From Bacteroidota bacterium (GTDB lineage Bacteria; Bacteroidota; Bacteroidia; Flavobacteriales_D; Crocinitomicaceae): a DNA stretch of 64,000 bases. Below the pieces are notes generated by a model. It had not been told where the DNA came from and made no database searches. It saw only the letters and a list, made by a program, of their open reading frames with translations. Both the position numbers and the translations under genes were made by a program. Where the stretch lies: assembly GCA_024280295.1 (NCBI GenBank), contig JAJRQK010000018.1, positions 1-64,000 of the forward strand, in the 5' to 3' direction. Shown here in pieces: positions 1-64,000 of the stretch (positions are counted from its first letter, which is position 1; every line of letters begins with the position of its first letter).

Positions 1-67
1 GCTCTCGGAAATGATCCTTGCAAACCTGTTCTGTTGGAAATTCTTCCATAAATTCTAGTATGTTCAT
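1..67 (-). CDS. IS1595-type transposase, N-terminus only (cut by window edge)
   Basis: The last codons before the edge on the minus strand, read from an ATG at 65-67, give MNILEFMEEFPTEQVCKDHF. This pattern (EF..EFPTEQ.C..) is the usual opening of ISXO2/IS1595-family transposases, just before their zinc-ribbon and DDE-like nuclease domains. Only 22 codons are inside the window, so the catalytic part cannot be checked and the gene could be intact or broken. The bases from 68 to about 200 should hold the element's right end, but I could not identify a terminal inverted repeat there. The identification rests on recall of family N-termini, not on a search. Confidence 0.6.
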   Translation of the reverse strand, partial: MNILEFMEEFPTEQVCKDHFRE

Positions 68-198
68 CTTCTTTTTTTATTCAAAAGTAGAGTTGAACAT
101 CGTATTCAATTTACGTTCTGGTAAAATATGGGGGAATCAGAATTATTTTATCAAAACTTAAGAAGTAATCGATGTCTTTCATCTATAAAATAAAGGAT

Positions 199-387
199 TT
201 ATGACGTAGGTAATCGTTTTAGTGATGAACGCAATTTAGTCGATGTCGCGTCCTCAAGAGTTGGTCCATCCGATTCTATTGGGTGCACTTCGAATGAAAC
301 TCCATCGACATCATCAAGTGAAGTTTCGATCGTTTTTTTTTTACACATTCCGCAGTTTCTATAAACAATGATTTTTTTAGTTTCCAT
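199..387 (-). CDS. Small HMA-like (copper-chaperone-type) protein, atypical C-terminus
   Basis: A 62-residue protein beginning METKKIIVYRNCGMCKKKTIE, with a purine-rich ribosome site (gtgagga) just before the ATG. The CGMC motif followed by K.TIE and DDVDGV is the metal loop and first helix of heavy-metal-associated (HMA) domains, which bind Cu(I) or similar ions with the two cysteines. Family members normally continue for 25-40 residues through two more beta strands; here the part after DGVSFEVH does not resemble the fold and ends early. The metal loop is encoded across a run of ten A residues on the coding strand and carries one more lysine than usual. It may be a decayed chaperone or a divergent short form. 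Confidence 0.5.
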   Translation of the reverse strand: METKKIIVYRNCGMCKKKTIETSLDDVDGVSFEVHPIESDGPTLEDATSTKLRSSLKRLPTS

Positions 388-458
388 TCCTCACATGCTC
401 TCATATGAAAGGATCACTACCACAAGAATTTCGAATGATCTAGCTGCTAATTTTTTCA

Positions 459-1889
459 TTATAGTTCAATAACGATACCATTTTGATAGACTAATTTCTG
501 ATTTTTTTTACCCTTAGAGTTGTAGGTGAAATAGTTACCATCATATTCTCCATTTCGGAATCGGGCTTTAATTTTCTTGAAACCTATGATGTTATACCAA
601 GTACAGGTTCCATGTAAATGACCTTTCCGATATTTTAATTTTGTTTTTATACTTCCGTTTGAATTGTATCTAATAACTTTGCGACTCCTAATAGAATCAG
701 TTAAGTATTCTAGTTTTTCGAACTGTTTACGGCAATAGTCATCATCACTAATTACGAATTGATAATCTCCCTCATTGATCATTTTATATTTACAAATATT
801 AATCTCTACAATTGATTGATCACTATTTAACCAACTTAATGGAATCATTTTCATGTTTACACTCGAAAAAGAAAAGTAGGGCTTATTATTTCTAGTGTTT
901 TTTTCAGAATTTAGTAATTTTAGATCAAGAATTAAGGTTTGAGATAGGTAATTCTCAGCAGAATAAATTAGGTGTATAGGAGTCCGTTTATCAATTTTGG
1001 ATAGGATCGAATAGCTACTATCAACTTGTTGAATGGATGCAATAACTAAATTATTCTGAACAATACTGATTTTGACTTCTTTGTTTAATTCATCTGTATC
1101 CATTTGCACTTTCCCTGCTATCTCTAACTCAACATTATAGTAGTGTGATTCTTCTTTTGCCTTAACTTCTTCTTGTTCACCTGAACAAATCAACAATGAA
1201 TCAAACGCTCCAGATTTAATTACACGATCAGTTAGTAAACGATGCCCATCATCGTTCAAATGACAGCCATCACCTGAATCGAAATTTGAAACAACTCCAT
1301 GAGATTCAGTCGCAAATCCCGTCCAGAAATCAATGTGATTATTGGCGAATATTTCACGAATGGAATCGTTGATTACCGCTTGTTGGTTTCGCTGTCGATG
1401 CCTTCTGAAATTTCTCGGTTGAACCGTACAAATCCAAATCGGAATATCCTTTACTTCGGCAAGCTTGGCAACAGTTCTGAAATTGTCTAGTTGTTCCTTA
1501 GTCGAGTATCCATTCGCAACATCATTGGAAGGCAAATTGACAATAATCCCATCGCAACCTAGTGATATCGCTTGAGATATATTTCGGAGTGAATCGCATT
1601 TCCTTCTTCGAGTGGGAGGATCGAAATCATCGGGCATAATGTGATAGGTGTTGTAACCTCCCACAGCTAAATTTATCGCTTCGTTCTCTGGGTGAAATGT
1701 TTTCAAATATGCATCATATTGATTAACCCAAGCACTATCTCGATCGCTTACTCCATAACCAGCTGCTGTGGAAGATCCCAACACCACAATTTTAAGTGGA
1801 GGATTGTTCCATCGAAATTGTTGTGCATTGACCGCACATACTTTAAGCAAACAAACGATGAGAATCGTGTTTCGAAACCAACTATTCAT
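459..1889 (-). CDS. Secreted SGNH/GDSL hydrolase with C-terminal MORN-like repeats
   Basis: A 476-residue exported protein. Residues 1-22 form a signal peptide ending VNAQ. An SGNH-hydrolase domain follows: the nucleophile serine lies in GSSTAAGYG near residue 40, the block III Asn in LPSNDVANG, and the catalytic Asp/His pair in DGCHLNDDGH. The family hydrolyses esters such as acetylated sugars or lipids; the substrate cannot be told. The last 75 residues contain MORN/YwqK-like units (GHLHGTCTWYN, GEYDGNYFTYN), an unusual tail for this enzyme class. The start abuts the stop of the upstream M1 peptidase gene with no gap, so the two are probably co-transcribed and translationally coupled. Confidence 0.8.
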   Translation of the reverse strand: MNSWFRNTILIVCLLKVCAVNAQQFRWNNPPLKIVVLGSSTAAGYGVSDRDSAWVNQYDAYLKTFHPENEAINLAVGGYNTYHIMPDDFDPPTRRRKCDSLRNISQAISLGCDGIIVNLPSNDVANGYSTKEQLDNFRTVAKLAEVKDIPIWICTVQPRNFRRHRQRNQQAVINDSIREIFANNHIDFWTGFATESHGVVSNFDSGDGCHLNDDGHRLLTDRVIKSGAFDSLLICSGEQEEVKAKEESHYYNVELEIAGKVQMDTDELNKEVKISIVQNNLVIASIQQVDSSYSILSKIDKRTPIHLIYSAENYLSQTLILDLKLLNSEKNTRNNKPYFSFSSVNMKMIPLSWLNSDQSIVEINICKYKMINEGDYQFVISDDDYCRKQFEKLEYLTDSIRSRKVIRYNSNGSIKTKLKYRKGHLHGTCTWYNIIGFKKIKARFRNGEYDGNYFTYNSKGKKNQKLVYQNGIVIEL

Positions 1890-4800
1890 TTAGAGAAATT
1901 GATTGAGGTTGAATGGTTTATTGAAGACGTTAATGCTCAACGTTAATCTGATTTTTGAGCCATAACCAGAATTCCCGAATGAATCATTTAATTCCTTACT
2001 CATCCAAACAGGGAAGTAGAGTCCAAAAACATCACCGATTTTCATTCCAATTCCAGTATTAATAGCCGATTCAATTGATGTCCCATTATCAAAGACTCCA
2101 ACATCTGCGAAGATCCCTAAAAAGTTAGGCAAGTAAGGCAATTGCATCCATAAATTTCCTGATGCTAACCAACGATCTGTTGTTCCATAATAACTGGTAC
2201 TTCTAAATCCACCCATGTTTTCAGATCGTTGCTGTGACCACAACCCTTGCAAATTGTTTCTGCCGAAGAAATAGTCTTCAGTAAAAACATCCTGCTGACC
2301 ATCTGTTCCAGAAAGTGACATGGAATATTGATACCCGCTAAAGTGTCCTGCAAGTGCACCGTTGGTATTGAAATCACTGTAATATTGATTTCCGTAAAAA
2401 GCTCTGAGTTCAACCCACTTTTCCTGTTTTTGTCTCATATAGCGAAACTTATAGTTGGCTTCAACGCGGATTCGGCCGACTCCATTTTCAATATTCGCAT
2501 TTGTGATGTAGTCATTCCGAATCTGAGTATGAAATTTATGATCGGGTTTATCAAAGTTGAAATTATAAGCAATAAATCCTCCAACATGTTCAATGTGCGT
2601 AGGCCCGAATTTATCTTTTCGATATAATCCTTGAACGCGAATTGATTGATCATATGGTTTAGTAGCACCATTTCTATTCCCTATTTTTGCAAACCAATAA
2701 GGCGAAACTGTCACGAAAAATGACTCATTTTCCCGGAAGGTTGTATCATGCTTAAACGATTTCAACGAAATACCAAATCGAGATAGTTTTAAAAAGTTTT
2801 TTGGATGCTTGGTAATGCTCAATTCTCCCATTCCTGAGACCATTTTACGGCCAAAGGAGTATACTGGGGCGACAAAATAATTTACTTTCCCAAACGGGAG
2901 GCCGTAGTTATGGAAGGCAGCTCCCAACATAAATCGATCATAAGAATTGGCACCAATTACAGGAGTCCAAAAGACATTATTAGTTTCTCGTTCGTTATCT
3001 CCAATTCCCCATTCGAAATTTATAGGCTCTAATTTCTTAAACAGTCCCTTGGAAGCGAGAGTATTATTTTGACGATTGATTTCTAGAATGTTTTTGTAAT
3101 AATCAATAACTATTTCTCCAGTCTGTGAGCCTTCAATATCAATTTCAGTCTTTTTTTGTCCAGGCTCTATCCACATTGTTCGAAAAACGGTATCGCCTTG
3201 AATTAATGAAACTGGAATTGGGCCATCAACTTGTCCAACGTTTTTAATTGTAACGCGTTGACCAGTATTCATTTTTTTAGATTTAACGATCTTGTAGTCA
3301 ACATGATTGGTTGTTTTAATCAAATCTTCGAAGAGCCAACTTAAATCTTTTCCAGAGGTTTTTTCAATTGAAGCACGCATATCGTAAGGAGAAGGATGTT
3401 TGAATTCCCAGTCTTGATAGTACTGTTTCATGCAAATATCGAAGAGTTTTTCTCCCAAATAATCTTTTAAATAAAAAAAGACTAATCCTGTTTTCTGGTA
3501 CATTATTACTCCATAATTTATTTGGGAGAAATCATCAGATTTGGTTTCTATAGCTTGATCTTCCCCAAGCCAAGCCATCATTCTGTATGAAATATCGCTT
3601 AAATCGTGATGATCGAGATCATTGAAATGAAATGCACCACCAAAAATCATATCAGACATTGCTTGATTTTCAGGATATTTGGTTTGAACATATCGAACTT
3701 CATTTAGTGTGTTCATTCCTTCGTCCATCCATCCATGATCACGCTCATTAGTCCCCAGTTGTCCGTAAAACCAGTTGTGACCAACTTCGTGAACGATTAC
3801 AACTTCTAGTCCCATATCATCTCTAGCGTTTCCGATAACAGTAACATTTGGGTATTCCATCCCTCCACCAGCACTAATTGTTCCATCTACTGCTGTAACT
3901 TGGTTGTATGGATAATCTCCATTCCAAAGTGAATAATAATAGGTCGCATCATGTAAATATTCAGAAGCATTTTGCCACAAAAGTCCATTACCAGGAGTGT
4001 AGAGTGCCCAAGTAGTTACTTTTCGTCCAGAGTGAGGGAGTTCGACTTCACCTTTTAAAACTGAGTAGCGTTTGTCAGCAAACCAAGCAAAATCATGGAC
4101 ATTACTTTGCTTAAAATGAAGTGTCTTGAACTTCTCAGATGACTTTGGAAATCTGTTAGGATAAGATTCAGATACACCAGGGACTTTCCGATAAAGGTAG
4201 CCGTCTTCTATTCCTCGTAAGGTTTGTGAAACAAGTGTATCCATATATTCAATTTCACTTGCTGTTTGAAGATCCCCGGTTGCTCCAACGACATAATTTT
4301 CGGGCAATGTAATGCGAACGTCAAAGGAACCAAACTCTGAGAAAAACTCTCCTTGTCCTAGGTAAGGCATTTCATGCCAACCATTACGATCGTAAACTGC
4401 TGGTTTAGGATACCATTGCGTTATTTGATATGACTCATCAACGTGTCCCAGTCGTGAGATTGAACCAGATGGAATTTTTACTCGAAATGGAGTTGTGACT
4501 GAGATTCGTTCACCAGGTTTCAGTGGAGTCGATAATTGAAGTACACAAATATCTTCATGTTCTTTTGTGTAATACCACTTTACAGATTGATGATTGATTT
4601 TAAAATCAAGAGAATCGATATATCCTATGATTGAATCGGTGCCATACAGTAGTTGATCATCTCCTGAATTATATTGTTGCTTCGCTAACGCGGAAGTTCC
4701 ATTTTTATATGCGTTTGGCCAAAGATGGATGTAGATTTCACTGAGATTATCATGAGAATTATTGATGTATTCAAACTCTTCAAATCCATGAAGAAAATTG

Positions 4801-4910
4801 GTTTTGTCATCCAGTTGGACATCAATGGTATAGTTCACCTCTTGTTGGAAATACTCTTGCGCATTTACTGTTCCTATAAAAAATGAAAAAATGATGGTCA
4901 GTTGTCTCAT
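1890..4910 (-). CDS. Secreted M1-family metallopeptidase with large C-terminal domain
   Basis: A 1006-residue protein with a signal peptide (IIFSFFIGTVNAQ). The gluzincin signature is complete: HEVGHNWF near residue 372, then 18 residues to the second zinc-ligand Glu in MDEGMN, with the substrate-binding motif GGGMEYPN upstream. M1 enzymes are aminopeptidases that remove N-terminal residues from peptides. The catalytic part ends near residue 570. The remaining 430 or so residues have alternating polar and aromatic strands and resemble an outer-membrane beta-barrel rather than the usual helical M1 C-domain, so the enzyme may be anchored in the outer membrane. No T9SS tail is present. The gene directly precedes the GDSL hydrolase gene. 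Confidence 0.85.
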   Translation of the reverse strand: MRQLTIIFSFFIGTVNAQEYFQQEVNYTIDVQLDDKTNFLHGFEEFEYINNSHDNLSEIYIHLWPNAYKNGTSALAKQQYNSGDDQLLYGTDSIIGYIDSLDFKINHQSVKWYYTKEHEDICVLQLSTPLKPGERISVTTPFRVKIPSGSISRLGHVDESYQITQWYPKPAVYDRNGWHEMPYLGQGEFFSEFGSFDVRITLPENYVVGATGDLQTASEIEYMDTLVSQTLRGIEDGYLYRKVPGVSESYPNRFPKSSEKFKTLHFKQSNVHDFAWFADKRYSVLKGEVELPHSGRKVTTWALYTPGNGLLWQNASEYLHDATYYYSLWNGDYPYNQVTAVDGTISAGGGMEYPNVTVIGNARDDMGLEVVIVHEVGHNWFYGQLGTNERDHGWMDEGMNTLNEVRYVQTKYPENQAMSDMIFGGAFHFNDLDHHDLSDISYRMMAWLGEDQAIETKSDDFSQINYGVIMYQKTGLVFFYLKDYLGEKLFDICMKQYYQDWEFKHPSPYDMRASIEKTSGKDLSWLFEDLIKTTNHVDYKIVKSKKMNTGQRVTIKNVGQVDGPIPVSLIQGDTVFRTMWIEPGQKKTEIDIEGSQTGEIVIDYYKNILEINRQNNTLASKGLFKKLEPINFEWGIGDNERETNNVFWTPVIGANSYDRFMLGAAFHNYGLPFGKVNYFVAPVYSFGRKMVSGMGELSITKHPKNFLKLSRFGISLKSFKHDTTFRENESFFVTVSPYWFAKIGNRNGATKPYDQSIRVQGLYRKDKFGPTHIEHVGGFIAYNFNFDKPDHKFHTQIRNDYITNANIENGVGRIRVEANYKFRYMRQKQEKWVELRAFYGNQYYSDFNTNGALAGHFSGYQYSMSLSGTDGQQDVFTEDYFFGRNNLQGLWSQQRSENMGGFRSTSYYGTTDRWLASGNLWMQLPYLPNFLGIFADVGVFDNGTSIESAINTGIGMKIGDVFGLYFPVWMSKELNDSFGNSGYGSKIRLTLSINVFNKPFNLNQFL

Positions 4911-5030
4911 ATTAATCGATATTAATCGCCCCCATAAAGATAGTCGGATTCTTTGAATCGGATTAATGTAAAATTGAATTAATTCAGACCTTAAAAAAAA
5001 TAGTAGAGGAAATCTAAGCTTGTAAAGTGC

Positions 5031-6557
5031 CTAATGAATTTGCTCATCCTCTGGTTCTTCTTCAATTGGAAATAACTTCTCAAGATCAGCCATATCTTGA
5101 CGTCGGTCAAGCATTTCCTCAATCTGAGAGATAGTCAAACTTTTTGCGATAATCCGTTTGTCCTTGTCCAGAATGAAAACTTTTGGAGATTGATATACGT
5201 CGTAAGTTTCTTGATAATTGAGCGATTCTATAGTAGTGTACTGAGGGATAAACTGTCGAGCATTTTCTTTTGCAGCAGTATAAAGTGAGTTTGTAACAGC
5301 GACATTAATAAATTCGAGGTTATTCTCTTTGATGAAGTCTTTCCAGTCTTGAAAATCATCACCAACAGCTTTGCCAACTGCAAATATTTCGATACCGCGC
5401 GCCTTAAATTTCTTCTCGTAAAGCACCTGTAATTTTGGAGTTACCTTCTTGCAGTGTCCACAATTTGGATCCCAGAAATATAGAATTGTATATTCACTTT
5501 CGAGGCTATAAAAATCAATCCATTTTTTGTCGGTAGTATCTCGTAAGGTAAGATTGGCTGGTTTAGCACCCATTACCAACCCTTGAATTTTATCAACGCG
5601 TTCTATCAATGTTTTGAGTTTGTCCTCTGGCATCCAATGCGCGACAGATTCACCATTCTCATCTTTTGGCCGGTAATAGCGGTTTCCCATGTAAACAAAT
5701 ACTTTGTCCATTCCCATGATTTTACTTTTCTCAAAATGACTCGTAATCCATGAAACACTGTATTGAAGCATGTCCGATTTGGCAGGAAGACGATCACAAA
5801 AATCGTACGCGTATTTGATGATAGTGTCCCAATGTTGAATCATCATCGTTTTACTAAAATAATTCTCAATTTTCCCATGGTAAATAGGAGTTCTAACCAA
5901 TCGATCATCCATTAAATCAATATTATCGAAATAATGCTCTCTAAAATAACTGAAACGGAAATTTGAATCTAGTGGATTGCCTTCTTCATCGAGTGGAGGA
6001 TTAGGAATAACAACATCCATCGACATTTTAATAATTCTTGATACCAACATATCCCATTTTGTATCTACTATATTTTGTTGATATGCAACTACTTTTTTTG
6101 AAGTCTCATTAATCAAATCTGTAATCTCTTTGTAACGATCATCCTCTGGTTTGAGGGTTTTCATTTCATTGCTCCAAACTGTTGTTTTTCCACGCTGCTT
6201 TCTAAGAAATGCCGTATAGCCATAGAAAATTTTATTTTCAGCTGATTTTTTAGCAACAACACTTGTCATTGGACTTACAGCTTTTGCTTCAATTGTCACG
6301 TCCTCATCATTGTAGATGAACTCTAATAAATTTTGTTCTGGAAGAAATAAAGCAAGAATTCCAGCTTTTTGCTTAGATCCATCAAATTCGATTACACCAC
6401 CTTTCATTTCTGCGGTATCTGCGTAGTACAATCCTTGTCCGAAATAGCGGACAAGATTCAATGTTGTATCCTCTATGCCATCAATTTTAAACTTTATGGT
6501 TTGACCAAATGAGACGGTTGAAACAAGAAGAAGACTAAGGATGAATACGATTTTCAT
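5031..6557 (-). CDS. Thioredoxin-fold protein with DUF4369/DUF5106-like N-terminal region
   Basis: A 508-residue exported protein with a signal peptide (LLLVSTVSFGQ). The N-terminal 110 residues look like the DUF4369 beta domain found ahead of TlpA-type thioredoxins in Bacteroidota, followed by a helical DUF5106-like middle. The thioredoxin domain starts near residue 340 with active site WDPNCGHCKK near 367, and the cis-Pro region QSPKVFILDKD is present. It probably reduces or isomerises disulfides in the periplasm or on the cell surface. It ends in an acidic tail (EEEPEDEQIH). It lies between the M1 peptidase and an ABC transporter pair, separated from both by gaps of 84-120 bases. Confidence 0.8.
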   Translation of the reverse strand: MKIVFILSLLLVSTVSFGQTIKFKIDGIEDTTLNLVRYFGQGLYYADTAEMKGGVIEFDGSKQKAGILALFLPEQNLLEFIYNDEDVTIEAKAVSPMTSVVAKKSAENKIFYGYTAFLRKQRGKTTVWSNEMKTLKPEDDRYKEITDLINETSKKVVAYQQNIVDTKWDMLVSRIIKMSMDVVIPNPPLDEEGNPLDSNFRFSYFREHYFDNIDLMDDRLVRTPIYHGKIENYFSKTMMIQHWDTIIKYAYDFCDRLPAKSDMLQYSVSWITSHFEKSKIMGMDKVFVYMGNRYYRPKDENGESVAHWMPEDKLKTLIERVDKIQGLVMGAKPANLTLRDTTDKKWIDFYSLESEYTILYFWDPNCGHCKKVTPKLQVLYEKKFKARGIEIFAVGKAVGDDFQDWKDFIKENNLEFINVAVTNSLYTAAKENARQFIPQYTTIESLNYQETYDVYQSPKVFILDKDKRIIAKSLTISQIEEMLDRRQDMADLEKLFPIEEEPEDEQIH

Positions 6558-6641
6558 ATAGGGTAAAATTTATCTAATTAAAAGTAGGCTAATTCCGATC
6601 CAAAAATAGATTTCCCAATTGGATTAACACATTTTTAACGT

Positions 6642-7817
6642 CTAATATTCGTTAAAGATGCCTTTTTTCGCACTGAAATAGCTTGCAAGACTAAATATTA
6701 CGTATGCTATTAGTAGTGCCATGAAGCTCCAAAGGGAGAGATCTGTATCGATGTATATTCCACCTGAAATAAAGGTATCATCCAAGAAGTACTTTGTAAT
6801 GAAAAATGCTATCGTTCCCATTATTGCTACAACTCCAAAGACTTTAATAAAGTAGATGAAGAACTTACGTATGATTTTATTGGGGTGATAACCAATCCGC
6901 ATAAGTGTTCTTACTTCAATAGCATTTCGAGTCATTAGTAACTGCATGAATTGAATGAGAACTAAGCCAGAGACGAATACTGCTATGATAGAGATACACA
7001 AAACGATAAAGACTAATGTTCCAACAATGCTCTTCAATCTTCCAACAACCACCTGTGCATTTTTTGATTCTAACCCACGATTGTTTAAAAGCTGCTCAAC
7101 TTCTCCAAACTTTCCTTCTTTTCCTTGAATCATGATCTGAGTGATTTTTTGATCAGAACCATCAGAGTATTTTTTATTCCCGTAATCCATGAAACTTTCT
7201 GGAACGAGCATCGCAGAAACTTCATTTGTAAAGCCAACAATTCGACAGTCAACCCATTCTTTATCATCCTCATTAGAAAGTGTGAACTTACATTTTATAC
7301 TCATTACAACATCGTCCGAGATTTGTTTAATGTCATTGGCACTCATAAATGTATTTAGCATCACAACGAAGTCTCGTGGCATAATTAATGGAACGAATTC
7401 GTCACCTTCTTTCCATTCCCAAGATGGGATCTTAACATCAAGAAATTCTGGGTCAACGGTTTGGATGAAGACATCAGAACGAAAACGTGGTACAACTGGA
7501 TCTGCGGTTTCGAATGAGACATTGAAATTATTTGAAATCACTGGTTTGACGTCATCTATAAATGGTTTAGCCTTGATTTTTTCAATTTCTGATTTACTGA
7601 AATCAGTTCGAGCGAGTCCTAATGTGTTTGAGTTCGACACCTTTTTCTGAACAATCACAGTGTTTGGTCCAAGAATTTCGGATCCTTCTCCAAATTGATT
7701 GACTTTGATGAGGTAGTGAATTGAAATAATAAGAAATGCGATTCCTAAAAATGCTCCAATCATGGCGACCACGAGTTGTTTTTTGTCTTGATTTTTGAAG
7801 AGTAATTTGTTCAGCAT
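6642..7817 (-). CDS. ABC transporter permease, FtsX/MacB-like
   Basis: A 391-residue membrane protein with one N-terminal membrane segment (about residues 15-37), a periplasmic domain of about 230 residues, and three membrane segments at the C-terminus (about 265-290, 315-340, 355-380). This is the topology of FtsX/MacB-type permeases, which couple ATP hydrolysis to mechanical work outside the membrane or to lipoprotein or peptide extrusion. The ATPase partner lies 2 bases upstream, so the two form an operon. The substrate is not evident; no outer-membrane or membrane-fusion partner lies nearby. Confidence 0.75.
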   Translation of the reverse strand: MLNKLLFKNQDKKQLVVAMIGAFLGIAFLIISIHYLIKVNQFGEGSEILGPNTVIVQKKVSNSNTLGLARTDFSKSEIEKIKAKPFIDDVKPVISNNFNVSFETADPVVPRFRSDVFIQTVDPEFLDVKIPSWEWKEGDEFVPLIMPRDFVVMLNTFMSANDIKQISDDVVMSIKCKFTLSNEDDKEWVDCRIVGFTNEVSAMLVPESFMDYGNKKYSDGSDQKITQIMIQGKEGKFGEVEQLLNNRGLESKNAQVVVGRLKSIVGTLVFIVLCISIIAVFVSGLVLIQFMQLLMTRNAIEVRTLMRIGYHPNKIIRKFFIYFIKVFGVVAIMGTIAFFITKYFLDDTFISGGIYIDTDLSLWSFMALLIAYVIFSLASYFSAKKGIFNEY

Positions 7818-7819
7818 GA

Positions 7820-8461
7820 TTAGAGTTTTAGTTCTTGATCGTAATTGTATCCGTGACTGTCTCCAAGAGTGGTAAGTACGAACCCTGCCTTTTGCTCTTC
7901 CGAACGTTTATGAATAAGTTTCATACAACGTTTAGCATTTTCAATATCTAAATGGGAAAATGGTTCATCCATAATTAGCCATTTGAATGGTTGAGCGAGT
8001 GCTCTAACAATTGCTACTCTTTGCTGCTGCCCCATGGATAAAAGTCCACATTTTTGATGCCACTTATGATCAATTTCAAGTTCTTCAAGAAATGATTTCA
8101 GTTCATATTCTGAATAGGTATCTGTTAATCTGTTTTTAAGAAGAAGATTTTCACCAACTGTGAGATTTGCAAACAATTGTAAGTCTTGAAATACGGCAGA
8201 AATAGTATTCATTCTAAGATTTGTCCAGTCATCGGGGTTGAAATTCTGAATGTCCTCCTCTCCATATCGAATTTCTCCTTTGTAATCATTTCGAAGACCA
8301 TAAACGGTAGTCAAAAATGTAGTTTTCCCTTTTCCGCTGGAAGCATTTAGTAAGATATGTTTTCCAGAATTCAGTGTCACACGATTACCCCAAATCGAAT
8401 CGGAGTCATGCTCAATCGAAGCAAGAGGTACTGGCATGATATGGTCAAGAGTAATGTCCAT
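7820..8461 (-). CDS. ABC transporter ATP-binding protein (LolD/FtsE-like)
   Basis: A 213-residue nucleotide-binding subunit. Walker A (SSGKGKTTF) lies near residue 41, the Q-loop Gln in VFQDLQLF, the ABC signature LSMGQQQRVA near 142, Walker B WLIMDEP near 162, and the H-loop region is short at the C-terminus. It probably drives the FtsX-like permease encoded 2 bases downstream. The Walker A has Ser-Gly-Lys-Gly-Lys-Thr where Gly-x-Gly-Lys-Ser/Thr is more common; the key Lys and Thr are retained. Length and motifs fit the LolD/MacB/FtsE group. Confidence 0.85.
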   Translation of the reverse strand: MDITLDHIMPVPLASIEHDSDSIWGNRVTLNSGKHILLNASSGKGKTTFLTTVYGLRNDYKGEIRYGEEDIQNFNPDDWTNLRMNTISAVFQDLQLFANLTVGENLLLKNRLTDTYSEYELKSFLEELEIDHKWHQKCGLLSMGQQQRVAIVRALAQPFKWLIMDEPFSHLDIENAKRCMKLIHKRSEEQKAGFVLTTLGDSHGYNYDQELKL

Positions 8462-8502
8462 GAGTTGGTTTTAATGTGAGTTCAATCAATGAAATTCAAG
8501 AA

Positions 8503-9441
8503 TCATTCCAAGTTTATCGATTTTGAAAAATAGCTCAAAATTTCCGAAGTCATTTCATCAGTGTTTGTCCATTTAATCCATTGTGTTTCAGTATGTCGTT
8601 TGATCCAAGTTATTTGTCGTTTTGCATACCTTCTTGAGTTCTGTTTTATGGCTAAAACTGCGTCTTCTAATTTGATCGTCCCATCGATGAATAAAAAAAG
8701 TTCTTTGTAACCAACGGTGTTCATCGAGGTTAAGTTCCGGTGATTAATTACAGACTTCACCTCATTTAACAACCCTGTATACATCATTAAATCTACTCGG
8801 AGATTGATTCTATTATAAAGAGATTCTCTTTCATGGTCAATGGCAAATCGGTGAACTTGAAAAGGTCGTTTTGTAGATTTAGCGTTTCGATAGCTTGTGA
8901 ATGTTTTCCCTGTCGATCTCGTAACTTCAAGCGCTCGAAGGATTCGCCTCGGATTTTGCTGGTCTACGATTTTATGAAAATCAATATCTGCCATTTTCAA
9001 TTCCTCTAACAGTGGTTTTAAACCATTAGTATCAAGTTCTTTTTGGAGTTGTTCTCTAATAATCCTATCTGTTGGAATTTTATCCAAGCCATTACATAAC
9101 GCATCAATGTACATTCCTGATCCACCTGTGAGAATGATTACATTTTTCGATTTGAATTCGGTTTCTAAAATCTTCAATCCTTGCTCTTCGTAATTACCTG
9201 CGGTGATTTCTTCGGTAATGGAATGTGAATCGATAAAATAATGCTTAACTCCATCCATTTCATCCACCGAAGGTTTAGCTGTTCCGATGGAAATTTCTTT
9301 ATAAAATTGCCGTGAATCTGCTGAAAGAACGCAGGTGTTAAAGTGTTTCGCGAGTGATATGCTGAGAGCAGTTTTCCCACTAGCTGTTGGGCCCGATATG
9401 AGGATTAAATGTTTGATGAGCCAAGTTAAGTAAACTATCAA
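8503..9441 (-). CDS. miaA: tRNA dimethylallyltransferase MiaA
   Basis: MiaA transfers a dimethylallyl group to N6 of A37 in tRNAs reading UNN codons, the first step of ms2i6A formation. Diagnostic motifs are all present: P-loop GPTASGKT (residues 17-24), DSRQFYKEISIGTAKP, GGSGMYIDAL, QNPRRILRALEV and YAKRQITWIKRH near the C-terminus. The 312-residue length is normal. No ATG is available before the P-loop; the start chosen is TTG at 9441, giving 16 residues before the motif, as in many homologues. With mtaB and mnmD it is one of three tRNA-modification genes in the window. Its substrate dimethylallyl diphosphate comes from the pathway that includes IspH, encoded at 15.1 kb. Confidence 0.95.
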   Translation of the reverse strand: MIVYLTWLIKHLILISGPTASGKTALSISLAKHFNTCVLSADSRQFYKEISIGTAKPSVDEMDGVKHYFIDSHSITEEITAGNYEEQGLKILETEFKSKNVIILTGGSGMYIDALCNGLDKIPTDRIIREQLQKELDTNGLKPLLEELKMADIDFHKIVDQQNPRRILRALEVTRSTGKTFTSYRNAKSTKRPFQVHRFAIDHERESLYNRINLRVDLMMYTGLLNEVKSVINHRNLTSMNTVGYKELFLFIDGTIKLEDAVLAIKQNSRRYAKRQITWIKRHTETQWIKWTNTDEMTSEILSYFSKSINLE

Positions 9442-9478
9442 TTCTAGGATGATTCACGCAATAAAATTTCGAGTTTTG

Positions 9479-9943
9479 TTAGCGTGTTAAAGTTGAAGAT
9501 TCATTGAAATTAAATGATTGCGGCAAAGATCCAGCTTCTGTTTTAGCCACAAAAATTTCATTGTATGTTAAGTTGACTTTAGTAAAATAGCTACTAAATA
9601 GAGCGCTAGAACTATCATGAGCGACCATGATGCGGTTTATTGGATTTGGATCGTTAATTGAGTCCCTAAATATTTTAAAGTTGAAGTACATGACGGAAGA
9701 ATCATTAATGCTATTATTATTAGCGAAGTAGTGTGATACTTGAATGTAGATCGAATCATACCAAATTACTGGCGGCCCAGAAGTTGTTATACTTGTGGTC
9801 ATCTCTCCTGAATATGTTCCTTCAAGGTTGTTAGCCCAATTACAAAGCTCACAACTAGGTTGAATTATTGAATCATGGTGTTCGAATTTGTTACATGAAA
9901 TTAAAATGATAACACTAATAAAGATTTTTAATACTCTATTCAT
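9479..9943 (-). CDS. Small predicted lipoprotein
   Basis: A 154-residue protein with a lipoprotein signal (IFISVIILISC, Cys at 17) and no recognised domain. A CELC pair of cysteines follows at about residue 31. The body is beta-rich and hydrophilic (GTYSGEMTTSITTSG...). It may belong to the lipocalin-like small lipoproteins common in Bacteroidota, but I do not recognise a family. Its ATG overlaps the TGA of the upstream lipoprotein gene (ATGA), so the two are translationally coupled. Confidence 0.6.
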   Translation of the reverse strand: MNRVLKIFISVIILISCNKFEHHDSIIQPSCELCNWANNLEGTYSGEMTTSITTSGPPVIWYDSIYIQVSHYFANNNSINDSSVMYFNFKIFRDSINDPNPINRIMVAHDSSSALFSSYFTKVNLTYNEIFVAKTEAGSLPQSFNFNESSTLTR

Positions 9944-10323
9944 TCAACGTATTTATTAAAATAGTTAGTATGTTCAGAAAACGGCCAGACTTTATAGCTA
10001 ATTTGGTTATCGTTGATAGTGAAGGTGGATTGATCCCACTTATTCCATTTAACTATGAAATTTGCGCTTGAACTCACAAACTCTGTGATCTTCCCTTTTA
10101 GTACCTCTTCATCATTTTTATAGAGAAAAACATTCCCATTTCCTTTAATGTGAATCCCAAATTTATCTTCTGTTTCTTGTGATGAGAAAGATTCAGCAAA
10201 TCCATTATAGCTATAGTACCAATCATAAGATCCTTTAATTGCTTGCCTTTCAACTCTGGAAACTTTAGAACAAGAGAGTAAGATTAGGCATCCTAAGAAA
10301 GGAATAATTAGAAATCGTTTCAT
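9940..10323 (-). CDS. Small predicted lipoprotein, lipocalin-like
   Basis: The open frame extends to a GTG at 10377, but the ATG at 10321-10323 gives a clean lipoprotein signal MKRFLIIPFLGCLILLSCSK, so that start is preferred (127 residues). The mature part has a short beta-rich body with GSYDWYYSYNGF and GIHIKGNGNVFLYKNDE, reminiscent of lipocalin-like domains that measure energy of folding or bind small ligands, but the match is weak. It is coupled to the next small lipoprotein by an ATGA overlap and follows the mltF-like gene, so the three probably form one operon. Confidence 0.6.
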   Translation of the reverse strand: MKRFLIIPFLGCLILLSCSKVSRVERQAIKGSYDWYYSYNGFAESFSSQETEDKFGIHIKGNGNVFLYKNDEEVLKGKITEFVSSSANFIVKWNKWDQSTFTINDNQISYKVWPFSEHTNYFNKYVE

Positions 10324-10376
10324 TTCAGTTAAACGAAAAATAAATGGAAATAGTATCTTAATGGCTGTTGAATTCA

Positions 10377-11762
10377 CTACTCATAAATTCCAACCCATTC
10401 CAAATAACGGTCAGTTACTTGATGAACATAGTTGTAGGTGGTTTTACTACGAATCATTCCATGGCGTACAACAGGATCTTGATAGTATTCTTGCTTTCCA
10501 AGGTTTAGCAGCATAGTTTCAACATTGTCATCCCACACATTCGGATTCAACCCATGCTTTTTGGCTAAACGCTGCGCATCTAGAATATGGCCTCTTCCAG
10601 CATTGTAAGAAGCCATAGAGAATTTCTTTCGCTGAAATGGATCTTTGACAGCACTCCAGAAATTTTCATCAGCACGAAGTTTCATTGATCCTCCCATAAT
10701 TTGTTCTGGTGGTGGAGAGTCTGGGTAAACATGATAGGTTGGACCAGTATTTGGCATGAACTGCATCATTCCATAAGCACCACCGAAAGAAAGAGCATTC
10801 GGATTGAATTTTGATTCTTGGTAAGCAATTGCAGCAAGTAAACGCCAATCCCAGCCAGATTTTGTTCCTGCTTGCTTGAAGAAATCATCAAACTCAGAAA
10901 TATGATCACCATTTAATGTGATATAGCTGTTTTTTGAATTGTGAGTTATGTGCCGTTGCTCAAAATATTTCCGATGAATGTGTGCGAAAATTGCTTTTTT
11001 CTTGAATTTCTTGAGCCACTCATCTAATTTTGCTTTCAAGAGATGACTGGTTTTCCGCATGCCAAATGCCATCTTTTGATTCACTGATAAACTCAGCTCT
11101 GTGTCCAGGTTATTAAAGAATTGGGAATTGATTTTCGCCACATTGTCCTCAATAATTGTATAGTCGATAAGTCCTTCCGAGACCATTTCTATAAGTTCTT
11201 CACCACCGATGTTTCCATCTACTCCTTCAATGTTAATAGTGTCGCCTATTTCTTCCTGTAGGTGTTCTAAACGTTGATAGTAACTTGAGTTTTGCCAAAC
11301 ATGTACATTTTTTCCAGCAAGTTCATCAGGTGATTGGACTAACAACTCTTTCCACTCATATTCGTCCATTTCTTCCCAGCCATCAGGTCGACGTTGAACA
11401 AGTACTTGATGTGTTTGTATAAAAGGCTCTGAAAAGCTAATTACTTTGTTCCGTTCTTTGGTTATAGTATAATTACAAGCAATTAAATCGCCCTCCCCAG
11501 AATTAACCTTGTCAATGAGATGATCAAGGTTATTGACCACTTTTACTTCTAGTTCAACACCAATGTCCTCAGCGAAGAGTTTTAGAAGTTCATATTCAAA
11601 GCCCATTTTCTTTTCCTTGTAAATAAAATAAGAAGTGGAACTATTTTCAAATAGAACAGTTAGCTTACCATTTTGGATAATTTCTGGAAGGTCAATTGCA
11701 ACCTCAGATCGTGTAAATGATTCCTTATCATGTTCCTTTTCCATAACGCAGGAAAAAGTCAT
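10377..11762 (-). CDS. MltF-type lytic transglycosylase (solute-binding domain + SLT)
   Basis: Two domains: a family 3 periplasmic solute-binding domain (about residues 30-270; GKLTVLFENSSTSYFIYKEKKMGFEYELLKLFAEDIG) and a C-terminal Slt/GEWL lysozyme-like domain with catalytic Glu in AYQESKFNPNA and the GAYGMMQFMP motif. MltF enzymes cleave the glycan of peptidoglycan to 1,6-anhydroMurNAc ends; the first domain is regulatory. With the ATG at 11762 the protein starts only four residues before the lipobox Cys (MTFSC), too short for export. The reading frame continues upstream for 18 codons as a convincing lipoprotein signal back to ATC at 11814-11816, just after an in-frame stop, with no ATG, GTG or TTG. 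The true start is probably that ATC. Confidence 0.85.
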   Translation of the reverse strand: MTFSCVMEKEHDKESFTRSEVAIDLPEIIQNGKLTVLFENSSTSYFIYKEKKMGFEYELLKLFAEDIGVELEVKVVNNLDHLIDKVNSGEGDLIACNYTITKERNKVISFSEPFIQTHQVLVQRRPDGWEEMDEYEWKELLVQSPDELAGKNVHVWQNSSYYQRLEHLQEEIGDTINIEGVDGNIGGEELIEMVSEGLIDYTIIEDNVAKINSQFFNNLDTELSLSVNQKMAFGMRKTSHLLKAKLDEWLKKFKKKAIFAHIHRKYFEQRHITHNSKNSYITLNGDHISEFDDFFKQAGTKSGWDWRLLAAIAYQESKFNPNALSFGGAYGMMQFMPNTGPTYHVYPDSPPPEQIMGGSMKLRADENFWSAVKDPFQRKKFSMASYNAGRGHILDAQRLAKKHGLNPNVWDDNVETMLLNLGKQEYYQDPVVRHGMIRSKTTYNYVHQVTDRYLEWVGIYE

Positions 11763-11911
11763 AAATGCTATTGAAGCGCATAGACCAAATGACCGTATGT
11801 AGTGAGTAAACTTGATAGCTTATACTGGTTGATGGACTATTAATATATCGAATATTTCGGGAAGTATTACTGATTTTGCAACTATTAACTTCTAAAAGAG
11901 GCTTGACTTGT

Positions 11912-12496
11912 TTAGATTTCTTTCAAAAATGCCTTGTGGTGTGGGATTGCGTCTTCCATAAAAGTTATGAACGTTTTTTCGACCTTTTCACCAAACTGTC
12001 CATAAATGAGCGGTGCTTTATCTAAAACATTGCCGAAAGAAATTCGTTTTGAAACCCCCTGACACGCTTTTGTTAAGCCGAACATTGTTTTATAGTGTTC
12101 GAGCCAATTTCGTTTACGCATTTTCTCGAACATCAATAAGTATTCTGTTGAATAGTGATCTCTGGGTTCGGGTTCTGTAGCGTAAAAATTCGCAACAAAT
12201 TCGTTTAATGGTAGTGCATGATAATTTCCCCATGTTTTAGCTAGGACATGATCGAAGTATAAATCAATGGCAATTCCGGCAACCTTAGGAAGAGGTTTGT
12301 AGAGCTCATGAACAAGTGATCTAACCACTGGGTGATTATCCACATAGTGATCAATTTCTCGGTGTAGTCGAATTCCTTTTTCAAGAATAGTAGGATAGCC
12401 ACTTAAATCTCGACCCTTTACGAAGTCACCATACAAGTTTGCATGCATGAGCTGCGCATCATTGTTGGAGAAGAAAAGGTGTCCTAGAAAATTCAT
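11912..12496 (-). CDS. Acyl carrier protein phosphodiesterase-like (AcpH family)
   Basis: A 194-residue protein opening MNFLGHLFFSNNDAQLMHAN, followed by LYGDFVKGRDLSGYP and the HD-like core IRLHREIDHYVDNHP. These are the hallmarks of AcpH, which removes 4-phosphopantetheine from acyl carrier protein. His and Asp residues that would bind the metal (HREIDHYVD, IDLYFDHVLA) are intact. The physiological role of AcpH in most bacteria is unclear. The gene stands between two minus-strand genes and is separated from the upstream DUF2795 gene by a terminator-like hairpin. Confidence 0.8.
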   Translation of the reverse strand: MNFLGHLFFSNNDAQLMHANLYGDFVKGRDLSGYPTILEKGIRLHREIDHYVDNHPVVRSLVHELYKPLPKVAGIAIDLYFDHVLAKTWGNYHALPLNEFVANFYATEPEPRDHYSTEYLLMFEKMRKRNWLEHYKTMFGLTKACQGVSKRISFGNVLDKAPLIYGQFGEKVEKTFITFMEDAIPHHKAFLKEI

Positions 12497-12509
12497 TTGT
12501 TTTAAGATA

Positions 12510-12544
12510 GAAAAAATCCCACACTGATAATCAATGCGGGATTT
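12510..12544 (-). terminator. Rho-independent terminator after the DUF2795 gene
   Basis: On the minus strand AAATCCCGC (12544-12536) pairs with GTGGGATTT (12522-12514) with one wobble, around a loop of 13 bases, followed by a run of T. It lies 18 bases after the stop of the DUF2795 gene and would end that transcript before the acpH-like gene. Confidence 0.75.
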
Positions 12545-12561
12545 ATGATGTTCATCACGTT

Positions 12562-12783
12562 TTAATATTCATCCTCATTGAAGAGAAAATCTTCACGGGA
12601 GGGATAATCAGGCCAGATTTCTTCGATACTTTCGTACGATTCTCCCTCATCTTCTAAAGCTTGAAGATTCTCAACTACTTCAAGAGGTGCTCCTGTTCGG
12701 ATAGCGAAATCTATCAATTCATCTTTTACCGCTGGCCACGGTGCGTCTTCAAGATAGGATGCTAATTCTAATGTCCAGTACAT
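12562..12783 (-). CDS. DUF2795 small acidic protein conserved in Bacteroidota
   Basis: A 73-residue acidic protein, MYWTLELASYLEDAPWPAVK..., with a central helix-turn region (IDFAIRTGAPLEVVENLQAL) and an acidic end (SREDFLFNEDEY). This short DUF2795-type protein is nearly invariant across Bacteroidota and is often encoded alone. Its function is unknown; the conservation suggests a basic cellular role. It has its own consensus promoter (12810-12840) and its own terminator, so it is a single-gene transcription unit. Confidence 0.85.
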   Translation of the reverse strand: MYWTLELASYLEDAPWPAVKDELIDFAIRTGAPLEVVENLQALEDEGESYESIEEIWPDYPSREDFLFNEDEY

Positions 12784-12809
12784 ATTCCTCTAATTTGTAT
12801 TAATTGGCG

Positions 12810-12840
12810 CAAATGTAATTTTAAAATCTTGAAATCCAAA
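12810..12840 (-). promoter_or_regulatory. Bacteroidota promoter of the DUF2795 gene
   Basis: Read on the minus strand: TTTG (12840-12837), 19 bases, then TACATTTG (12817-12810), an exact match to the TTTG / TAnnTTTG consensus of the Bacteroidota primary sigma factor. The gene's ATG is 27 bases further on. Confidence 0.75.
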
Positions 12841-12886
12841 TAAAAGTAGAGGAACTTTACTCACATTTTATAAATTTAGTTATAAA

Positions 12887-13435
12887 TCAGTCTCTCGGGA
12901 TCCATGGAAACTCACTAACACTGAGGTCCTTGGTTAGTTTTCGACTCAAAACAAATAGATAATCACTAAGACGGTTCAAATACTTCAAAATAAGTGGATC
13001 GACAGGTTTATCTTGACTTAAATCGACACAAACTCGTTCAGATCTTCGGCAAATACAGCGTGCAATATGTGTATAAGAGACGGTTGTATGTCCTCCCGGA
13101 AGAATAAAACGCTTCATTGGTTCTAGTTCTACCTCCATTTTATCAATCCAGTGTTCAAGATTCACACTATCAACTTCTCTGATTTCAGGCAATTTCATTT
13201 TTGAATTCCCTGGATCAACAGCAAGAAGTGATCCCAAGGTAAAAAGTCGATCTTGAATTTCGAGAAGTTCTTTTACGACAACCTCGTTAATGTCTTGATC
13301 ACGAATTAGGCCTATATATGCATTCAATTCATCGACTGTACCGTAGGCTTCGATTCTCAATGAACTCTTTAACACGCGAGTCCCACCAATTAACTGAGTG
13401 GTTCCTAAATCTCCCTTTTTCGTGTATACTTTCAT
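12887..13435 (-). CDS. Cob(I)yrinic acid a,c-diamide adenosyltransferase, PduO type
   Basis: A 182-residue ATP:corrinoid adenosyltransferase that makes adenosylcobalamin from cob(I)alamin. The family signatures are visible: MKVYTKKGDLGTTQLIGGTR (ATP-binding N-terminus), AYGTVDELNAYIGLIRD, FILPGGHTTVSYTHIARCICRRSER and LKYLNRLSDYLFVLSRK. The ATG overlaps the TGA of the upstream cyclase gene (ATGA), so it is translated from the same mRNA. No cobalamin riboswitch is visible upstream and no other B12 gene is near; it probably serves salvage for methylmalonyl-CoA mutase or ribonucleotide reductase encoded elsewhere. Confidence 0.92.
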   Translation of the reverse strand: MKVYTKKGDLGTTQLIGGTRVLKSSLRIEAYGTVDELNAYIGLIRDQDINEVVVKELLEIQDRLFTLGSLLAVDPGNSKMKLPEIREVDSVNLEHWIDKMEVELEPMKRFILPGGHTTVSYTHIARCICRRSERVCVDLSQDKPVDPLILKYLNRLSDYLFVLSRKLTKDLSVSEFPWIPRD

Positions 13436-15120
13436 GTTTTCGGTGCTAATTGTTTTTTGTGCAATTCTCGAATTCTAGCTTTTTTACCAATATCTCTAAT
13501 GTTTTGAGCGGTATCTGTATAGAAGTGATGTTTGTGTTCAAGGAAATCAAGCTGATATTGTAACCATTGATCTTCTGTGAGAACCTCACCGAAATTGACC
13601 ATTTCTTTTCTCAGTTTATTCGCAATTGCATAATAATCTGGTCTTCCTAGATAGTCGTGATCAGCGTCACACATAATCTCTTCAAGAATGGTTCTTGGCT
13701 CAACACTCGATTTGGTTGCTTCAATGATGCCTTTAACAACACTAATTTGATCCTCTGTATATCCGAATTCTGGAAGCATATATTCAACCATGTTCATTGC
13801 AAAATCTTCATTGTCATCAGTTGAGTGAATATATCCTGCATCATGATACAAAACAGCAGTTCGAAGTAGTAAAAGTTCATCGGATTCTATGCCTTCAAGC
13901 TTTGCGTAGCGAATGGCTGCTTTTTCAACATTCAATGTATGAGGAACGTCGTGATACAAAACGTTTTCAGGAAGCAGAGATCGCAACCGTGTCAGAATAT
14001 GCGCTCGCATTTGATCAAAATCAATGGAGGGTAATCCACAAATTTGCCTCAATTTAGTGGAAGGAAAGAGGCCATCTCCATCCATGGAGTGTTGATCCTT
14101 GACTTTTTTGAGGTAAAACATTTCAATTGATCCTCCTCGTTTATGAATATCGATTTTTCCCCGTGGATCAGCATCGAAATACGATCCGATTCCATCAAAA
14201 ATATTTGAAGTGATCGTGATATGTCCACTTTTGGTAACTTCCTCAGCACGCGATGCAATGTTTACGGTATCCCCCCAAACATCAAAGCTATACTTTGAAG
14301 AACCAATTATCCCAGCGACTAACGGCCCCATATGAAGTCCAATTCGTATTTCCCAAAAATCCCTTCGAAGCGCGATTGCAATATCTCGTTCAGTACGCAT
14401 AAAATCTCTAATCTCCAATGCAGCTAAACATGCTCTAATAGCAGGTCGAGGTTGGTTTTCAGTCACTCCTGCTAAAGCCATATATGCATCTCCAATGGTC
14501 TTGATCTTCTCTAAGTTATATTTCTGAATGATACTGTCAAACTTTGTGAAGTAGAACTCTAATCGCTTAATTAAGCCAAGTGGACTGATGTTTTTTGCTT
14601 TAGATGAAAAATCAACGAAGTCTGTGAATAATACAATGCCATTTTGAACTCGTTTTGGTGAATATTTACCTGAATTACTAAGTTCCGTTAGAATATTCTC
14701 TGGGAAGATATTCCCTAGCAATTGACCAATTCGTTGATCTTTGTAAAAAAGTGATTTGTAAACCTCAATTTTACTTCTGATCAAATTAGGATTAAAAGGC
14801 GTAGTAATATAATCGACGGCTCCTTGTTTGATTCCCTTTACGAGTTTCATGGTAGAACAGCCTTCATTTGCAATAAGGATAATATATTGATGATTGAAAC
14901 CAATACGTTCTTTCAGAGATTTGAGAACAGATAATGCGCTTTTTGATTCTTCAATATTAATGATTACGATGCCAATTTCTTTCTTTTCTAGGGTTGGGAG
15001 TGCATCTTGAAGTGATTTGGCTAACAAAACGTTATTACCTCCTCCTGTAAGCATTTCTTTCAAACCAATCCTAATCTTACGATCCTCTTCTATGATTAAT
15101 ATGTTTATAAATCTTTCCAT
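13432..15120 (-). CDS. Pseudo-receiver / class III adenylate cyclase / HD domain protein
   Basis: A 562-residue three-domain signalling protein. Residues 1-125 have a receiver fold, but the phospho-acceptor position is Asn55 (IVIINIEES), the conserved Thr is Ile83 and the conserved Lys is Thr107 (DYITTPFNP), so it should not be phosphorylated. Residues 150-325 form a class III cyclase with both metal Asp sites (FTDFVDF, IGDAYM), adenine-selecting Lys and Asp (EKIKTIGD, FDVWGD) and the transition-state Asn/Arg (VNIASRAE), so an active adenylate cyclase is expected. Residues 360-550 hold an HD domain (HDVPHTLNVE, YHDAGY, CDADHDYLG). The gene overlaps ispH by one base (TAATG) and the PduO gene by four. 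Confidence 0.85.
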   Translation of the reverse strand: MERFINILIIEEDRKIRIGLKEMLTGGGNNVLLAKSLQDALPTLEKKEIGIVIINIEESKSALSVLKSLKERIGFNHQYIILIANEGCSTMKLVKGIKQGAVDYITTPFNPNLIRSKIEVYKSLFYKDQRIGQLLGNIFPENILTELSNSGKYSPKRVQNGIVLFTDFVDFSSKAKNISPLGLIKRLEFYFTKFDSIIQKYNLEKIKTIGDAYMALAGVTENQPRPAIRACLAALEIRDFMRTERDIAIALRRDFWEIRIGLHMGPLVAGIIGSSKYSFDVWGDTVNIASRAEEVTKSGHITITSNIFDGIGSYFDADPRGKIDIHKRGGSIEMFYLKKVKDQHSMDGDGLFPSTKLRQICGLPSIDFDQMRAHILTRLRSLLPENVLYHDVPHTLNVEKAAIRYAKLEGIESDELLLLRTAVLYHDAGYIHSTDDNEDFAMNMVEYMLPEFGYTEDQISVVKGIIEATKSSVEPRTILEEIMCDADHDYLGRPDYYAIANKLRKEMVNFGEVLTEDQWLQYQLDFLEHKHHFYTDTAQNIRDIGKKARIRELHKKQLAPKT

Positions 15121-16331
15121 TAAAGTTTCAAACTCTCAATTGATATAGAGGATTCTGTTAGTTCCAATACTTTTTGAATTACTCCATCAACAGCTGCATC
15201 AGGACAACTTGCACCTGAAGTCAAGATAATTTTAATTTTTTCTTTAGCAGGGAGAAACACATCTTTATTTTCTAGTTCTTTCGAATGAATATTGAACGAA
15301 CGAATAGTGGATAATGATATAAGTTCATCACTGTTTTTTATGAAAAAGGTAGTGAATTTCGGTTCTAAAAGTTCAACTAGATGTGAGGTATTGCTACTAT
15401 TGTAACCTCCAACTACAATTGCGAGATCAGCTTCAACCTCCAAAAGTTTCATTGTGGCCGATTGGTTATCGTTTGTTGCATAACAGAGTGTGTCACGAGT
15501 ATCTGCAAAATGATTTTTCAAAGAATCACTTCCGAATTTTTCGATCATAGCATCCTTAACTAAGTCAGCAATAGTCTGTGTTTCAGTAGCGAGCATCGTT
15601 GTTTGGTTGACAACTCCCACTTTATTCAAATCCTTGTTAGGATCAAAATTCAACGAGTGCTTGCCATCAAAAAAATGAAAAAATTCCTCCGTTGTTTTCT
15701 TTCCATGGATATATTCGACCAAAAAATTGGCTTCAATAATGTCTTTGACAATTAGCGAAGGTGCATTTTCTTTGCTATGTGAAAAAGTAGCTTTTGTTTC
15801 CTCATGCAAGTATTTGCCATGAATGATTATTGTATGATCTTGTTCTCCCAGTTTCGTAGAACGATTCCAAACTTTTTCGACAAATGGACAAGTTGTATTA
15901 TATGTAGTAACATCAATTCCTTTTTCCGTTAGAATTTTTTCCGTTTCTAAGGTTGTTCCAAAGGCAGGAATGATTACGATGTCCTCTGGTTGTATAGTAT
16001 CCCAAGGTAATAATTGATTACCTTCTGTATCTTGAATAAATTTAACTCCCATACTTTGAAGATCAGCATTGACAGTAGGGTTGTGAATCATCTGACTGAG
16101 CAAATATATTTTCTTATCAGGATTATTCTGAATCGCATTATATGACTTTTCAATTGCATTTTCAACGCCGTAGCAGAACCCAAAGTGACGACTAATAATA
16201 AATTCTACGTTTCCGAAATCGAGATAGGTAGGAGAAAAGTTCTTTTTCCGCGGATCCTCCATCAGCCTTTTGGCTTTAACCTTGGAGATTATAGGAGATT
16301 TATAGTGACTCGGAATATCGAACTTCTTCAT
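15120..16331 (-). CDS. ispH: 4-hydroxy-3-methylbut-2-enyl diphosphate reductase IspH
   Basis: IspH makes IPP and DMAPP in the last step of the MEP isoprenoid pathway using a [4Fe-4S] cluster. The three cluster cysteines are in GFCYGVENA, NTTCPFVEKVW and SGASCPDAAVDG, and the substrate-binding HGK and TMLATETQ motifs are present. At about 403 residues it is the longer Bacteroidota form. The frame extends three codons further to a TTG at 16340, but that TTG lies inside the promoter -7 box, so the ATG at 16329-16331 is chosen. The gene leads an overlapping operon with the cyclase and the PduO adenosyltransferase. Confidence 0.93.
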   Translation of the reverse strand: MKKFDIPSHYKSPIISKVKAKRLMEDPRKKNFSPTYLDFGNVEFIISRHFGFCYGVENAIEKSYNAIQNNPDKKIYLLSQMIHNPTVNADLQSMGVKFIQDTEGNQLLPWDTIQPEDIVIIPAFGTTLETEKILTEKGIDVTTYNTTCPFVEKVWNRSTKLGEQDHTIIIHGKYLHEETKATFSHSKENAPSLIVKDIIEANFLVEYIHGKKTTEEFFHFFDGKHSLNFDPNKDLNKVGVVNQTTMLATETQTIADLVKDAMIEKFGSDSLKNHFADTRDTLCYATNDNQSATMKLLEVEADLAIVVGGYNSSNTSHLVELLEPKFTTFFIKNSDELISLSTIRSFNIHSKELENKDVFLPAKEKIKIILTSGASCPDAAVDGVIQKVLELTESSISIESLKL

Positions 16332-16337
16332 TGTATT

Positions 16338-16345
16338 CAAATGTA
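16338..16345 (-). promoter_or_regulatory. -7 promoter box of ispH, 6 bases before the ATG
   Basis: TACATTTG on the minus strand matches TAnnTTTG exactly and ends 6 bases before the ispH ATG. In Bacteroidota transcription starts about this distance after the box, so the ispH mRNA is predicted to be leaderless or nearly so. A clear -33 TTTG is not visible at the standard spacing. Confidence 0.55.
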
Positions 16346-16406
16346 GTAAAACAGTGGATGATATGATGCGAATAAATCACAATTTACCACCGATGAAGTG
16401 TTGAGA

Positions 16407-16453
16407 ACAAAAAACCGACTCCTAAAACTGAAAATTGCAGCCTCGAAGTCGGT
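16407..16453 (-). terminator. Rho-independent terminator after the DUF4139 gene
   Basis: On the minus strand ACCGACT (16453-16447) pairs with AGTCGGT (16420-16414), followed by a T run (16413 downwards). The 26-base loop is long. It lies about 95 bases after the stop of the DUF4139 gene and upstream of the ispH promoter. The rest of the 208-base gap shows nothing else. Confidence 0.65.
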
Positions 16454-16548
16454 ATGTTGTAGGTTAATCTTTAATTTAATGAGAGATCGACTTTAGGTCA
16501 CAAGAAATTCATGTCAAAATCAAGAACTCTCAGCGAAGACTTGATCAA

Positions 16549-18252
16549 TTAATTGATTGTTAAATTCTCATCTTTATCATGCTTCACTTTATATTTGAAA
16601 ATGATGTCTTTTTTCCCTTTTGGCTTGATGGTATAACTCCATTCAATGATACCTGTTCTTTCATCTAATTTTCCTTTACTCAATTCCAATGCTACAATTT
16701 CTATATCTGCATTTTGTGTAATAGGAAGTTGATCTTGGATGATAATTTCGATTGATTTAGATTTTAAATTCTTCACCTCTATACTATAGGCAAACGTTCG
16801 TTCTTTCTTCGTTCCAATTACTTTATCTTTTAATTCCTTCTTCAATAGTGTTCGTTTTACAATGATGTTTGGATCTTTCCCAAGACTCAGTTGCAATGTA
16901 TCATCCATGGTTGTTGGATCAAGGTAGGTTTCACCCAAGTAACTTCCATCAAAGAATATATTTGCTTTTGCAGGAACTAGTTGAAGCTCGTCAAGTTTAG
17001 TCAATTCAGCTACTAGGTAGGCTGCATTATCGTACTTAGGAACAGCATAATATTTGAAATTTGCATCTAAATCAACATTTTTAATAAGAACCATGTATTG
17101 CTCATTATTCGATTTGATCGTATAAGGTAAATCGATTCTAAATTCAGCAGAAATCATGTGATCAACAACTTCTACAAATTCATCGGCAAGTCGAGCCTCT
17201 TCTTCATAACTAATCTCTGAATCTACGGGTGATGAAGAACTTGGTTGATTAAATCCGTAGGACTCAGCTTTCTTTTTCAGTCCGTCTCTATAACTTCCAC
17301 CATTTCCTCTGGCACGTCCAGTATTGTTATTGTAAACGTAGAAATCTACATACCAAGGGTGTAAGGTTGGTTTCGTCTTATTTTGATACGGGTTATTCGT
17401 TGAGATATTCAATCGTACCCCCTCCCAATCAACACCTGTATTTTGATAAACTTGTGCTTTGTAGTTCAAGTTGACCTTTCCACTAGTAATCTCTGTGCGA
17501 AGATCGTAAAGAGGAACCCATCCAGCTTGACTTACGAGGTAAGAGATATCCAACTTACCTTTTGCGTAGTCAATTGCTTTAAGTGTGATCGTAATTCGAT
17601 GAATTGGTCCAGTTGGCGGAGCATTTAAATTTTCACTTGTCTGATGGTTTCTTAAGGCTGTCAATCGCTCTTGCATCTTACGAAGCTCTTTATTTTCTGA
17701 AGCTTTTTTTCGATTTAATGTTTGGAGTTTCTTATTGATTTCCATCATTTTAACAGTATAATATTCGATAGCCTCTTTAAGCAATCCGATCGAATCATTC
17801 ACTTTTCCTTGACCACGAACGGCACCGTTATTCATCAAAATTTTCTTAGTAGCATTCATTACGGAAATTTCGTCTGAAAAATCTTGAATTACATAATTTA
17901 CTAAAAGAATAGAATCCTCAAGGTCGATAATGCTGTTTCTGATTTTTAGAGGAAGCCCTTCAAGTGTTAACTCTGATGGTTTCGGGTAATATATGCTGTA
18001 TTTTGAATCCAATAAAATTACATTTCCCGTTGCTTTTACTTGTAAGCTTTTCGGGTCGATTCGTGGACTGATTCCTTCAATAACAACCTCAGTAACACCT
18101 TTACTAATAGTATAGACTGAAGTTCTATAAATTTGAGCTCCTTGAGAATAAACAGTAACTTTTTTGATCTCTGATGGCACTACTTTTTCATCTCCTGCCG
18201 AAGCGTGTATTGTAATTAATAAGACGCAAATTAAACCTAATATCTTTTTCAT
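16549..18252 (-). CDS. DUF4139 (MuiA-type) secreted protein
   Basis: A 567-residue exported protein. The ATG at 18252 is chosen over one 24 bases upstream because it gives a standard signal peptide MKKILGLICVLLITIHASAG. The order is a DUF4140-like N-terminal beta domain (KKVTVYSQGAQIYRT), a coiled coil at about residues 165-215 (MMEINKKLQTLNRKKASENKELRK) and a C-terminal DUF4139 domain (ISYLVSQAGWVPLYDLR, RIDLPYTIKS, RTLLKKELKDK). Homologues are called mucoidy inhibitor MuiA; the biochemical role is unknown. A disordered stretch near 325-360 is rich in Gly, Asn and Ser. Transcribed alone with its own terminator. Confidence 0.85.
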   Translation of the reverse strand: MKKILGLICVLLITIHASAGDEKVVPSEIKKVTVYSQGAQIYRTSVYTISKGVTEVVIEGISPRIDPKSLQVKATGNVILLDSKYSIYYPKPSELTLEGLPLKIRNSIIDLEDSILLVNYVIQDFSDEISVMNATKKILMNNGAVRGQGKVNDSIGLLKEAIEYYTVKMMEINKKLQTLNRKKASENKELRKMQERLTALRNHQTSENLNAPPTGPIHRITITLKAIDYAKGKLDISYLVSQAGWVPLYDLRTEITSGKVNLNYKAQVYQNTGVDWEGVRLNISTNNPYQNKTKPTLHPWYVDFYVYNNNTGRARGNGGSYRDGLKKKAESYGFNQPSSSSPVDSEISYEEEARLADEFVEVVDHMISAEFRIDLPYTIKSNNEQYMVLIKNVDLDANFKYYAVPKYDNAAYLVAELTKLDELQLVPAKANIFFDGSYLGETYLDPTTMDDTLQLSLGKDPNIIVKRTLLKKELKDKVIGTKKERTFAYSIEVKNLKSKSIEIIIQDQLPITQNADIEIVALELSKGKLDERTGIIEWSYTIKPKGKKDIIFKYKVKHDKDENLTIN

Positions 18253-18366
18253 GTGACGATTTTTAAACCTGTACATGAATGGTTAAGTTTGGTTCAATGG
18301 AATGTTCTTTTTTTTCGCTAATACTTACAATCACTGCAATAGTATTCAATTAGAGCGTAGGGATTA

Positions 18367-19752
18367 CTATATTAACGCATGTATTTCATCCATAATACGA
18401 TGAGCAAGGTTATTTGCCGCATCTAAATCTTTACTTTCAGAATAAATTCGAATGATTGGTTCAGTGTTGCTTTTCCGTAGGTGAACCCATTCTTTTCCGA
18501 TGTAAATTTTCACCCCATCCGTTGTATCAACTTCTTCGTGTGCATACTTTTTCGCCATTTCACTTAGAACTTTGTCAACGTCGATTTCTGGTGTTAACTG
18601 AATTTTATTCTTTGAAATCGTGTATTTGGGGTAACTATCGCGTAAATTAGAAATTGAGATGTTTTTCTCAGCCATAAGCGACAAGAAAAGAGCAATTCCA
18701 ACCAATGAATCACGCCCATAATGCAATTCTGGATAGATGATCCCTCCATTTCCTTCACCACCAATAACAGCATTTTCAGCTTTCATTTTTGTAACAACAT
18801 TAACTTCTCCAACGGCTGATGCATGGTAAGTTTGACCAACTGCTTCTGTCACATCTCTCAATGCACGTGTAGAAGAAAGGTTAGAGACTGTTGCTCCAGG
18901 TGTTTTACTCAATACATAATCAGCAACGGCAACAAGGGTATATTCTTCGCCAAACATTGATCCATCTTCACACACGAAAGCCAAGCGATCTACGTCAGGA
19001 TCAACGGTGATACCTAAATCAGCGCCTGTTTCTTTGATTTTATCAGATAAATCTGTCAAATGCTCTGGTAGTGGCTCTGGATTGTGTGGAAAGTGTCCTG
19101 TTGGTTCACAGTATAATTCGGTAATGTTTGTAACGCCTAATGCTCTTAGCATAGCAGGCACGAAGATCCCTCCAGTAGAGTTAACAGCATCAACCACAAC
19201 AGAAAAGTTCGCCACAGCAATTGCTTCGCGGTTTACGAGAGAAAGTTCAAGAATAGCATCGATATGTTTTTGAAGATATGAGTTGTTATTTTGAATATTA
19301 CCTAGGTCATCTACCTCTGCGAAGTTGAATGCTTCATCTTCTGCAATGGCAAGAACTTCTTTTCCATCTTCTCCAGAAAGGAATTCACCTTTCTCATTTA
19401 ATAATTTCAGTGCATTCCATTGTTTGGGATTGTGACTTGCGGTAAGAATGATTCCGCCTTCAGCATTTTCCATCGGAACAGCGATTTCAACAGTTGGAGT
19501 AGTAGATAGTCCTAGATTTATGACATCAATACCTAAACCTACGAGTGTTGCACTGACTAAATCAGAAATCATTGGACCTGAAATTCGAGCATCACGTCCG
19601 ATAACAATAGAAACTTTAGTCCCATAATTGCGATTGATAATCCAAGTTCCGTAAGCTGCTGCAAATTTCACTGTATCAAGTGGAGTAAGTCCTTCGTTAA
19701 CTGCGCCGCCTATTGTTCCGCGAATTCCAGAAATTGATTTAATGAGTGTCAT
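18367..19752 (-). CDS. glmM: Phosphoglucosamine mutase GlmM
   Basis: A 461-residue alpha-D-phosphohexomutase. The catalytic serine is in LTASHNPKQWNA near residue 104, the Mg site in DPDVDRLAF near 253, the sugar-binding loop in GGEGNGGIIYPELHYGRDSL and the phosphate-binding loop in RKSNTEPIIRIYSES. The opening SISGIRGTIG is typical of the Bacteroidota GlmM clade. It converts glucosamine-6-phosphate to glucosamine-1-phosphate for UDP-GlcNAc, the peptidoglycan and LPS precursor. A related phosphomannomutase activity cannot be excluded from sequence alone. It lies 13 bases downstream of ribH in the same direction. Confidence 0.88.
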   Translation of the reverse strand: MTLIKSISGIRGTIGGAVNEGLTPLDTVKFAAAYGTWIINRNYGTKVSIVIGRDARISGPMISDLVSATLVGLGIDVINLGLSTTPTVEIAVPMENAEGGIILTASHNPKQWNALKLLNEKGEFLSGEDGKEVLAIAEDEAFNFAEVDDLGNIQNNNSYLQKHIDAILELSLVNREAIAVANFSVVVDAVNSTGGIFVPAMLRALGVTNITELYCEPTGHFPHNPEPLPEHLTDLSDKIKETGADLGITVDPDVDRLAFVCEDGSMFGEEYTLVAVADYVLSKTPGATVSNLSSTRALRDVTEAVGQTYHASAVGEVNVVTKMKAENAVIGGEGNGGIIYPELHYGRDSLVGIALFLSLMAEKNISISNLRDSYPKYTISKNKIQLTPEIDVDKVLSEMAKKYAHEEVDTTDGVKIYIGKEWVHLRKSNTEPIIRIYSESKDLDAANNLAHRIMDEIHALI

Positions 19753-19765
19753 AATAGTATTTTGA

Positions 19766-20254
19766 TTAAAAAGAGCGCTTCAGCTCAATCATTTTCATGC
19801 AGGCAATCGCACATTCGACACCTTTATTTCCGTGAATTCCTCCTGAACGATCAATAGATTGTTGTTCGTTATTATCCGTAAGTACACAAAAAGATACTGG
19901 CGTATTGTATTTCAAGTTAACTTCCATTAAACCTTGAGATGCACCTTCACAAACAAAATCAAAGTGCCGTGTCTCTCCTTGAATTACGACTCCAATTGCA
20001 ACAACTCCATCAACCTTGTTGCTTTTACAAAAAAATTGAGCACTAAGGGGTAGTTCATAGGCACCAGGAACAAGTCGAACATCTATATTTTCTTCTTTCA
20101 CACCATTGTCCATAAGTGTTTTCTTCGCACCTTTAAGAAGATTGAATGTGATAGCATTGTTCCATTCAGAAACAACAATGCCGATTTTAAAATCGGCACC
20201 ATTTGGAATTTCTTCCTTATCATATTCAGATAAATTGCGATTTACTGTCGCCAT
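19766..20254 (-). CDS. ribH: 6,7-dimethyl-8-ribityllumazine synthase RibH
   Basis: RibH condenses the pyrimidine intermediate with 3,4-dihydroxy-2-butanone 4-phosphate in riboflavin synthesis, as part of a 60-mer or decamer shell. Motifs visible are FKIGIVVSEWNNAIT, VPGAYELPLSAQ, GVVIQGETRHFDFVCEGASQGLM (with the catalytic His) and GGIHGNKGVECA. The 162-residue length is standard. It sits between the TPR gene (13 bases) and glmM (13 bases), so the three are probably one operon. No FMN riboswitch is visible and no other rib gene is nearby. Confidence 0.95.
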   Translation of the reverse strand: MATVNRNLSEYDKEEIPNGADFKIGIVVSEWNNAITFNLLKGAKKTLMDNGVKEENIDVRLVPGAYELPLSAQFFCKSNKVDGVVAIGVVIQGETRHFDFVCEGASQGLMEVNLKYNTPVSFCVLTDNNEQQSIDRSGGIHGNKGVECAIACMKMIELKRSF

Positions 20255-20267
20255 ACCATCTATGCTT

Positions 20268-20912
20268 TTATTTTGAAGTCTTTTTACTAGAAGCTCTAGC
20301 TAAGTATTTTTCAACTTGCTTTTGAGATGCATACTGAGGGAAATCATCTTTAATTCGTTCATATAGTTCTGCTGCCTTCTCAAAGTTTTTAATTTCTTCG
20401 GCGCACAATCCAGCTTTTAAAAGATACATAGGAGTAGTCAGATCATTTTCGATCATGTCTGCTGCTTTCATGTAGGTATTTGCAGCATCCTCATATTTCT
20501 TAAGTTCAGACTGACAATCTCCTTGAAGACCTATTGTCATAATCTTTACGTAGGTATCTTCTAAATCAACTCCTTCAAGTTGCGTCTGTGCTTTCTTAAA
20601 CTCACCTTTACTCATTAATTGACGAGCATAAACAAACTGAGAAACTTCACCGCCGACTTTACCATCGTATTTTTTTGCGTAGCCCTTTAAATCGTCAATT
20701 GCCATATCAGTAGAATCTAATGCCGCATAGTTTAATGCTTGCCAGTAAACATCTTTTGATTTTTCATTGGCTGGGTTCCAAACAAACTGACGATATAGGA
20801 AATACCCTAATACGAGAATAACAATTGCCCCAACGACAAAAGTGATTATGCGTAATTTCTTGTTTGTCTTGAATTTTCTCTTTATTTCTTCTCCTGTAAT
20901 ATCTTCTAACAT
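20268..20912 (-). CDS. Single-pass membrane TPR protein (YfgM-like)
   Basis: A 214-residue protein with a basic cytoplasmic N-terminus, one membrane helix (about residues 22-45, IITFVVGAIVILVLGYFLYRQF) and about four tetratricopeptide units (AMDDLKGYAKKYDG, GEFKKAQTQLEGVD, KKYEDAANTYMKAAD, KNFEKAAELYERIKDDFP). The topology is that of YfgM-type ancillary proteins that contact periplasmic chaperones and the Sec translocon. In Bacteroidota this gene commonly precedes ribH, as here. It diverges from recF, with a consensus promoter for each in the 91-base gap. Confidence 0.8.
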   Translation of the reverse strand: MLEDITGEEIKRKFKTNKKLRIITFVVGAIVILVLGYFLYRQFVWNPANEKSKDVYWQALNYAALDSTDMAIDDLKGYAKKYDGKVGGEVSQFVYARQLMSKGEFKKAQTQLEGVDLEDTYVKIMTIGLQGDCQSELKKYEDAANTYMKAADMIENDLTTPMYLLKAGLCAEEIKNFEKAAELYERIKDDFPQYASQKQVEKYLARASSKKTSK

Positions 20913-20931
20913 CCTAATGATTTAAGCGACG

Positions 20932-20939
20932 CAAAAATA
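20932..20939 (-). promoter_or_regulatory. -7 promoter box of the TPR-ribH-glmM unit
   Basis: TATTTTTG on the minus strand, an exact TAnnTTTG, 19 bases before the ATG of the TPR gene. The upstream sequence is T- and A-rich and offers a weak -33. Confidence 0.6.
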
Positions 20940-20990
20940 GTTTTTTTTTGATTAAAATTACAATGCTGAGAGAGAATGAGAGATTTCCAT

Positions 20991-20998
20991 TAATTTTG
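20991..20998 (+). promoter_or_regulatory. -7 promoter box of recF, 5 bases before the ATG
   Basis: TAATTTTG matches TAnnTTTG and ends 5 bases before the recF ATG at 21004, predicting a leaderless transcript. The -33 region is weak. Confidence 0.55.
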
Positions 20999-21003
20999 TT
21001 CCT

Positions 21004-22104
21004 ATGCATTTGCAAAACCTCCATCTTGTCAATTTTAAAAACTACGATGAAGCGGATATTTCGTTTTCCAAAGGAATAAATTGTTTTGTAGGTAATAATG
21101 GAGTTGGAAAGACTAATATATTAGATGCAGTACACTATTTGAGTATGTGCAAGTCTTACATGAATGTAGTGGATCGGCAGAATATTCAGTTTGACCAACC
21201 TTTTTTTGTTATTCAAGGAGACTGGATTAAGGATGAGAATACTATTTCGATTCATTGTGCTGTAAAAGTGGGAGCAAAAAAAGTTTTCAGAAGAAATAAG
21301 AAAGAATATGAGAAATTAGCAGATCATATTGGCCAATATCCAGCGGTAATGATTTCTCCCTATGATCGAGATTTGATTTCTGAGGGAAGTGATCTCCGAA
21401 GAAAATGGATGGATGGTATTATTTCTCAATTTGACAGGAGGTATTTAGATGATCTTGTGAAGTATGGGAAAGTTCTTGCACAGAGGAATGCGTTATTAAA
21501 AAACATGGCAGAGCATCGCTTGTTTGACCGTGAATCAATAGATGTTTGGAATGTACAAATGGTGGAGTTAGGGCATCGTATTTATGATAAACGAAAATCT
21601 TTTCTTGAAGCATTTATTCCTGTTTTTCAGAAGCATTACAACGCAATTGGAAATGAAAGTGAACAAGTAGAGTTGAATTATAAATCACAGTTAAATGATA
21701 CTCGACTTGATCAACTCTTAGAAGAATTTGAACGTAAAGACGCTCATACAAGGTATTCAAATGCAGGAACTCATAAGGATGATCTTCTCTTTGAAATAAA
21801 GGGGCATCCTGTAAAGAAATTTGGATCTCAGGGACAGCAGAAGTCGTTTATAATAGCACTTAGGTTGGCCCAATATGAATGGCTCAAGCAAAAGTTAGGA
21901 GTAACACCTGTTCTACTTCTTGACGATATTTTTGATAAACTTGATCGTATTCGTGTGAACCGATTAATGACTTTAGTAGCAGATAATTTCTTTGGACAAG
22001 TGATCGTGACAGATACTGATGAAGATCGAATTCGGGAGATATTTGCATCCAATGAATTGGAGTGTAAGATCTTTCATGTGGAAAATGGAGTAATTCATGG
22101 ATGA
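21004..22104 (+). CDS. recF: DNA replication and repair protein RecF
   Basis: A 366-residue SMC-like ATPase that loads RecA at single-strand gaps with RecO and RecR. Visible are NFKNYDEADISFSKGINCFV, Walker A GNNGVGKTNILDA (residues 29-36), the signature FGSQGQQKSFIIALRLAQ near 275 and Walker B PVLLLDDIFDKLD with the D-loop near 305. The start is supported by the canonical MHLQNLHLVNFKNY opening. The DciA-like gene follows 88 bases later. In many bacteria recF adjoins dnaN and gyrB; here gyrB is 33 kb away. Confidence 0.95.
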   Translation: MHLQNLHLVNFKNYDEADISFSKGINCFVGNNGVGKTNILDAVHYLSMCKSYMNVVDRQNIQFDQPFFVIQGDWIKDENTISIHCAVKVGAKKVFRRNKKEYEKLADHIGQYPAVMISPYDRDLISEGSDLRRKWMDGIISQFDRRYLDDLVKYGKVLAQRNALLKNMAEHRLFDRESIDVWNVQMVELGHRIYDKRKSFLEAFIPVFQKHYNAIGNESEQVELNYKSQLNDTRLDQLLEEFERKDAHTRYSNAGTHKDDLLFEIKGHPVKKFGSQGQQKSFIIALRLAQYEWLKQKLGVTPVLLLDDIFDKLDRIRVNRLMTLVADNFFGQVIVTDTDEDRIREIFASNELECKIFHVENGVIHG

Positions 22105-22180
22105 ATAATATTGGTACTATGTAGTTATTACATACTTCTATTTTTAGATCTTTAATTTTCTTGATACTATCGAAAAAAAC

Positions 22181-22188
22181 TATCTTTA
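22181..22188 (+). promoter_or_regulatory. Probable -7 box of the DciA-like gene
   Basis: TATCTTTA, one base off TAnnTTTG, lies 4 bases before the ATG at 22193, with a TTG 17 bases upstream. A leaderless mRNA is again implied. Confidence 0.4.
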
Positions 22189-22192
22189 TACC

Positions 22193-22495
22193 ATGAGTGA
22201 TCTTAAACGTACTGCCAATGAATCTCCGCTAAAAGATGTCATCGATCGATGGTTGAAAGCGTACGGATTGGATGGTAAAATGAAAGAACTCGATGTTATC
22301 AAAGCATGGCCTGATATGATGGGAACTGCAGTTGCGCATCGAACTAGAGAAATTACAATAAGAAATCGAACACTTTACTTAAAGATGGATTCCTCGGTAA
22401 TGCGAGAAGAATTAACTCATGGAAAACAAATAATTATCCAACGTGTAAATGAAAAAGCAGGTTTTGAGATAATTTACGATGTTTGGTTTGGCTAG
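22193..22495 (+). CDS. DUF721 / DciA-like protein
   Basis: A 100-residue protein of the DUF721 family (VIDRWLKAYGLDGKMKELDVIKAWPDMMG..VAHRTREITIRNRTLYLKMDSSVMREELTHGKQIIIQRVNE). The family includes DciA, which loads or activates the DnaB replicative helicase in bacteria lacking DnaC. The DnaB helicase itself is encoded at 51 kb in this window, with no dnaC visible, so a DciA role is reasonable. It follows recF, a common arrangement in Bacteroidota. Confidence 0.85.
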   Translation: MSDLKRTANESPLKDVIDRWLKAYGLDGKMKELDVIKAWPDMMGTAVAHRTREITIRNRTLYLKMDSSVMREELTHGKQIIIQRVNEKAGFEIIYDVWFG

Positions 22496-22523
22496 TAAAA
22501 CCATTATAGGAATAAAATATTCT

Positions 22524-23744
22524 TCACTTAACCACCATTTTATGTTGTATAACGCTATTTGAAGTAGTTAATCGAACATTATAAGCCCCTGGAGTCAAGT
22601 CCAAAGTATTCAAAATTATTTGATCTGCCTTCTGTGTAAATGCAACTTGCATTTCTCTTCCAAATAGATCATGTACAATTATTTGATAATTTAGCGAAAG
22701 ATTACTTGTCTTAATAATTGCATAATCATACGCGGGGTTAGGATAAATAATAAACTCCTCAATGTGATCCATAATAGCGAGACTAGCAGAAGCTTGATCC
22801 ATGCCGAGCATATATTCCCAAACAGGAGCAAAGCGGACACTTCCAAATCCATCAATAGGAGTTTTACTATCCAAAATCATAACACTATGATTTCCTCCTA
22901 ATCCTGTTGTGTCATACTTTATGTAGAGCTGTCGCGTATCATTGTAAGGGGATGTATTAGCATCAACATAGACGCTATCTCCAAAGGTTGCCATTCCTAA
23001 ATTACTCCAAATCTCAAATTGTTCGGGAAAATTAACAACGTCATCATTCGTATTGTTGAAACCATAATAATTAGAATCAGCAACAATATGTGGGGCTGTT
23101 GTCCAACTTGCTCCTGCGTTGAAAAACACACTGTCATCATTCGGTGACGCAAACATTAATACGCGTTTCACTGGTTTGTTGATAGCAATTACTGCAGCAT
23201 GTCCTCCTCCTTGTGAATGACCAGAAATAATTACTTTATCCCATGAAGTTGTAATTCCAGTGAAAAATTGATTCCAGTTTTGACTAGGGTCTGTTCCGCC
23301 TAAATAGATTAAAAGTTTGATTAAACGGTTGTAAGCACTATTAGGAGCGTCAACATTGACTTCAGTGCTATAGTTGATTCCTTCGAGAATTTCTTTTCTG
23401 AAGTTCAAATAACAATTTAGATCAGAACTTCCACCACAAGCCGATTGCGCAGCGGTACCATTTGGGTACTTTAAGACAAGTACATGGAATCCATTGTTTG
23501 CTGCTAGGGCAGGAAAAAGTGTTGTGCTCGAAGGGTTGTCGAATGATCCAACCAAGTGAACTAAGAGCGTGTTTTTAGAAGTGCATGTGGGATTAAAATA
23601 TACAAAGTGACGGTTCAGCTCAAATCCAATTGCTGGATCTGTATCACTTGCCCTAACTTGTTGGACTACTAATGATGCTGGATCACAAAATTGTGCACTC
23701 GAAAATAGTGTGTGAAGCGCAAAGACTAACGGATTTGTATAAGG
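22524..23744 (-). CDS. T9SS-exported alpha/beta hydrolase lacking its start codon
   Basis: An alpha/beta-hydrolase fold protein (nucleophile Ser in VIISGHSQGGGHAAV, LLVHLVGSF near the N-terminus) ending in a type A T9SS sorting domain (FIIYPNPAYDYAIIK ... GAYNVRLTTS ... MVVK). It should be secreted to the cell surface or medium; BPSS1187-type hydrolases look similar. The frame stays open and protein-like up to a TAG at 23745-23747, reading ...VFALHTLFSSAQFCDP, the second half of a signal peptide, but no ATG or GTG is present there. The first usable codon is a TTG at 23555, inside the enzyme fold. The gene is therefore 5' truncated, next to the restriction-modification locus. Confidence 0.75.
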   Translation of the reverse strand, partial: PYTNPLVFALHTLFSSAQFCDPASLVVQQVRASDTDPAIGFELNRHFVYFNPTCTSKNTLLVHLVGSFDNPSSTTLFPALAANNGFHVLVLKYPNGTAAQSACGGSSDLNCYLNFRKEILEGINYSTEVNVDAPNSAYNRLIKLLIYLGGTDPSQNWNQFFTGITTSWDKVIISGHSQGGGHAAVIAINKPVKRVLMFASPNDDSVFFNAGASWTTAPHIVADSNYYGFNNTNDDVVNFPEQFEIWSNLGMATFGDSVYVDANTSPYNDTRQLYIKYDTTGLGGNHSVMILDSKTPIDGFGSVRFAPVWEYMLGMDQASASLAIMDHIEEFIIYPNPAYDYAIIKTSNLSLNYQIIVHDLFGREMQVAFTQKADQIILNTLDLTPGAYNVRLTTSNSVIQHKMVVK

Positions 23745-24001
23745 CTAGTTGCGTTTTTAAAGTTACAATTTTTCAGTTTAACTTTGAGTTTCTTTGTAAG
23801 GAAAAACATTTTTCTTAACCATCTTTAGCAATTAATTTTATACGGTGTTGTGTTTTCGTACTTTTTTTCCGCAAACTTGCTAGCGTTGGCGTTTAAGATA
23901 TTTTATTTTTTAAGCATTGGCTAAAAGCGTAGGCAAAAAATAAATGTGCTTGAACAAGTGTTGGATTTTTAGATTTAGATTTGTAAAAGTCAAATATTGT
24001 T
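23745..24001. other. Non-coding left flank of the restriction-modification locus
   Basis: No credible gene. The stretch is AT-rich and includes one arm (23835-23861) of an imperfect inverted repeat whose partner is at 26096-26121. The promoter of the methyltransferase gene begins at 23980. Confidence 0.5.
23835..23861 (+). repeat. Left arm of imperfect inverted repeat bounding the R-M locus
   Basis: The reverse complement reads GTACGAAAACACAAC followed by an AT-rich tail. The right arm at 26096 reads GTATGAAACACAAC. The cores differ by one base and one gap. The pair may mark the ends of the accessory unit, or it may be coincidence in AT-rich DNA. Confidence 0.35.
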
Positions 24002-24026
24002 GTTAGATTTGCATACTATAATTAGC
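23980..24026 (+). promoter_or_regulatory. Methyltransferase promoter with shared controller element
   Basis: TTTG (23980-23983), 20 bases, TAGATTTG (24004-24011), then CATACTATAATTAGC (24012-24026) over the predicted transcription start. Positions 24002-24026 match 25967-25943 on the other strand at 23 of 25 bases. The second copy is the promoter of the XRE controller gene, which makes this a strong candidate for the controller's binding site (C-box). Confidence 0.7.
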
Positions 24027-24033
24027 GAAAAAA

Positions 24034-24615
24034 ATGAGTGCAGGAAGAACAGTAAATTCTAAAAGTCAAACTTGGGGAACTCCCAAAAAATATGTTGATA
24101 CAGTACGTGATTTTTTTGATGGAACTATTTCGTTAGACCCTTGTTCGAACGAGTATTCAATTGTTAATGCAGAAACAGAATTTTCGTTACCTTCAAAGGA
24201 TGGATTAAAAGAGTCTTGGGATTTTCCGACTATTTACGTAAATCCACCATATGGTTCAGATAGAGAAAGAGGAACAACAATAAAAAATTGGTTGGTAAAA
24301 TGTGCTTTGGCTAAAGAAAACTATAATTCTGAAGTTTTAGCATTAATTCCAATAGCAGCTAATACTAGTCATTGGAAGCAAAGTGTTTTTGGAAAAGCCA
24401 ATGCAGTTTGCTTTTTGTACGATACAAGGCTAAAGTTTTTAGAAAACGGATTGGATGTTGGTAAAGGTGCTCCTATGGCTTGTTCTATGGTGTATTGGGG
24501 AAATAATTATGACAAATTCTATGATGAATTTATAAAATTTGGTGCAGTAGTTGACTTGTCTCATTTACATAATGAAGCAATTGGCAAAGAAAGGTCAATG
24601 CTTAAACTGGGCTAA
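24034..24615 (+). CDS. DNA N6-adenine methyltransferase (phage Dam-type)
   Basis: A 193-residue protein with the order typical of the phage DNA N-6-adenine-methyltransferase family: WGTPKKYVDTVRDFF, LDPCSNEYS (SAM-binding region) and IYVNPPYGSDRERG, the catalytic NPPY motif near residue 72, followed by NWLVKCALA and ALIPIAANTSHW. It should methylate adenine in a specific site. It is convergent with the putative endonuclease, with the last 4 bases of the two genes overlapping, and is controlled by the same promoter element as the controller gene. Together they look like a type II restriction-modification system. Confidence 0.85.
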   Translation: MSAGRTVNSKSQTWGTPKKYVDTVRDFFDGTISLDPCSNEYSIVNAETEFSLPSKDGLKESWDFPTIYVNPPYGSDRERGTTIKNWLVKCALAKENYNSEVLALIPIAANTSHWKQSVFGKANAVCFLYDTRLKFLENGLDVGKGAPMACSMVYWGNNYDKFYDEFIKFGAVVDLSHLHNEAIGKERSMLKLG

Positions 24616-25721
24616 ACTAAAGGCTTTAATCTTACTTTGTTTTTATTATTTTCCACAAAATGCTCAAATTCCATAAAGTTTTGAGTTCCCATTTCAAAGA
24701 GGGCTTTATTGTCAAAATGTTCAATTACAGCATTTACTAATTCTCGAACATTTTCATTAAGTCGATAGTTTGTTTTAGTAATCATTTCTTGGTAGTTATC
24801 TCCAAAATGTATTTCAAAGCCTCTAAATAATTTTACGAGAACTGCATCAGGTACAATTAAATTTAAATCATTACATAATCTAACCATTGACCTACTTTTT
24901 CCCTCCCAATGGGAAGCTTCTCCAATTACTAAAATAGAAATAAAATCATTGTTTTCTGTTTTATCAAACCTACCTAACACTTTTTTTCTGACGTCAAGTG
25001 AAACAAAAGATGCTTGTTTAGCTTTTTCTGGTGTTTGTGGACCTGGAAGAGAATCGTTAACGTGTATTGTTTTTATGTTACTGGCTAATAAGGATTTTAT
25101 CTGAATTACAACACATTTTTTTATTGAGTTATCAATTGTAGATAACTGTTCATTTGGACCTAAAACAAATAAATTATTAGAGATATCGTGACCAATTAAA
25201 ACTTGACTATTTGCTGGACAAGTAAATTCATAAGTTTCTGAATTTACTTCAACTTTATTTACAATTTTTGTAGTTGAAATTCTTATGTTATTATCGTTAC
25301 TAATACCTAGTACGCTAATAGACCATTTAAAATTGGTAGCACTTGGTGAGATTGTAAAAGAATAGCCATTTGTTAAATGAAAATCCTTCTTATTTTCATT
25401 TTTAGCTTTCCAAGTCTTAAAGTTTTGCTTAACTGTTTGCTCAACTCCAACTTTTTTGCACTCTATAATTCCAAATAAGTCGTCTGATTCTTTTGTTGGT
25501 TTCCCATTATCATCAAGATTATAGAATGCAAATTCTACTTTATGTTTAGCTGTGGTTGCACCTTCAACACCATTCTCAATTTCCAAATACTTTGATAGTT
25601 CGGTATCTCTGTAAACCATTGCTAAAGTTACTAATTCGATAGCATCTCCAACTTTTCTACCTATTTGATGTCCTTTTTGACCAAGCCCTTGTGTAAATTT
25701 AAAAACGTCTGATAAATGCAT
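24612..25721 (-). CDS. Putative type II restriction endonuclease
   Basis: A 369-residue protein of no family I can name. It contains one plausible PD-(D/E)xK-type active site: D80/D81 in ESDDLFGIIECKK, six or seven residues before E87-C-K89, with an earlier Glu in VEFAFYN (63). The N-terminus (FKFTQGLGQKGHQIGRKVGDAIEL) is basic and probably contacts DNA. The context is a methyltransferase in convergent orientation and an XRE regulator ending 1 base upstream, which is the usual C-R arrangement of controller-regulated restriction systems. The function is inferred mainly from context. The site recognised is unknown. Confidence 0.6.
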   Translation of the reverse strand: MHLSDVFKFTQGLGQKGHQIGRKVGDAIELVTLAMVYRDTELSKYLEIENGVEGATTAKHKVEFAFYNLDDNGKPTKESDDLFGIIECKKVGVEQTVKQNFKTWKAKNENKKDFHLTNGYSFTISPSATNFKWSISVLGISNDNNIRISTTKIVNKVEVNSETYEFTCPANSQVLIGHDISNNLFVLGPNEQLSTIDNSIKKCVVIQIKSLLASNIKTIHVNDSLPGPQTPEKAKQASFVSLDVRKKVLGRFDKTENNDFISILVIGEASHWEGKSRSMVRLCNDLNLIVPDAVLVKLFRGFEIHFGDNYQEMITKTNYRLNENVRELVNAVIEHFDNKALFEMGTQNFMEFEHFVENNKNKVRLKPLV

Positions 25722-25722
25722 A

Positions 25723-25941
25723 TTAATCCTTCAATATTGTGATTATACTAACTTCAAGTGCATTAGCAATTTTTTTAATATTTAGAAGAGTTATATTTTT
25801 TTCCGCTCTTTCAATCATACCAATATAAGTTCTATGTAAATCCGCTTTATGAGCTAATTCCTCTTGAGAAAGTCCTTTTTTCTTTCGGATTTCACGAACT
25901 CTTTCTCCAAAATTTATAAGTATGTTTTGTTTTGTTTTCAT
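25723..25941 (-). CDS. XRE-type controller protein of the R-M locus
   Basis: A 72-residue protein that is almost entirely one HTH_3 domain (FGERVREIRKKKGLSQEELAHKADLHRTYIGMIERAEKNITLLNIKKIANALEVS). Size and fold match the C proteins of type II restriction systems, which bind short boxes to activate their own and the endonuclease gene late after entry, so that methylation comes first. It ends 1 base before the endonuclease gene. A near-identical 25-base element lies in its own promoter and the methyltransferase promoter, which supports the controller role. Confidence 0.8.
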   Translation of the reverse strand: MKTKQNILINFGERVREIRKKKGLSQEELAHKADLHRTYIGMIERAEKNITLLNIKKIANALEVSIITILKD

Positions 25942-25942
25942 T

Positions 25943-25988
25943 GCTAATTAAAGTATGCAAAGCTAACTTTAGTATTCAGTTAATACAA
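25943..25988 (-). promoter_or_regulatory. Controller-gene promoter with the shared element
   Basis: On the minus strand: TTG (25988-25986), 20 bases, TAGCTTTG (25965-25958), then CATACTTTAATTAGC down to 25943, one base before the ATG. Spacing and sequence mirror the methyltransferase promoter. A further 12-base copy, ACTATAATTAGC, lies at 25992-26003 in plus orientation, upstream of the -33 box. Confidence 0.7.
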
Positions 25989-26289
25989 CAGACTATAATT
26001 AGCATTTAGCATTGAGAGATTTTAGCTCTTTTGGTTTTTAGAGCGTTGAAATTGAGCTTTGGCAAAAACCGAAAGTGCTAAAATATGCGGCTGGTGTATG
26101 AAACACAACGAGAAAATATAGTTCATAGTAAATTATGCTTAAGGTAAAAGTAAGACATCTATTGGACTTATCATTTACATAATTATCCAACTTTTAGCTT
26201 AATTAAAGATGAATAGTATAAACCTAAAAATTAAGGTTCCAACATCTAGTGTGTGAGGATTAATATTAGGGAAGGTTAAGTCCATAGAT
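25989..26289. other. Non-coding right flank of the R-M locus
   Basis: No gene found. It includes the extra ACTATAATTAGC copy (25992-26003), the right arm of the inverted repeat (26096-26121), and a minus-strand ATG at 26124-26126 starting MNYIFSLCFI, which could be the detached 5' end of the truncated hydrolase gene (inference). Confidence 0.4.
26096..26121 (+). repeat. Right arm of imperfect inverted repeat bounding the R-M locus
   Basis: GTATGAAACACAAC followed by an AT-rich tail; inverted relative to 23835-23861. Confidence 0.35.
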
Positions 26290-27483
26290 CTATTCGAGTA
26301 AAGTTGTTGTGTTAACATCAAAGGTTAATTTTTCATCTCCTCTCATTACAGAAACAGAGAGAGGTCCTCCAATCTGTAAAATCTCACTATATATAACTTC
26401 ACAATATCGATCGCGTGATATTTCATCATACTTAGTACCGTTTACTTCAATAATCTGATCACCAATTTTTAAGCCAGCTATTTCTGCGCTTGAGTTGTTG
26501 TAAATGAAAGAGACAACTAAACTATTTTCTGTTAAGACATAACTAAATCCATACGAGTTTATTGACGTGGTAATCTCTTTTGTATTTGGAATTAGAGTCA
26601 TCTCTTTTTCAAACCAATCAAAGACAACGATGTAATTTTTTAGAAATTCCATTCCTACCCTATCTGATTCTCTATAAAATTTGATCATTTGACGATTCAA
26701 ATCATGTTCGCCAATAGAGAAATTAGAAATTATAGCATGACGAACGGTATCTTCTGATAACTGCCCTGAAAGTCCGCTCCCTTTCGATCCAAATCCAAAC
26801 ATGGAAGAAGTATTTTCATCAGATACCTTTTCAAAAGTAGATGCAGGCATTGTAATCAAACCGTCAGAGCCTGTATCAATAAGTAAACTAACTTCTTCAC
26901 CATTACACATAACCTTGATGTGTGGACTTCTTCCAAAACTTGGCTTAAACGAAACTGGTGTAACTTTTGTTGAAACACCTAATATTTCCATAGAACTCGC
27001 TACAGTCACAATTTCTTTTTTACTATCAATTGCCCAAACAGCTTTCTGCATTAAATTGGCTCCTAATATTCCATCTATACGCATACAGTTTATTGATTCC
27101 GATTTATTGAGATCCGTTATCGCAACCCCTGTATTAATGAAATCTAAATTACCAACGCTGAGTGTATCAAGTTTAAGATAACCAACCTTTGAAACACGCT
27201 CTTCTGAATCACGAACATCACTTGATTTTTTAGTGCTTAATTTTAGTCGATTAGCCGCTTCCAAAGAAATAACATTGGGCGCACCTGTATCCAGTAAAAA
27301 ATTTAAGTATTGACCCTTAATTTTAACCTCAATGATAACGTGATCACCTTTCAAAGTAATTGGAATTACCTCTTTAAAATCTTTCTGTACAACCTTCCCT
27401 TTCTTCATTAAGAGAAAATCATTAACCGTGCTACATGATGAGAGAAAAACTAGAATTAAGATAATAAAAACATGTTGTTTCAT
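26290..27483 (-). CDS. Lipoprotein aspartyl protease with PDZ domain
   Basis: A 397-residue predicted lipoprotein (VFLSSCSTV, Cys at 17). It has two retropepsin/pepsin-like halves, each with an active-site triad: LLDTGAPNVISL near residue 63 and LLIDTGSDGLITMP near 200. A C-terminal PDZ domain follows (SSAEIAGLKIGDQIIEVNGTKYDEI, about 325-395), which would bind substrate C-termini. Such single-chain two-DTG PDZ proteases are common in Bacteroidota; targets are unknown. It diverges from the T9SS-substrate gene at 27676. Confidence 0.85.
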   Translation of the reverse strand: MKQHVFIILILVFLSSCSTVNDFLLMKKGKVVQKDFKEVIPITLKGDHVIIEVKIKGQYLNFLLDTGAPNVISLEAANRLKLSTKKSSDVRDSEERVSKVGYLKLDTLSVGNLDFINTGVAITDLNKSESINCMRIDGILGANLMQKAVWAIDSKKEIVTVASSMEILGVSTKVTPVSFKPSFGRSPHIKVMCNGEEVSLLIDTGSDGLITMPASTFEKVSDENTSSMFGFGSKGSGLSGQLSEDTVRHAIISNFSIGEHDLNRQMIKFYRESDRVGMEFLKNYIVVFDWFEKEMTLIPNTKEITTSINSYGFSYVLTENSLVVSFIYNNSSAEIAGLKIGDQIIEVNGTKYDEISRDRYCEVIYSEILQIGGPLSVSVMRGDEKLTFDVNTTTLLE

Positions 27484-27647
27484 CTATATTGATTTGTTAG
27501 GTTTTGATAATTAATAGGCTAAATTAGTATGAAATTAATCATATTAGCGTATCCTACAAGTAAAAGAAAGTCAACTAAAATGACACACCCATCTCATCCT
27601 CTCTTATTGCCGTAACATTTGTTACAACTCTATATATATCATTAATG

Positions 27648-27655
27648 TATCTTTG
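27648..27655 (+). promoter_or_regulatory. -7 promoter box of the 27676 gene
   Basis: TATCTTTG, an exact TAnnTTTG, 20 bases before the ATG. The nearest TTTG is 26 bases upstream, longer than usual. Confidence 0.45.
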
Positions 27656-27675
27656 AAAAGCTTAAAATATACATC

Positions 27676-28371
27676 ATGTCTTACAACATTTCAATTCTAT
27701 CTATTGCATTCACTCTCTCGTCTCTTTTTAGTCTTTCCCAATCGTTTGAATGGATCACTAATGACACTATCCTATTAGAAATTAACGCAAACGCATATAG
27801 CGAAAGTGATTTTTATATAGAGAATGTCTCCATGACTTCGGTGAATCCTGGATTAGAAGTTGTTTACAATGACTTACCGATAGCTTGGGATGGTTCCATG
27901 TGCATTGAAGAATTATGCTACTATGGAATTCCGCAAATTGGCTATATGACTACAATGGTGCCTCTCTCTTCTCTTACTACAAGCTATATTAAACTAACTC
28001 TTCAGCCAATGGGCATTATTGGTGGGGGCACAATCCGTGTTCGAGTTTACAACCTTGATGATCCGACTGACTCCGACACTTGTACTTGGATTGTAAACTC
28101 AGTCTCTACACTATCACTAGTAGAAAAAAATTCTCCAGCAGCACAAATCTATCCAAACCCTAGCATTGATAAGTACATTCACATTGAATCAAGCATAGCA
28201 TTTAATCAAGTTGAAATCTATTCAATGGATGGAAGAAAAGTGAGCACTAGAAATTTCACAGATGTCAAATCAGTTGAGTTAGAGATTCCTAATTTGAGAC
28301 CAGGGAACTATTTTATAAATCTAAACGGAAACAGAACTCAAATTCAAAGATTGAAACTATCAATTAAATGA
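27676..28371 (+). CDS. T9SS-exported protein of unknown function
   Basis: A 231-residue protein with a signal peptide ending SLSQS, a beta-rich body with three cysteines (MCIEELCYYG, SDTCTW) and a type A T9SS sorting domain from about residue 155 (AQIYPNPSIDKYIHIES ... VEIYSMDGRKV ... GNYFINLNG ... LKLSIK). The body of about 135 residues matches nothing I recognise. It is probably attached to or released from the cell surface. Transcribed alone, toward the CotH cluster. Confidence 0.75.
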   Translation: MSYNISILSIAFTLSSLFSLSQSFEWITNDTILLEINANAYSESDFYIENVSMTSVNPGLEVVYNDLPIAWDGSMCIEELCYYGIPQIGYMTTMVPLSSLTTSYIKLTLQPMGIIGGGTIRVRVYNLDDPTDSDTCTWIVNSVSTLSLVEKNSPAAQIYPNPSIDKYIHIESSIAFNQVEIYSMDGRKVSTRNFTDVKSVELEIPNLRPGNYFINLNGNRTQIQRLKLSIK

Positions 28372-28598
28372 GGTATTACAAGCAAAGTTAAACCTCATAT
28401 CAATGTGTCGAGTTTTAAAGGCATTCAAACAAATTATTTTCATTCTTCATTTCTATGAGTTAACTCTTCTCTATATTATTGTAACTTGGCTTACATGTAA
28501 AATAACGTTAGTCTATTTTAGTTTGCTTCTCTTTTCTCAAAGCCTACATTTAGAAGCACACACTATAGGGGAAAAGTACCCTTCGAATATAATGAACC

Positions 28599-28847
28599 AT
28601 GGAAATCAATAAAAATCCCGAAAATGAAATTATTATCTATGAAGATAGTGAGCGAGGCATGCTAGTTGCTATTTATAGATCTGATCAGAGTCTTATCAAA
28701 AGGTATTGGAAATCAAATGGCAGCCAAAACCCATCTACTTTTATTAGCGGTCATCCTCTAATACATGATGATGAACAAAATTCACTAAAAATTGATTTCA
28801 CACAAAAACAACAATTTCTAATTGCTAATCTTACAAAATTCAAATAA
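28599..28847 (+). CDS. Small hypothetical protein
   Basis: An 82-residue hydrophilic protein (MEINKNPENEIIIYEDSERG...) with no signal peptide, membrane segment or known motif. Its even amino acid composition and Bacteroidota-like codon use make it plausible, but there is no homology support. It has no obvious ribosome site and lies between two T9SS-substrate genes. Confidence 0.4.
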   Translation: MEINKNPENEIIIYEDSERGMLVAIYRSDQSLIKRYWKSNGSQNPSTFISGHPLIHDDEQNSLKIDFTQKQQFLIANLTKFK

Positions 28848-29008
28848 TGGTCTATGACATAAGAAATGTATTCAACTTATGTTAAGTGAATTAACTATCC
28901 AATAGTTAGTAATCTCTAACAAATTTTAATCGCCTAAGACGATCAATGAATTGTTCAATCTGATATTTTTTTTCTAATCTATAATTTAATACCTTAGATG
29001 CAAAATAC

Positions 29009-32000
29009 ATGTATTATATGATTAAGCCCATACTGCTTTTGCTACTCACATCAATCAGTACTCAATGGCTAGATGCTCAGATAGTTATCAATGAAATATC
29101 TGCAGCCCAAAATACAGGAATTGCTGATGAAGATGGCGACTACCCAGATTGGATTGAATTATATAATGCTGGTAGTTCCACTATTGATTTAAATGGATAT
29201 CGATTATCACTGCTTGATAATAATGAGGCCGATTGGATTTTCCCTTCGATTAATATTGAAGCAAATGATCATTTAATTGTATTTGCATCCGAAAAAGATA
29301 GAACTGATGTATTTGACCATTGGGAGTTGCCAGTTGTACCAATCATGCCTTGGAGATACTTTCCTGGAACATCTTTACCCTCAACTAACTGGAACACCCC
29401 TATTTTTGATACAAGTTCGTGGGCATTAGGCCTTGCAGGGATTGGTTATGGAGATGGCGATGACTCTACGATTATTAGCCCTGTTCCGAGTTTATATATG
29501 AGAACTGAGTTTAATTTAGCTGATACATCTGTTATTTCAATTGGCATCGTTGCATTAGATTATGATGATTCATTTGTGGCTTATTTAAATGGTGTTGAGA
29601 TTGCACGAAACAATATTGGAGTTCCAAACATTACACCACTTTTCAATGAACTTGCCTACGAAGAACGTGAAGCCGTACTTTATGCTGGAGGCGATCTTGA
29701 GATCTACTTCATCAACCTAGAAGCAATGAACTCAGCGAAGCGATTGGGAACAAATGTTTTCTCGGTTGAAATTCACGATGTCGATGCTCTATCTGATGAC
29801 ATGAGTTCAATTCCATATTTTGCAATCGGTGTTCGAAATAGTACTATAACTTACCCTGCATTTGGTGCTGCAACTAATTTGCATACAAATTTTAATATCT
29901 CCAGTTTTCCATCTCGATTAAAACTTTACGATACTGGAGGCACTAAAATTGATGAAATCGTTATCAATGGAACTCACCTTAACAACTCCTACGGTAGAAG
30001 TACTGATGCAGGATCGAATTGGTGCATTTTTGATACCCCAACTCCTGACACTAGTAATGCACTAGTTAGTTGTTTTGCAGGGTATGCTCTACCACCTAAC
30101 ATTTCTCTTAGAGCTGGATTTTATACCACGGGACAAACTGTAATGCTTTCAAGCACACTTCCTGGTGATATATATTACACCTTAGACGGAAGCATTCCAG
30201 GAGCAACATCACCTATTTATACCAGCCCAATTTCTGTGAATGCTAACTTAACATTAAAGGCTCGACTTTTAGCACAAGACCCTAATTTACTACCTAGTAA
30301 ATCGTCTGTTGCAAGTTATCTGATCAATGAAACAGTAACATTGCCCGTTATTTCAATAAGTACTGATCCAGATAATTTATGGGATTACACAACTGGCCTC
30401 TATGTTTTCGGTCCGAACGCTGATTCAATTAACTATCCTTTCCAAGGATCTAATTTCTGGGCAGGTTGGGAAAAAGAATGCCATGTCGAATATTTTGATC
30501 GTAATAAAAATCTTGGCTTCTCTCAAGCTGCTGGATTGAAAATTCACGGTAACTTCTCAAAAGCATGGCCTCAAAAGAGTTTTAGAATTCTGGCTAAAGA
30601 TGACTACAACGAAAAGTGGATTCAATACCAGCTCTTCCCCGAAAAACCTTATCGGAAGCGCTATAAGAATTTTAACATTCGAAATGCTGGAATCGATTAC
30701 AACACAACACATTTTAGGGATGCATTTATGCACAGAGCAACTGAAGGAATGGATATCGAACACATGGCTTACGAACCCTGCGTTCTCTTCTTAAATGGAG
30801 AATATTGGGGTGTTTATGGATTACGTGAACGCCAAGACGACAGCTATATCGAAGAAAATTATAGCAATACCAATAAAAATAATATCGATTTACTAAGGTT
30901 TGAAGGAGATGTTCTTGCTGGAGATAATTTAGATTTCTTAGCAATGGTAAACTTCCTTCAAACTAATGATTTATCGGATGATTCAACATTTAAATATGTT
31001 TCTGACAACCTTATAGATGTTGAAAATGTTGCTGATTACTTCATTGCAGAAACATTCTATTGTAATGTCGATTGGGTGAGCGAAATATCTAGTAACAATG
31101 TTAAATACTGGAAATCTAAAGATGAAGAAGGCAAGTGGCGCTATATCTTATGGGATACTGATTTAGGAACTGGACTTCTCTTTTTTGACGCGCTACTTGA
31201 CTACAATTATTTAGGAGATATTCTGGGGCCAACTTATACAAGTGTACACCCAACAATTATTAAAAATTTATTGACGAATCAAGCATATCTAGATTATTTC
31301 AACACGCGGTATGCTGATTTATTGAACACTAACTTCCACCCTACTGTAACCGAAAAATTAGTGCGTAAGATGGAAGCTGACTTAGATCCTGAGATGGCTA
31401 GACATTTTGGAAAATGGAACGAGGGCTCAATCAATATATTTGGATTTACTGAAGATATTGCAAGAAGTACAGATCTTGCATCTTGGAGATTAAATGTAGA
31501 TACGCTTATATCATTCACAGATCAGCGACCACAAAAGGTACGCGACCACCTACAAAGCATGTTTGGATATGTAAGTCAAGTGAATGTGACGCTAAAAGTT
31601 GATCCCCCTGGAGCTGGCTACATCAAAATTAATACAATTGTTCCAGATAGTCTACCTTGGACTGGACGCTATTTTAACGGACTACCTGTCACAGTAACTG
31701 CGATTGCAAATCCGGGATACACTTTTAAAAATTGGGAACCCTCATCAATATCATTAGCAGACTCTAGCTTGAATACTATTAAAGAGAATATTGTTTCGGA
31801 CGAAACACTTAAGGCGAATTTCTTCACACTGGACTTCCAAGCTGAAGTGTATCCTAATCCTTTCATTGATGAATTTATCGTGAATTACGAACTCGCTAAC
31901 CCAACTCAACTATCTCTTAAATTATACAGCGTAGATGGCAAACTTGTTAAGGAGATTATTTCCCATGAAACAATTCATCCAGAAGGAAAGTTTAGTATCA

Positions 32001-32098
32001 CCATTTCGAAGGCAGATCTCAAACTCGCAGTAGGAATGCATCTACTGCGCTTCGAATCTAATGAATTCACAAAAACAATTAAACTACTTGCAAACTAA
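29009..32098 (+). CDS. T9SS-exported CotH-family protein with lamin-tail domain
   Basis: A 1029-residue secreted protein. The order is: signal peptide (1-24), lamin-tail domain (about 25-100; IVINEISAAQNTG, DWIELYNAG), a beta domain with jelly-roll look (about 120-290), a chitobiase/CBM-like repeat (PGDIYYTLDG), and a CotH domain (about 505-790; HGNFSKAWPQKSFRI, YEPCVLFLNGEYWGVYGLRER, WRYILWDTDLGTG). An InlB-like beta-repeat (GYTFKNWEP) and a type A T9SS tail (YPNPFIDEFIVNYEL) close the protein. CotH domains are protein kinases of spore coats and are also found in secreted bacterial proteins; kinase activity here is not established. A lipoprotein gene follows after 9 bases. Confidence 0.85.
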   Translation: MYYMIKPILLLLLTSISTQWLDAQIVINEISAAQNTGIADEDGDYPDWIELYNAGSSTIDLNGYRLSLLDNNEADWIFPSINIEANDHLIVFASEKDRTDVFDHWELPVVPIMPWRYFPGTSLPSTNWNTPIFDTSSWALGLAGIGYGDGDDSTIISPVPSLYMRTEFNLADTSVISIGIVALDYDDSFVAYLNGVEIARNNIGVPNITPLFNELAYEEREAVLYAGGDLEIYFINLEAMNSAKRLGTNVFSVEIHDVDALSDDMSSIPYFAIGVRNSTITYPAFGAATNLHTNFNISSFPSRLKLYDTGGTKIDEIVINGTHLNNSYGRSTDAGSNWCIFDTPTPDTSNALVSCFAGYALPPNISLRAGFYTTGQTVMLSSTLPGDIYYTLDGSIPGATSPIYTSPISVNANLTLKARLLAQDPNLLPSKSSVASYLINETVTLPVISISTDPDNLWDYTTGLYVFGPNADSINYPFQGSNFWAGWEKECHVEYFDRNKNLGFSQAAGLKIHGNFSKAWPQKSFRILAKDDYNEKWIQYQLFPEKPYRKRYKNFNIRNAGIDYNTTHFRDAFMHRATEGMDIEHMAYEPCVLFLNGEYWGVYGLRERQDDSYIEENYSNTNKNNIDLLRFEGDVLAGDNLDFLAMVNFLQTNDLSDDSTFKYVSDNLIDVENVADYFIAETFYCNVDWVSEISSNNVKYWKSKDEEGKWRYILWDTDLGTGLLFFDALLDYNYLGDILGPTYTSVHPTIIKNLLTNQAYLDYFNTRYADLLNTNFHPTVTEKLVRKMEADLDPEMARHFGKWNEGSINIFGFTEDIARSTDLASWRLNVDTLISFTDQRPQKVRDHLQSMFGYVSQVNVTLKVDPPGAGYIKINTIVPDSLPWTGRYFNGLPVTVTAIANPGYTFKNWEPSSISLADSSLNTIKENIVSDETLKANFFTLDFQAEVYPNPFIDEFIVNYELANPTQLSLKLYSVDGKLVKEIISHETIHPEGKFSITISKADLKLAVGMHLLRFESNEFTKTIKLLAN

Positions 32099-32107
32099 TA
32101 TTATCAC

Positions 32108-32497
32108 ATGAAAAAAATCGCTTTTATTGCACTAGCAATTTCACTTTTAGGATGTCAAAAATATGAAGGAACAGGAGGTCGAGCTTCTGTAGAAGGAACT
32201 ATTCAAGTAATGGATTACAACACCTCTTTTACGCAACTTTTATCAGAACATCCAGGCTCTGAGGTTCGTGTTTACATAACTTATGGTAACAATACTGTCT
32301 ACGATGATGACATGCGTGCTGGATTCGATGGAACCTTTAAGTTTGACTATTTAAGAAAGGGGAAGTACCGTATTTACGTCTACTCAAAAGATACAACTTT
32401 TACAATTTCTGGTGGTACCGAGCCACTTTTCTATGAATTTGAGATAAAAGATAAAAAAGAAAAGGTAGATCTTGGAGAGATTGTTATAATAGACTAA
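32108..32497 (+). CDS. Small lipoprotein co-transcribed with the CotH gene
   Basis: A 129-residue lipoprotein (IALAISLLGCQKY, Cys at 16) with a transthyretin/CarboxypepD_reg-like beta-sandwich look: VEGTIQVMDYN at the start and FDGTFKFDYLRKGKYRIYVYSKD, ending in VDLGEIVIID. Such folds serve as adhesion or scaffold domains. It starts 9 bases after the CotH gene, which suggests a working partnership (inference). No specific family could be named. Confidence 0.7.
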   Translation: MKKIAFIALAISLLGCQKYEGTGGRASVEGTIQVMDYNTSFTQLLSEHPGSEVRVYITYGNNTVYDDDMRAGFDGTFKFDYLRKGKYRIYVYSKDTTFTISGGTEPLFYEFEIKDKKEKVDLGEIVIID

Positions 32498-32516
32498 ATT
32501 TTCATTAAAATATCCG

Positions 32517-32524
32517 TACTTTTG
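32517..32524 (+). promoter_or_regulatory. -7 promoter box of the 32588 gene
   Basis: TACTTTTG, an exact TAnnTTTG, 63 bases before the ATG, leaving an AT-rich leader that contains a run of eight T residues. No clear -33 box. Confidence 0.4.
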
Positions 32525-32587
32525 CATCAGTTTTTTTTGATCAACAGATCTAAATATTTAATAGTTACAACACTAAATTAAACCCAC

Positions 32588-34090
32588 ATGAAATCAACCC
32601 TACTTTTTACATTACTACTAACAGCATTTGGTGCAAATAGCCAATGCTCAGAATTATTCTTTTCGGAATACGAAGAAGGATCATCAAGCAATAAAGCATT
32701 TGAAATTTACAATCCAACAGGTTCTGCAGTAAACTTATCGGATTACGTCATTTATCGTGCAAACAATGGGTCTCCAATTGCTACAGATAGTCTTTTCCCT
32801 GTTGGTATGCTAGCAGCTGGCGATGTCTTTGTTACAGCAAACCCAAGTGCTAGTGCTGGAATTTTGGCCGTTGCTGATACCACTCACACCTTAACATTTT
32901 ACAATGGAGATGACGCGATGTGGATTAAAAAAATCAGTACAGGTGACACTCTTGACATCATCGGAATTATCGGTGTAGATCCAGGTTCTGGATGGCCTGT
33001 TGGAACTGGAGCAACAAATAATAACACTCTCATACGTAGTATAAACATACAACAAGGACAGCTAAATTGGGCAATCGGAGCAACTGAATGGGATGTATTC
33101 CCAATCAACATGATTGATTCTTTAGGAACTCACTCTATGAACGCTTGTGTTGCATGTGTTCCAACATCTTCTACAGTACCTCTTTCCGCTTGTGATAGTA
33201 TGGTATCTCCAAGTGGTAACTTTGTTTGGTCGGCTTCTGGACCTTACATGGACACAATCACAAATGCTTTAGGATGTGATAGCGTAATGTCAATTAACTT
33301 AGTTATCACAAACTCATCTGCAGGTACAGATATACTTTCTGCTTGTGATACACATACATGGATCGATGGAACAACTTACAATGCATCAAATACCACTGCT
33401 ACTTTCGCATTAACAAACTCTGTTGGTTGCGATTCGATTGTTACTCTCAATTTAACTATATGGAACTCAGTAAGTGTTCCTGATGTTCAAGTAGCATGTG
33501 ATTCATTTATGTGGATCAATGGAAACACCTATTATGCTGATAATTCGACGGCTACATTTATGTTGGGTACAACATCAAATGGTTGTGATAGTGTATCAAC
33601 GCTAAACTTAACGATCACAATAGTAGATGCTACGGTAACCAATAGCAATCCGATCTTAACAGCGAATGGAGCAGGAACCTACCAATGGGTTGATTGTAAC
33701 AACGGAAATTCGCCTATCATGGGTGAAATGAGTCAAAGCTTTACAGCTACTTCAAATGGTTCGTACGCTGTTGAAGTTACTCTCAATGGATGCACAAAAA
33801 CTTCAGCTTGTGAAGTAATAACGGGGCTAGGAATTACTGAGAATACTGGAATTCCAAACGCTGTTCTTTATCCGAATCCATCAAATGGAAACATCACTGT
33901 GAGCTTTGGTGAAACACAAAATTCAGTTGAATTATTAGTTACTAATATGAAAGGACAATTGTTGTTAACGAATAACTATTCTACAGCAAATCAATTGAGC
34001 TTGGATTTGCCATTTGAAAATGGGGTGTATTTTATCCAAGTTACCAACCAAGATGGTTTACAAACTAGGTTTAGAGTTATACTCAACTAG
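32588..34090 (+). CDS. T9SS-exported protein with lamin-tail domain and Cys repeats
   Basis: A 500-residue secreted protein. After the signal peptide (1-18) comes a lamin-tail domain (SELFFSEYEEGSSSNKAFEIYNPTG), then three repeats of about 45-50 residues, each opening with CD and closing with GCDS(V/I) and an (I/L)NL.I strand (residues about 200-345), a short immunoglobulin-like domain, and a type A T9SS tail (VLYPNPSNGNITVSF). The Cys pairs probably form one disulfide per repeat. Such proteins are typical surface adhesins or matrix proteins; no catalytic residue is seen. Followed by a strong terminator. Confidence 0.8.
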   Translation: MKSTLLFTLLLTAFGANSQCSELFFSEYEEGSSSNKAFEIYNPTGSAVNLSDYVIYRANNGSPIATDSLFPVGMLAAGDVFVTANPSASAGILAVADTTHTLTFYNGDDAMWIKKISTGDTLDIIGIIGVDPGSGWPVGTGATNNNTLIRSINIQQGQLNWAIGATEWDVFPINMIDSLGTHSMNACVACVPTSSTVPLSACDSMVSPSGNFVWSASGPYMDTITNALGCDSVMSINLVITNSSAGTDILSACDTHTWIDGTTYNASNTTATFALTNSVGCDSIVTLNLTIWNSVSVPDVQVACDSFMWINGNTYYADNSTATFMLGTTSNGCDSVSTLNLTITIVDATVTNSNPILTANGAGTYQWVDCNNGNSPIMGEMSQSFTATSNGSYAVEVTLNGCTKTSACEVITGLGITENTGIPNAVLYPNPSNGNITVSFGETQNSVELLVTNMKGQLLLTNNYSTANQLSLDLPFENGVYFIQVTNQDGLQTRFRVILN

Positions 34091-34112
34091 AGATAGGCTA
34101 ATCATAAAACTG

Positions 34113-34144
34113 AAGCCCGCTGGAATATTTCTAGCGGGTTTTTT
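34113..34144 (+). terminator. Rho-independent terminator after the 32588 gene
   Basis: AAGCCCGCT (34113-34121) pairs with AGCGGGTTT (34133-34141) around an 11-base loop, followed by TTT. It lies 23 bases after the stop codon. Confidence 0.85.
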
Positions 34145-34284
34145 AGTAAATTATAACTTTTAAAACTCATTTTCTACGTTGATTATCAGAGTAGAAAATA
34201 CTATTCACTATTCTCAGCACCAAAATCAACAATACATTTAGATTTTACTACCTTTAATCTTGCAAAGCAATTAAAACCGAAAAA

Positions 34285-35115
34285 ATGTTTAACTCTCCTC
34301 TTTATTTAGTCCCTTACGATTTTTCTCATGTATCTGAAAGTGCAGCTAGACTTGCAATTGATCTGGCTGTAGCAAATAATGGATTAGTCTATTTACTCCA
34401 TATCGTTGGTAAGACATCTGAGAAATTAGACGCTAGAGCAAACTTCAAGAAAGTTATTGCTAGTCACAATGAGTCAGAACGTAAGTTGCTTACTACTAAG
34501 GTCATTGTTGGTGATCTTTTCGAGGATATGGGGAAAGCTGGTGATCTTTTGAAAGCTTCGCTTATAGTCATGGGAACTCATGGAGCAAAAGGATTTCAGA
34601 AAGTATTTGGTAGTAATGCGGTTAAAATGATTAGCAATGCGAGTTCTCCTTTTTTAATTACACAAGGTAAAAAATCAGTAGATAAAATCAACACAATCGT
34701 AATGCCTTTTAGTTTCTCGAAAGAGTCTATTCAAATTACAACATTTGCAGCTCGAATGGCTAAGAAATTTAACGCGAAAATTCATTTATTGGCGTGTCAT
34801 GACAATGATTCATGGATTGAGCACAAAACACAGTCGAATCAATTAGTTGTCCGCAAACACCTCACAGATAGTGGTGTTGAACACGAAATAGTAAATATAC
34901 CTAGCTCAAGACCTTACGAAGAGGAATTATTATCTTATGCAGCCAAAGTTGATGCAGACATTATTGCTGCTGCCTACTATAAGGAAAGCGTTTTGCCAAC
35001 TCCTAATTCATTTATTCAAGGAATGATTGAGAATGAGTTACAGATCCCATTATTGACAGTAAACGCTGAGGAATTATCAGTTATTAATTCGAATTACTCA
35101 TTTATGTCTGTTTAA
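34285..35115 (+). CDS. Tandem universal stress protein (UspA)
   Basis: A 276-residue protein with two UspA domains (about 1-140 and 145-276). The first has YDFSHVSESAARLAIDLA at its start and an ATP-type loop IVMGTHGAKGFQKVFGSNAVKMI near residue 93 (G-x2-G-x9-G-S/N pattern); the second, MPFSFSKESIQITTFAARMAK..., lacks an obvious nucleotide loop. Usp proteins bind ATP or protect during starvation and stress. Glutathione peroxidase follows 11 bases later, so the two form a stress-related operon. Confidence 0.88.
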   Translation: MFNSPLYLVPYDFSHVSESAARLAIDLAVANNGLVYLLHIVGKTSEKLDARANFKKVIASHNESERKLLTTKVIVGDLFEDMGKAGDLLKASLIVMGTHGAKGFQKVFGSNAVKMISNASSPFLITQGKKSVDKINTIVMPFSFSKESIQITTFAARMAKKFNAKIHLLACHDNDSWIEHKTQSNQLVVRKHLTDSGVEHEIVNIPSSRPYEEELLSYAAKVDADIIAAAYYKESVLPTPNSFIQGMIENELQIPLLTVNAEELSVINSNYSFMSV

Positions 35116-35126
35116 CAAAATTATTA

Positions 35127-35684
35127 ATGAAATCTCAATTTATTATTATGATCGTCTTTGGATTCTTCTCATTCATGTCTAAATCACAAGTGAACACTTC
35201 AGATTCTGTTCCAACATCAATTTATGATATTAAGATTAACGCATTAGATGGCACACCGCTTGATTTGCACAATTTTGAAGGGAAAAAGTTACTCATCGTA
35301 AATGTAGCTTCAAAATGTGGACTTACTCCCCAATATGAAGACTTACAAAAACTTTACGATGAATATGGAGGCAAACTCGCTATAATTGGAGTTCCTTGCA
35401 ATCAATTTTTAGGACAAGAACCTGGTTCAACTGATGAAATCGCGACATTTTGTCAAAAGAACTATGGTGTTACATTCCAAATGGTAGAAAAAGTAGATGT
35501 TAAAGGCAAAAATCAGCATCCACTCTATCAATGGCTCACCATGAAAAGTATCAACGGCGTAGAAAACTCAAAAGTCAAATGGAATTTTCAAAAATACGTA
35601 ATTGATATTGATGGCACGTATCTTGCGGTTATTGGACCAAAAACATTGCCTTTGAGCGAAGACATTTTAAAACATTTGAAGTAA
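35127..35684 (+). CDS. Glutathione peroxidase-type thiol peroxidase, exported
   Basis: A 185-residue protein with a signal peptide (about 1-20, MSKSQ). The peroxidatic Cys is in NVASKCGLTPQYEDL, the Gln in PCNQFLGQEPG and the Trp/Asn in VKWNFQKYVID, the full GPx triad plus Asn. A second Cys in CNQF or TFCQKN could act as resolving Cys, so reduction by thioredoxin is likely rather than by glutathione. It should detoxify peroxides in the periplasm and follows a universal stress gene by 11 bases. Confidence 0.9.
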   Translation: MKSQFIIMIVFGFFSFMSKSQVNTSDSVPTSIYDIKINALDGTPLDLHNFEGKKLLIVNVASKCGLTPQYEDLQKLYDEYGGKLAIIGVPCNQFLGQEPGSTDEIATFCQKNYGVTFQMVEKVDVKGKNQHPLYQWLTMKSINGVENSKVKWNFQKYVIDIDGTYLAVIGPKTLPLSEDILKHLK

Positions 35685-35821
35685 CACTAATCAATTTTCA
35701 CGGCTTATTAAAGAATTCTCATTAACTTTAATGGATTCACAAATTCTTGTGAACAAGCCACTCAAGGCATTTAAAAATAATCATTAACAATTTCGCTCAA
35801 AGAAGCGACCAACAAAATAAT

Positions 35822-36559
35822 ATGGATTTACGACTAGCAGTGCTAATAGATGGAGACAATATTCCTTCCGCACGCGTCAAAGAAATGATGGCAGAGATTG
35901 CAAAATATGGCAATCCTACCATTAAACGAATATATGGTGACTGGACAAACCCTCACCTTAATAAATGGAAAAAAGTTCTTCTTGAAAATGCAATCACTCC
36001 AATTCAGCAATACGGATATACGACAGGAAAAAATGCAACAGATTCAGCAATGATTATCGATGCGATGGATATTTTGTATTCAGAAAAAGTTGACGGATTC
36101 TGTCTGGTTTCCAGTGATAGTGATTTCACAAAATTAGCAACACGATTGCGAGAAGCAGGAAAAGCAGTGTATGGAATTGGAGAGAAAAAAACTCCTGAAC
36201 CATTTATTGTAGCGTGTGACAAGTTCATCTACATCGAGATTCTCAAGAATCAGCAGGATGATGAAGACGACTCAGAATCGAAAGGCAAGAAACGACAAAA
36301 ACAGGAAAATGTCGATAAAATCACACCAAAAATCATCAAATTTATCTCTGCTACAATTGAAGACGTGGCAGACGATGATGGTTGGGCGTTCTTGGGAGAT
36401 GTAGGAAGTTTAATGCAGAAAAAGCAACCAAATTTTGATGCTAGAAATTATGGTTTTTTAAAATTGACACCACTAATTAAATCAATTAAGAACTTCGAAG
36501 TTGAATCAAGAGAAAGCTCAAAAGGTCGATATAAACTCATTTATGTGAGAATTAAATAG
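35822..36559 (+). CDS. NYN-domain nuclease-like protein with OST-HTH/LOTUS domain
   Basis: A 245-residue cytoplasmic protein. Residues 1-140 form a NYN/PIN-like (LabA, DUF88) nuclease domain with acidic active-site residues in AVLIDGDNIPS, NATDSAMIIDAMD and LVSSDSDFTKLATRLRE. An acidic and basic linker (about 145-165) leads to a C-terminal OST-HTH/LOTUS domain (about 175-245; FISATIEDVADDDGWAFLGDVGSLMQKKQPNFD). The LOTUS domain binds RNA or RNA G-quadruplexes, so this is probably an RNA-processing or RNA-decay factor. It is encoded alone. Confidence 0.85.
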   Translation: MDLRLAVLIDGDNIPSARVKEMMAEIAKYGNPTIKRIYGDWTNPHLNKWKKVLLENAITPIQQYGYTTGKNATDSAMIIDAMDILYSEKVDGFCLVSSDSDFTKLATRLREAGKAVYGIGEKKTPEPFIVACDKFIYIEILKNQQDDEDDSESKGKKRQKQENVDKITPKIIKFISATIEDVADDDGWAFLGDVGSLMQKKQPNFDARNYGFLKLTPLIKSIKNFEVESRESSKGRYKLIYVRIK

Positions 36560-37079
36560 AAATAACCAAACAATTAGTCGGTCGAATTTTAAACTGATTC
36601 CAATTTAGAATTTATTTGCACTCAGAACACCTCTTCCTTGATTAGAGAGTTCATTGAGGTATATTAAGCACACTAAGATGTACCCCTTTTTACATGAAAT
36701 AATTAAATGTCAGTCAATAAATCATACGTTATATTTACTATGTATAGCATGTAAATATAACGTATGACTTATTTAATCAAGAAAAAAAAGTAAGTATGTC
36801 AAGAATGGAAAATTACAGGAATAGGATCAAGGCTAAAACAAAAGAAAAAAAGTCATAAAACACAATGGGTTCACAAAAATTAAGCACTTCGAAAAATATC
36901 CACTAACATGATGTTATTCAGATGGTTATAGGTCTAACACACCAATTTCATCCAGCTTTAGATTAAAAAATCATTAATAAATTCGAGTTAGAAAACAGCA
37001 GTTACAAACAAGTATAGTAACTTATTTGGCGTCCATAATTATGTTGCAGGTCCAAAACATTACTGAAACTAAACACTAA
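36560..37079. other. Intergenic region with a 23-base inverted repeat
   Basis: 520 bases between convergent genes. The only structure seen is the long inverted repeat at 36716-36773. A 20-codon frame at 36796-36858 is too short and lysine-rich to support as a gene. Confidence 0.5.
36716..36773. repeat. Long AT-rich inverted repeat (23-base arms)
   Basis: Left arm 36716-36738 and right arm 36751-36773 are complementary at 22 of 23 positions (core TCATACGTTATATTTAC) around a 12-base loop. There is no T run, so it is not a typical terminator. It could be a bidirectional stop for the convergent genes or a remnant of a small mobile element. Confidence 0.75.
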
Positions 37080-38261
37080 TTAAGAATCATAATCCATCGA
37101 AAATCGAAATTTATTGAGAACAGGATTGGCGTACATCTGCAAAAAAAAGGGCTTCAAATTATCTTCCAAATTTTCGTAGCGCATTTTAAACTCAACTTCT
37201 TTCTCATCAGAAATTGAAACATTCAAATCTTTAAGGCTAGGACCAATTGTAGGATTAACGTTTCGCAATCTTCTATATGCTAGATAATTTGATGGATGCA
37301 AGAAATAATTAAGAATGATTTGCTTATCAATTGCATGCGCTATAGTAACTTGATTATCACCTTCATCAGGACAAATTTCAGTTCCATAGGCAATATGCAC
37401 ATTTCCTTTGTTTTCATTTAAGCCTTTAGAAATACTGATAATATCACTTCTATTGTCCTTAACAAAACTTCCATTAGATGCTATTTCATACAATTCTTGA
37501 GCAATTAATTCATCGCATGGATTATACTCGTAAGAAATAGAAACAGGAATAATATGCAATCGACAAATCGCTTCTGGAAGAGAGAGTTTATCATCTCCAC
37601 TTCGCTTGCCCATACTAAGCATCTTGATGATTGTTGGATCCGTCTTATCTAAACCGTCTTTTGCGCGTCCTTCTCGTTGTGCAATCCAAGCATTATTACC
37701 ATTTTCGATAGAGAAGTGAATATACTTAGAAAGTGTAATTAGCGCTTCAAGTTTTTCACGTCCTTGCATTGACCTTTTAACGATAAAACTCTTGTTCAAT
37801 CGCATGAGATCTGAGATGTATTCCTTTTTTAAAAGATTATCACCAATCGCTATCTCCATTGTTCCATGAACAGATAAACGAAGAAGATAACTCACCAGTG
37901 CTGGATCCATTACAATATCACGGTGATTGCTTATGAATAAGTGTGGTGTATCTTGCGGGAGTTCAGCAAGACCTATTTCGTGGAGTACATCAACGGTTCC
38001 ATCAATAATTTTTTGCATGTACTTTGCAATAACTAGTTGAAATTCTGAAATCGAATTAATTTCCTTTAGATGCTTTTTTAGTGCTTTTTCAACCTTCTTT
38101 TTGGCCAGTTTCGGAAGAACCTTTTTTAGTCGAGGAGCTTGAAATCGTGCGATAGCTTCAAAAAACTCATCATTGCTTAGTAAATCTTGAAGCACATCGG
38201 CAACTTCATGATCTCGGTAAGGTCTTATATCTTCAAACTCTTCTATCAACGCCATTTTCAT
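37080..38261 (-). CDS. 1-acyl-glycerol-3-phosphate acyltransferase-like protein
   Basis: A 393-residue protein with a PlsC-type acyltransferase core in the middle: HLFISNHRDIVMDPALV near residue 108 (the H-x4-D variant NHRDIVMD) and WIAQREGRAKDGLDKTDP near 195, equivalent to the EGTR motif, with a following IPVSISYEYNP. It probably transfers acyl chains to lysophosphatidate or a related lipid. The N-terminal 90 residues are helical and basic, longer than in standard PlsC, and the start is ATG at 38261. It is convergent with the NYN gene. Confidence 0.8.
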   Translation of the reverse strand: MKMALIEEFEDIRPYRDHEVADVLQDLLSNDEFFEAIARFQAPRLKKVLPKLAKKKVEKALKKHLKEINSISEFQLVIAKYMQKIIDGTVDVLHEIGLAELPQDTPHLFISNHRDIVMDPALVSYLLRLSVHGTMEIAIGDNLLKKEYISDLMRLNKSFIVKRSMQGREKLEALITLSKYIHFSIENGNNAWIAQREGRAKDGLDKTDPTIIKMLSMGKRSGDDKLSLPEAICRLHIIPVSISYEYNPCDELIAQELYEIASNGSFVKDNRSDIISISKGLNENKGNVHIAYGTEICPDEGDNQVTIAHAIDKQIILNYFLHPSNYLAYRRLRNVNPTIGPSLKDLNVSISDEKEVEFKMRYENLEDNLKPFFLQMYANPVLNKFRFSMDYDS

Positions 38262-38389
38262 TTGGAGATCAAGGTTAGGAAAAAATCTGCTTCCTATTGC
38301 AATTTCTTGATATCATTTCCTTTAATGAGGAAAAAAACATTCTCAACTCACCGTTATTTTTACAAAAAAAAGCAAATCTGAGTTCGAAT

Positions 38390-39496
38390 CTAAAACTCAA
38401 GTTTTAATTGTACAGAAATGGTTTTCTTTTCCTTAAGAGTATTCAATTTAGTGAGCGAAATACCAAGTAATCTAACCGATTTTTGAAGTTCTTCCTGTTT
38501 AAGTAGCGCAATTACAATTGGAAGAAAATCTTCTTTGAGAGAAACGAATTCATCGATCGTTTTGCTTCTTGTTTGCTGTGTGAAATCGTTATATTTAATC
38601 TTTAAAGTGATTGTTTTCCCCTTTACGTTTGAGTTCCTCATTCGTTTCTCTAACTCGATCGCAATTTTATCCAAATGTTCAATCAAAAAGACCTCTGAAC
38701 GGACATCCTTACTAAAAGTCCGCTCTGCCGCAATTGACTTTCGAATATGGTTCGGCTGAACTTTACTGTGCTGAATCCCACGAACGATATTGTAGAAATG
38801 CTTACCTGCTTTACCAAAATACTGCGTTAAATACTCAAGAGTGTGTCGCTTTAAATCACTCCCTTGGAAAATTCCGTGTACTTTCATCTTCTGCGCAGTT
38901 ACCTTACCTACTCCAAAAAAATTTTCAATTGGCAATTTTGCTAAAAATGGAATTACTTCTTCAGGTGAGATTGTTTTTTGTCCGTTTGGTTTATTTATAT
39001 CCGATGCGATTTTTGCTGTAAATTTATTAACTGAAATTCCAGCAGAGGCATTCAATCCAACTTCTGTGGCAATTCTTTCTCTAATTTCTTGAGCTAGCAA
39101 ACTAGCTGAAGGATAGTTCGCATTTTCTGTGACATCAAGAAACGCTTCATCCAAGGATAATGGTTCCACTAAATCCGTATAATGATGGAAAATAGCTCGA
39201 ATTTTCTGAGAAATTTCCTTATACCGATCAAATCGTGGTTTTACGAAGATCAATTCAGGACATCTTCTCACTGCAGTAACACTAGGCATTGCAGATCGGA
39301 CTCCAAATTTCCGAGCTTCATAACTCGCTGCCGCAACTACACCACGTTCTCTTGTTCCTCCCACTGCAATTGGTTTCCCTCTGAGATCAGGATTATCCAT
39401 TTGCTCAACCGAAGCATAAAATGCATCCATATCGATGTGAATTATCTTGCGAATTGGAAAATCAAACTCCTCTGCTATACTCTCACCTTCAAGCAT
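38390..39496 (-). CDS. dinB: DNA polymerase IV (Y-family)
   Basis: A 368-residue error-prone translesion polymerase. The catalytic motifs HIDMDAFYASVEQ (residue 20), SYEARKFGVRSAMP and EPLSLDEAFLDVT (Asp-Glu pair) are intact, followed by GISVNKFTAKIASDINKPNG, the HhH region GVGKVTAQKM and a little-finger domain. It may be SOS-inducible, but no LexA box is recognised. It is 2 bases downstream of the DUF2459 gene, so the two are probably co-transcribed. Confidence 0.95.
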   Translation of the reverse strand: MLEGESIAEEFDFPIRKIIHIDMDAFYASVEQMDNPDLRGKPIAVGGTRERGVVAAASYEARKFGVRSAMPSVTAVRRCPELIFVKPRFDRYKEISQKIRAIFHHYTDLVEPLSLDEAFLDVTENANYPSASLLAQEIRERIATEVGLNASAGISVNKFTAKIASDINKPNGQKTISPEEVIPFLAKLPIENFFGVGKVTAQKMKVHGIFQGSDLKRHTLEYLTQYFGKAGKHFYNIVRGIQHSKVQPNHIRKSIAAERTFSKDVRSEVFLIEHLDKIAIELEKRMRNSNVKGKTITLKIKYNDFTQQTRSKTIDEFVSLKEDFLPIVIALLKQEELQKSVRLLGISLTKLNTLKEKKTISVQLKLEF

Positions 39497-39498
39497 AA

Positions 39499-40179
39499 CT
39501 ACAAATGAATCAAGTTGCCTTCTGGAAACGGACTAAAAAGTGATGTTCTAATCTTTGCTGATTTTAATGCATTATTCGTCCAAACATTACACGTTCGAAA
39601 TAAATGGTAGGATCCATGGGCTTCATAAAAATTATCCGTCAGTCCATATCCATGACCAACAATTAATTGTACAGCATCCTCTTTAGTCTCGAAGCATTCC
39701 TTAATATAGTTACACAACTTATGGTATTGATTACCTGATAATTTAACGCGCTTGCATATAGTTGATTTTTTAGGTTGATCGCAGTACTCAACATGCATTG
39801 CAGTTGCGCTTGGAAGGAAAACAGCTGTCAAAGCCGTCGAAATTTTTAACTCTGCCCAAGTAGGAGTATTTAAGAAAAACCCTTTGTCACCCCAGCCAAT
39901 TGCGATATAATCGAGGTGAGTTATATCCTCAAAGCCAACCAGTGGAACAAATTCTTTCCAATTCTGATTTTCTGACTCAGTAGGCATGCAAATTTCGGTA
40001 TGGACGCCATTAGATCGAACAAATATAGTGATCTCTCCATCTGAAGCAAGTGATCCAAAATAGAAAATCATTCCCCAGATAAACAGGATGTAGTACAAGA
40101 ATAAAAAGGCTGAAAACACCTCAATAAACCTAAGAAGGTTCTTTCCCAATGATCTCAGAATTGTCTTCACCTGTTTCAT
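39499..40179 (-). CDS. DUF2459 (TIGR02117) family membrane-anchored protein
   Basis: A 226-residue protein with one N-terminal membrane helix (about 18-42) and a DUF2459 domain: VRSNGVHTEICMP, IAIGWGDKGFFLNTPTWAELK, SGNQYHKLCNYI and SYHLFRTCNVWTNNALK with conserved Cys. The family has a papain-like/NlpC-like fold by its His/Cys layout, but its function is unknown; older annotations call it urease-associated. It lies between a secreted hypothetical protein (4 bases) and dinB (2 bases), one operon. Confidence 0.82.
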   Translation of the reverse strand: MKQVKTILRSLGKNLLRFIEVFSAFLFLYYILFIWGMIFYFGSLASDGEITIFVRSNGVHTEICMPTESENQNWKEFVPLVGFEDITHLDYIAIGWGDKGFFLNTPTWAELKISTALTAVFLPSATAMHVEYCDQPKKSTICKRVKLSGNQYHKLCNYIKECFETKEDAVQLIVGHGYGLTDNFYEAHGSYHLFRTCNVWTNNALKSAKIRTSLFSPFPEGNLIHL

Positions 40180-40183
40180 TTGA

Positions 40184-40609
40184 TCAGTCCATCAATTCAA
40201 TATTGTACATTTTCCAATCACCTTCAAATTTTTTGAATGAAAAAATAGTACTACTCTCAAAATCTTCTCCATCGATTTCAGTAAAAGTCATTACAATAAG
40301 TATAAATGCCAATTCTCCAGATTCCTCTTCCGAAGGTTGAAGATCTCTAACATCTTGATATTTGAGATCTTTCAATAAATCTGTATTAAAAATAAAATCG
40401 AAATCAGATATAAAAGTGGATCTATTCCAGACTCCTTTGTAGGTATTAAGAGGAAAAACCGTTTGGCTTAACACTTTTTTTTTGTCTAGATCGAGAATAG
40501 CTTGGATGTTTGTTTCCCAGATAATTTCAGCTTCTTCCTCATCACTTAATTGCGAAAACGAGAATTGACTAACAGAGATAAATAGAACGAAAATATAGAT
40601 TAGTTTCAT
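40184..40609 (-). CDS. Secreted hypothetical protein
   Basis: A 141-residue protein with a signal peptide (FSFSQ, about 1-19) and an acidic, beta/alpha-mixed body (QAILDLDKKKVLSQTVFP, KKFEGDWKMYNIELMD at the end) that resembles the SnoaL/NTF2-like secreted proteins of Bacteroidota, though this is only a shape-level impression. It begins the operon with the DUF2459 gene and dinB. Confidence 0.6.
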   Translation of the reverse strand: MKLIYIFVLFISVSQFSFSQLSDEEEAEIIWETNIQAILDLDKKKVLSQTVFPLNTYKGVWNRSTFISDFDFIFNTDLLKDLKYQDVRDLQPSEEESGELAFILIVMTFTEIDGEDFESSTIFSFKKFEGDWKMYNIELMD

Positions 40610-40950
40610 AAAGTATAATATACTGCAAGATAGTGTTTATACTTAAAGCAATTCTTTACCACACAAATCAAATAATCAGTGATGAATAAAAAAAATCCGA
40701 TTGAAAATTCTTTGACCATGCAATTTAGATAGACTTTTATCATTGCTAATGATTGAGAACTAGAAAACGCAATAATTATATCCAAAAAAAGAGGAAACAC
40801 ATGGCTTCCTCTTTTTCTGAAATACTCAAATAGTGGTTACATTAAGCTTTACAAAAATACGCCTCGTCCCATAATTAATCAAGAGAAGAAATACGAATTC
40901 TTCATGCGGAAACCCGTATTTATATCATTAGAAAACGTGCTTTCAGCTAA
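40610..40950. other. Intergenic region with a terminator
   Basis: 341 bases. It contains the hairpin at 40784-40816 and a 16-base motif at 40907-40924 that recurs inverted at 42133-42148. A 64-codon minus-strand frame at 40606-40800 crosses the terminator and is not supported as a gene. Confidence 0.5.
40784..40816 (-). terminator. Bidirectional-type terminator downstream of the MORN/TonB gene
   Basis: AAAAAGAGGAA and TTCCTCTTTTT pair around a short loop, with A and T runs outside both arms, so it can end transcription on either strand. It lies about 135 bases after the stop of the 40951 gene. Confidence 0.75.
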
Positions 40951-42030
40951 TTAATTCAAAGAATTGAAAGGCACAGGAATAATCGTACGCGTCTTCACCC
41001 TTTCATTGTCGTGTTTCGCGGGGATCCAATTTGGCATTGATTTCACTACACGAATTGCTTCAACCTCAAGCACTCTTAACCCTCCCAACACAATTTGAGG
41101 CTCTAGGATTGCACCTTCAAAATCAATAATTACTTCAATAAAAATGGTTGCATCCTCTTTTAATTTCTTTGCTTCATCTGGATATTGTATAGTATTTAGA
41201 ATGAATTCATCCCGTGCCTTCTCTCCTCCAGGAAATCTAGGTTCTACATCTGGAAAATCGACTAGTCCATCTATTCTCTTTGAAAACCGTTTATCTCCTA
41301 GCCCATCAAAAAACTCGAAATGTTGGTAGCCTCCAATCGAATCAGAAAAATTAAAATGAATTGCTGTATCCGCGAAATCCATTTCTTCAAACATTCGCTG
41401 CATTTTCTGCATCGCGTCGTTGATTTGGTTCTGAAAATTTGAGAACATAGAATCTGAACTCTCCCCAAAAAAGTTATCTAAGTCAAACATTTGATCAAAA
41501 AAATCATCTCTTGACGCACCTATTTCGGCATCACCAACCAAGTAGTTAAGCATAGAAACAGCAAACAAATTATTTCTACCCAGGGTATCTTGAAAAGCAC
41601 CTGTTTCATCGTAACTAATCCATATTCCATCAACTTCTCCTTGGTGAAACTCACCAGCAATTTTCTTCTCGCCATTAGGATGATACATGGTGAACTTTCC
41701 AGATCCAGATCTAAACTTACCGACCGTCATTTTCTCGCCAGTCTCATAGTAAGCTACAAATTTCCCATTGATAAGCCCCTTTGAATACTTGGCAGTGTAG
41801 CGAATCTGTCCTTCGCGATACGTTTCTTGACTTACTCCATTAAGTTTCCCATATTTATACGACCTTGAATAACGATATCCTTGAATAGGATCATACCCTT
41901 CACATACACCTGAATAATTCTTTGAAATATGAGTACACTCAACCTGTCCATAAACTTCTGTAACTTGATGGAGAAGTAGCATAATAATCAATGCTTCTCG
42001 CGAAAAAAATAAATTGAAAATTCTATTCAT
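40951..42030 (-). CDS. Secreted protein with MORN repeats and TonB-type C-terminal domain
   Basis: The ATG at 42028-42030 is chosen because it gives a signal peptide (LIIMLLLHQVTEVYG) and a 359-residue protein. After it come about four MORN/YwqK units (GKLNGVSQETY, GLINGKFVAYY, GKFTMYHPNGEKK, GEVDGIWISYD), an acidic Asp/Phe/Met-rich linker, and a TonB C-terminal-like domain (PRFPGGEKARDEFILNTIQYPDEAKK ... VVKSMPNWIPAKH). The combination occurs in Bacteroidota; TonB domains there often act in protein-protein contacts rather than energy transfer. An earlier start at 42078 is less likely. Confidence 0.75.
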   Translation of the reverse strand: MNRIFNLFFSREALIIMLLLHQVTEVYGQVECTHISKNYSGVCEGYDPIQGYRYSRSYKYGKLNGVSQETYREGQIRYTAKYSKGLINGKFVAYYETGEKMTVGKFRSGSGKFTMYHPNGEKKIAGEFHQGEVDGIWISYDETGAFQDTLGRNNLFAVSMLNYLVGDAEIGASRDDFFDQMFDLDNFFGESSDSMFSNFQNQINDAMQKMQRMFEEMDFADTAIHFNFSDSIGGYQHFEFFDGLGDKRFSKRIDGLVDFPDVEPRFPGGEKARDEFILNTIQYPDEAKKLKEDATIFIEVIIDFEGAILEPQIVLGGLRVLEVEAIRVVKSMPNWIPAKHDNERVKTRTIIPVPFNSLN

Positions 42031-42132
42031 AATCGTGTATTGAGCTACAAATATAGCGGAAAGCAGTAATTCAAACAAAGTCCGTTTAGTAGATTAATCT
42101 AGGAGGCAGTAATACTAATATAACTCACGAAT

Positions 42133-42148
42133 ACGGGATTCCGCACTC
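42133..42148 (+). repeat. 16-base motif repeated in inverted orientation at 40907-40922
   Basis: AATACGGGATTCCGCA here; the reverse complement at about 40907-40922 is AATACGGGTTTCCGCA, one difference. The motif has a partial palindrome (CGG..CCG) and flanks the MORN/TonB gene on both sides. Confidence 0.45.
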
Positions 42149-42569
42149 GTAAAATCGGATAACACCCGAATTTAGTTTTAATCTCAAATTGACACCTATT
42201 ACAAACTGCTAATTATCAATGCACTATAAATTATCTTGTGAAATTTATCAATTACAGTAATTATTGCAATTTTTTCCTGAACAGATCATTTAGTATCTTC
42301 GTTATGCTTGTTCTACATAGCTGCCAAACCACAATAGGCATTCACTCACTGGAAAAGACGAATGTCTTTACTAATTAATTTAGCAAACAAGAACGACACA
42401 ACATTGTGGAGTTTTTGTTGCTACGTTTTATTAATTTTGACAATCCAGTCATGGCACTTACACTTTCACCTTGAGGGAACTACTTACCCTCTTTCACTTT
42501 CAGCAAGCCTTATTGAATGATAAGGATTTAACTCAAGGAGTAAGTGTGTTAAATTCATTCTAAAAATAC

Positions 42570-42577
42570 TATCTTCG
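42570..42577 (+). promoter_or_regulatory. Probable -7 box of the sugar-transferase operon
   Basis: TATCTTCG, one base off TAnnTTTG, 4 bases before the ATG at 42582; a leaderless transcript is implied. Confidence 0.35.
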
Positions 42578-42581
42578 CTTC

Positions 42582-43112
42582 ATGCAACGCATTTGCGCCA
42601 TCTTTCTATTACTAATTGTTTCTCCATTTCTACTTTTCATAATGGTTTTAATTTTACTGATCGAATGGAAAACTCCTATATTCGTTCAGCTTAGAATTGG
42701 GATAAACAAGACAAATTTCAGGATTTACAAACTTAGAACGATGAAAAATGGCAAGATCACAATGCTTGGGGTTTTATTACGAAAAACAGCTATTGATGAA
42801 CTTCCTCAGCTTATAAACATCATCAAAGGAGATATGAATTTTGTCGGACCAAGACCTTTGACGCTCGCCGATATTACTCGACTAAATTGGAATAAAAATT
42901 CTCACAAGAAACGATGGTCAGTGAAACCAGGAATAACAGGAATGGCTCAATTAATAAACGTTTGTGATCCGAAATTATCTTGGAGGAAGGATATGGAATA
43001 CATTGAAAGTCGTTCCGCAAAACTTGATCGAAGTTTGCTTTGGCAATCTATACTTGTCCCTTTTATTGGAAAACAACAAGTCAAACAACATGTTCATAAA
43101 TCAACTACATGA
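42582..43112 (+). CDS. Minimal phosphoglycosyl transferase (bacterial sugar transferase, PglC-like)
   Basis: A 176-residue monotopic enzyme. A re-entrant membrane helix lies at residues 4-30, then the catalytic core FRIYKLRTMKNG, RKTAIDELPQLINIIKGDMNFVGPRPL (with the Asp-Glu dyad) and WSVKPGITGMAQL. These enzymes move a sugar-1-phosphate from a nucleotide sugar to undecaprenyl phosphate and start surface glycan assembly. At 176 residues it is the short PglC form, without the N-terminal membrane bundle of WcaJ. The dehydrogenase gene downstream overlaps it by ATGA, a strong sign of joint function. Confidence 0.88.
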   Translation: MQRICAIFLLLIVSPFLLFIMVLILLIEWKTPIFVQLRIGINKTNFRIYKLRTMKNGKITMLGVLLRKTAIDELPQLINIIKGDMNFVGPRPLTLADITRLNWNKNSHKKRWSVKPGITGMAQLINVCDPKLSWRKDMEYIESRSAKLDRSLLWQSILVPFIGKQQVKQHVHKSTT

Positions 43113-44125
43113 AGGTTCTCGTAAATGGAATTGGTAATATTGGAACTACATTAATCTGTCTTTTAGCAGAGTACAAATCTCAATTGGGAATCTCAACAAT
43201 TTATGGATTCAAAAATACTCCACAACCATGGCAGGAAGAAGATTTAGATTTTTTACGAGCATTAGGAATAATAATGTGCTCACGGAAAACTGGTCAAGGA
43301 CTTACTTTTGTTGATTCTATCATTGATGATATTGACTATATATTTGATTGTACAAGCAATGGAGGAGGAATCAGCAACAAAGAATGGTACGTCGACCTAC
43401 CAAACTTGAAAGGTGCATCTGCGCAAGGAAGTGAAAAAGATTTCGGTATCTCGTTTATGGCAGGAGTCAATGAGCAAATTCTTATAGGTAAAAAATTCGC
43501 ACATATTGTTTCTTGTAATACACATTCGATCGCGGCTCTGCTATCAATGTTTACTGGTCACAATTTGGATGACCATGTCGAATCAGATTTTGTAATTGTT
43601 CGAAGATCGGAAGACTTAGGTAATCATGAGCGATTAGTCGCAGCAAATGTAGTTGCACGGCACATGGATGATCAGCTAGGTACACATCACTCGATTGATG
43701 TAAGAGACTTATTCGCTACAATAGAGCGAACGTTAAAAGTAAGTTCATCGGATATAACTACTCCGAGTCAACTCATGCATAGCGTTCGATTTAATATCAC
43801 CTTGAAAGAGGCATTATCAGAAGAGCAAATTCAGGATGCTATTGCTCAAGCTAAATATATTTCAACCTCAATTAAATTTGATTCAAATGTTATTTTTGAA
43901 CGCGGAAGGAGAATTGGTTTTCAAGGAAGAATCTATTCACACGCAATAATCATTGCTAACAATTTACTTATCACCCCAACATCGATTAAAGGCTGGGCAT
44001 TTATCCCACAGGAAGGAAACACCTTGATTTCAACATTGAAGGCATATTTAGTTCAAATGAAGAACGAGAATGCGGAAGAGATAATTTCAGAAATCAGTAA
44101 TCAATTGATTCGAAAGAAGTGGTAA
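43109..44125 (+). CDS. Type II (archaeal-like) GAPDH-family dehydrogenase
   Basis: A 338-residue NAD(P)-dependent protein of the archaeal GAPDH branch: Rossmann start MKVLVNGIGNIGTTLICLL, the catalytic Cys136 in IVSCNTHSIAALL and the VRRSED motif equivalent to the RRAADP of type II GAPDH. Standard phosphorylating GAPDH of bacteria is type I, so this is unlikely to be the glycolytic enzyme. Coupling by ATGA to a phosphoglycosyl transferase points to a role in making or modifying a nucleotide sugar or glycan precursor (inference). The substrate is unknown. Confidence 0.75.
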   Translation: MKVLVNGIGNIGTTLICLLAEYKSQLGISTIYGFKNTPQPWQEEDLDFLRALGIIMCSRKTGQGLTFVDSIIDDIDYIFDCTSNGGGISNKEWYVDLPNLKGASAQGSEKDFGISFMAGVNEQILIGKKFAHIVSCNTHSIAALLSMFTGHNLDDHVESDFVIVRRSEDLGNHERLVAANVVARHMDDQLGTHHSIDVRDLFATIERTLKVSSSDITTPSQLMHSVRFNITLKEALSEEQIQDAIAQAKYISTSIKFDSNVIFERGRRIGFQGRIYSHAIIIANNLLITPTSIKGWAFIPQEGNTLISTLKAYLVQMKNENAEEIISEISNQLIRKKW

Positions 44126-44184
44126 TGACTAATAGCTAAACGGATCAATTCAAAACTTAGGGAATTAATTCTTTTGAGCACAAG

Positions 44185-44218
44185 ATGCAACTTGTAATGA
44201 TAACGCAACAAGTTGCAT
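44185..44218. terminator. Hairpin between convergent genes at 44.2 kb
   Basis: ATGCAACTTG (44185-44194) pairs perfectly with CAAGTTGCAT (44209-44218) around a 14-base loop. It lies between the dehydrogenase gene and the PDH E2 gene, which converge, so it may end transcription from both. There is no T run. Confidence 0.5.
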
Positions 44219-44253
44219 TAGACAGAAGTATTAATCTGTAGACATATACTCGC

Positions 44254-45489
44254 TTACAGAAGCATCGCCACGGGGTTTTCCATGTACGTTTTAAACGTAT
44301 TTAAGAAAGCTGCTCCAGTTGCACCATCTACCACTCTATGATCACAAGATAAAGTTACTTTCATAACATTCCCTGGAACCACCTTTCCATTTTTCACAAT
44401 GGGGACTTGTCTGATCCCTCCAACAGCTAATATACAACTATCGGGAGGATTAACAATTGCCGTAAACTCCTCAATTCCAAACATTCCTAGATTCGAAATT
44501 GTAAATGTATTCCCTTCCCATTCAGAAGGTTGAAGTTTCTTGTTTTTGGCTTTTTCAGCAAGAACTCTAACTTCTGCTCCGATTTCGTCCATTGCTTTAC
44601 CATCAGTAAATCGAACAACTGGAACAAGTAAACCATCGTCAACTGCAACAGCAATTCCAATATGGATGTGTTTATTTCTTCGAATAACATCACCCATCCA
44701 AGAACTGTTAACATTTGGATGTTCTCTCAACGCTAACGCTGAGGCTTTAACAACCATATCGTTATAGGAAATTTTTGCTTCGCCCAGTTCTTTAAGAGAA
44801 TTTCGCATGTCAATTGCTCGATCCATGTTCATTTCAATTGTTAAATAGAAATGAGGAGCTGTAAATTTACTTTCAGCTAATCGCTTTGCAATTACTTTTC
44901 TCATTTGAGAAATCGGCTCTTCTGTAAACTGTTCAGTTCCAACATGCGCACGTTTCCCTCCACCAAGAGCAGGTATGTAAGGCACATAATGTTCAATATC
45001 ACGTTTTGTTATTCTGCCAGCCTCGCCTGTTCCAATTACATTTGCAAGATCAATTCCTTTGTCGTTGGCCATTTTCTTTGCCAAAGGAGAAGCAAATACG
45101 CGACCATTACTATCTGCTATATGAGTAGCTGGTGTTACAACTTCTACTTTCTTAACCTTTACAGCTTCTAAAGGTGGTGTTGGTATTACGACTTCCTTTT
45201 GAGTTTCTTCTTTAGGTTTTGCCTCCTCAATTAGTTTAGTCACGTCTTCCCCTTTCTCACCAATAATTGCAAGTAAAGCATTTACAGGGGCTGCTCCACC
45301 TTTTTCAACGCCAATATGCAGTAGAACTCCGTCATAGAATGATTCGAATTCCATTGTTGCTTTATCCGTTTCAATTTCGGCCAATAATTCACCGTTAGAA
45401 ACTTCATCACCCACTTTTTTATTCCAGTCCGCGACAACTCCTTCTGTCATCGTGTCACTTAATTTGGGCATTAATATAACTTCAGCCAT
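44254..45489 (-). CDS. pdhC: Pyruvate dehydrogenase E2 (dihydrolipoamide acetyltransferase)
   Basis: A 411-residue enzyme of the pyruvate dehydrogenase complex that transfers the acetyl group to CoA. It has one lipoyl domain (1-80, with the lipoyl Lys in EIETDKATMEFES), a flexible linker, a peripheral-subunit-binding domain (VFASPLAKKMANDKGIDLANVIGTGEAGRI, about 135-165) and a catalytic domain with the SCDHRVVDGATGAAFL active site (His-Asp). It is 25 bases downstream of the E1-alpha gene. No E1-beta gene lies between or beside them in the window, so pdhB must be elsewhere, as is usual in Flavobacteriia. Confidence 0.93.
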   Translation of the reverse strand: MAEVILMPKLSDTMTEGVVADWNKKVGDEVSNGELLAEIETDKATMEFESFYDGVLLHIGVEKGGAAPVNALLAIIGEKGEDVTKLIEEAKPKEETQKEVVIPTPPLEAVKVKKVEVVTPATHIADSNGRVFASPLAKKMANDKGIDLANVIGTGEAGRITKRDIEHYVPYIPALGGGKRAHVGTEQFTEEPISQMRKVIAKRLAESKFTAPHFYLTIEMNMDRAIDMRNSLKELGEAKISYNDMVVKASALALREHPNVNSSWMGDVIRRNKHIHIGIAVAVDDGLLVPVVRFTDGKAMDEIGAEVRVLAEKAKNKKLQPSEWEGNTFTISNLGMFGIEEFTAIVNPPDSCILAVGGIRQVPIVKNGKVVPGNVMKVTLSCDHRVVDGATGAAFLNTFKTYMENPVAMLL

Positions 45490-45514
45490 TTCCTTGCTAA
45501 TTTCTTAATTCTGA

Positions 45515-46564
45515 TTATTCAACTATAAATGGGTAATTCGGTTCAGCATAGACATCATCATAGAGATCCTTTGCTTCTGGGTAGGGCGAATCTTCGGCAA
45601 ATTTAACTGATTCTGCAACTTCATTCTTAACCCACTCTCCAATTTCATCAATCTTTTTAGCTGTCAGCCAATTGTTCTTTTCAATCACAGATTTACAGTG
45701 TTCGATTGGATCTTGACTCATCCATTCAGCAACCTCTGCTTTGGTTCTATATTTTTGTGGATCAGACATTGAATGTCCTTTGTAACGATACGTTCTTATA
45801 TCCAATAATGTTGGTCCATCACCTCTTCTTCCTCGGTCTGCTGCCTCTTCAATTGCTTCATGCACCGATTCAGGAGACATTCCATTGACAATTCGCGATG
45901 GCATTTCGTATGAAAGTCCGATTTTAGATAAATCCGTTACGTTAGTTGTTCGTTCAACAGATGTCCCCATCGCGTAGTTGTTATTCTCAATAATAAAAAT
46001 AACTGGTAACTTCCAGATCATCGCCATATTAAAAGTCTCATGCAAAGCACCTTGGCGAACAGCTCCATCTCCCATAGAAACACAGGCAATATTCTTTGTT
46101 CCTTTGTATTGTTCAGCAAATGCAACTCCTGCACCCATTGCAATTTGAGCTCCAACAATACCATGACCTCCAAGAAATCCAACTTCTTTGTCAAAAAAGT
46201 GCATTGATCCACCTTTTCCTTTAGACACTCCTGTAGTTCGTCCGTAAAGTTCAGCCATTAATCTTCTTGGATCAGTTCCAAGTGCAAGAGGGTGACCATG
46301 TGAACGATAAGCTGTCATGTGTTTATCACCTTTAATGCAAGCACTTGCTGTACCGGCAACAATTGCTTCTTGTCCAATATATAAATGGCAGAAGCCACCA
46401 AATTTTTGTTGAATATAAAGTTGTCCCGCCTTTTCTTCGAACTTACGAATAAGCAACATGTCTGTATACCACTTGATATATGTCTTCTTCGAGAACTTAG
46501 GCTTTAAAGCCAATTTAGATTTCTTAGTTGCTTTTGCAGGTTGTTTTTGCGCCTTCACCGCCAT
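45515..46564 (-). CDS. pdhA: Pyruvate dehydrogenase E1 alpha subunit
   Basis: A 349-residue thiamine diphosphate enzyme subunit that decarboxylates pyruvate and reductively acetylates the E2 lipoyl group. The TPP motif GDGAVRQGALHETFNMAMIW...NNNYAM and the phosphorylation-loop region RTYRYKGHSMSDPQKYRTKAE are present, as is YIGQEAIVAG. The ATG at 46562-46564 is used; an in-frame TTG two codons earlier adds nothing. The first 25 residues are Lys/Ala/Gln-rich, a common extension in Bacteroidota. It is the first gene of the pdhA-pdhC operon. Confidence 0.93.
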   Translation of the reverse strand: MAVKAQKQPAKATKKSKLALKPKFSKKTYIKWYTDMLLIRKFEEKAGQLYIQQKFGGFCHLYIGQEAIVAGTASACIKGDKHMTAYRSHGHPLALGTDPRRLMAELYGRTTGVSKGKGGSMHFFDKEVGFLGGHGIVGAQIAMGAGVAFAEQYKGTKNIACVSMGDGAVRQGALHETFNMAMIWKLPVIFIIENNNYAMGTSVERTTNVTDLSKIGLSYEMPSRIVNGMSPESVHEAIEEAADRGRRGDGPTLLDIRTYRYKGHSMSDPQKYRTKAEVAEWMSQDPIEHCKSVIEKNNWLTAKKIDEIGEWVKNEVAESVKFAEDSPYPEAKDLYDDVYAEPNYPFIVE

Positions 46565-46767
46565 TTTCAATCTTCGTTAAGTAATAATGAGCAAATATAA
46601 TAAATAATGAATTCCATTCTACGTCGCGAACTTGCTGAAAATTGAATTTACTGGCATTCTCATTTATCATCAGTTAACTTAGGTGAATAGCCAAAATGAT
46701 TCTATATTATGATTAGCTAGGAGTTAGTTAACCCTAAACCAAATGCTAAGAGTTTTCATCCTTTAAT

Positions 46768-47244
46768 TTAGTCAGTCACCCCAAATGCCAATGGTAATAA
46801 ATCTTGCGCTGAGTCAAATACAATACATACTCCATTCTGACTCACCAAAATAATTCGATACTTAAGCTCTTGACGAACCTCAGTTTCGAGCATTACTTGG
46901 CGACAAGCACCACAAGGGGAAAGAATTTTTTCAATAGGAAGTAAATCTCCTTTCGCAACAACACACAATGTCTGAACCTTTTCATTTGGTAAATTAGCTC
47001 CAGCATAAAACAACGCTACACGTTCTGCACACAATCCTGATGGGTAAGCAATGTTTTCTTGATTACTACCTGAAATAATTTCATTATTAGTCATCCGAAG
47101 TGATGCACCAACGTGAAACTTACTATACGGTGCGTATGCTGATTTACATACTTCATACGCCATATTTATTAGATCTTGATCCTCTGGTGAGAGTTCATCC
47201 CAATTATCATAGCGTTGATACTTAACTTTTAATTCGTGTCTCAT
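46768..47244 (-). CDS. cdd: Cytidine deaminase
   Basis: A 158-residue zinc enzyme that deaminates cytidine and deoxycytidine to uridine in pyrimidine salvage. The zinc ligands and catalytic Glu are in SGLCAERVALF (CAE) and LSPCGACRQVMLE (PCxxC), with SKFHVGASLRM and QENIAYPSG for substrate binding. It is a homotetramer-type length. It follows the papain-like protease gene by 5 bases on the same strand. Confidence 0.93.
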   Translation of the reverse strand: MRHELKVKYQRYDNWDELSPEDQDLINMAYEVCKSAYAPYSKFHVGASLRMTNNEIISGSNQENIAYPSGLCAERVALFYAGANLPNEKVQTLCVVAKGDLLPIEKILSPCGACRQVMLETEVRQELKYRIILVSQNGVCIVFDSAQDLLPLAFGVTD

Positions 47245-47249
47245 ATAGT

Positions 47250-48827
47250 CTATTTATTCACTCCAATAACAAACGCAATATACTTACCATTACTGGTGGA
47301 CGCTTCAAAATTAATAATCTTACTTCCAGAAAAACGAACGTTCTCATCATATTTCCTTCCAAGAGCATTTCGAAGCTTCTCTTCATAGGTCTTTCCAGCA
47401 GCTGCATCAATTTTTTTATTCATCACATTGTAATCAATAGGAGTTGTGGCAATAACCACAGCAATTTTATCCTTTACACCTAAATCATCAGATTGCATTG
47501 AATAATCTCTAGGAAAAAGTCTCGTACCTGTAATCCCACAATAAGGTGAATGTTTCTTTGTATGTGGAAACAAAACGTAACTCGACCCATCTGTTTCTTC
47601 TCCAAAAACATAAGTATAGCACTCGACATTATTAGTGAACTCAACTTTAAATTTATCGCTGCGAGAAAGTTTCTTTATCGTTTCGAAGTACATCCCGTCC
47701 TGTTGATTCAATCCTATCGTTTTGTTGCCAGAGTTAATTTCCAACCCAAAACTTCCCTTGATTTTTGAAACTTTCTTATCATCAGCATTACCCATTGGAT
47801 ATAATCCATACGACTCTACATTAAATTCTTTAAAATCAGAATATCGGATCCAGAAAAATCCATTGTCTCCCCAATTTTCACCCCAGCTATTCATTATTTC
47901 AAATGAACCGCCACCTTTGTAATCATCATAACCTATGATGCACATTGCATGACCTCCAAAATTTTGTTGATCATAATCTGACGGTTTAGGTTTCCATAAG
48001 TCTTTTCCAGACATATCAGTCATAAATGACCCTCCCACCATCATCCCAATAATCACTGGTGATCCTTGTGCAAGGTTCTGTTTGATTGACAGCATTTCCT
48101 CCGTTAGACTTTGTCCATTCTCCGTTAATCTCTGAAATCCCTTAATTTTATATCGATCAGCTTTAACTTTTAATGATGAAGAGGGTTTTCGTGAACAATT
48201 TGAAGGATCATATTTGAAATCCGCATATTGGACAGCTCCTTGATTCATCATATTCTCCATTGCCAATTTAATATAGCTCCCTTGGCAAGTTGAGTGATCT
48301 GTACTTATTTGGTTGTACATGAACGAAGGGCTAAACCGAACACTGTTTGGGCTTTTACCTGTTCTTCGAGATTCTAAAATAGTTCTTGCAGCATACGCAC
48401 TTGCCCATGCAACACATGATCCTTGTTGTCCTTGACTTAAAACCTTTGGAGCATATTTCCGCAAAGACACTTGATTAGGAAGCGGATTTTTAACGTTATC
48501 AGCTAATGGCTCATAAATTTCTGTTGCTTCATATTTCGCTTTGTCAAAATTTCCGCCAGTAAAATAACTAGAAATCCCACCATCTTGAGACAACAGATTA
48601 CCTCCACGGCCAAATATGAAATACACAATCACACCAACAACGACAAGTCCAATTAGTAACTTAGGACGTTTCATCAGCATAGGCAGTACAGAGCCAACAA
48701 TACCACCAATACCTCCTCCTAAACCAGATAAACCAGAAGACTTTGATGAACTGGAGGACTTTGACCTTTTGCTCATTTTTTGCTTTTTATTTCCTTGAGG
48801 GTCATCCTCGACCATTCTAATTGGCAT
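47250..48827 (-). CDS. Membrane-anchored papain-like (C1) cysteine protease with DUF4384-like domain
   Basis: A 525-residue protein. The first 70 residues are Ser/Lys-rich and glycine-rich and run into a membrane helix (about 72-92, LLIGLVVVGVIVYFIFG). The C1 papain domain has the oxyanion Gln and catalytic Cys in VLSQGQQGSCVAWASAYAAR, the His in FGGHAMCIIGYDDY and the Asn in EIMNSWGENWGDNGFF. The C-terminal part (about 385-480; YVFGEETDGSSYVLFP) resembles DUF4384, a beta domain. It probably acts on the periplasmic or surface side; substrates are unknown. It is followed by cdd. Confidence 0.82.
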   Translation of the reverse strand: MPIRMVEDDPQGNKKQKMSKRSKSSSSSKSSGLSGLGGGIGGIVGSVLPMLMKRPKLLIGLVVVGVIVYFIFGRGGNLLSQDGGISSYFTGGNFDKAKYEATEIYEPLADNVKNPLPNQVSLRKYAPKVLSQGQQGSCVAWASAYAARTILESRRTGKSPNSVRFSPSFMYNQISTDHSTCQGSYIKLAMENMMNQGAVQYADFKYDPSNCSRKPSSSLKVKADRYKIKGFQRLTENGQSLTEEMLSIKQNLAQGSPVIIGMMVGGSFMTDMSGKDLWKPKPSDYDQQNFGGHAMCIIGYDDYKGGGSFEIMNSWGENWGDNGFFWIRYSDFKEFNVESYGLYPMGNADDKKVSKIKGSFGLEINSGNKTIGLNQQDGMYFETIKKLSRSDKFKVEFTNNVECYTYVFGEETDGSSYVLFPHTKKHSPYCGITGTRLFPRDYSMQSDDLGVKDKIAVVIATTPIDYNVMNKKIDAAAGKTYEEKLRNALGRKYDENVRFSGSKIINFEASTSNGKYIAFVIGVNK

Positions 48828-48893
48828 CTTTTTAAATTTTTAGTTAAGATAAATCATGCCAAAGGAATGAAATTTCGTTCGAATACACAATAA

Positions 48894-48925
48894 CTTGCTA
48901 GAGAGAGACAATCTGAGTATTTTTG
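48894..48925 (+). promoter_or_regulatory. Promoter of mtaB, -7 box 7 bases before the ATG
   Basis: CTTG (48894-48897), 20 bases, TATTTTTG (48918-48925), an exact TAnnTTTG. The ATG begins at 48933. A nearly leaderless mRNA is predicted. Confidence 0.65.
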
Positions 48926-48932
48926 TAATCCA

Positions 48933-50249
48933 ATGAATCAGTACAAGAAAATTACATTATATACACTCGGTTGCAAGCTAAATTATTCAGAAACATCAAC
49001 TATTGCAAGATCGTTTGAAGAAGCGGGTTACGCAAGAGTAGATTTCGACGATACTCCCGATGTATTTATAATCAACACTTGCTCTGTAACTGAAAATGCT
49101 GATAAGAAGTGTAAACAACTAGTCAGAAAAGCGCGAAAGGTAAATCCGAATACATTTATTGCCATTATTGGTTGTTATGCTCAGTTAAAACCCAGTGAAA
49201 TTGCAAAAATTGAAGGAGTTAATATAGTTCTAGGAGCGAATGAAAAATTCAATCTTCTTGAGCACCTAGAAAAAATTGATCGTACAGAAAAAACATTAGT
49301 CCTCAATTCAAACATTAAGCAAACAAAAGAATTCATTCCAGGATTTTCCCTTGGAGATAGGACACGGTCATTTCTCAAAATTCAAGATGGTTGTGATTAC
49401 TTTTGTACCTTTTGTACAATTCCATTAGCTCGTGGAAAAAGCAGAAATGCTGACATCGCTTCTACTGTTTTAGAAGCTGAAAAAATTGCAGCAACTGATG
49501 TCAAAGAAGTTGTACTAACTGGTGTTAATATTGGCGACTATGGACAAGGTAGTGATGAAAATTTCTATGAACTTGTAAAAGCACTGGATGAAGTAAAAGG
49601 CATCGATCGATATAGAATATCATCCATAGAGCCTAATTTACTTTCAAATGAGATCATCGAATTCACATTGAATAAATCAAAACGATTCGTTCCTCATTTC
49701 CATATCCCCCTCCAAACAGGAAACGATCGCCTTTTAAAAATAATGCGAAGAAAGTATGAACGCTCATTATATGCTGATCGCGTGGCAACAATTAAGAAAT
49801 TCAATCCTACTACTTGCATAGGAGTAGATGTAATTGTTGGATTTCCAGGGGAAACTGATCAAGACTTTCTTGATACGGTTAACTTTATCAAGGGCTTAGA
49901 TATCTCTTACTTACATGTTTTTACTTATTCCGAACGTGCAAACACAACTGCAATAAAGCTAGGCGATGCTGTACCAATGAATGTACGAAAAGAACGAAGT
50001 AAGCAGCTTCACATCCTCTCAGATAAGAAAAAGAGAGCATTTTACGAATCAAACCTTGGGAAAACAGGAACTGTATTATTTGAGTCTGACAATTCGAATG
50101 GATGGATGAGCGGGTTTACTGAAAACTACATTAAAGTAAAGTTCCCCTTCGATGACAAATTATGCAATACCTTTCAGTATGTTTATATGAATACGATTGA
50201 TTCTGATGGACTGATGTTGTGTGATATTATTGTTCCAGTTACAACTTAG
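48933..50249 (+). CDS. mtaB: tRNA (N6-L-threonylcarbamoyladenosine(37)-C2)-methylthiotransferase MtaB
   Basis: A 438-residue radical-SAM methylthiotransferase that converts t6A37 to ms2t6A37 in tRNAs reading ANN codons. It has the N-terminal UPF0004 domain (TLGCKLNYSETSTIARSFEEAGY, NTCSVTENADKKCKQLVRKA, ...GCYAQLKP: three cluster Cys), the radical-SAM motif IQDGCDYFCTFCTIPLARG (CxxxCxxC) and a C-terminal TRAM domain. The TLGCKLNYSET opening distinguishes MtaB from MiaB and RimO. It converges with mnmD and overlaps it by 11 bases. Confidence 0.93.
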   Translation: MNQYKKITLYTLGCKLNYSETSTIARSFEEAGYARVDFDDTPDVFIINTCSVTENADKKCKQLVRKARKVNPNTFIAIIGCYAQLKPSEIAKIEGVNIVLGANEKFNLLEHLEKIDRTEKTLVLNSNIKQTKEFIPGFSLGDRTRSFLKIQDGCDYFCTFCTIPLARGKSRNADIASTVLEAEKIAATDVKEVVLTGVNIGDYGQGSDENFYELVKALDEVKGIDRYRISSIEPNLLSNEIIEFTLNKSKRFVPHFHIPLQTGNDRLLKIMRRKYERSLYADRVATIKKFNPTTCIGVDVIVGFPGETDQDFLDTVNFIKGLDISYLHVFTYSERANTTAIKLGDAVPMNVRKERSKQLHILSDKKKRAFYESNLGKTGTVLFESDNSNGWMSGFTENYIKVKFPFDDKLCNTFQYVYMNTIDSDGLMLCDIIVPVTT

Positions 50250-50901
50250 TCGCCACTGTCATTTCTCTTTTTCCTGGCGGCCCGGGAAGTGCCTCTACTT
50301 TCATTCCTAATGATTTCAAATCGCGTTTAAACTGTCCCATTGCGCAGTATGTCGTCAATAGACCACCTGTTTTCAGCCCTTCAACCATTTTTGATAGAAC
50401 TTCAATTTCCCACATAGAAGATTGCGCTCTTGGTCCAAAAGCATCAAAGTAAATGATATCGAAATAATCAGCGGGCATCGAATAGTCTTCAATCTTCATA
50501 TTAATCTTACATAACGTAAAATCATTCGCTACATTGAAGAGTTCATTCCATGCACTATTAATCATGGAGTTATAAAGTTCAGAGTGCTTCCCTCCTATTT
50601 CTGCTAAGTAATTCAATTGAGAAATCAACTCCATTTCGACTGGATAGGCATCAATTCCGTGATATTCAATCGCCCCTTTTGAATGAATCGCAGTCAATAA
50701 GGCATTTAATCCCGTTCCAAAACCCATTTCAAAAATGCGGGTAATTCTCTTTGAATTCGCTTGAACTGGAACTAATCCATTCTTAATAAAAACATACTCA
50801 GCTTCTTGAATTCCTCCATGTGTAGAATGATACGTTTCATCCATTTCTGGAATAAAAATCGTTGTTGAGCCATCATCAGTAATAAGAATCTCACGTTTCA
50901 C
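50239..50901 (-). CDS. mnmD: tRNA 5-methylaminomethyl-2-thiouridine methyltransferase MnmD
   Basis: A 220-residue stand-alone homologue of the methyltransferase half of MnmC, called MnmD. It finishes mnm5s2U34 in tRNA wobble positions. The SAM loop is FEMGFGTGLNALLTA near residue 64, the acidic adenosine contact is HGIDAYP, and IYFDAFGPRAQSSMWE is characteristic of the family. Bacteroidota use this form without the FAD oxidase half. Its stop region overlaps that of mtaB by 11 bases. Confidence 0.88.
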   Translation of the reverse strand: MKREILITDDGSTTIFIPEMDETYHSTHGGIQEAEYVFIKNGLVPVQANSKRITRIFEMGFGTGLNALLTAIHSKGAIEYHGIDAYPVEMELISQLNYLAEIGGKHSELYNSMINSAWNELFNVANDFTLCKINMKIEDYSMPADYFDIIYFDAFGPRAQSSMWEIEVLSKMVEGLKTGGLLTTYCAMGQFKRDLKSLGMKVEALPGPPGKREMTVATKL

Positions 50902-50995
50902 AGGTTAAAAGTATCAACAATTGTGGATAACCCCTATTAACATCGTCTTGATAAATAAAGATTGATGAATAGTTCATACGTCACAAAACCATACG

Positions 50996-51003
50996 TATCT
51001 TTG
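50996..51003 (+). promoter_or_regulatory. -7 promoter box of dnaB, 4 bases before the ATG
   Basis: TATCTTTG, an exact TAnnTTTG, ends 4 bases before the ATG at 51008. The -33 position holds GTTC, not TTTG. Leaderless transcription is predicted. Confidence 0.5.
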
Positions 51004-51007
51004 CTAC

Positions 51008-52570
51008 ATGGAGAACAAACCCGATCGATCTAGAAAGCCTGCAACTCGCGTAAATCGTGCTCAAAATATCTCAGCGGAGATGGGAGGACGAATTCCACCG
51101 CAAGCTGTCGATTTGGAAAAAGCAGTGTTAGGCGCGATGATGCTCGAAAAAAATGCAGTTACTGAAACGATCGACATTCTTTCTCAAGAAAGTTTTTATG
51201 ATCCTAAGCATCAGTACATTTTTGCTGTGATTAAAGACTTATTTGGAACATCAAAGCCGATAGATATTCTTACCGTCACGGATAAACTCCAAAAAAACGG
51301 TGAATTAGAAGCTGCTGGTGGTGCCGCTTACATTTCTCAACTAACAAGTCGAGTTGCCTCTACTGCACACGTTGAATATCATGCAAGAATCATCTCTGAA
51401 AAACACATTAAACGCGAGTTAATTCGTATGTGCGGAGAAGTGATGAAAGAAGCATTTGACGATACTAATGATGTTTTTGATGTTCTTAATAAAGCAGAAG
51501 GTGACCTATTTAAGATTGCTGAAAACAACATGGGTAAGGCGGTTGATGTAATGCAAAATGTCATTCGAATTGCCATTGAAGAAATTGAAAAAGCAGCGCA
51601 AAACACAGATGGTATTTCAGGAGTTCCATCTGGATTCTTTGCTCTGGATCAAATTACTGCTGGGTGGCAACGTTCAGATATGATTGTGATTGCTGCTCGT
51701 CCTGCAATGGGGAAAACAGCATTTGTACTTTCCATGGCTAGAAATACAGCGGTAGATCATGGACAAGGAGTGGCAATATTCTCTTTGGAGATGTCTTCGG
51801 TTCAACTTGTAAAACGTCTTATTGCTTCTGAAACTAGATTGCCCGCTGAGAAACTTCGTAAAGGAGATCTTCGCGATGACGAGTTTCAACAATTACACAC
51901 CCGGATAAGCAAATTAGCAACAGCACCTATATATATTGACGATACTCCTGGAATCAGTATCTTCGATTTACGTGCAAAATGCCGAAGATTGAAAATGCAA
52001 TATGATATTCAAATGGTTATCATTGATTACCTTCAACTGATGACAGCGGGTGGTAAAGGTCAAGGAAATCGTGAGCAAGAAATATCATCAATCTCTCGAT
52101 CTATAAAAGAAATTGCAAAGGAACTCAATGTCCCAATGATTGCCCTATCTCAGTTGAGTCGATCTGTTGAACAACGTGGGGGGGACAAACGCCCAATTCT
52201 TTCCGATCTTCGTGAATCTGGAGCGATTGAGCAAGATGCTGATATCGTATCATTTATTTATCGCCCAGAATACTACGGCTTCTTGCAAGATGAAGAAGGA
52301 AATTCAAATGCTGGAGTTGGTGAGATAATTATAGCAAAACACAGAAATGGTGCACTTGGCAGTGTACGACTTAGATTTATCGGTCAATATGCACGCTTCG
52401 ATAATATGGAAACATTTGACGATACAGAAGCAGTTCAAAGTAATAAGGCCTTAATGTCGGCCAATACCGAGTTCGAGGATCAAGGAACAATGACGCTTCA
52501 GAGTAAGATGAATTCACTCGATGATGACCTCGATTTTGATCCATCTACAGACGGAGAGCCACCATTTTAA
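51008..52570 (+). CDS. dnaB: Replicative DNA helicase DnaB
   Basis: A 520-residue hexameric helicase that unwinds DNA at the fork. The N-terminal DnaB domain (PPQAVDLEKAVLGAMMLEKNA) contacts primase. The RecA-like domain has Walker A AARPAMGKTAFV near residue 237, Walker B VIIDYLQLM near 340 and the arginine-finger region LSDLRESGAIEQDADIVSFIYR. There is no intein. The C-terminus is acidic (DDDLDFDPSTDGEPPF), which may serve protein contacts. A DciA-like loader candidate lies at 22.2 kb. Confidence 0.96.
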   Translation: MENKPDRSRKPATRVNRAQNISAEMGGRIPPQAVDLEKAVLGAMMLEKNAVTETIDILSQESFYDPKHQYIFAVIKDLFGTSKPIDILTVTDKLQKNGELEAAGGAAYISQLTSRVASTAHVEYHARIISEKHIKRELIRMCGEVMKEAFDDTNDVFDVLNKAEGDLFKIAENNMGKAVDVMQNVIRIAIEEIEKAAQNTDGISGVPSGFFALDQITAGWQRSDMIVIAARPAMGKTAFVLSMARNTAVDHGQGVAIFSLEMSSVQLVKRLIASETRLPAEKLRKGDLRDDEFQQLHTRISKLATAPIYIDDTPGISIFDLRAKCRRLKMQYDIQMVIIDYLQLMTAGGKGQGNREQEISSISRSIKEIAKELNVPMIALSQLSRSVEQRGGDKRPILSDLRESGAIEQDADIVSFIYRPEYYGFLQDEEGNSNAGVGEIIIAKHRNGALGSVRLRFIGQYARFDNMETFDDTEAVQSNKALMSANTEFEDQGTMTLQSKMNSLDDDLDFDPSTDGEPPF

Positions 52571-52648
52571 TCCAAATTGTGTTAATAGAATCTCTAGTAT
52601 GTCATCAATTTTCTATTTTTAGGTAAGATTGTTGTAGCTTTATTGACA

Positions 52649-53923
52649 ATGAAGAAATTTTTAATCCTTCTCGGAATCATTTTTATCTCGTTCAGTGGAA
52701 AATCCTCGCAGATACTCATTCCGATGGACGAATCCCAGGCAAATCATCTTAAAGCTTACGGGTTAACTTTCTATTTATTAGAAAATGAAATCGTAGTAGA
52801 TTGGCTATTGAATTATCGAGGAGGATCTTTTCTTACACCTCATTTAGCGGCAATTGAAGAAGAGTTATTATTACGCGGTGTTACTTATTCAATCTTGGCA
52901 GATGGTCAAGTTGCGAATATTAAACGTGAAATTGCGAGTCCAGAAGTGAACATGGAAATTGTACAATTAGAGAAAGCACCTAAGATTGCTGTTTATACTC
53001 CAAACGGAAAAATGCCATGGGACGATGCGGTGACACTCGTTTTAGAATATGCTGAAATACCCTACGATAAAATTTATGATTCTGCAGTTGTAATGGGATT
53101 GCTTCCAGAATATGATTGGTTGCACCTGCATCACGAAGATTTCACAGGGCAATATGGTAAATTCTATGCACGGTTTAGGGGTGAGGCATGGTATAAACAA
53201 CAAGTACATGATTTAGAAACCTCAGCAGCAGGCTTAGGTTTCAATAAAGTCTCAGAAATGAAACTAGCTGTATCCTCAAACATCAAAAATTTTGTGATGG
53301 GAGGAGGATTCTTGTTCACAATGTGTAGCGGAACAGATAGTTACGACATATCATTATCAGCGCACAACACAGATATTTGTGAAACCATGTTTGATGGAGA
53401 TCCTTCAGACCGAAACTGTCAAGATAAATTAGATTTTTCGCATACACTTGCCTTTAGAGACTTTCAATTGGTAAGAGACCCCCTTGAATATGAATATTCG
53501 GATATAGATGGTACAAGTTTAAGAAACAATCGAATACCAGAAGCTCAAGCAGCTAAGATTGATAAATTCACACTGTTCGACTTCTCTGCAAAATGGGATA
53601 TCGTTCCAACTATGTTAACCCAATGTCACACAGACATTATAGATGGTTTCATGGGGCAGACCACCGATTTTAAAAAGGATTTCATTAAGCCAAATGTACT
53701 CATACTTGGAGAAACGAAATCACTCGGTACAGCTAAATACATTCATGGAGAATTAGGACAAGGTACATGGACTTTTTATGGAGGTCATGACCCGGAAGAT
53801 TACCGACATATAGTTGGTGATCCACCAACAGATTTAAATCTACACCCTAATTCACCAGGATATCGTTTAATACTGAATAATATTCTTTTTCCTGCAGCAA
53901 AGAAAAAGAAGAGAAAAACATAA
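52649..53923 (+). CDS. Secreted protein of the family often mislabelled asparagine synthetase B
   Basis: A 424-residue exported protein (signal peptide about 1-21, SFSGKSS). The first ATG is used (52649); a TTG two codons earlier is less likely. The opening ILIPMDESQANHLKAYGLTFYLLE..VDWLLNYRGGSF and the blocks MPWDDAVTLVLEYAEIPYDKIYD, LHLHHEDFTGQYGKFYARFR and GGGFLFTMCSGTDSYDI mark a Bacteroidota family that databases often call asparagine synthetase B. It has neither the N-terminal Cys of that enzyme nor an ATP-pyrophosphatase P-loop; parts look like a class I glutamine amidotransferase-type fold. Its function is unknown. A lipoprotein gene follows 23 bases later. Confidence 0.7.
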   Translation: MKKFLILLGIIFISFSGKSSQILIPMDESQANHLKAYGLTFYLLENEIVVDWLLNYRGGSFLTPHLAAIEEELLLRGVTYSILADGQVANIKREIASPEVNMEIVQLEKAPKIAVYTPNGKMPWDDAVTLVLEYAEIPYDKIYDSAVVMGLLPEYDWLHLHHEDFTGQYGKFYARFRGEAWYKQQVHDLETSAAGLGFNKVSEMKLAVSSNIKNFVMGGGFLFTMCSGTDSYDISLSAHNTDICETMFDGDPSDRNCQDKLDFSHTLAFRDFQLVRDPLEYEYSDIDGTSLRNNRIPEAQAAKIDKFTLFDFSAKWDIVPTMLTQCHTDIIDGFMGQTTDFKKDFIKPNVLILGETKSLGTAKYIHGELGQGTWTFYGGHDPEDYRHIVGDPPTDLNLHPNSPGYRLILNNILFPAAKKKKRKT

Positions 53924-53946
53924 ATTTACCATCAACACTGATTCAA

Positions 53947-55065
53947 ATGAGAAACATACTTATAATAGCATGCATCGGAATTATCTCACTATCACTTGTA
54001 GCATGCAAAAAGAAAGGATGTACTGATTCTATTGCAACAAATTACGATTCCGAAGCAAAAAAAGATGATGGATCGTGCCTCTACCAAGTAACCATTCCTA
54101 GCACTGACATTACCTCAGTTAAAGGATTTGGAATATTAGAAAAAATATCAGGAATATGGAATGGACCTGTCTTTTCACCAACCCCATTAGGCAGTTACCC
54201 TGAATGGATAGTTGATTTTAGACCTATTTCCCCGTCTCAAATTTCAGCAAAAAACGAACTTGACTCACTCAACGATATATTTATGAGTTTCTTTGTTTGT
54301 AAATACAATGACGAGTATAAAATTGCCTTTAGAAATGGTGGTGGGTTTGCAGGTTCGGTGCGTAATTCATACATGATTATCGATAGCATAAGCGAAAGCC
54401 CATCAGAATCATTTTACCGGTTTATTGACCCAGTTTCAGGAGGAGATCGTGTTTATACTGATGTAACGTTCAAGCAAGATAGCTTAATCATGCATGTTTA
54501 CACGAATCAGTTTGGCGCACTTTCTACACCAGTTACACATATGATTTGGACGGCTAACCTAAGAGATAATACATCTGCTTTGAACGCTATTTCACTCTTC
54601 AATTTCCCGCAAATGGAATTAACGAGGGACTTCTCAACAACATTCAATGGATTATCGGATGCGGTATTCTATTCATCAGTTGCTGACCCTTACCCAGAAG
54701 AGCAACAACCGTATTTAGGCAATTCAACCGTAAGTGTATCAATTACAAACCCACCATTTATCGACCCAAGCAAGAAAGTTCTATTGATCATTACTACTAA
54801 ACCACTTTTTAGTGGTGTTGTGTTTATTCCTGCGAATTTAGACTCTAGATCGAGGTATGTTTTTGTTGATGCAGACAATCTTTCAAGTTTTAATTTCAAC
54901 TCTATGCACCCTGGAAATTATTACGTAAATGCAATTTATGATATCAATGGTGATCTTAATTTTTCAAGTGGAGATTATATGAATAGTGGAACAGATGTAC
55001 CACTGACATTAACATCTACGGGGAGTACGAATGTGAGTGTCCAAATTGATTTCCAAATCCCTTAA
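53947..55065 (+). CDS. Predicted lipoprotein of unknown function
   Basis: A 372-residue lipoprotein (IISLSLVACKKKGC, Cys at 20). Right after the anchor is a short Cys motif (CTDSIATNYDSEAKKDDGSC) seen in many Bacteroidota surface proteins. The rest is beta-rich, ending in a sandwich-like domain (VLLIITTKPLFSGVVF, NYYVNAIYDINGDLNFSSGDY) similar to carbohydrate-binding or transthyretin-like domains. I do not recognise a specific family. It is probably co-transcribed with the gene 23 bases upstream. Confidence 0.65.
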   Translation: MRNILIIACIGIISLSLVACKKKGCTDSIATNYDSEAKKDDGSCLYQVTIPSTDITSVKGFGILEKISGIWNGPVFSPTPLGSYPEWIVDFRPISPSQISAKNELDSLNDIFMSFFVCKYNDEYKIAFRNGGGFAGSVRNSYMIIDSISESPSESFYRFIDPVSGGDRVYTDVTFKQDSLIMHVYTNQFGALSTPVTHMIWTANLRDNTSALNAISLFNFPQMELTRDFSTTFNGLSDAVFYSSVADPYPEEQQPYLGNSTVSVSITNPPFIDPSKKVLLIITTKPLFSGVVFIPANLDSRSRYVFVDADNLSSFNFNSMHPGNYYVNAIYDINGDLNFSSGDYMNSGTDVPLTLTSTGSTNVSVQIDFQIP

Positions 55066-55135
55066 AGTTAGAACAACCTAACTCTTATTAGCCAACTGGT
55101 GAAATTTCAGAATAAAACTTAGGCTGGACAATTAT

Positions 55136-55183
55136 CCAATAAGTGAAAGCCTCACTCAATCGAGTAAGGCTTTCACTTATTGG
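55136..55183. terminator. Bidirectional hairpin between convergent lipoprotein and gyrB genes
   Basis: A 22-base stem with one mismatch (55136-55157 with 55162-55183) around the loop AATC; the outer arms read CCAATAAGTGAAAGCC and GGCTTTCACTTATTGG. It lies 8 bases beyond the gyrB stop and 70 beyond the lipoprotein stop, and no T run follows on either strand. It likely ends transcription in both directions. Confidence 0.75.
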
Positions 55184-55191
55184 TTGAATTA

Positions 55192-57147
<1,956 letters not shown>

Positions 57148-57185
57148 CTAATTTCATTCAGAAAGTCGAAACTTTCAATAGCAGA

Positions 57186-57193
57186 CAAAAATA
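57186..57193 (-). promoter_or_regulatory. -7 promoter box of gyrB
   Basis: TATTTTTG on the minus strand, an exact TAnnTTTG, 41 bases before the gyrB ATG. The -33 region is ambiguous. Confidence 0.5.
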
Positions 57194-57411
57194 GCGAACG
57201 AAGGGCGCATTTGGTAGTAAAAAGGACTCCGAAAACATGAACTTATCAACAGTTTGATTGCGGAATTGTTAATAGTGATGAATTCGGCTCTAAATTCAAC
57301 GATTCAATCCCTAAAATCTTTGAATGCATGAAGGTCAATTATTTTTCTCACTTGAAAAGTGGAACATTATTTGATTAAATACGCTATATAATATAAACGT
57401 CTTCGATATAC

Positions 57412-58278
57412 ATGCTTAAATCAATTCTCAATATCTTGTTCTTGACCTTATCTATTTGCGCTTCGGCAAATGATAGATCATTATCTGGCACATGGCAAGG
57501 AGTTCTTGTTCAAAGAGGAATTGACATGAATAGCAGCTCTATCATTTACGTTGAATTTGAGGAGTCAAATGGGATAATATCCGGCACAACAAGAGAAGAG
57601 CGTTATGATTCTCCAAATTACTCGGTAAAATCACTTAGCGGTAAATTTGCAGATGGTAATTTAACGTTTAAACATATCGTGGAATTAAAAAGCAAGAAAT
57701 CATCACGAGAGAAGTGGTGTCGTATTTCGGCTAATCTAACTTACAATGAAACAACAGGCTATTTAAAAGGTACTTATGTCAGCACTGACTGTAGAAGAGT
57801 TGTCGGAGAAATAATTCTATACCGTATGGACTTCGAAATGTCACAAGAAGCAGAAATGGAAAGCAGTCAAATTTGGTTTAAACGCTTCATTATAGATTAC
57901 AAAGATGGACTCAATGCACCTGAAATAAGAAAAATTGAACGAGATAATTTCGTATTTGAACCAATCTTCTTCGATTTTGACAAGTATGACATCCGAGAAG
58001 AGCATAACGATTTCCTTAATCGAATGATAAAAATTGTAAAAGGGCATTCAGATCTGAGAGTAAGGGTGATTGGACATACTGATTCAGATGGTACTAATTT
58101 ATACAATGACAGTCTTTCAATGAGACGAGCAGATGCTATAACAAACTACTTTGTCCGTCGTGGATTAAATACAGATAGACTTGAAATTGATTTTAAAGGT
58201 GAATCTCAACCTGTTGACACAAATGACACCCCCATAGGGAAACAACATAATAGGCGCGTTGATTTCAAGTTCATTTAG
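57412..58278 (+). CDS. OmpA-family outer-membrane protein
   Basis: A 288-residue exported protein (signal peptide about 1-20, ICASAN). The N-terminal part (SGTWQGVLVQRG...GIISGTTREERYDSPNY) resembles a lipocalin/avidin-like beta domain. Residues 175-288 form an OmpA C-terminal peptidoglycan-binding domain (FFDFDKYDIREEHNDFLNR, VRVIGHTDSDG, NRRVDFKF) with the Asp-Arg residues that bind diaminopimelate. It probably bridges an outer-membrane structure to the cell wall. Confidence 0.85.
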   Translation: MLKSILNILFLTLSICASANDRSLSGTWQGVLVQRGIDMNSSSIIYVEFEESNGIISGTTREERYDSPNYSVKSLSGKFADGNLTFKHIVELKSKKSSREKWCRISANLTYNETTGYLKGTYVSTDCRRVVGEIILYRMDFEMSQEAEMESSQIWFKRFIIDYKDGLNAPEIRKIERDNFVFEPIFFDFDKYDIREEHNDFLNRMIKIVKGHSDLRVRVIGHTDSDGTNLYNDSLSMRRADAITNYFVRRGLNTDRLEIDFKGESQPVDTNDTPIGKQHNRRVDFKFI

Positions 58279-58290
58279 CAAAACAATAAT

Positions 58291-58323
58291 AAAAAAATCC
58301 TGCTCCAACAATCAGAGCAGGAT
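58291..58323 (-). terminator. Rho-independent terminator of the DUF2147 gene
   Basis: On the minus strand ATCCTGCTC (58323-58315) pairs with GAGCAGGAT (58305-58297), followed by seven T. It lies 27 bases past the stop of the DUF2147 gene and also separates it from the converging OmpA gene. Confidence 0.85.
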
Positions 58324-58349
58324 CAAATACCATTACTTAAGTTTAAAGT

Positions 58350-58778
58350 TTAAACGACCCTTACCCATTTTTGGGTTCTAAAAAACGGACCGATATAACC
58401 GCGGACATTCAAATTGTTTTTATTTTTTGGATCTAGCCACATTTTCACCTTGTAAACTTTACCATCCTCTGGATCAACAATAGTTCCTCCATGCCATTCT
58501 GAACCATCCCAGCTTAAACTTCTAACAAGTTGTAAGCCAACTAGCGGTTTGTTCTTTCTGTCGTCTTCGCATTTCGTGCATTTAGCATCTGGCTCACGGC
58601 CTTCCCTTGGATATAAGTAGGTTATTTTACCATAAAGTTTTCCATCTTTCCTGTAAAGTTCCACGATTGATTTTTTCTTATTTGTCTTATCGTCGATTGT
58701 AACCCATTTCCCAATGCATGATTGCCCAAAGGCTGTAACACTTATGAAAATAGCAAGTACTGCAATAATTCCTTTCAT
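58350..58778 (-). CDS. DUF2147 secreted protein
   Basis: A 142-residue protein with a signal peptide (VTAFGQ, about 1-18). The DUF2147 features are present: GKWVTIDDKTNKKKSIVELYRKDGKLYGKI, CTKCEDDRKNKPLVGLQLVRSL, GGTIVDPEDGKVYKVKMWLD and LNVRGYIGPFFRTQKW. The family is common in the periplasm of Gram-negatives; it folds as a small beta-barrel and its role is not known. Two CxxC-type cysteines could make a disulfide. Transcribed alone with its own terminator. Confidence 0.85.
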   Translation of the reverse strand: MKGIIAVLAIFISVTAFGQSCIGKWVTIDDKTNKKKSIVELYRKDGKLYGKITYLYPREGREPDAKCTKCEDDRKNKPLVGLQLVRSLSWDGSEWHGGTIVDPEDGKVYKVKMWLDPKNKNNLNVRGYIGPFFRTQKWVRVV

Positions 58779-58834
58779 CTTTTTCCAGTTTTTTTTTAGT
58801 TAATTGTAAAAATACTATTTATGCATAACAAATT

Positions 58835-59389
58835 CTATTCCAAGTTGAGAAAGTTTTCAATGATTGTTCTACCCATGGGTGTCATAACCGACTCAGGGTG
58901 AAACTGTACACCATAAAGATTCTTTGTTTTGTCCTCAAGCGCCATCAGAATGCCATCTTTTGAAAATGCAGTTTCTCGAAATTTTCCTACATTCTCTTTT
59001 ACCGCCCAACTATGGTAAAGACCAACTTCAATCTCAGATGGTAAATTCAAGAAAAGAGTACTATTATCTAACTGGATTTTCTCTTGAACTCCATGTTTCA
59101 CCACTTGTTGATTATAAATCTCACCTCCTAAATGAATAGCAATCGCTTGCATACCAAGACAGACACCTAAAATTGGTCGCTTTCCATCCACCAGTTCAAT
59201 AATCTTAAACATTTCTTTTCGATCTTGAGGTAATCCTGGGCCAGGCGAGAAAACAATCTTATCAAATTTCAAAGGGTCAACTTCTTCATCGCACCGCACA
59301 ACAATTGCATCTGCACCAGCACTCACTATATAGTGGGCCAAATTGAAAGTAAAAGAGTCGAAATTATCGATAAGTAAGATTCGCTGCAA
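58835..59389 (-). CDS. Anthranilate/aminodeoxychorismate synthase glutamine amidotransferase (PabA/TrpG type)
   Basis: A 184-residue class I amidotransferase that feeds ammonia from glutamine to chorismate for folate or tryptophan. It has the opening ILLIDNFDSFTFNLAHY, the oxyanion loop FSPGPGLPQD, the catalytic Cys in LGVCLGMQAIA and the His-Glu pair in GVQFHPESVMTP. The synthase partner is not in the window, so PabA and TrpG cannot be distinguished. It diverges from the ridA gene, with 39 bases between the start codons. Confidence 0.88.
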   Translation of the reverse strand: MQRILLIDNFDSFTFNLAHYIVSAGADAIVVRCDEEVDPLKFDKIVFSPGPGLPQDRKEMFKIIELVDGKRPILGVCLGMQAIAIHLGGEIYNQQVVKHGVQEKIQLDNSTLFLNLPSEIEVGLYHSWAVKENVGKFRETAFSKDGILMALEDKTKNLYGVQFHPESVMTPMGRTIIENFLNLE

Positions 59390-59428
59390 GAAGTATAATA
59401 TTTAGTAAACTTGTGCAAAATTAATCAG

Positions 59429-59806
59429 TTGAAGAAAGTTATCCAAATTCCAGGAGCACCAGATCCAATCGGGCCATATAGTCAAGCTATATTAGTAAAT
59501 GAAACGCTCTATGTTTCTGGACAAATTCCACTCGACCCGAAAAGCGGAGACATAGTCCAGTCAAGCATTGAGGATGCTACTCATCAAGTAATGAAGAACA
59601 TAATGGCATTGGTTCTCGAAGCTGAAATGACATCAGATAATATTGTTAAATGTAGTATTTTTTTGAAAGATTTGAACAATTTCGAACAAGTGAATAAAAT
59701 ATACGGCACCTACTTTCGTTCTTTGCCTCCAACTAGAGAAACGGTTGAGGTAGCCAAGCTTCCAAAGAATGTTGAAATCGAAATTTCATGTATTGCCGTT
59801 AAGTAA
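59429..59806 (+). CDS. RidA family enamine/imine deaminase
   Basis: A 125-residue trimeric enzyme that hydrolyses reactive 2-aminoacrylate-type enamines. Motifs: GPYSQAILVNETLYVSGQIPLDPKSGDIV, the substrate Arg in PPTRETVEVAKLP, and VEIEISCIAVK. The family usually begins M-K-K-V-I, which the TTG at 59429 gives; a further TTG 18 bases upstream is possible. There is no ATG before the domain. The stop lies 9 bases before the GTG start of the glycosyltransferase gene, so they may share a transcript. Confidence 0.85.
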   Translation: MKKVIQIPGAPDPIGPYSQAILVNETLYVSGQIPLDPKSGDIVQSSIEDATHQVMKNIMALVLEAEMTSDNIVKCSIFLKDLNNFEQVNKIYGTYFRSLPPTRETVEVAKLPKNVEIEISCIAVK

Positions 59807-59815
59807 GAACGTAGA

Positions 59816-61723
59816 GTGAATACCAACTACACATATAAATTAAGCGTCATTATTGTTAACTACAATGTAGAGCATTTTCTCGATCAATGCCTGCACTCTG
59901 TAACACGAGCAATTTCAAACTGTTCTGCTGAGGTTATTATAGTTGACAATGCTTCCGTAGATGGTTCTATCGAGATGCTAAAAGCAAAATATTCCAATTT
60001 TCAACTCATTGCGAATAAAGAAAATACTGGTTTTTCAAAAGCAAACAATCAAGCCATTCGAATTGCAAAGGGGGAATATGTTCTTCTTCTTAATCCTGAT
60101 ACTGTTGTTGCTGAGAATACCTTCTCGAAGGTTATTGAGTTTATGGATGAACACCCTAAAGCTGGAGGACTCGGAATTCATTCAATTGATGGAAAAGGGA
60201 AATTTCTTCCAGAATCAAAACGAGGACTTCCGACTCCGTCTGTTGCATTCTACAAGATATTTGGTCTATCGAAACTCTTCCCAAAGTCTAAGCGTTTCGG
60301 CCAGTACCATCTAGGACATCTTCCCGAAGATCAAACAAATGAAATTGACATTCTATCAGGAGCATTCATGCTGATGCGTAAGAAAACACTTGATGAAGTA
60401 GGGATATTAGATGAAGACTATTTCATGTACGGAGAGGACATTGATCTCTCTTATCGAATTCAGAAGAGTGGATACAAAAATTACTACTTCGCTGATTCAA
60501 CTATCATTCATTATAAAGGAGAGAGCACAAAAAAAAGTTCAGTTAACTATGTCCTGATCTTCTACAAGGCAATGGTTATTTTCGCTAAGAAGCATTTCGG
60601 AGGGAAAAATGCCTTCCTTTTTTCTACCCTAATCAATTTCGCTATTTATTTGCGCGCATTTTTCGCGTTAATTAGTCGTGTTATCTCTAGGTCATTCATG
60701 CCTACCATCGACTTTATATATATTGTAGTTGGATTGTATGCCCTAACTAATTATTGGAAGATGTATAGCATCGAGTTCCCTTCTGATGTTATGAAATATT
60801 CAATTCCAATATATACTCTCGTTTGGATTGCAACTACCTTTATAAATGGTAGTTATGATTTCCCAATTAAGCTTTCTAAGTTTTTCAGAAGCATCATTTT
60901 TGCAACCCTTATTATTCTTGTTGCTTATGCAATTTTACCAAAAGCATACCAGTTTTCACGTTTGTTTATATTCATAGGAGCTGGATGGACCTTAATTTAT
61001 TTTCTTCTATCTCGATTATTCCTTCATTTTGCGATAGGTGGTAAATTTAGACTCTTCACAAAAAATATAACTAGTTTCACTGTAATTTCGGATCAAGAGG
61101 AATTCCTAAGAATAAGTAGCCTATTGTCTCAGACTCAAACAAATTCAGGGTCGATATTTCACCGTTCTCCTACTTCAAATACCATTATTGAGCAAGACGA
61201 AATAATTTTCTCTGCTTTAGACTTATCTTACAAAGATATAATTAAACAAATGCTTAGTCTAGCGAAACAAGGGCATGACTTTAAAATTGCCCCACCAAAT
61301 TCAACAATACTTATTGGAAGTAATTCCATAGATACCGCTGGCGATCTTTATGTTTTTAATAATAACGCTCTTGGCACTAAAGAAAACCGTCGTAAAAAGA
61401 GAATTTTTGACATCTTTCTTGCAATTTTCATGCTTCTATCTCTTCCGATTTCCATTTTTAGGTATGCAAATAAGACAAAGTATCTACGCAATTTATTAAA
61501 CGTTTTACTTGGAAAAAGATCATTCGTAGGCTTTACCGATGTGGAAATGAAAACAGATATGAGACTTCCTAAAATGAAGGAAGGACTGATCTCACCAGCA
61601 GATATTATTGAATTAAACTCCCTTGGCGTGAGAGAAAAATTAAACATCCTATACACTCGTGACTATTCTATGCGGAAAGATTTGTCAATCATAATCAAAT
61701 TATCTCGCAATCTCGACACATAG
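59816..61723 (+). CDS. GT2 glycosyltransferase fused to a membrane and degenerate sugar-transferase-like region
   Basis: A 635-residue protein starting with GTG (59816). Residues 1-250 are a family 2 glycosyltransferase (LSVIIVNYNVEHF, VIIVDNASVDGSIEML, ENTGFSKANNQAIR, LNPDTVVAENTF, GAFMLMRKKTLDEVGILDEDYFMYGEDIDLSYR), of the rhamnosyltransferase type. Then come about five membrane segments (275-420). The end (about 530-635; KKRIFDIFLAIFMLLSLPISIF) begins like a polyprenyl-phosphate sugar transferase but lacks its catalytic KLRTM and DELPQL motifs. It probably builds a cell-surface glycan, perhaps together with the transferase at 42.6 kb. Confidence 0.82.
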   Translation: MNTNYTYKLSVIIVNYNVEHFLDQCLHSVTRAISNCSAEVIIVDNASVDGSIEMLKAKYSNFQLIANKENTGFSKANNQAIRIAKGEYVLLLNPDTVVAENTFSKVIEFMDEHPKAGGLGIHSIDGKGKFLPESKRGLPTPSVAFYKIFGLSKLFPKSKRFGQYHLGHLPEDQTNEIDILSGAFMLMRKKTLDEVGILDEDYFMYGEDIDLSYRIQKSGYKNYYFADSTIIHYKGESTKKSSVNYVLIFYKAMVIFAKKHFGGKNAFLFSTLINFAIYLRAFFALISRVISRSFMPTIDFIYIVVGLYALTNYWKMYSIEFPSDVMKYSIPIYTLVWIATTFINGSYDFPIKLSKFFRSIIFATLIILVAYAILPKAYQFSRLFIFIGAGWTLIYFLLSRLFLHFAIGGKFRLFTKNITSFTVISDQEEFLRISSLLSQTQTNSGSIFHRSPTSNTIIEQDEIIFSALDLSYKDIIKQMLSLAKQGHDFKIAPPNSTILIGSNSIDTAGDLYVFNNNALGTKENRRKKRIFDIFLAIFMLLSLPISIFRYANKTKYLRNLLNVLLGKRSFVGFTDVEMKTDMRLPKMKEGLISPADIIELNSLGVREKLNILYTRDYSMRKDLSIIIKLSRNLDT

Positions 61724-61730
61724 ATACCTC

Positions 61731-61761
61731 TTGATAAAATCGAAAAATAAGCGTATTTTTG
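61731..61761 (+). promoter_or_regulatory. Promoter of the second E2 gene
   Basis: TTG (61731-61733), 20 bases, TATTTTTG (61754-61761), an exact TAnnTTTG, 33 bases before the ATG at 61795. Confidence 0.65.
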
Positions 61762-61794
61762 TGCCGTTAAAAACCAATTAGATTAATCTATTTT

Positions 61795-63156
61795 ATGGCG
61801 CAATTTGAGATCAGACTTCCAAAAATGGGAGAAAGTGTTACCGAAGCAACTATTACAAACTGGCTTAAGAATGTTGGAGATACAGTAGATCTCGACGAGC
61901 CTTTAGTTGAAGTAGCAACTGATAAAGTTGACAACGAATTACCTTCTGAAGCAGAGGGAGCTTTGGTAAAACAACTTTTTGGTAAAGATGATGTCGCACA
62001 AGTTGGAGATGTTATTGCAATTATATCAACTGATGGTGACACTAGCGTTGAAGTAGCATCAACTACTACAGAAGAAGTGAAATCTACACCGAAAATTGCA
62101 ACCGAAATTGCAGATACTGTTCAAGCTACTATCGCAGCAACCAATGGATCATCAAATGGAATAAATAAGAATGGTCCTTCTGGTAAATTTTATTCACCTC
62201 TTGTTCGCAGCATTGCAAGCAAAGAAGGAATTTCGATGGATGCCCTTGAAACAATAAAAGGAAGTGGACTGTCTGGAAGAGTAACTAAGAAAGATATCTT
62301 AGCATTTATTGAAGGAGGAAGCATTTCTTCAACTCCTGAGAAAGAAGTAGTAGCAACAACTTCAGCACCAAAAACAGTTGTTAGTACTAAAACTACTGGA
62401 AGTGGATTCCTTGCAAACATTAAAGAACCAGTTGTAGTTCCTCAAGAAGGCGATGAAATCATTGAAATGGATCGAATGCGAAAATTAATCGCAGACCACA
62501 TGGTCATGTCAACCCATGTTGCCCCTCATGTAACAAGCTATGTAGAGGCAGATGTCACAGAACTAGTCAATTGGAGAAATAAAGTCAAGAACGATTTTGC
62601 GAAACGTGAAGGAGAAAAGATTACTTTTACACCAATATTCATTGAAGCTGTTGTAAAAGCAATAAAAGATTTCCCTATGATTAACGTTTCTGTTTCAGGA
62701 AATAATATAGTTAAGCGAAGAGATATAAATATCGGGATGGCTACTGCCCTGCCTTCAGGTAATCTTATTGTACCAGTAATTAAGCAAGCTGATCGACTAA
62801 ATCTTACAGGATTAACTAAGTCAGTGAATGAATTAGCAAACAACGCAAGAGATAATAAATTGAAGCCTGAAGACATACAAGGCGGAACATACACAGTAAC
62901 GAACGTTGGAACCTTCGGAAACGTAATGGGGACTCCGATAATCAACCAACCACAAGTTGCAATAATGGCACTTGGAGCTATTCGAAAGGTGCCTGCAGTA
63001 ATTGAAACACCAGATGGAGATTTCATCGGAATACGCCATAAAATGTTCTTATCACATTCTTATGATCATAGGGTTGTTGACGGAGCATTAGGTGGTAGAT
63101 TTGTTCGACGAGTTGCCGATTATTTAGAGCAATTTGATCCAAATAGAGAGATATAA
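61795..63156 (+). CDS. 2-oxoacid dehydrogenase E2 (branched-chain or 2-oxoglutarate type)
   Basis: A 453-residue dihydrolipoyl acyltransferase. The lipoyl domain (1-80) has lipoyl Lys in VATDKVDNEL; the Val-Asp context (not Ala-Thr-Met) marks branched-chain or 2-oxoglutarate E2. A linker leads to the E3/E1-binding domain (FYSPLVRSIASKEGISMDALETIKGSGLSGRVTK, about 125-155) and the catalytic domain with SYDHRVVDGALGG. The sequence favours branched-chain keto acid E2 of Bacteroidota, but 2-oxoglutarate E2 cannot be excluded. It stands alone, without E1 or E3 genes beside it. Confidence 0.88.
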   Translation: MAQFEIRLPKMGESVTEATITNWLKNVGDTVDLDEPLVEVATDKVDNELPSEAEGALVKQLFGKDDVAQVGDVIAIISTDGDTSVEVASTTTEEVKSTPKIATEIADTVQATIAATNGSSNGINKNGPSGKFYSPLVRSIASKEGISMDALETIKGSGLSGRVTKKDILAFIEGGSISSTPEKEVVATTSAPKTVVSTKTTGSGFLANIKEPVVVPQEGDEIIEMDRMRKLIADHMVMSTHVAPHVTSYVEADVTELVNWRNKVKNDFAKREGEKITFTPIFIEAVVKAIKDFPMINVSVSGNNIVKRRDINIGMATALPSGNLIVPVIKQADRLNLTGLTKSVNELANNARDNKLKPEDIQGGTYTVTNVGTFGNVMGTPIINQPQVAIMALGAIRKVPAVIETPDGDFIGIRHKMFLSHSYDHRVVDGALGGRFVRRVADYLEQFDPNREI

Positions 63157-63175
63157 ACCAGACAATTAAAAAAGT

Positions 63176-64000
63176 ATGAAGAGCACACTATTCAAACTGA
63201 TTATTTTCCTTTTACCAGCTGTATCGATGGCTCAAATGAGTGAATTCGAAGTCCGAAAAATGGTAAATACCGCAACAGAGCGAGAACTCGTAGTCGAGTG
63301 TTCTAGAATGCTACAAGAAAATTATTACTACCACGCCGAAATTGTAGTTGACAAACTGTTAACGTTCAACTCGACAAGCCCAAACTACAATTACCGCAAA
63401 GGGTTTATAGTTTTGGAATCCAGAACTGATTATGAAGTTGCAATGCGTCACTTCCAAATTGCTGTGACAGATGTTGATAAGAATTATGACATGTATTCTC
63501 ATAAAGAGACGAGTGCTGCAGTTGATGCATTCTACCACCTTGGGATTTGTTATCACATGAACATGGAGCTGGATAAAGCACGTGAAATGTACCAATCTTT
63601 TATTGATAATTCCTCTAAGAAATCTGAGAGAGTTCACGAGGCGGAACTCAGAATTAAGCAATGTGATATTGCCGATGCTCTAATCGCACGACCTAAACCT
63701 GTTTTGATTAAAAATTTAGGCCGTGAAGTAAATACAGCAGTTGCAGAGTACGCTCCTGTGATTTCCTTAGATGGAGCGTCATTATATTTCACATCACGCC
63801 GTCAATGGGAAGACGAAAGTTCTGATGAATTTAAAGATCCAAAGTTGAACAACTACCCTGAGGATATATATGTGAGTTACAAAGATTTCGAAGGTGAATG
63901 GACTTCCCCTGAAAAGCTAGACTTTTGTAATAATCAAATGAATGAAGCAACAATTGCTGTTAGTTCAGATGAGAAAAAAATCTATGTTTATCAAGATGCA
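63176..64000 (+). CDS. Exported TPR/PD40-type protein, C-terminus beyond the window
   Basis: The first 275 codons of a longer gene with a signal peptide (PAVSMAQ, about 1-20). Residues 60-165 have TPR-like helices (DYEVAMRHFQIAVTD, AFYHLGICYHMNMELDKAREMYQSFID). From residue 180 PD40/WD40-like repeats begin (NTAVAEYAPVISLDGASLYFTSRR, then NNQMNEATIAVSSDEKKIYVYQD). In Bacteroidota this order usually continues with more PD40 repeats and an OmpA C-terminal domain, as in the PorE-like T9SS components and gliding proteins. The end is not visible. It starts 19 bases after the E2 stop. Confidence 0.7.
   Translation, partial: MKSTLFKLIIFLLPAVSMAQMSEFEVRKMVNTATERELVVECSRMLQENYYYHAEIVVDKLLTFNSTSPNYNYRKGFIVLESRTDYEVAMRHFQIAVTDVDKNYDMYSHKETSAAVDAFYHLGICYHMNMELDKAREMYQSFIDNSSKKSERVHEAELRIKQCDIADALIARPKPVLIKNLGREVNTAVAEYAPVISLDGASLYFTSRRQWEDESSDEFKDPKLNNYPEDIYVSYKDFEGEWTSPEKLDFCNNQMNEATIAVSSDEKKIYVYQDA

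Follow-up and report, generated by a model that had tools for sequence, protein, structure and literature searches.

In canonical integrons, the integrase gene intI is transcribed away from its cassettes. The integrase is also distinguished by its sequence: passages of PMC9668308 define an integron integrase by an IntI-specific additional domain and call this domain necessary for integron recombination, and PMC8138268, where it deals with an integron-like subgroup, presents the insertion as not fully conserved yet essential for integron function. Off-target (attG) insertion at G^TT by canonical IntI has been described (Loot et al. 2024, as cited in a passage of PMC12901181), and part of PMC8618304 names off-target insertion as one source of CALINs. 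Bacteroidota are already listed among the integron-bearing phyla in passages of PMC8618304 and PMC9668308. Integrons in Bacteroidota as such are not new, and neither is the off-target integration of cassettes. No paper on an insertion-less integron platform in Bacteroidota was among the best matches in a search of open-access papers, with few subscription papers and no preprints, that also covered section 3.1 of PMC9024848 and parts of PMC9668308, PMC8618304, PMC8352920, PMC8138268 and PMC12901181.

The locus considered here lies in a stretch of 64,000 nucleotides from a member of the Bacteroidota, which is called the window below; the T9SS tail described next and the relatives of the R-M genes point to this phylum. 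In it, a restriction-modification (R-M) locus is, with high probability, an integron-type gene cassette that was inserted off-target into the gene of a hydrolase.

The interrupted hydrolase gene

The hydrolase belongs to the BPSS1187 family and carries a T9SS sorting tail of type A. Nearly the whole gene, to its stop codon, lies on the minus strand at 22524 to 23729, where it starts with the TTAGTC of the right-hand crossover. The frame now present runs on the same strand from 23744 to 22524; traced backwards, it passes through VFALHTLFSSAQ and then PYTNPL before it meets a TAG at 23747-23745. As a preliminary description of this DNA had stated, there is no ATG, GTG or TTG back to this stop codon, and the earliest in-frame start in the present frame is a TTG at 23555, which is codon 64. 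Beyond the R-M genes, still on the minus strand, an ATG at 26126 opens the sequence MNYIFSLCFI, now in a 34-aa open reading frame (ORF) that runs into the R-M segment; here, too, the reading and the coordinates given in that description are right. The start piece of the hydrolase would consist of the six codons at 26109 to 26126 (minus strand), from this ATG to the G of the left-hand crossover.

Two G^TT cuts, one at 26109 and one at 23730, take out the 2,379 bp in between, and the two remaining pieces give MNYIFSLVFALHTLFSSAQFCDP in frame. In the joined DNA, the G at 26109 is followed by the TT at 23729 (ATGAACTATATTTTCTCG joined to TTAGTCTTTGCG and onwards), and the frame stays open to the end of the gene. 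The joined signal peptide is as long as those of two homologues, which read MSNLLTFIALSLSFSMHAQSCDT (L009) and MSNLLIIIFLALSTTVLSQCDT (L005); its conserved Cys is residue 21, as in L009, and that of L005 is residue 20. Among the seven homologues examined, one (L007) has its ATG in another frame. That the two halves belong together, as had been proposed, and that the hydrolase gene is split are well supported by the in-frame signal peptide, by the position of its Cys and by the recombination-site anatomy of the segment in between.

Frame restoration alone is weak evidence: of 4,968 ways to cut close to either end and join the pieces, 1,059 leave an open frame. This count, together with the draft state of the genome (74 contigs), speaks for a reading in which the 5′ end of the hydrolase gene was lost by ordinary decay or misassembly and the ATG at 26126 is unrelated to it. 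Pairs with G^TT at both cuts are far fewer (3/4,968); just one of these three is in frame, and it is the very pair that fits the complementarity of the site arms described below. Loss by decay or misassembly is very unlikely, as the joined peptide resembles the signal peptides of homologues in length and character and the join coincides with a recombination rule and with complementary arms.

The genus was also searched for an empty site. The hydrolase occurs in seven of its 34 genomes, namely this one and six at 38-60% identity, and no empty site was found among the 34. At five hydrolase loci (12-14 kb each), none of five neighbouring window proteins was found, the hydrolase alone being matched. 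Because the hydrolase frame is still clean, the split is probably a recent event. The hydrolase, left with no usable start or signal peptide, is probably silent now.

The restriction-modification segment and its ends

The segment taken as the inserted cassette occupies 23730 to 26108 on the minus strand (2,379 bp), where it runs 5′ from TTGTGTTTCATAC to ATCCG at its 3′ end, and its G+C content is 0.308 versus 0.361 for the window. An insertion of about 2.4 kb in the first codons of the hydrolase gene had been suggested in the preliminary description. The split by the R-M segment is supported, and the segment has recombination-site anatomy of its own; what was missing from that account is the mover, that is, the attC-like site and the G^TT crossovers. 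Two other kinds of origin were considered and rejected: for a transposon, no terminal repeats or target duplication of a fitting kind are present at the ends of the R-M segment, and for integration into a tRNA gene, the window holds no such gene.

The predicted genes of the segment are those of a type II R-M system, with restriction enzyme, DNA methyltransferase and controller genes adjacent to each other. The controller (C) protein, an HTH protein that is controller-like by profile, is encoded at 25723 to 25941 and the type II restriction enzyme-like protein (R) at 24612 to 25721 (PADLOC REase_II, E 9e-63), both on the minus strand. A Dam-type adenine methyltransferase (M) is predicted at 24034 to 24615 on the plus strand. 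Since M is oriented against R and C, these genes are probably transcribed from promoters of their own. The R protein has no match in Pfam, NCBIfam or PDB, and the M protein has no PDB relative by sequence.

R occurs in one of 395 genomes of the phylum, namely this one; elsewhere it was found at three loci in GTDB contigs and, at 36%, on one plasmid. M is present in this genome and, at 34%, in one other among 60. Two MAGs, one of Bacteroidales (L041) and one of Bacteroidetes (L042), have whole C-R-M modules with 60-76% identity, and so does Flavobacterium humi (L043). The F. humi module sits between two sites matched by the covariance model R1 (see below; E 1e-6 and 5e-5), which are the only ones in that genome at E <= 0.01, and its orientation relative to the sites is opposite to that in the window. 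In the other two of these three homologous modules, no site lies beside the module, a point against the cassette reading; each of the two genomes has one elsewhere.

The last ~125 nt of the segment, in the direction of the hydrolase, read ACACAACACCGTATAAAATTAATTGC ... GCAACTAGCCTTATACAAATCCG and form an imperfect palindrome that resembles an integron attC; the attC-like site as a whole measures ~130 nt (23725 to 23853, minus strand). Its R'' arm, ACACAAC, matches GTTGTGT at the other end of the segment itself, not the present neighbour, so that R' would be completed by this GTTGTGT in a circle. Behind its own last G, the start of the segment is GTTGTGTTT, and 9 nt of it are complementary, in register, to AAACACAAC on the R'' side. 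Complementarity in this fixed register is as good at 4 of 2,384 GTT sites of the window, a count that includes the site itself; the neighbour now on the right pairs with the R'' side over just 3 nt. This test followed a looser and weak one, a free local alignment of the arms, which was equalled by 59 of 5,000 random neighbours.

In the circular form, both the R stem and the L stem fold. In the integrated form, the R stem is lost, and the L stem folds in a piece of 131 nt, not in a longer one. Consequently, the segment appears to carry the halves of a single site at its two ends, in the fashion of a cassette circle. As in an integron cassette, there is one folding attC-like site with R and L arms, and G^TT is found at both ends. 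It is very unlikely that another mobile element, such as a transposon-like element or a tyrosine-recombinase island, carried the R-M genes here and that the attC-like palindrome is incidental. R-M genes often move on varied elements, and the segment carries no recombinase gene of its own, as such an origin would allow; against it, the two ends are complementary and together make up one site, and the family to which this site belongs forms arrays.

The site family and the recombinases beside it

Among 395 genomes of the class, a pattern of the 3′ arm was found in 8, counting this one, and a reversed control pattern in 2. At six of the seven foreign loci, the other arm was seen by eye within 150 bases; the exception is L050. 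An alignment of seven sites that includes the one in the window supports the stem: 88.3% of the cells are paired, whereas shuffles give 80.3% and slid versions 24-41%. The structure was drawn by eye on the seven aligned rows and so leans towards them. Both sides of the stem change in 8 of 20 pairs, and this covariation scores above all 500 shuffles.

The covariance model R1 was built from the seven sites, the window site among them. In this genome, it finds two sites at E < 1e-4, that of the window (E 8e-16) and one at position 44952 of contig C65 (E 2e-5), and three weaker ones (E 0.02-0.5); a search by sequence finds the site in a single copy. R1 sites at E <= 1e-4 are present in 59 of 149 related genomes (this one included); if just the 116 more complete genomes are counted, 46 have them. 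Six loci chosen for their many sites (L100, L103, L110, L112, L114 and L126) hold 44 sites at E <= 0.05, all on one strand within each locus. The intervals between sites in these arrays (n=38) measure 567-4,836 bp, and in 37 of the 38 the longest ATG-started ORF lies in the direction of the site. Most intervals end in CGTT (35/38), an ending that R1 itself favours. As a separate observation, two adjacent cassettes in G038 encode an identical protein of 214 aa.

No protein in this genome, in 60 relatives or in 16 site-bearing genomes passes the cut-off of TIGR02249, the profile of integron integrases. Sub-threshold matches to this profile occur in every genome, including 14 controls, and the best of them belong mostly to a tyrosine recombinase family of ~380 aa. 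The 28 recombinase loci that were compared comprise 12 from genomes picked for their sites, that of this genome, 14 others from the 15 best TIGR02249 matches and one more. At least 1.4 kb of downstream sequence is available at 17 loci, and R1 sites (E <= 0.05) are found there in 11 (L100, L102, L112, L116, L117, L118, L119, L122, L123, L124 and L130), with 24/24 of these sites on the strand of the recombinase; the site of L119 is weak (E 0.013), and the two of L123 are modest (E 0.001-0.003). Ten of these 11 loci come from genomes picked for sites, and of the unpicked loci that could be tested, one in six has a site (L130). The other five (L127, L128, L129, L131 and L133) have no site in 2.7-12 kb downstream, and no site was found in 1.6 kb downstream of the picked L120. 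Four of the siteless loci (L127, L128, L129 and L131) form a separate clade with G830, which has modest sites. A shorter recombinase in G802 has nearby sites on the opposite strand.

Other features recur at these loci. An attI-like palindrome (score >= 9) with a GTT within the next 12 nt is present behind the recombinase at 9 of the 28, compared with 1.0% of 597 random stretches; in the clade of this genome's own enzyme it is found at 7 of 10 loci, and the own copy scores 7. A divergent gene of 124 aa adjoins the own recombinase gene, and its product is matched at 37-62% identity in L100, L112, L116, L120, L026 and L028 and more weakly in L117 (27%), which gives a total of 8 of 28 loci, many of which are too short to show it. 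The 124-aa protein has no match in Pfam or NCBIfam.

The own recombinase (~385 aa) is encoded at 50029-51186 of C65, and its gene ends 204 bp from the end of the contig. These 204 bp hold an imperfect palindrome, then GTTAGC and the start of an ORF, with no R1 site within them; the single R1 site of C65 is on the other side of the recombinase gene, ~5 kb ahead of it. For the 15 best TIGR02249 matches (L023-L037), the 3′ side is at most 3.3 kb from a contig end in 11 and at most 850 bp in nine, as expected where repeat arrays break assemblies. That no site was found behind the own enzyme is also a point for a canonical IntI elsewhere, on a visiting plasmid or in an earlier host, as the mover of the cassette; the window would then hold an ordinary attG insertion, of the G^TT kind described for canonical IntI in the passage of PMC12901181 cited above. 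This origin is unlikely, given the lack of any protein above the TIGR02249 cut-off in the genomes listed above and the fact that sites are common in these genomes and are positioned behind the other recombinase.

The distance from the box I Arg to the box II His is 88-91 residues in all 22 proteins of this recombinase group, one of them from a Persicobacter plasmid; in IntI1 it is 131, and in six shorter proteins taken as Xer-type it is 92-96. When IntI4 from the PDB is compared with the G038 protein, two blocks align, and IntI4 has 43 more residues between them. The IntI-specific additional domain of canonical integrons is absent from the group. A tree of 29 proteins, without the broken gene of G788, separates the group and IntI1 from the six Xer-type proteins (100/100), and the array-heading enzymes except that of G830 fall with IntI1 (82/78); the IntI1 branch is very long and its placement unsure. 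With NF040815 ('site-specific tyrosine recombinase/integron integrase'), the own protein reaches 228.6 bits, above the cut-off of 220, and that of G038 stays just below it (217.6). With TIGR02249, the own protein scores 193 (cut-off 265), and with XerC and XerD 189 (cut-offs 335 and 330). Judged from gene order and protein sequence, these recombinases with their arrays look like an integron platform, yet not a canonical integron.

Proposed course of the insertion and known systems

If the R-M segment is an off-target cassette, it would have come as a circle that held the C, R and M genes together with a single attC-like site. This circle, with the junction ATCCG-TTGTGTTTC, would stem from an array in this genome or in a donor. 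An integron-type recombinase would have joined it to a secondary target, CTCG^TTAGTC, which follows the sixth codon of the hydrolase, with G joined to TT on both sides as in integron cassettes. The insertion would thereby have cut the signal peptide of the exported T9SS hydrolase. The genome's own ~385-aa tyrosine recombinase on C65, or a relative of it, may have been the actor, and, like IntI, it would presumably act on single-stranded, folded DNA.

In a wider sense, the evidence tips slightly towards the view that many Bacteroidota have a further kind of integron. It would comprise an insertion-less recombinase of ~380 aa, often with the 124-aa gene, an attI-like palindrome with GTT and a co-directional attC array, and it would seed cassettes into ordinary genes, the R-M cassette of the window being one case. 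Confidence in this view was lowered to this level because so few of the unpicked recombinase loci, just the one named above, have a site. If such platforms work, they may be common in the class, and they may have been overlooked, since searches require the IntI-specific domain. Natural insertion-less enzymes that head attC arrays would make the need for the IntI domain directly testable. The window itself offers a clean natural case in which a defence cassette landed in the gene of an exported enzyme and probably silenced it.

Integron cassettes are among the closest known systems. As in them, a single palindromic site of ~130 nt, which has R and L stems and a G^TT crossover, closes the segment, the site is restored in the circle, and arrays carry ORFs in the sense of the site. 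In contrast to integrons, the recombinase here has no IntI-specific insertion and is encoded on the same strand as the sites. The window also resembles attG integration and solitary attC sites, in that a single cassette lies outside an array and is joined at G^TT in an ordinary gene; nevertheless, attG integration is known for canonical IntI, whereas the candidate enzyme here is insertion-less. With XerC/D and XerA, these recombinases share a catalytic core that lacks the insertion. They differ from Xer-type proteins in having ~105 extra N-terminal residues, and the tree groups them with IntI1 instead.

Open reading frames and attC-like sites in the source genome

At present, the old hydrolase start codon opens a 34-aa ORF (MNYIFSLCFIHQPHILALSVFAKAQFQRSKNQKS; window 26126-26022, minus strand) that extends into the cassette. 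Elsewhere in the source genome, the R1 model matches a second attC-like site, which is on the plus strand of the contig that also carries the genome's own tyrosine recombinase (L069:6953-7082, corresponding to G000:C65:44952-45081). This site is directly preceded by a gene for a 157-aa lipoprotein-like protein and followed by an acetyltransferase-like gene, and is possibly another solitary cassette.

Surroundings of the recombinase genes

A conserved gene of 124-129 aa is divergent to the recombinase both in the source genome (L069:11565-11939, minus strand), where its product has no match in Pfam or NCBIfam, and in the array locus L100 (L100:3495-3884, minus strand). It is a candidate partner of the recombinase platform. 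Among the 15 loci with the best TIGR02249 hits (L023-L037), 11 have a contig end at most 3.3 kb from the 3′ side of the recombinase; therefore, draft genomes may hide arrays.

Repeats around modules and cassettes

In Flavobacterium humi, the homologous C-R-M module is bordered by two long, similar direct repeats (L043:4000-4790 and 6680-7400), each with one attC-like site inside. In L100, two adjacent cassettes carry an identical 214-aa ORF (L100:9817-11248), an arrangement that resembles the outcome of cassette duplication.
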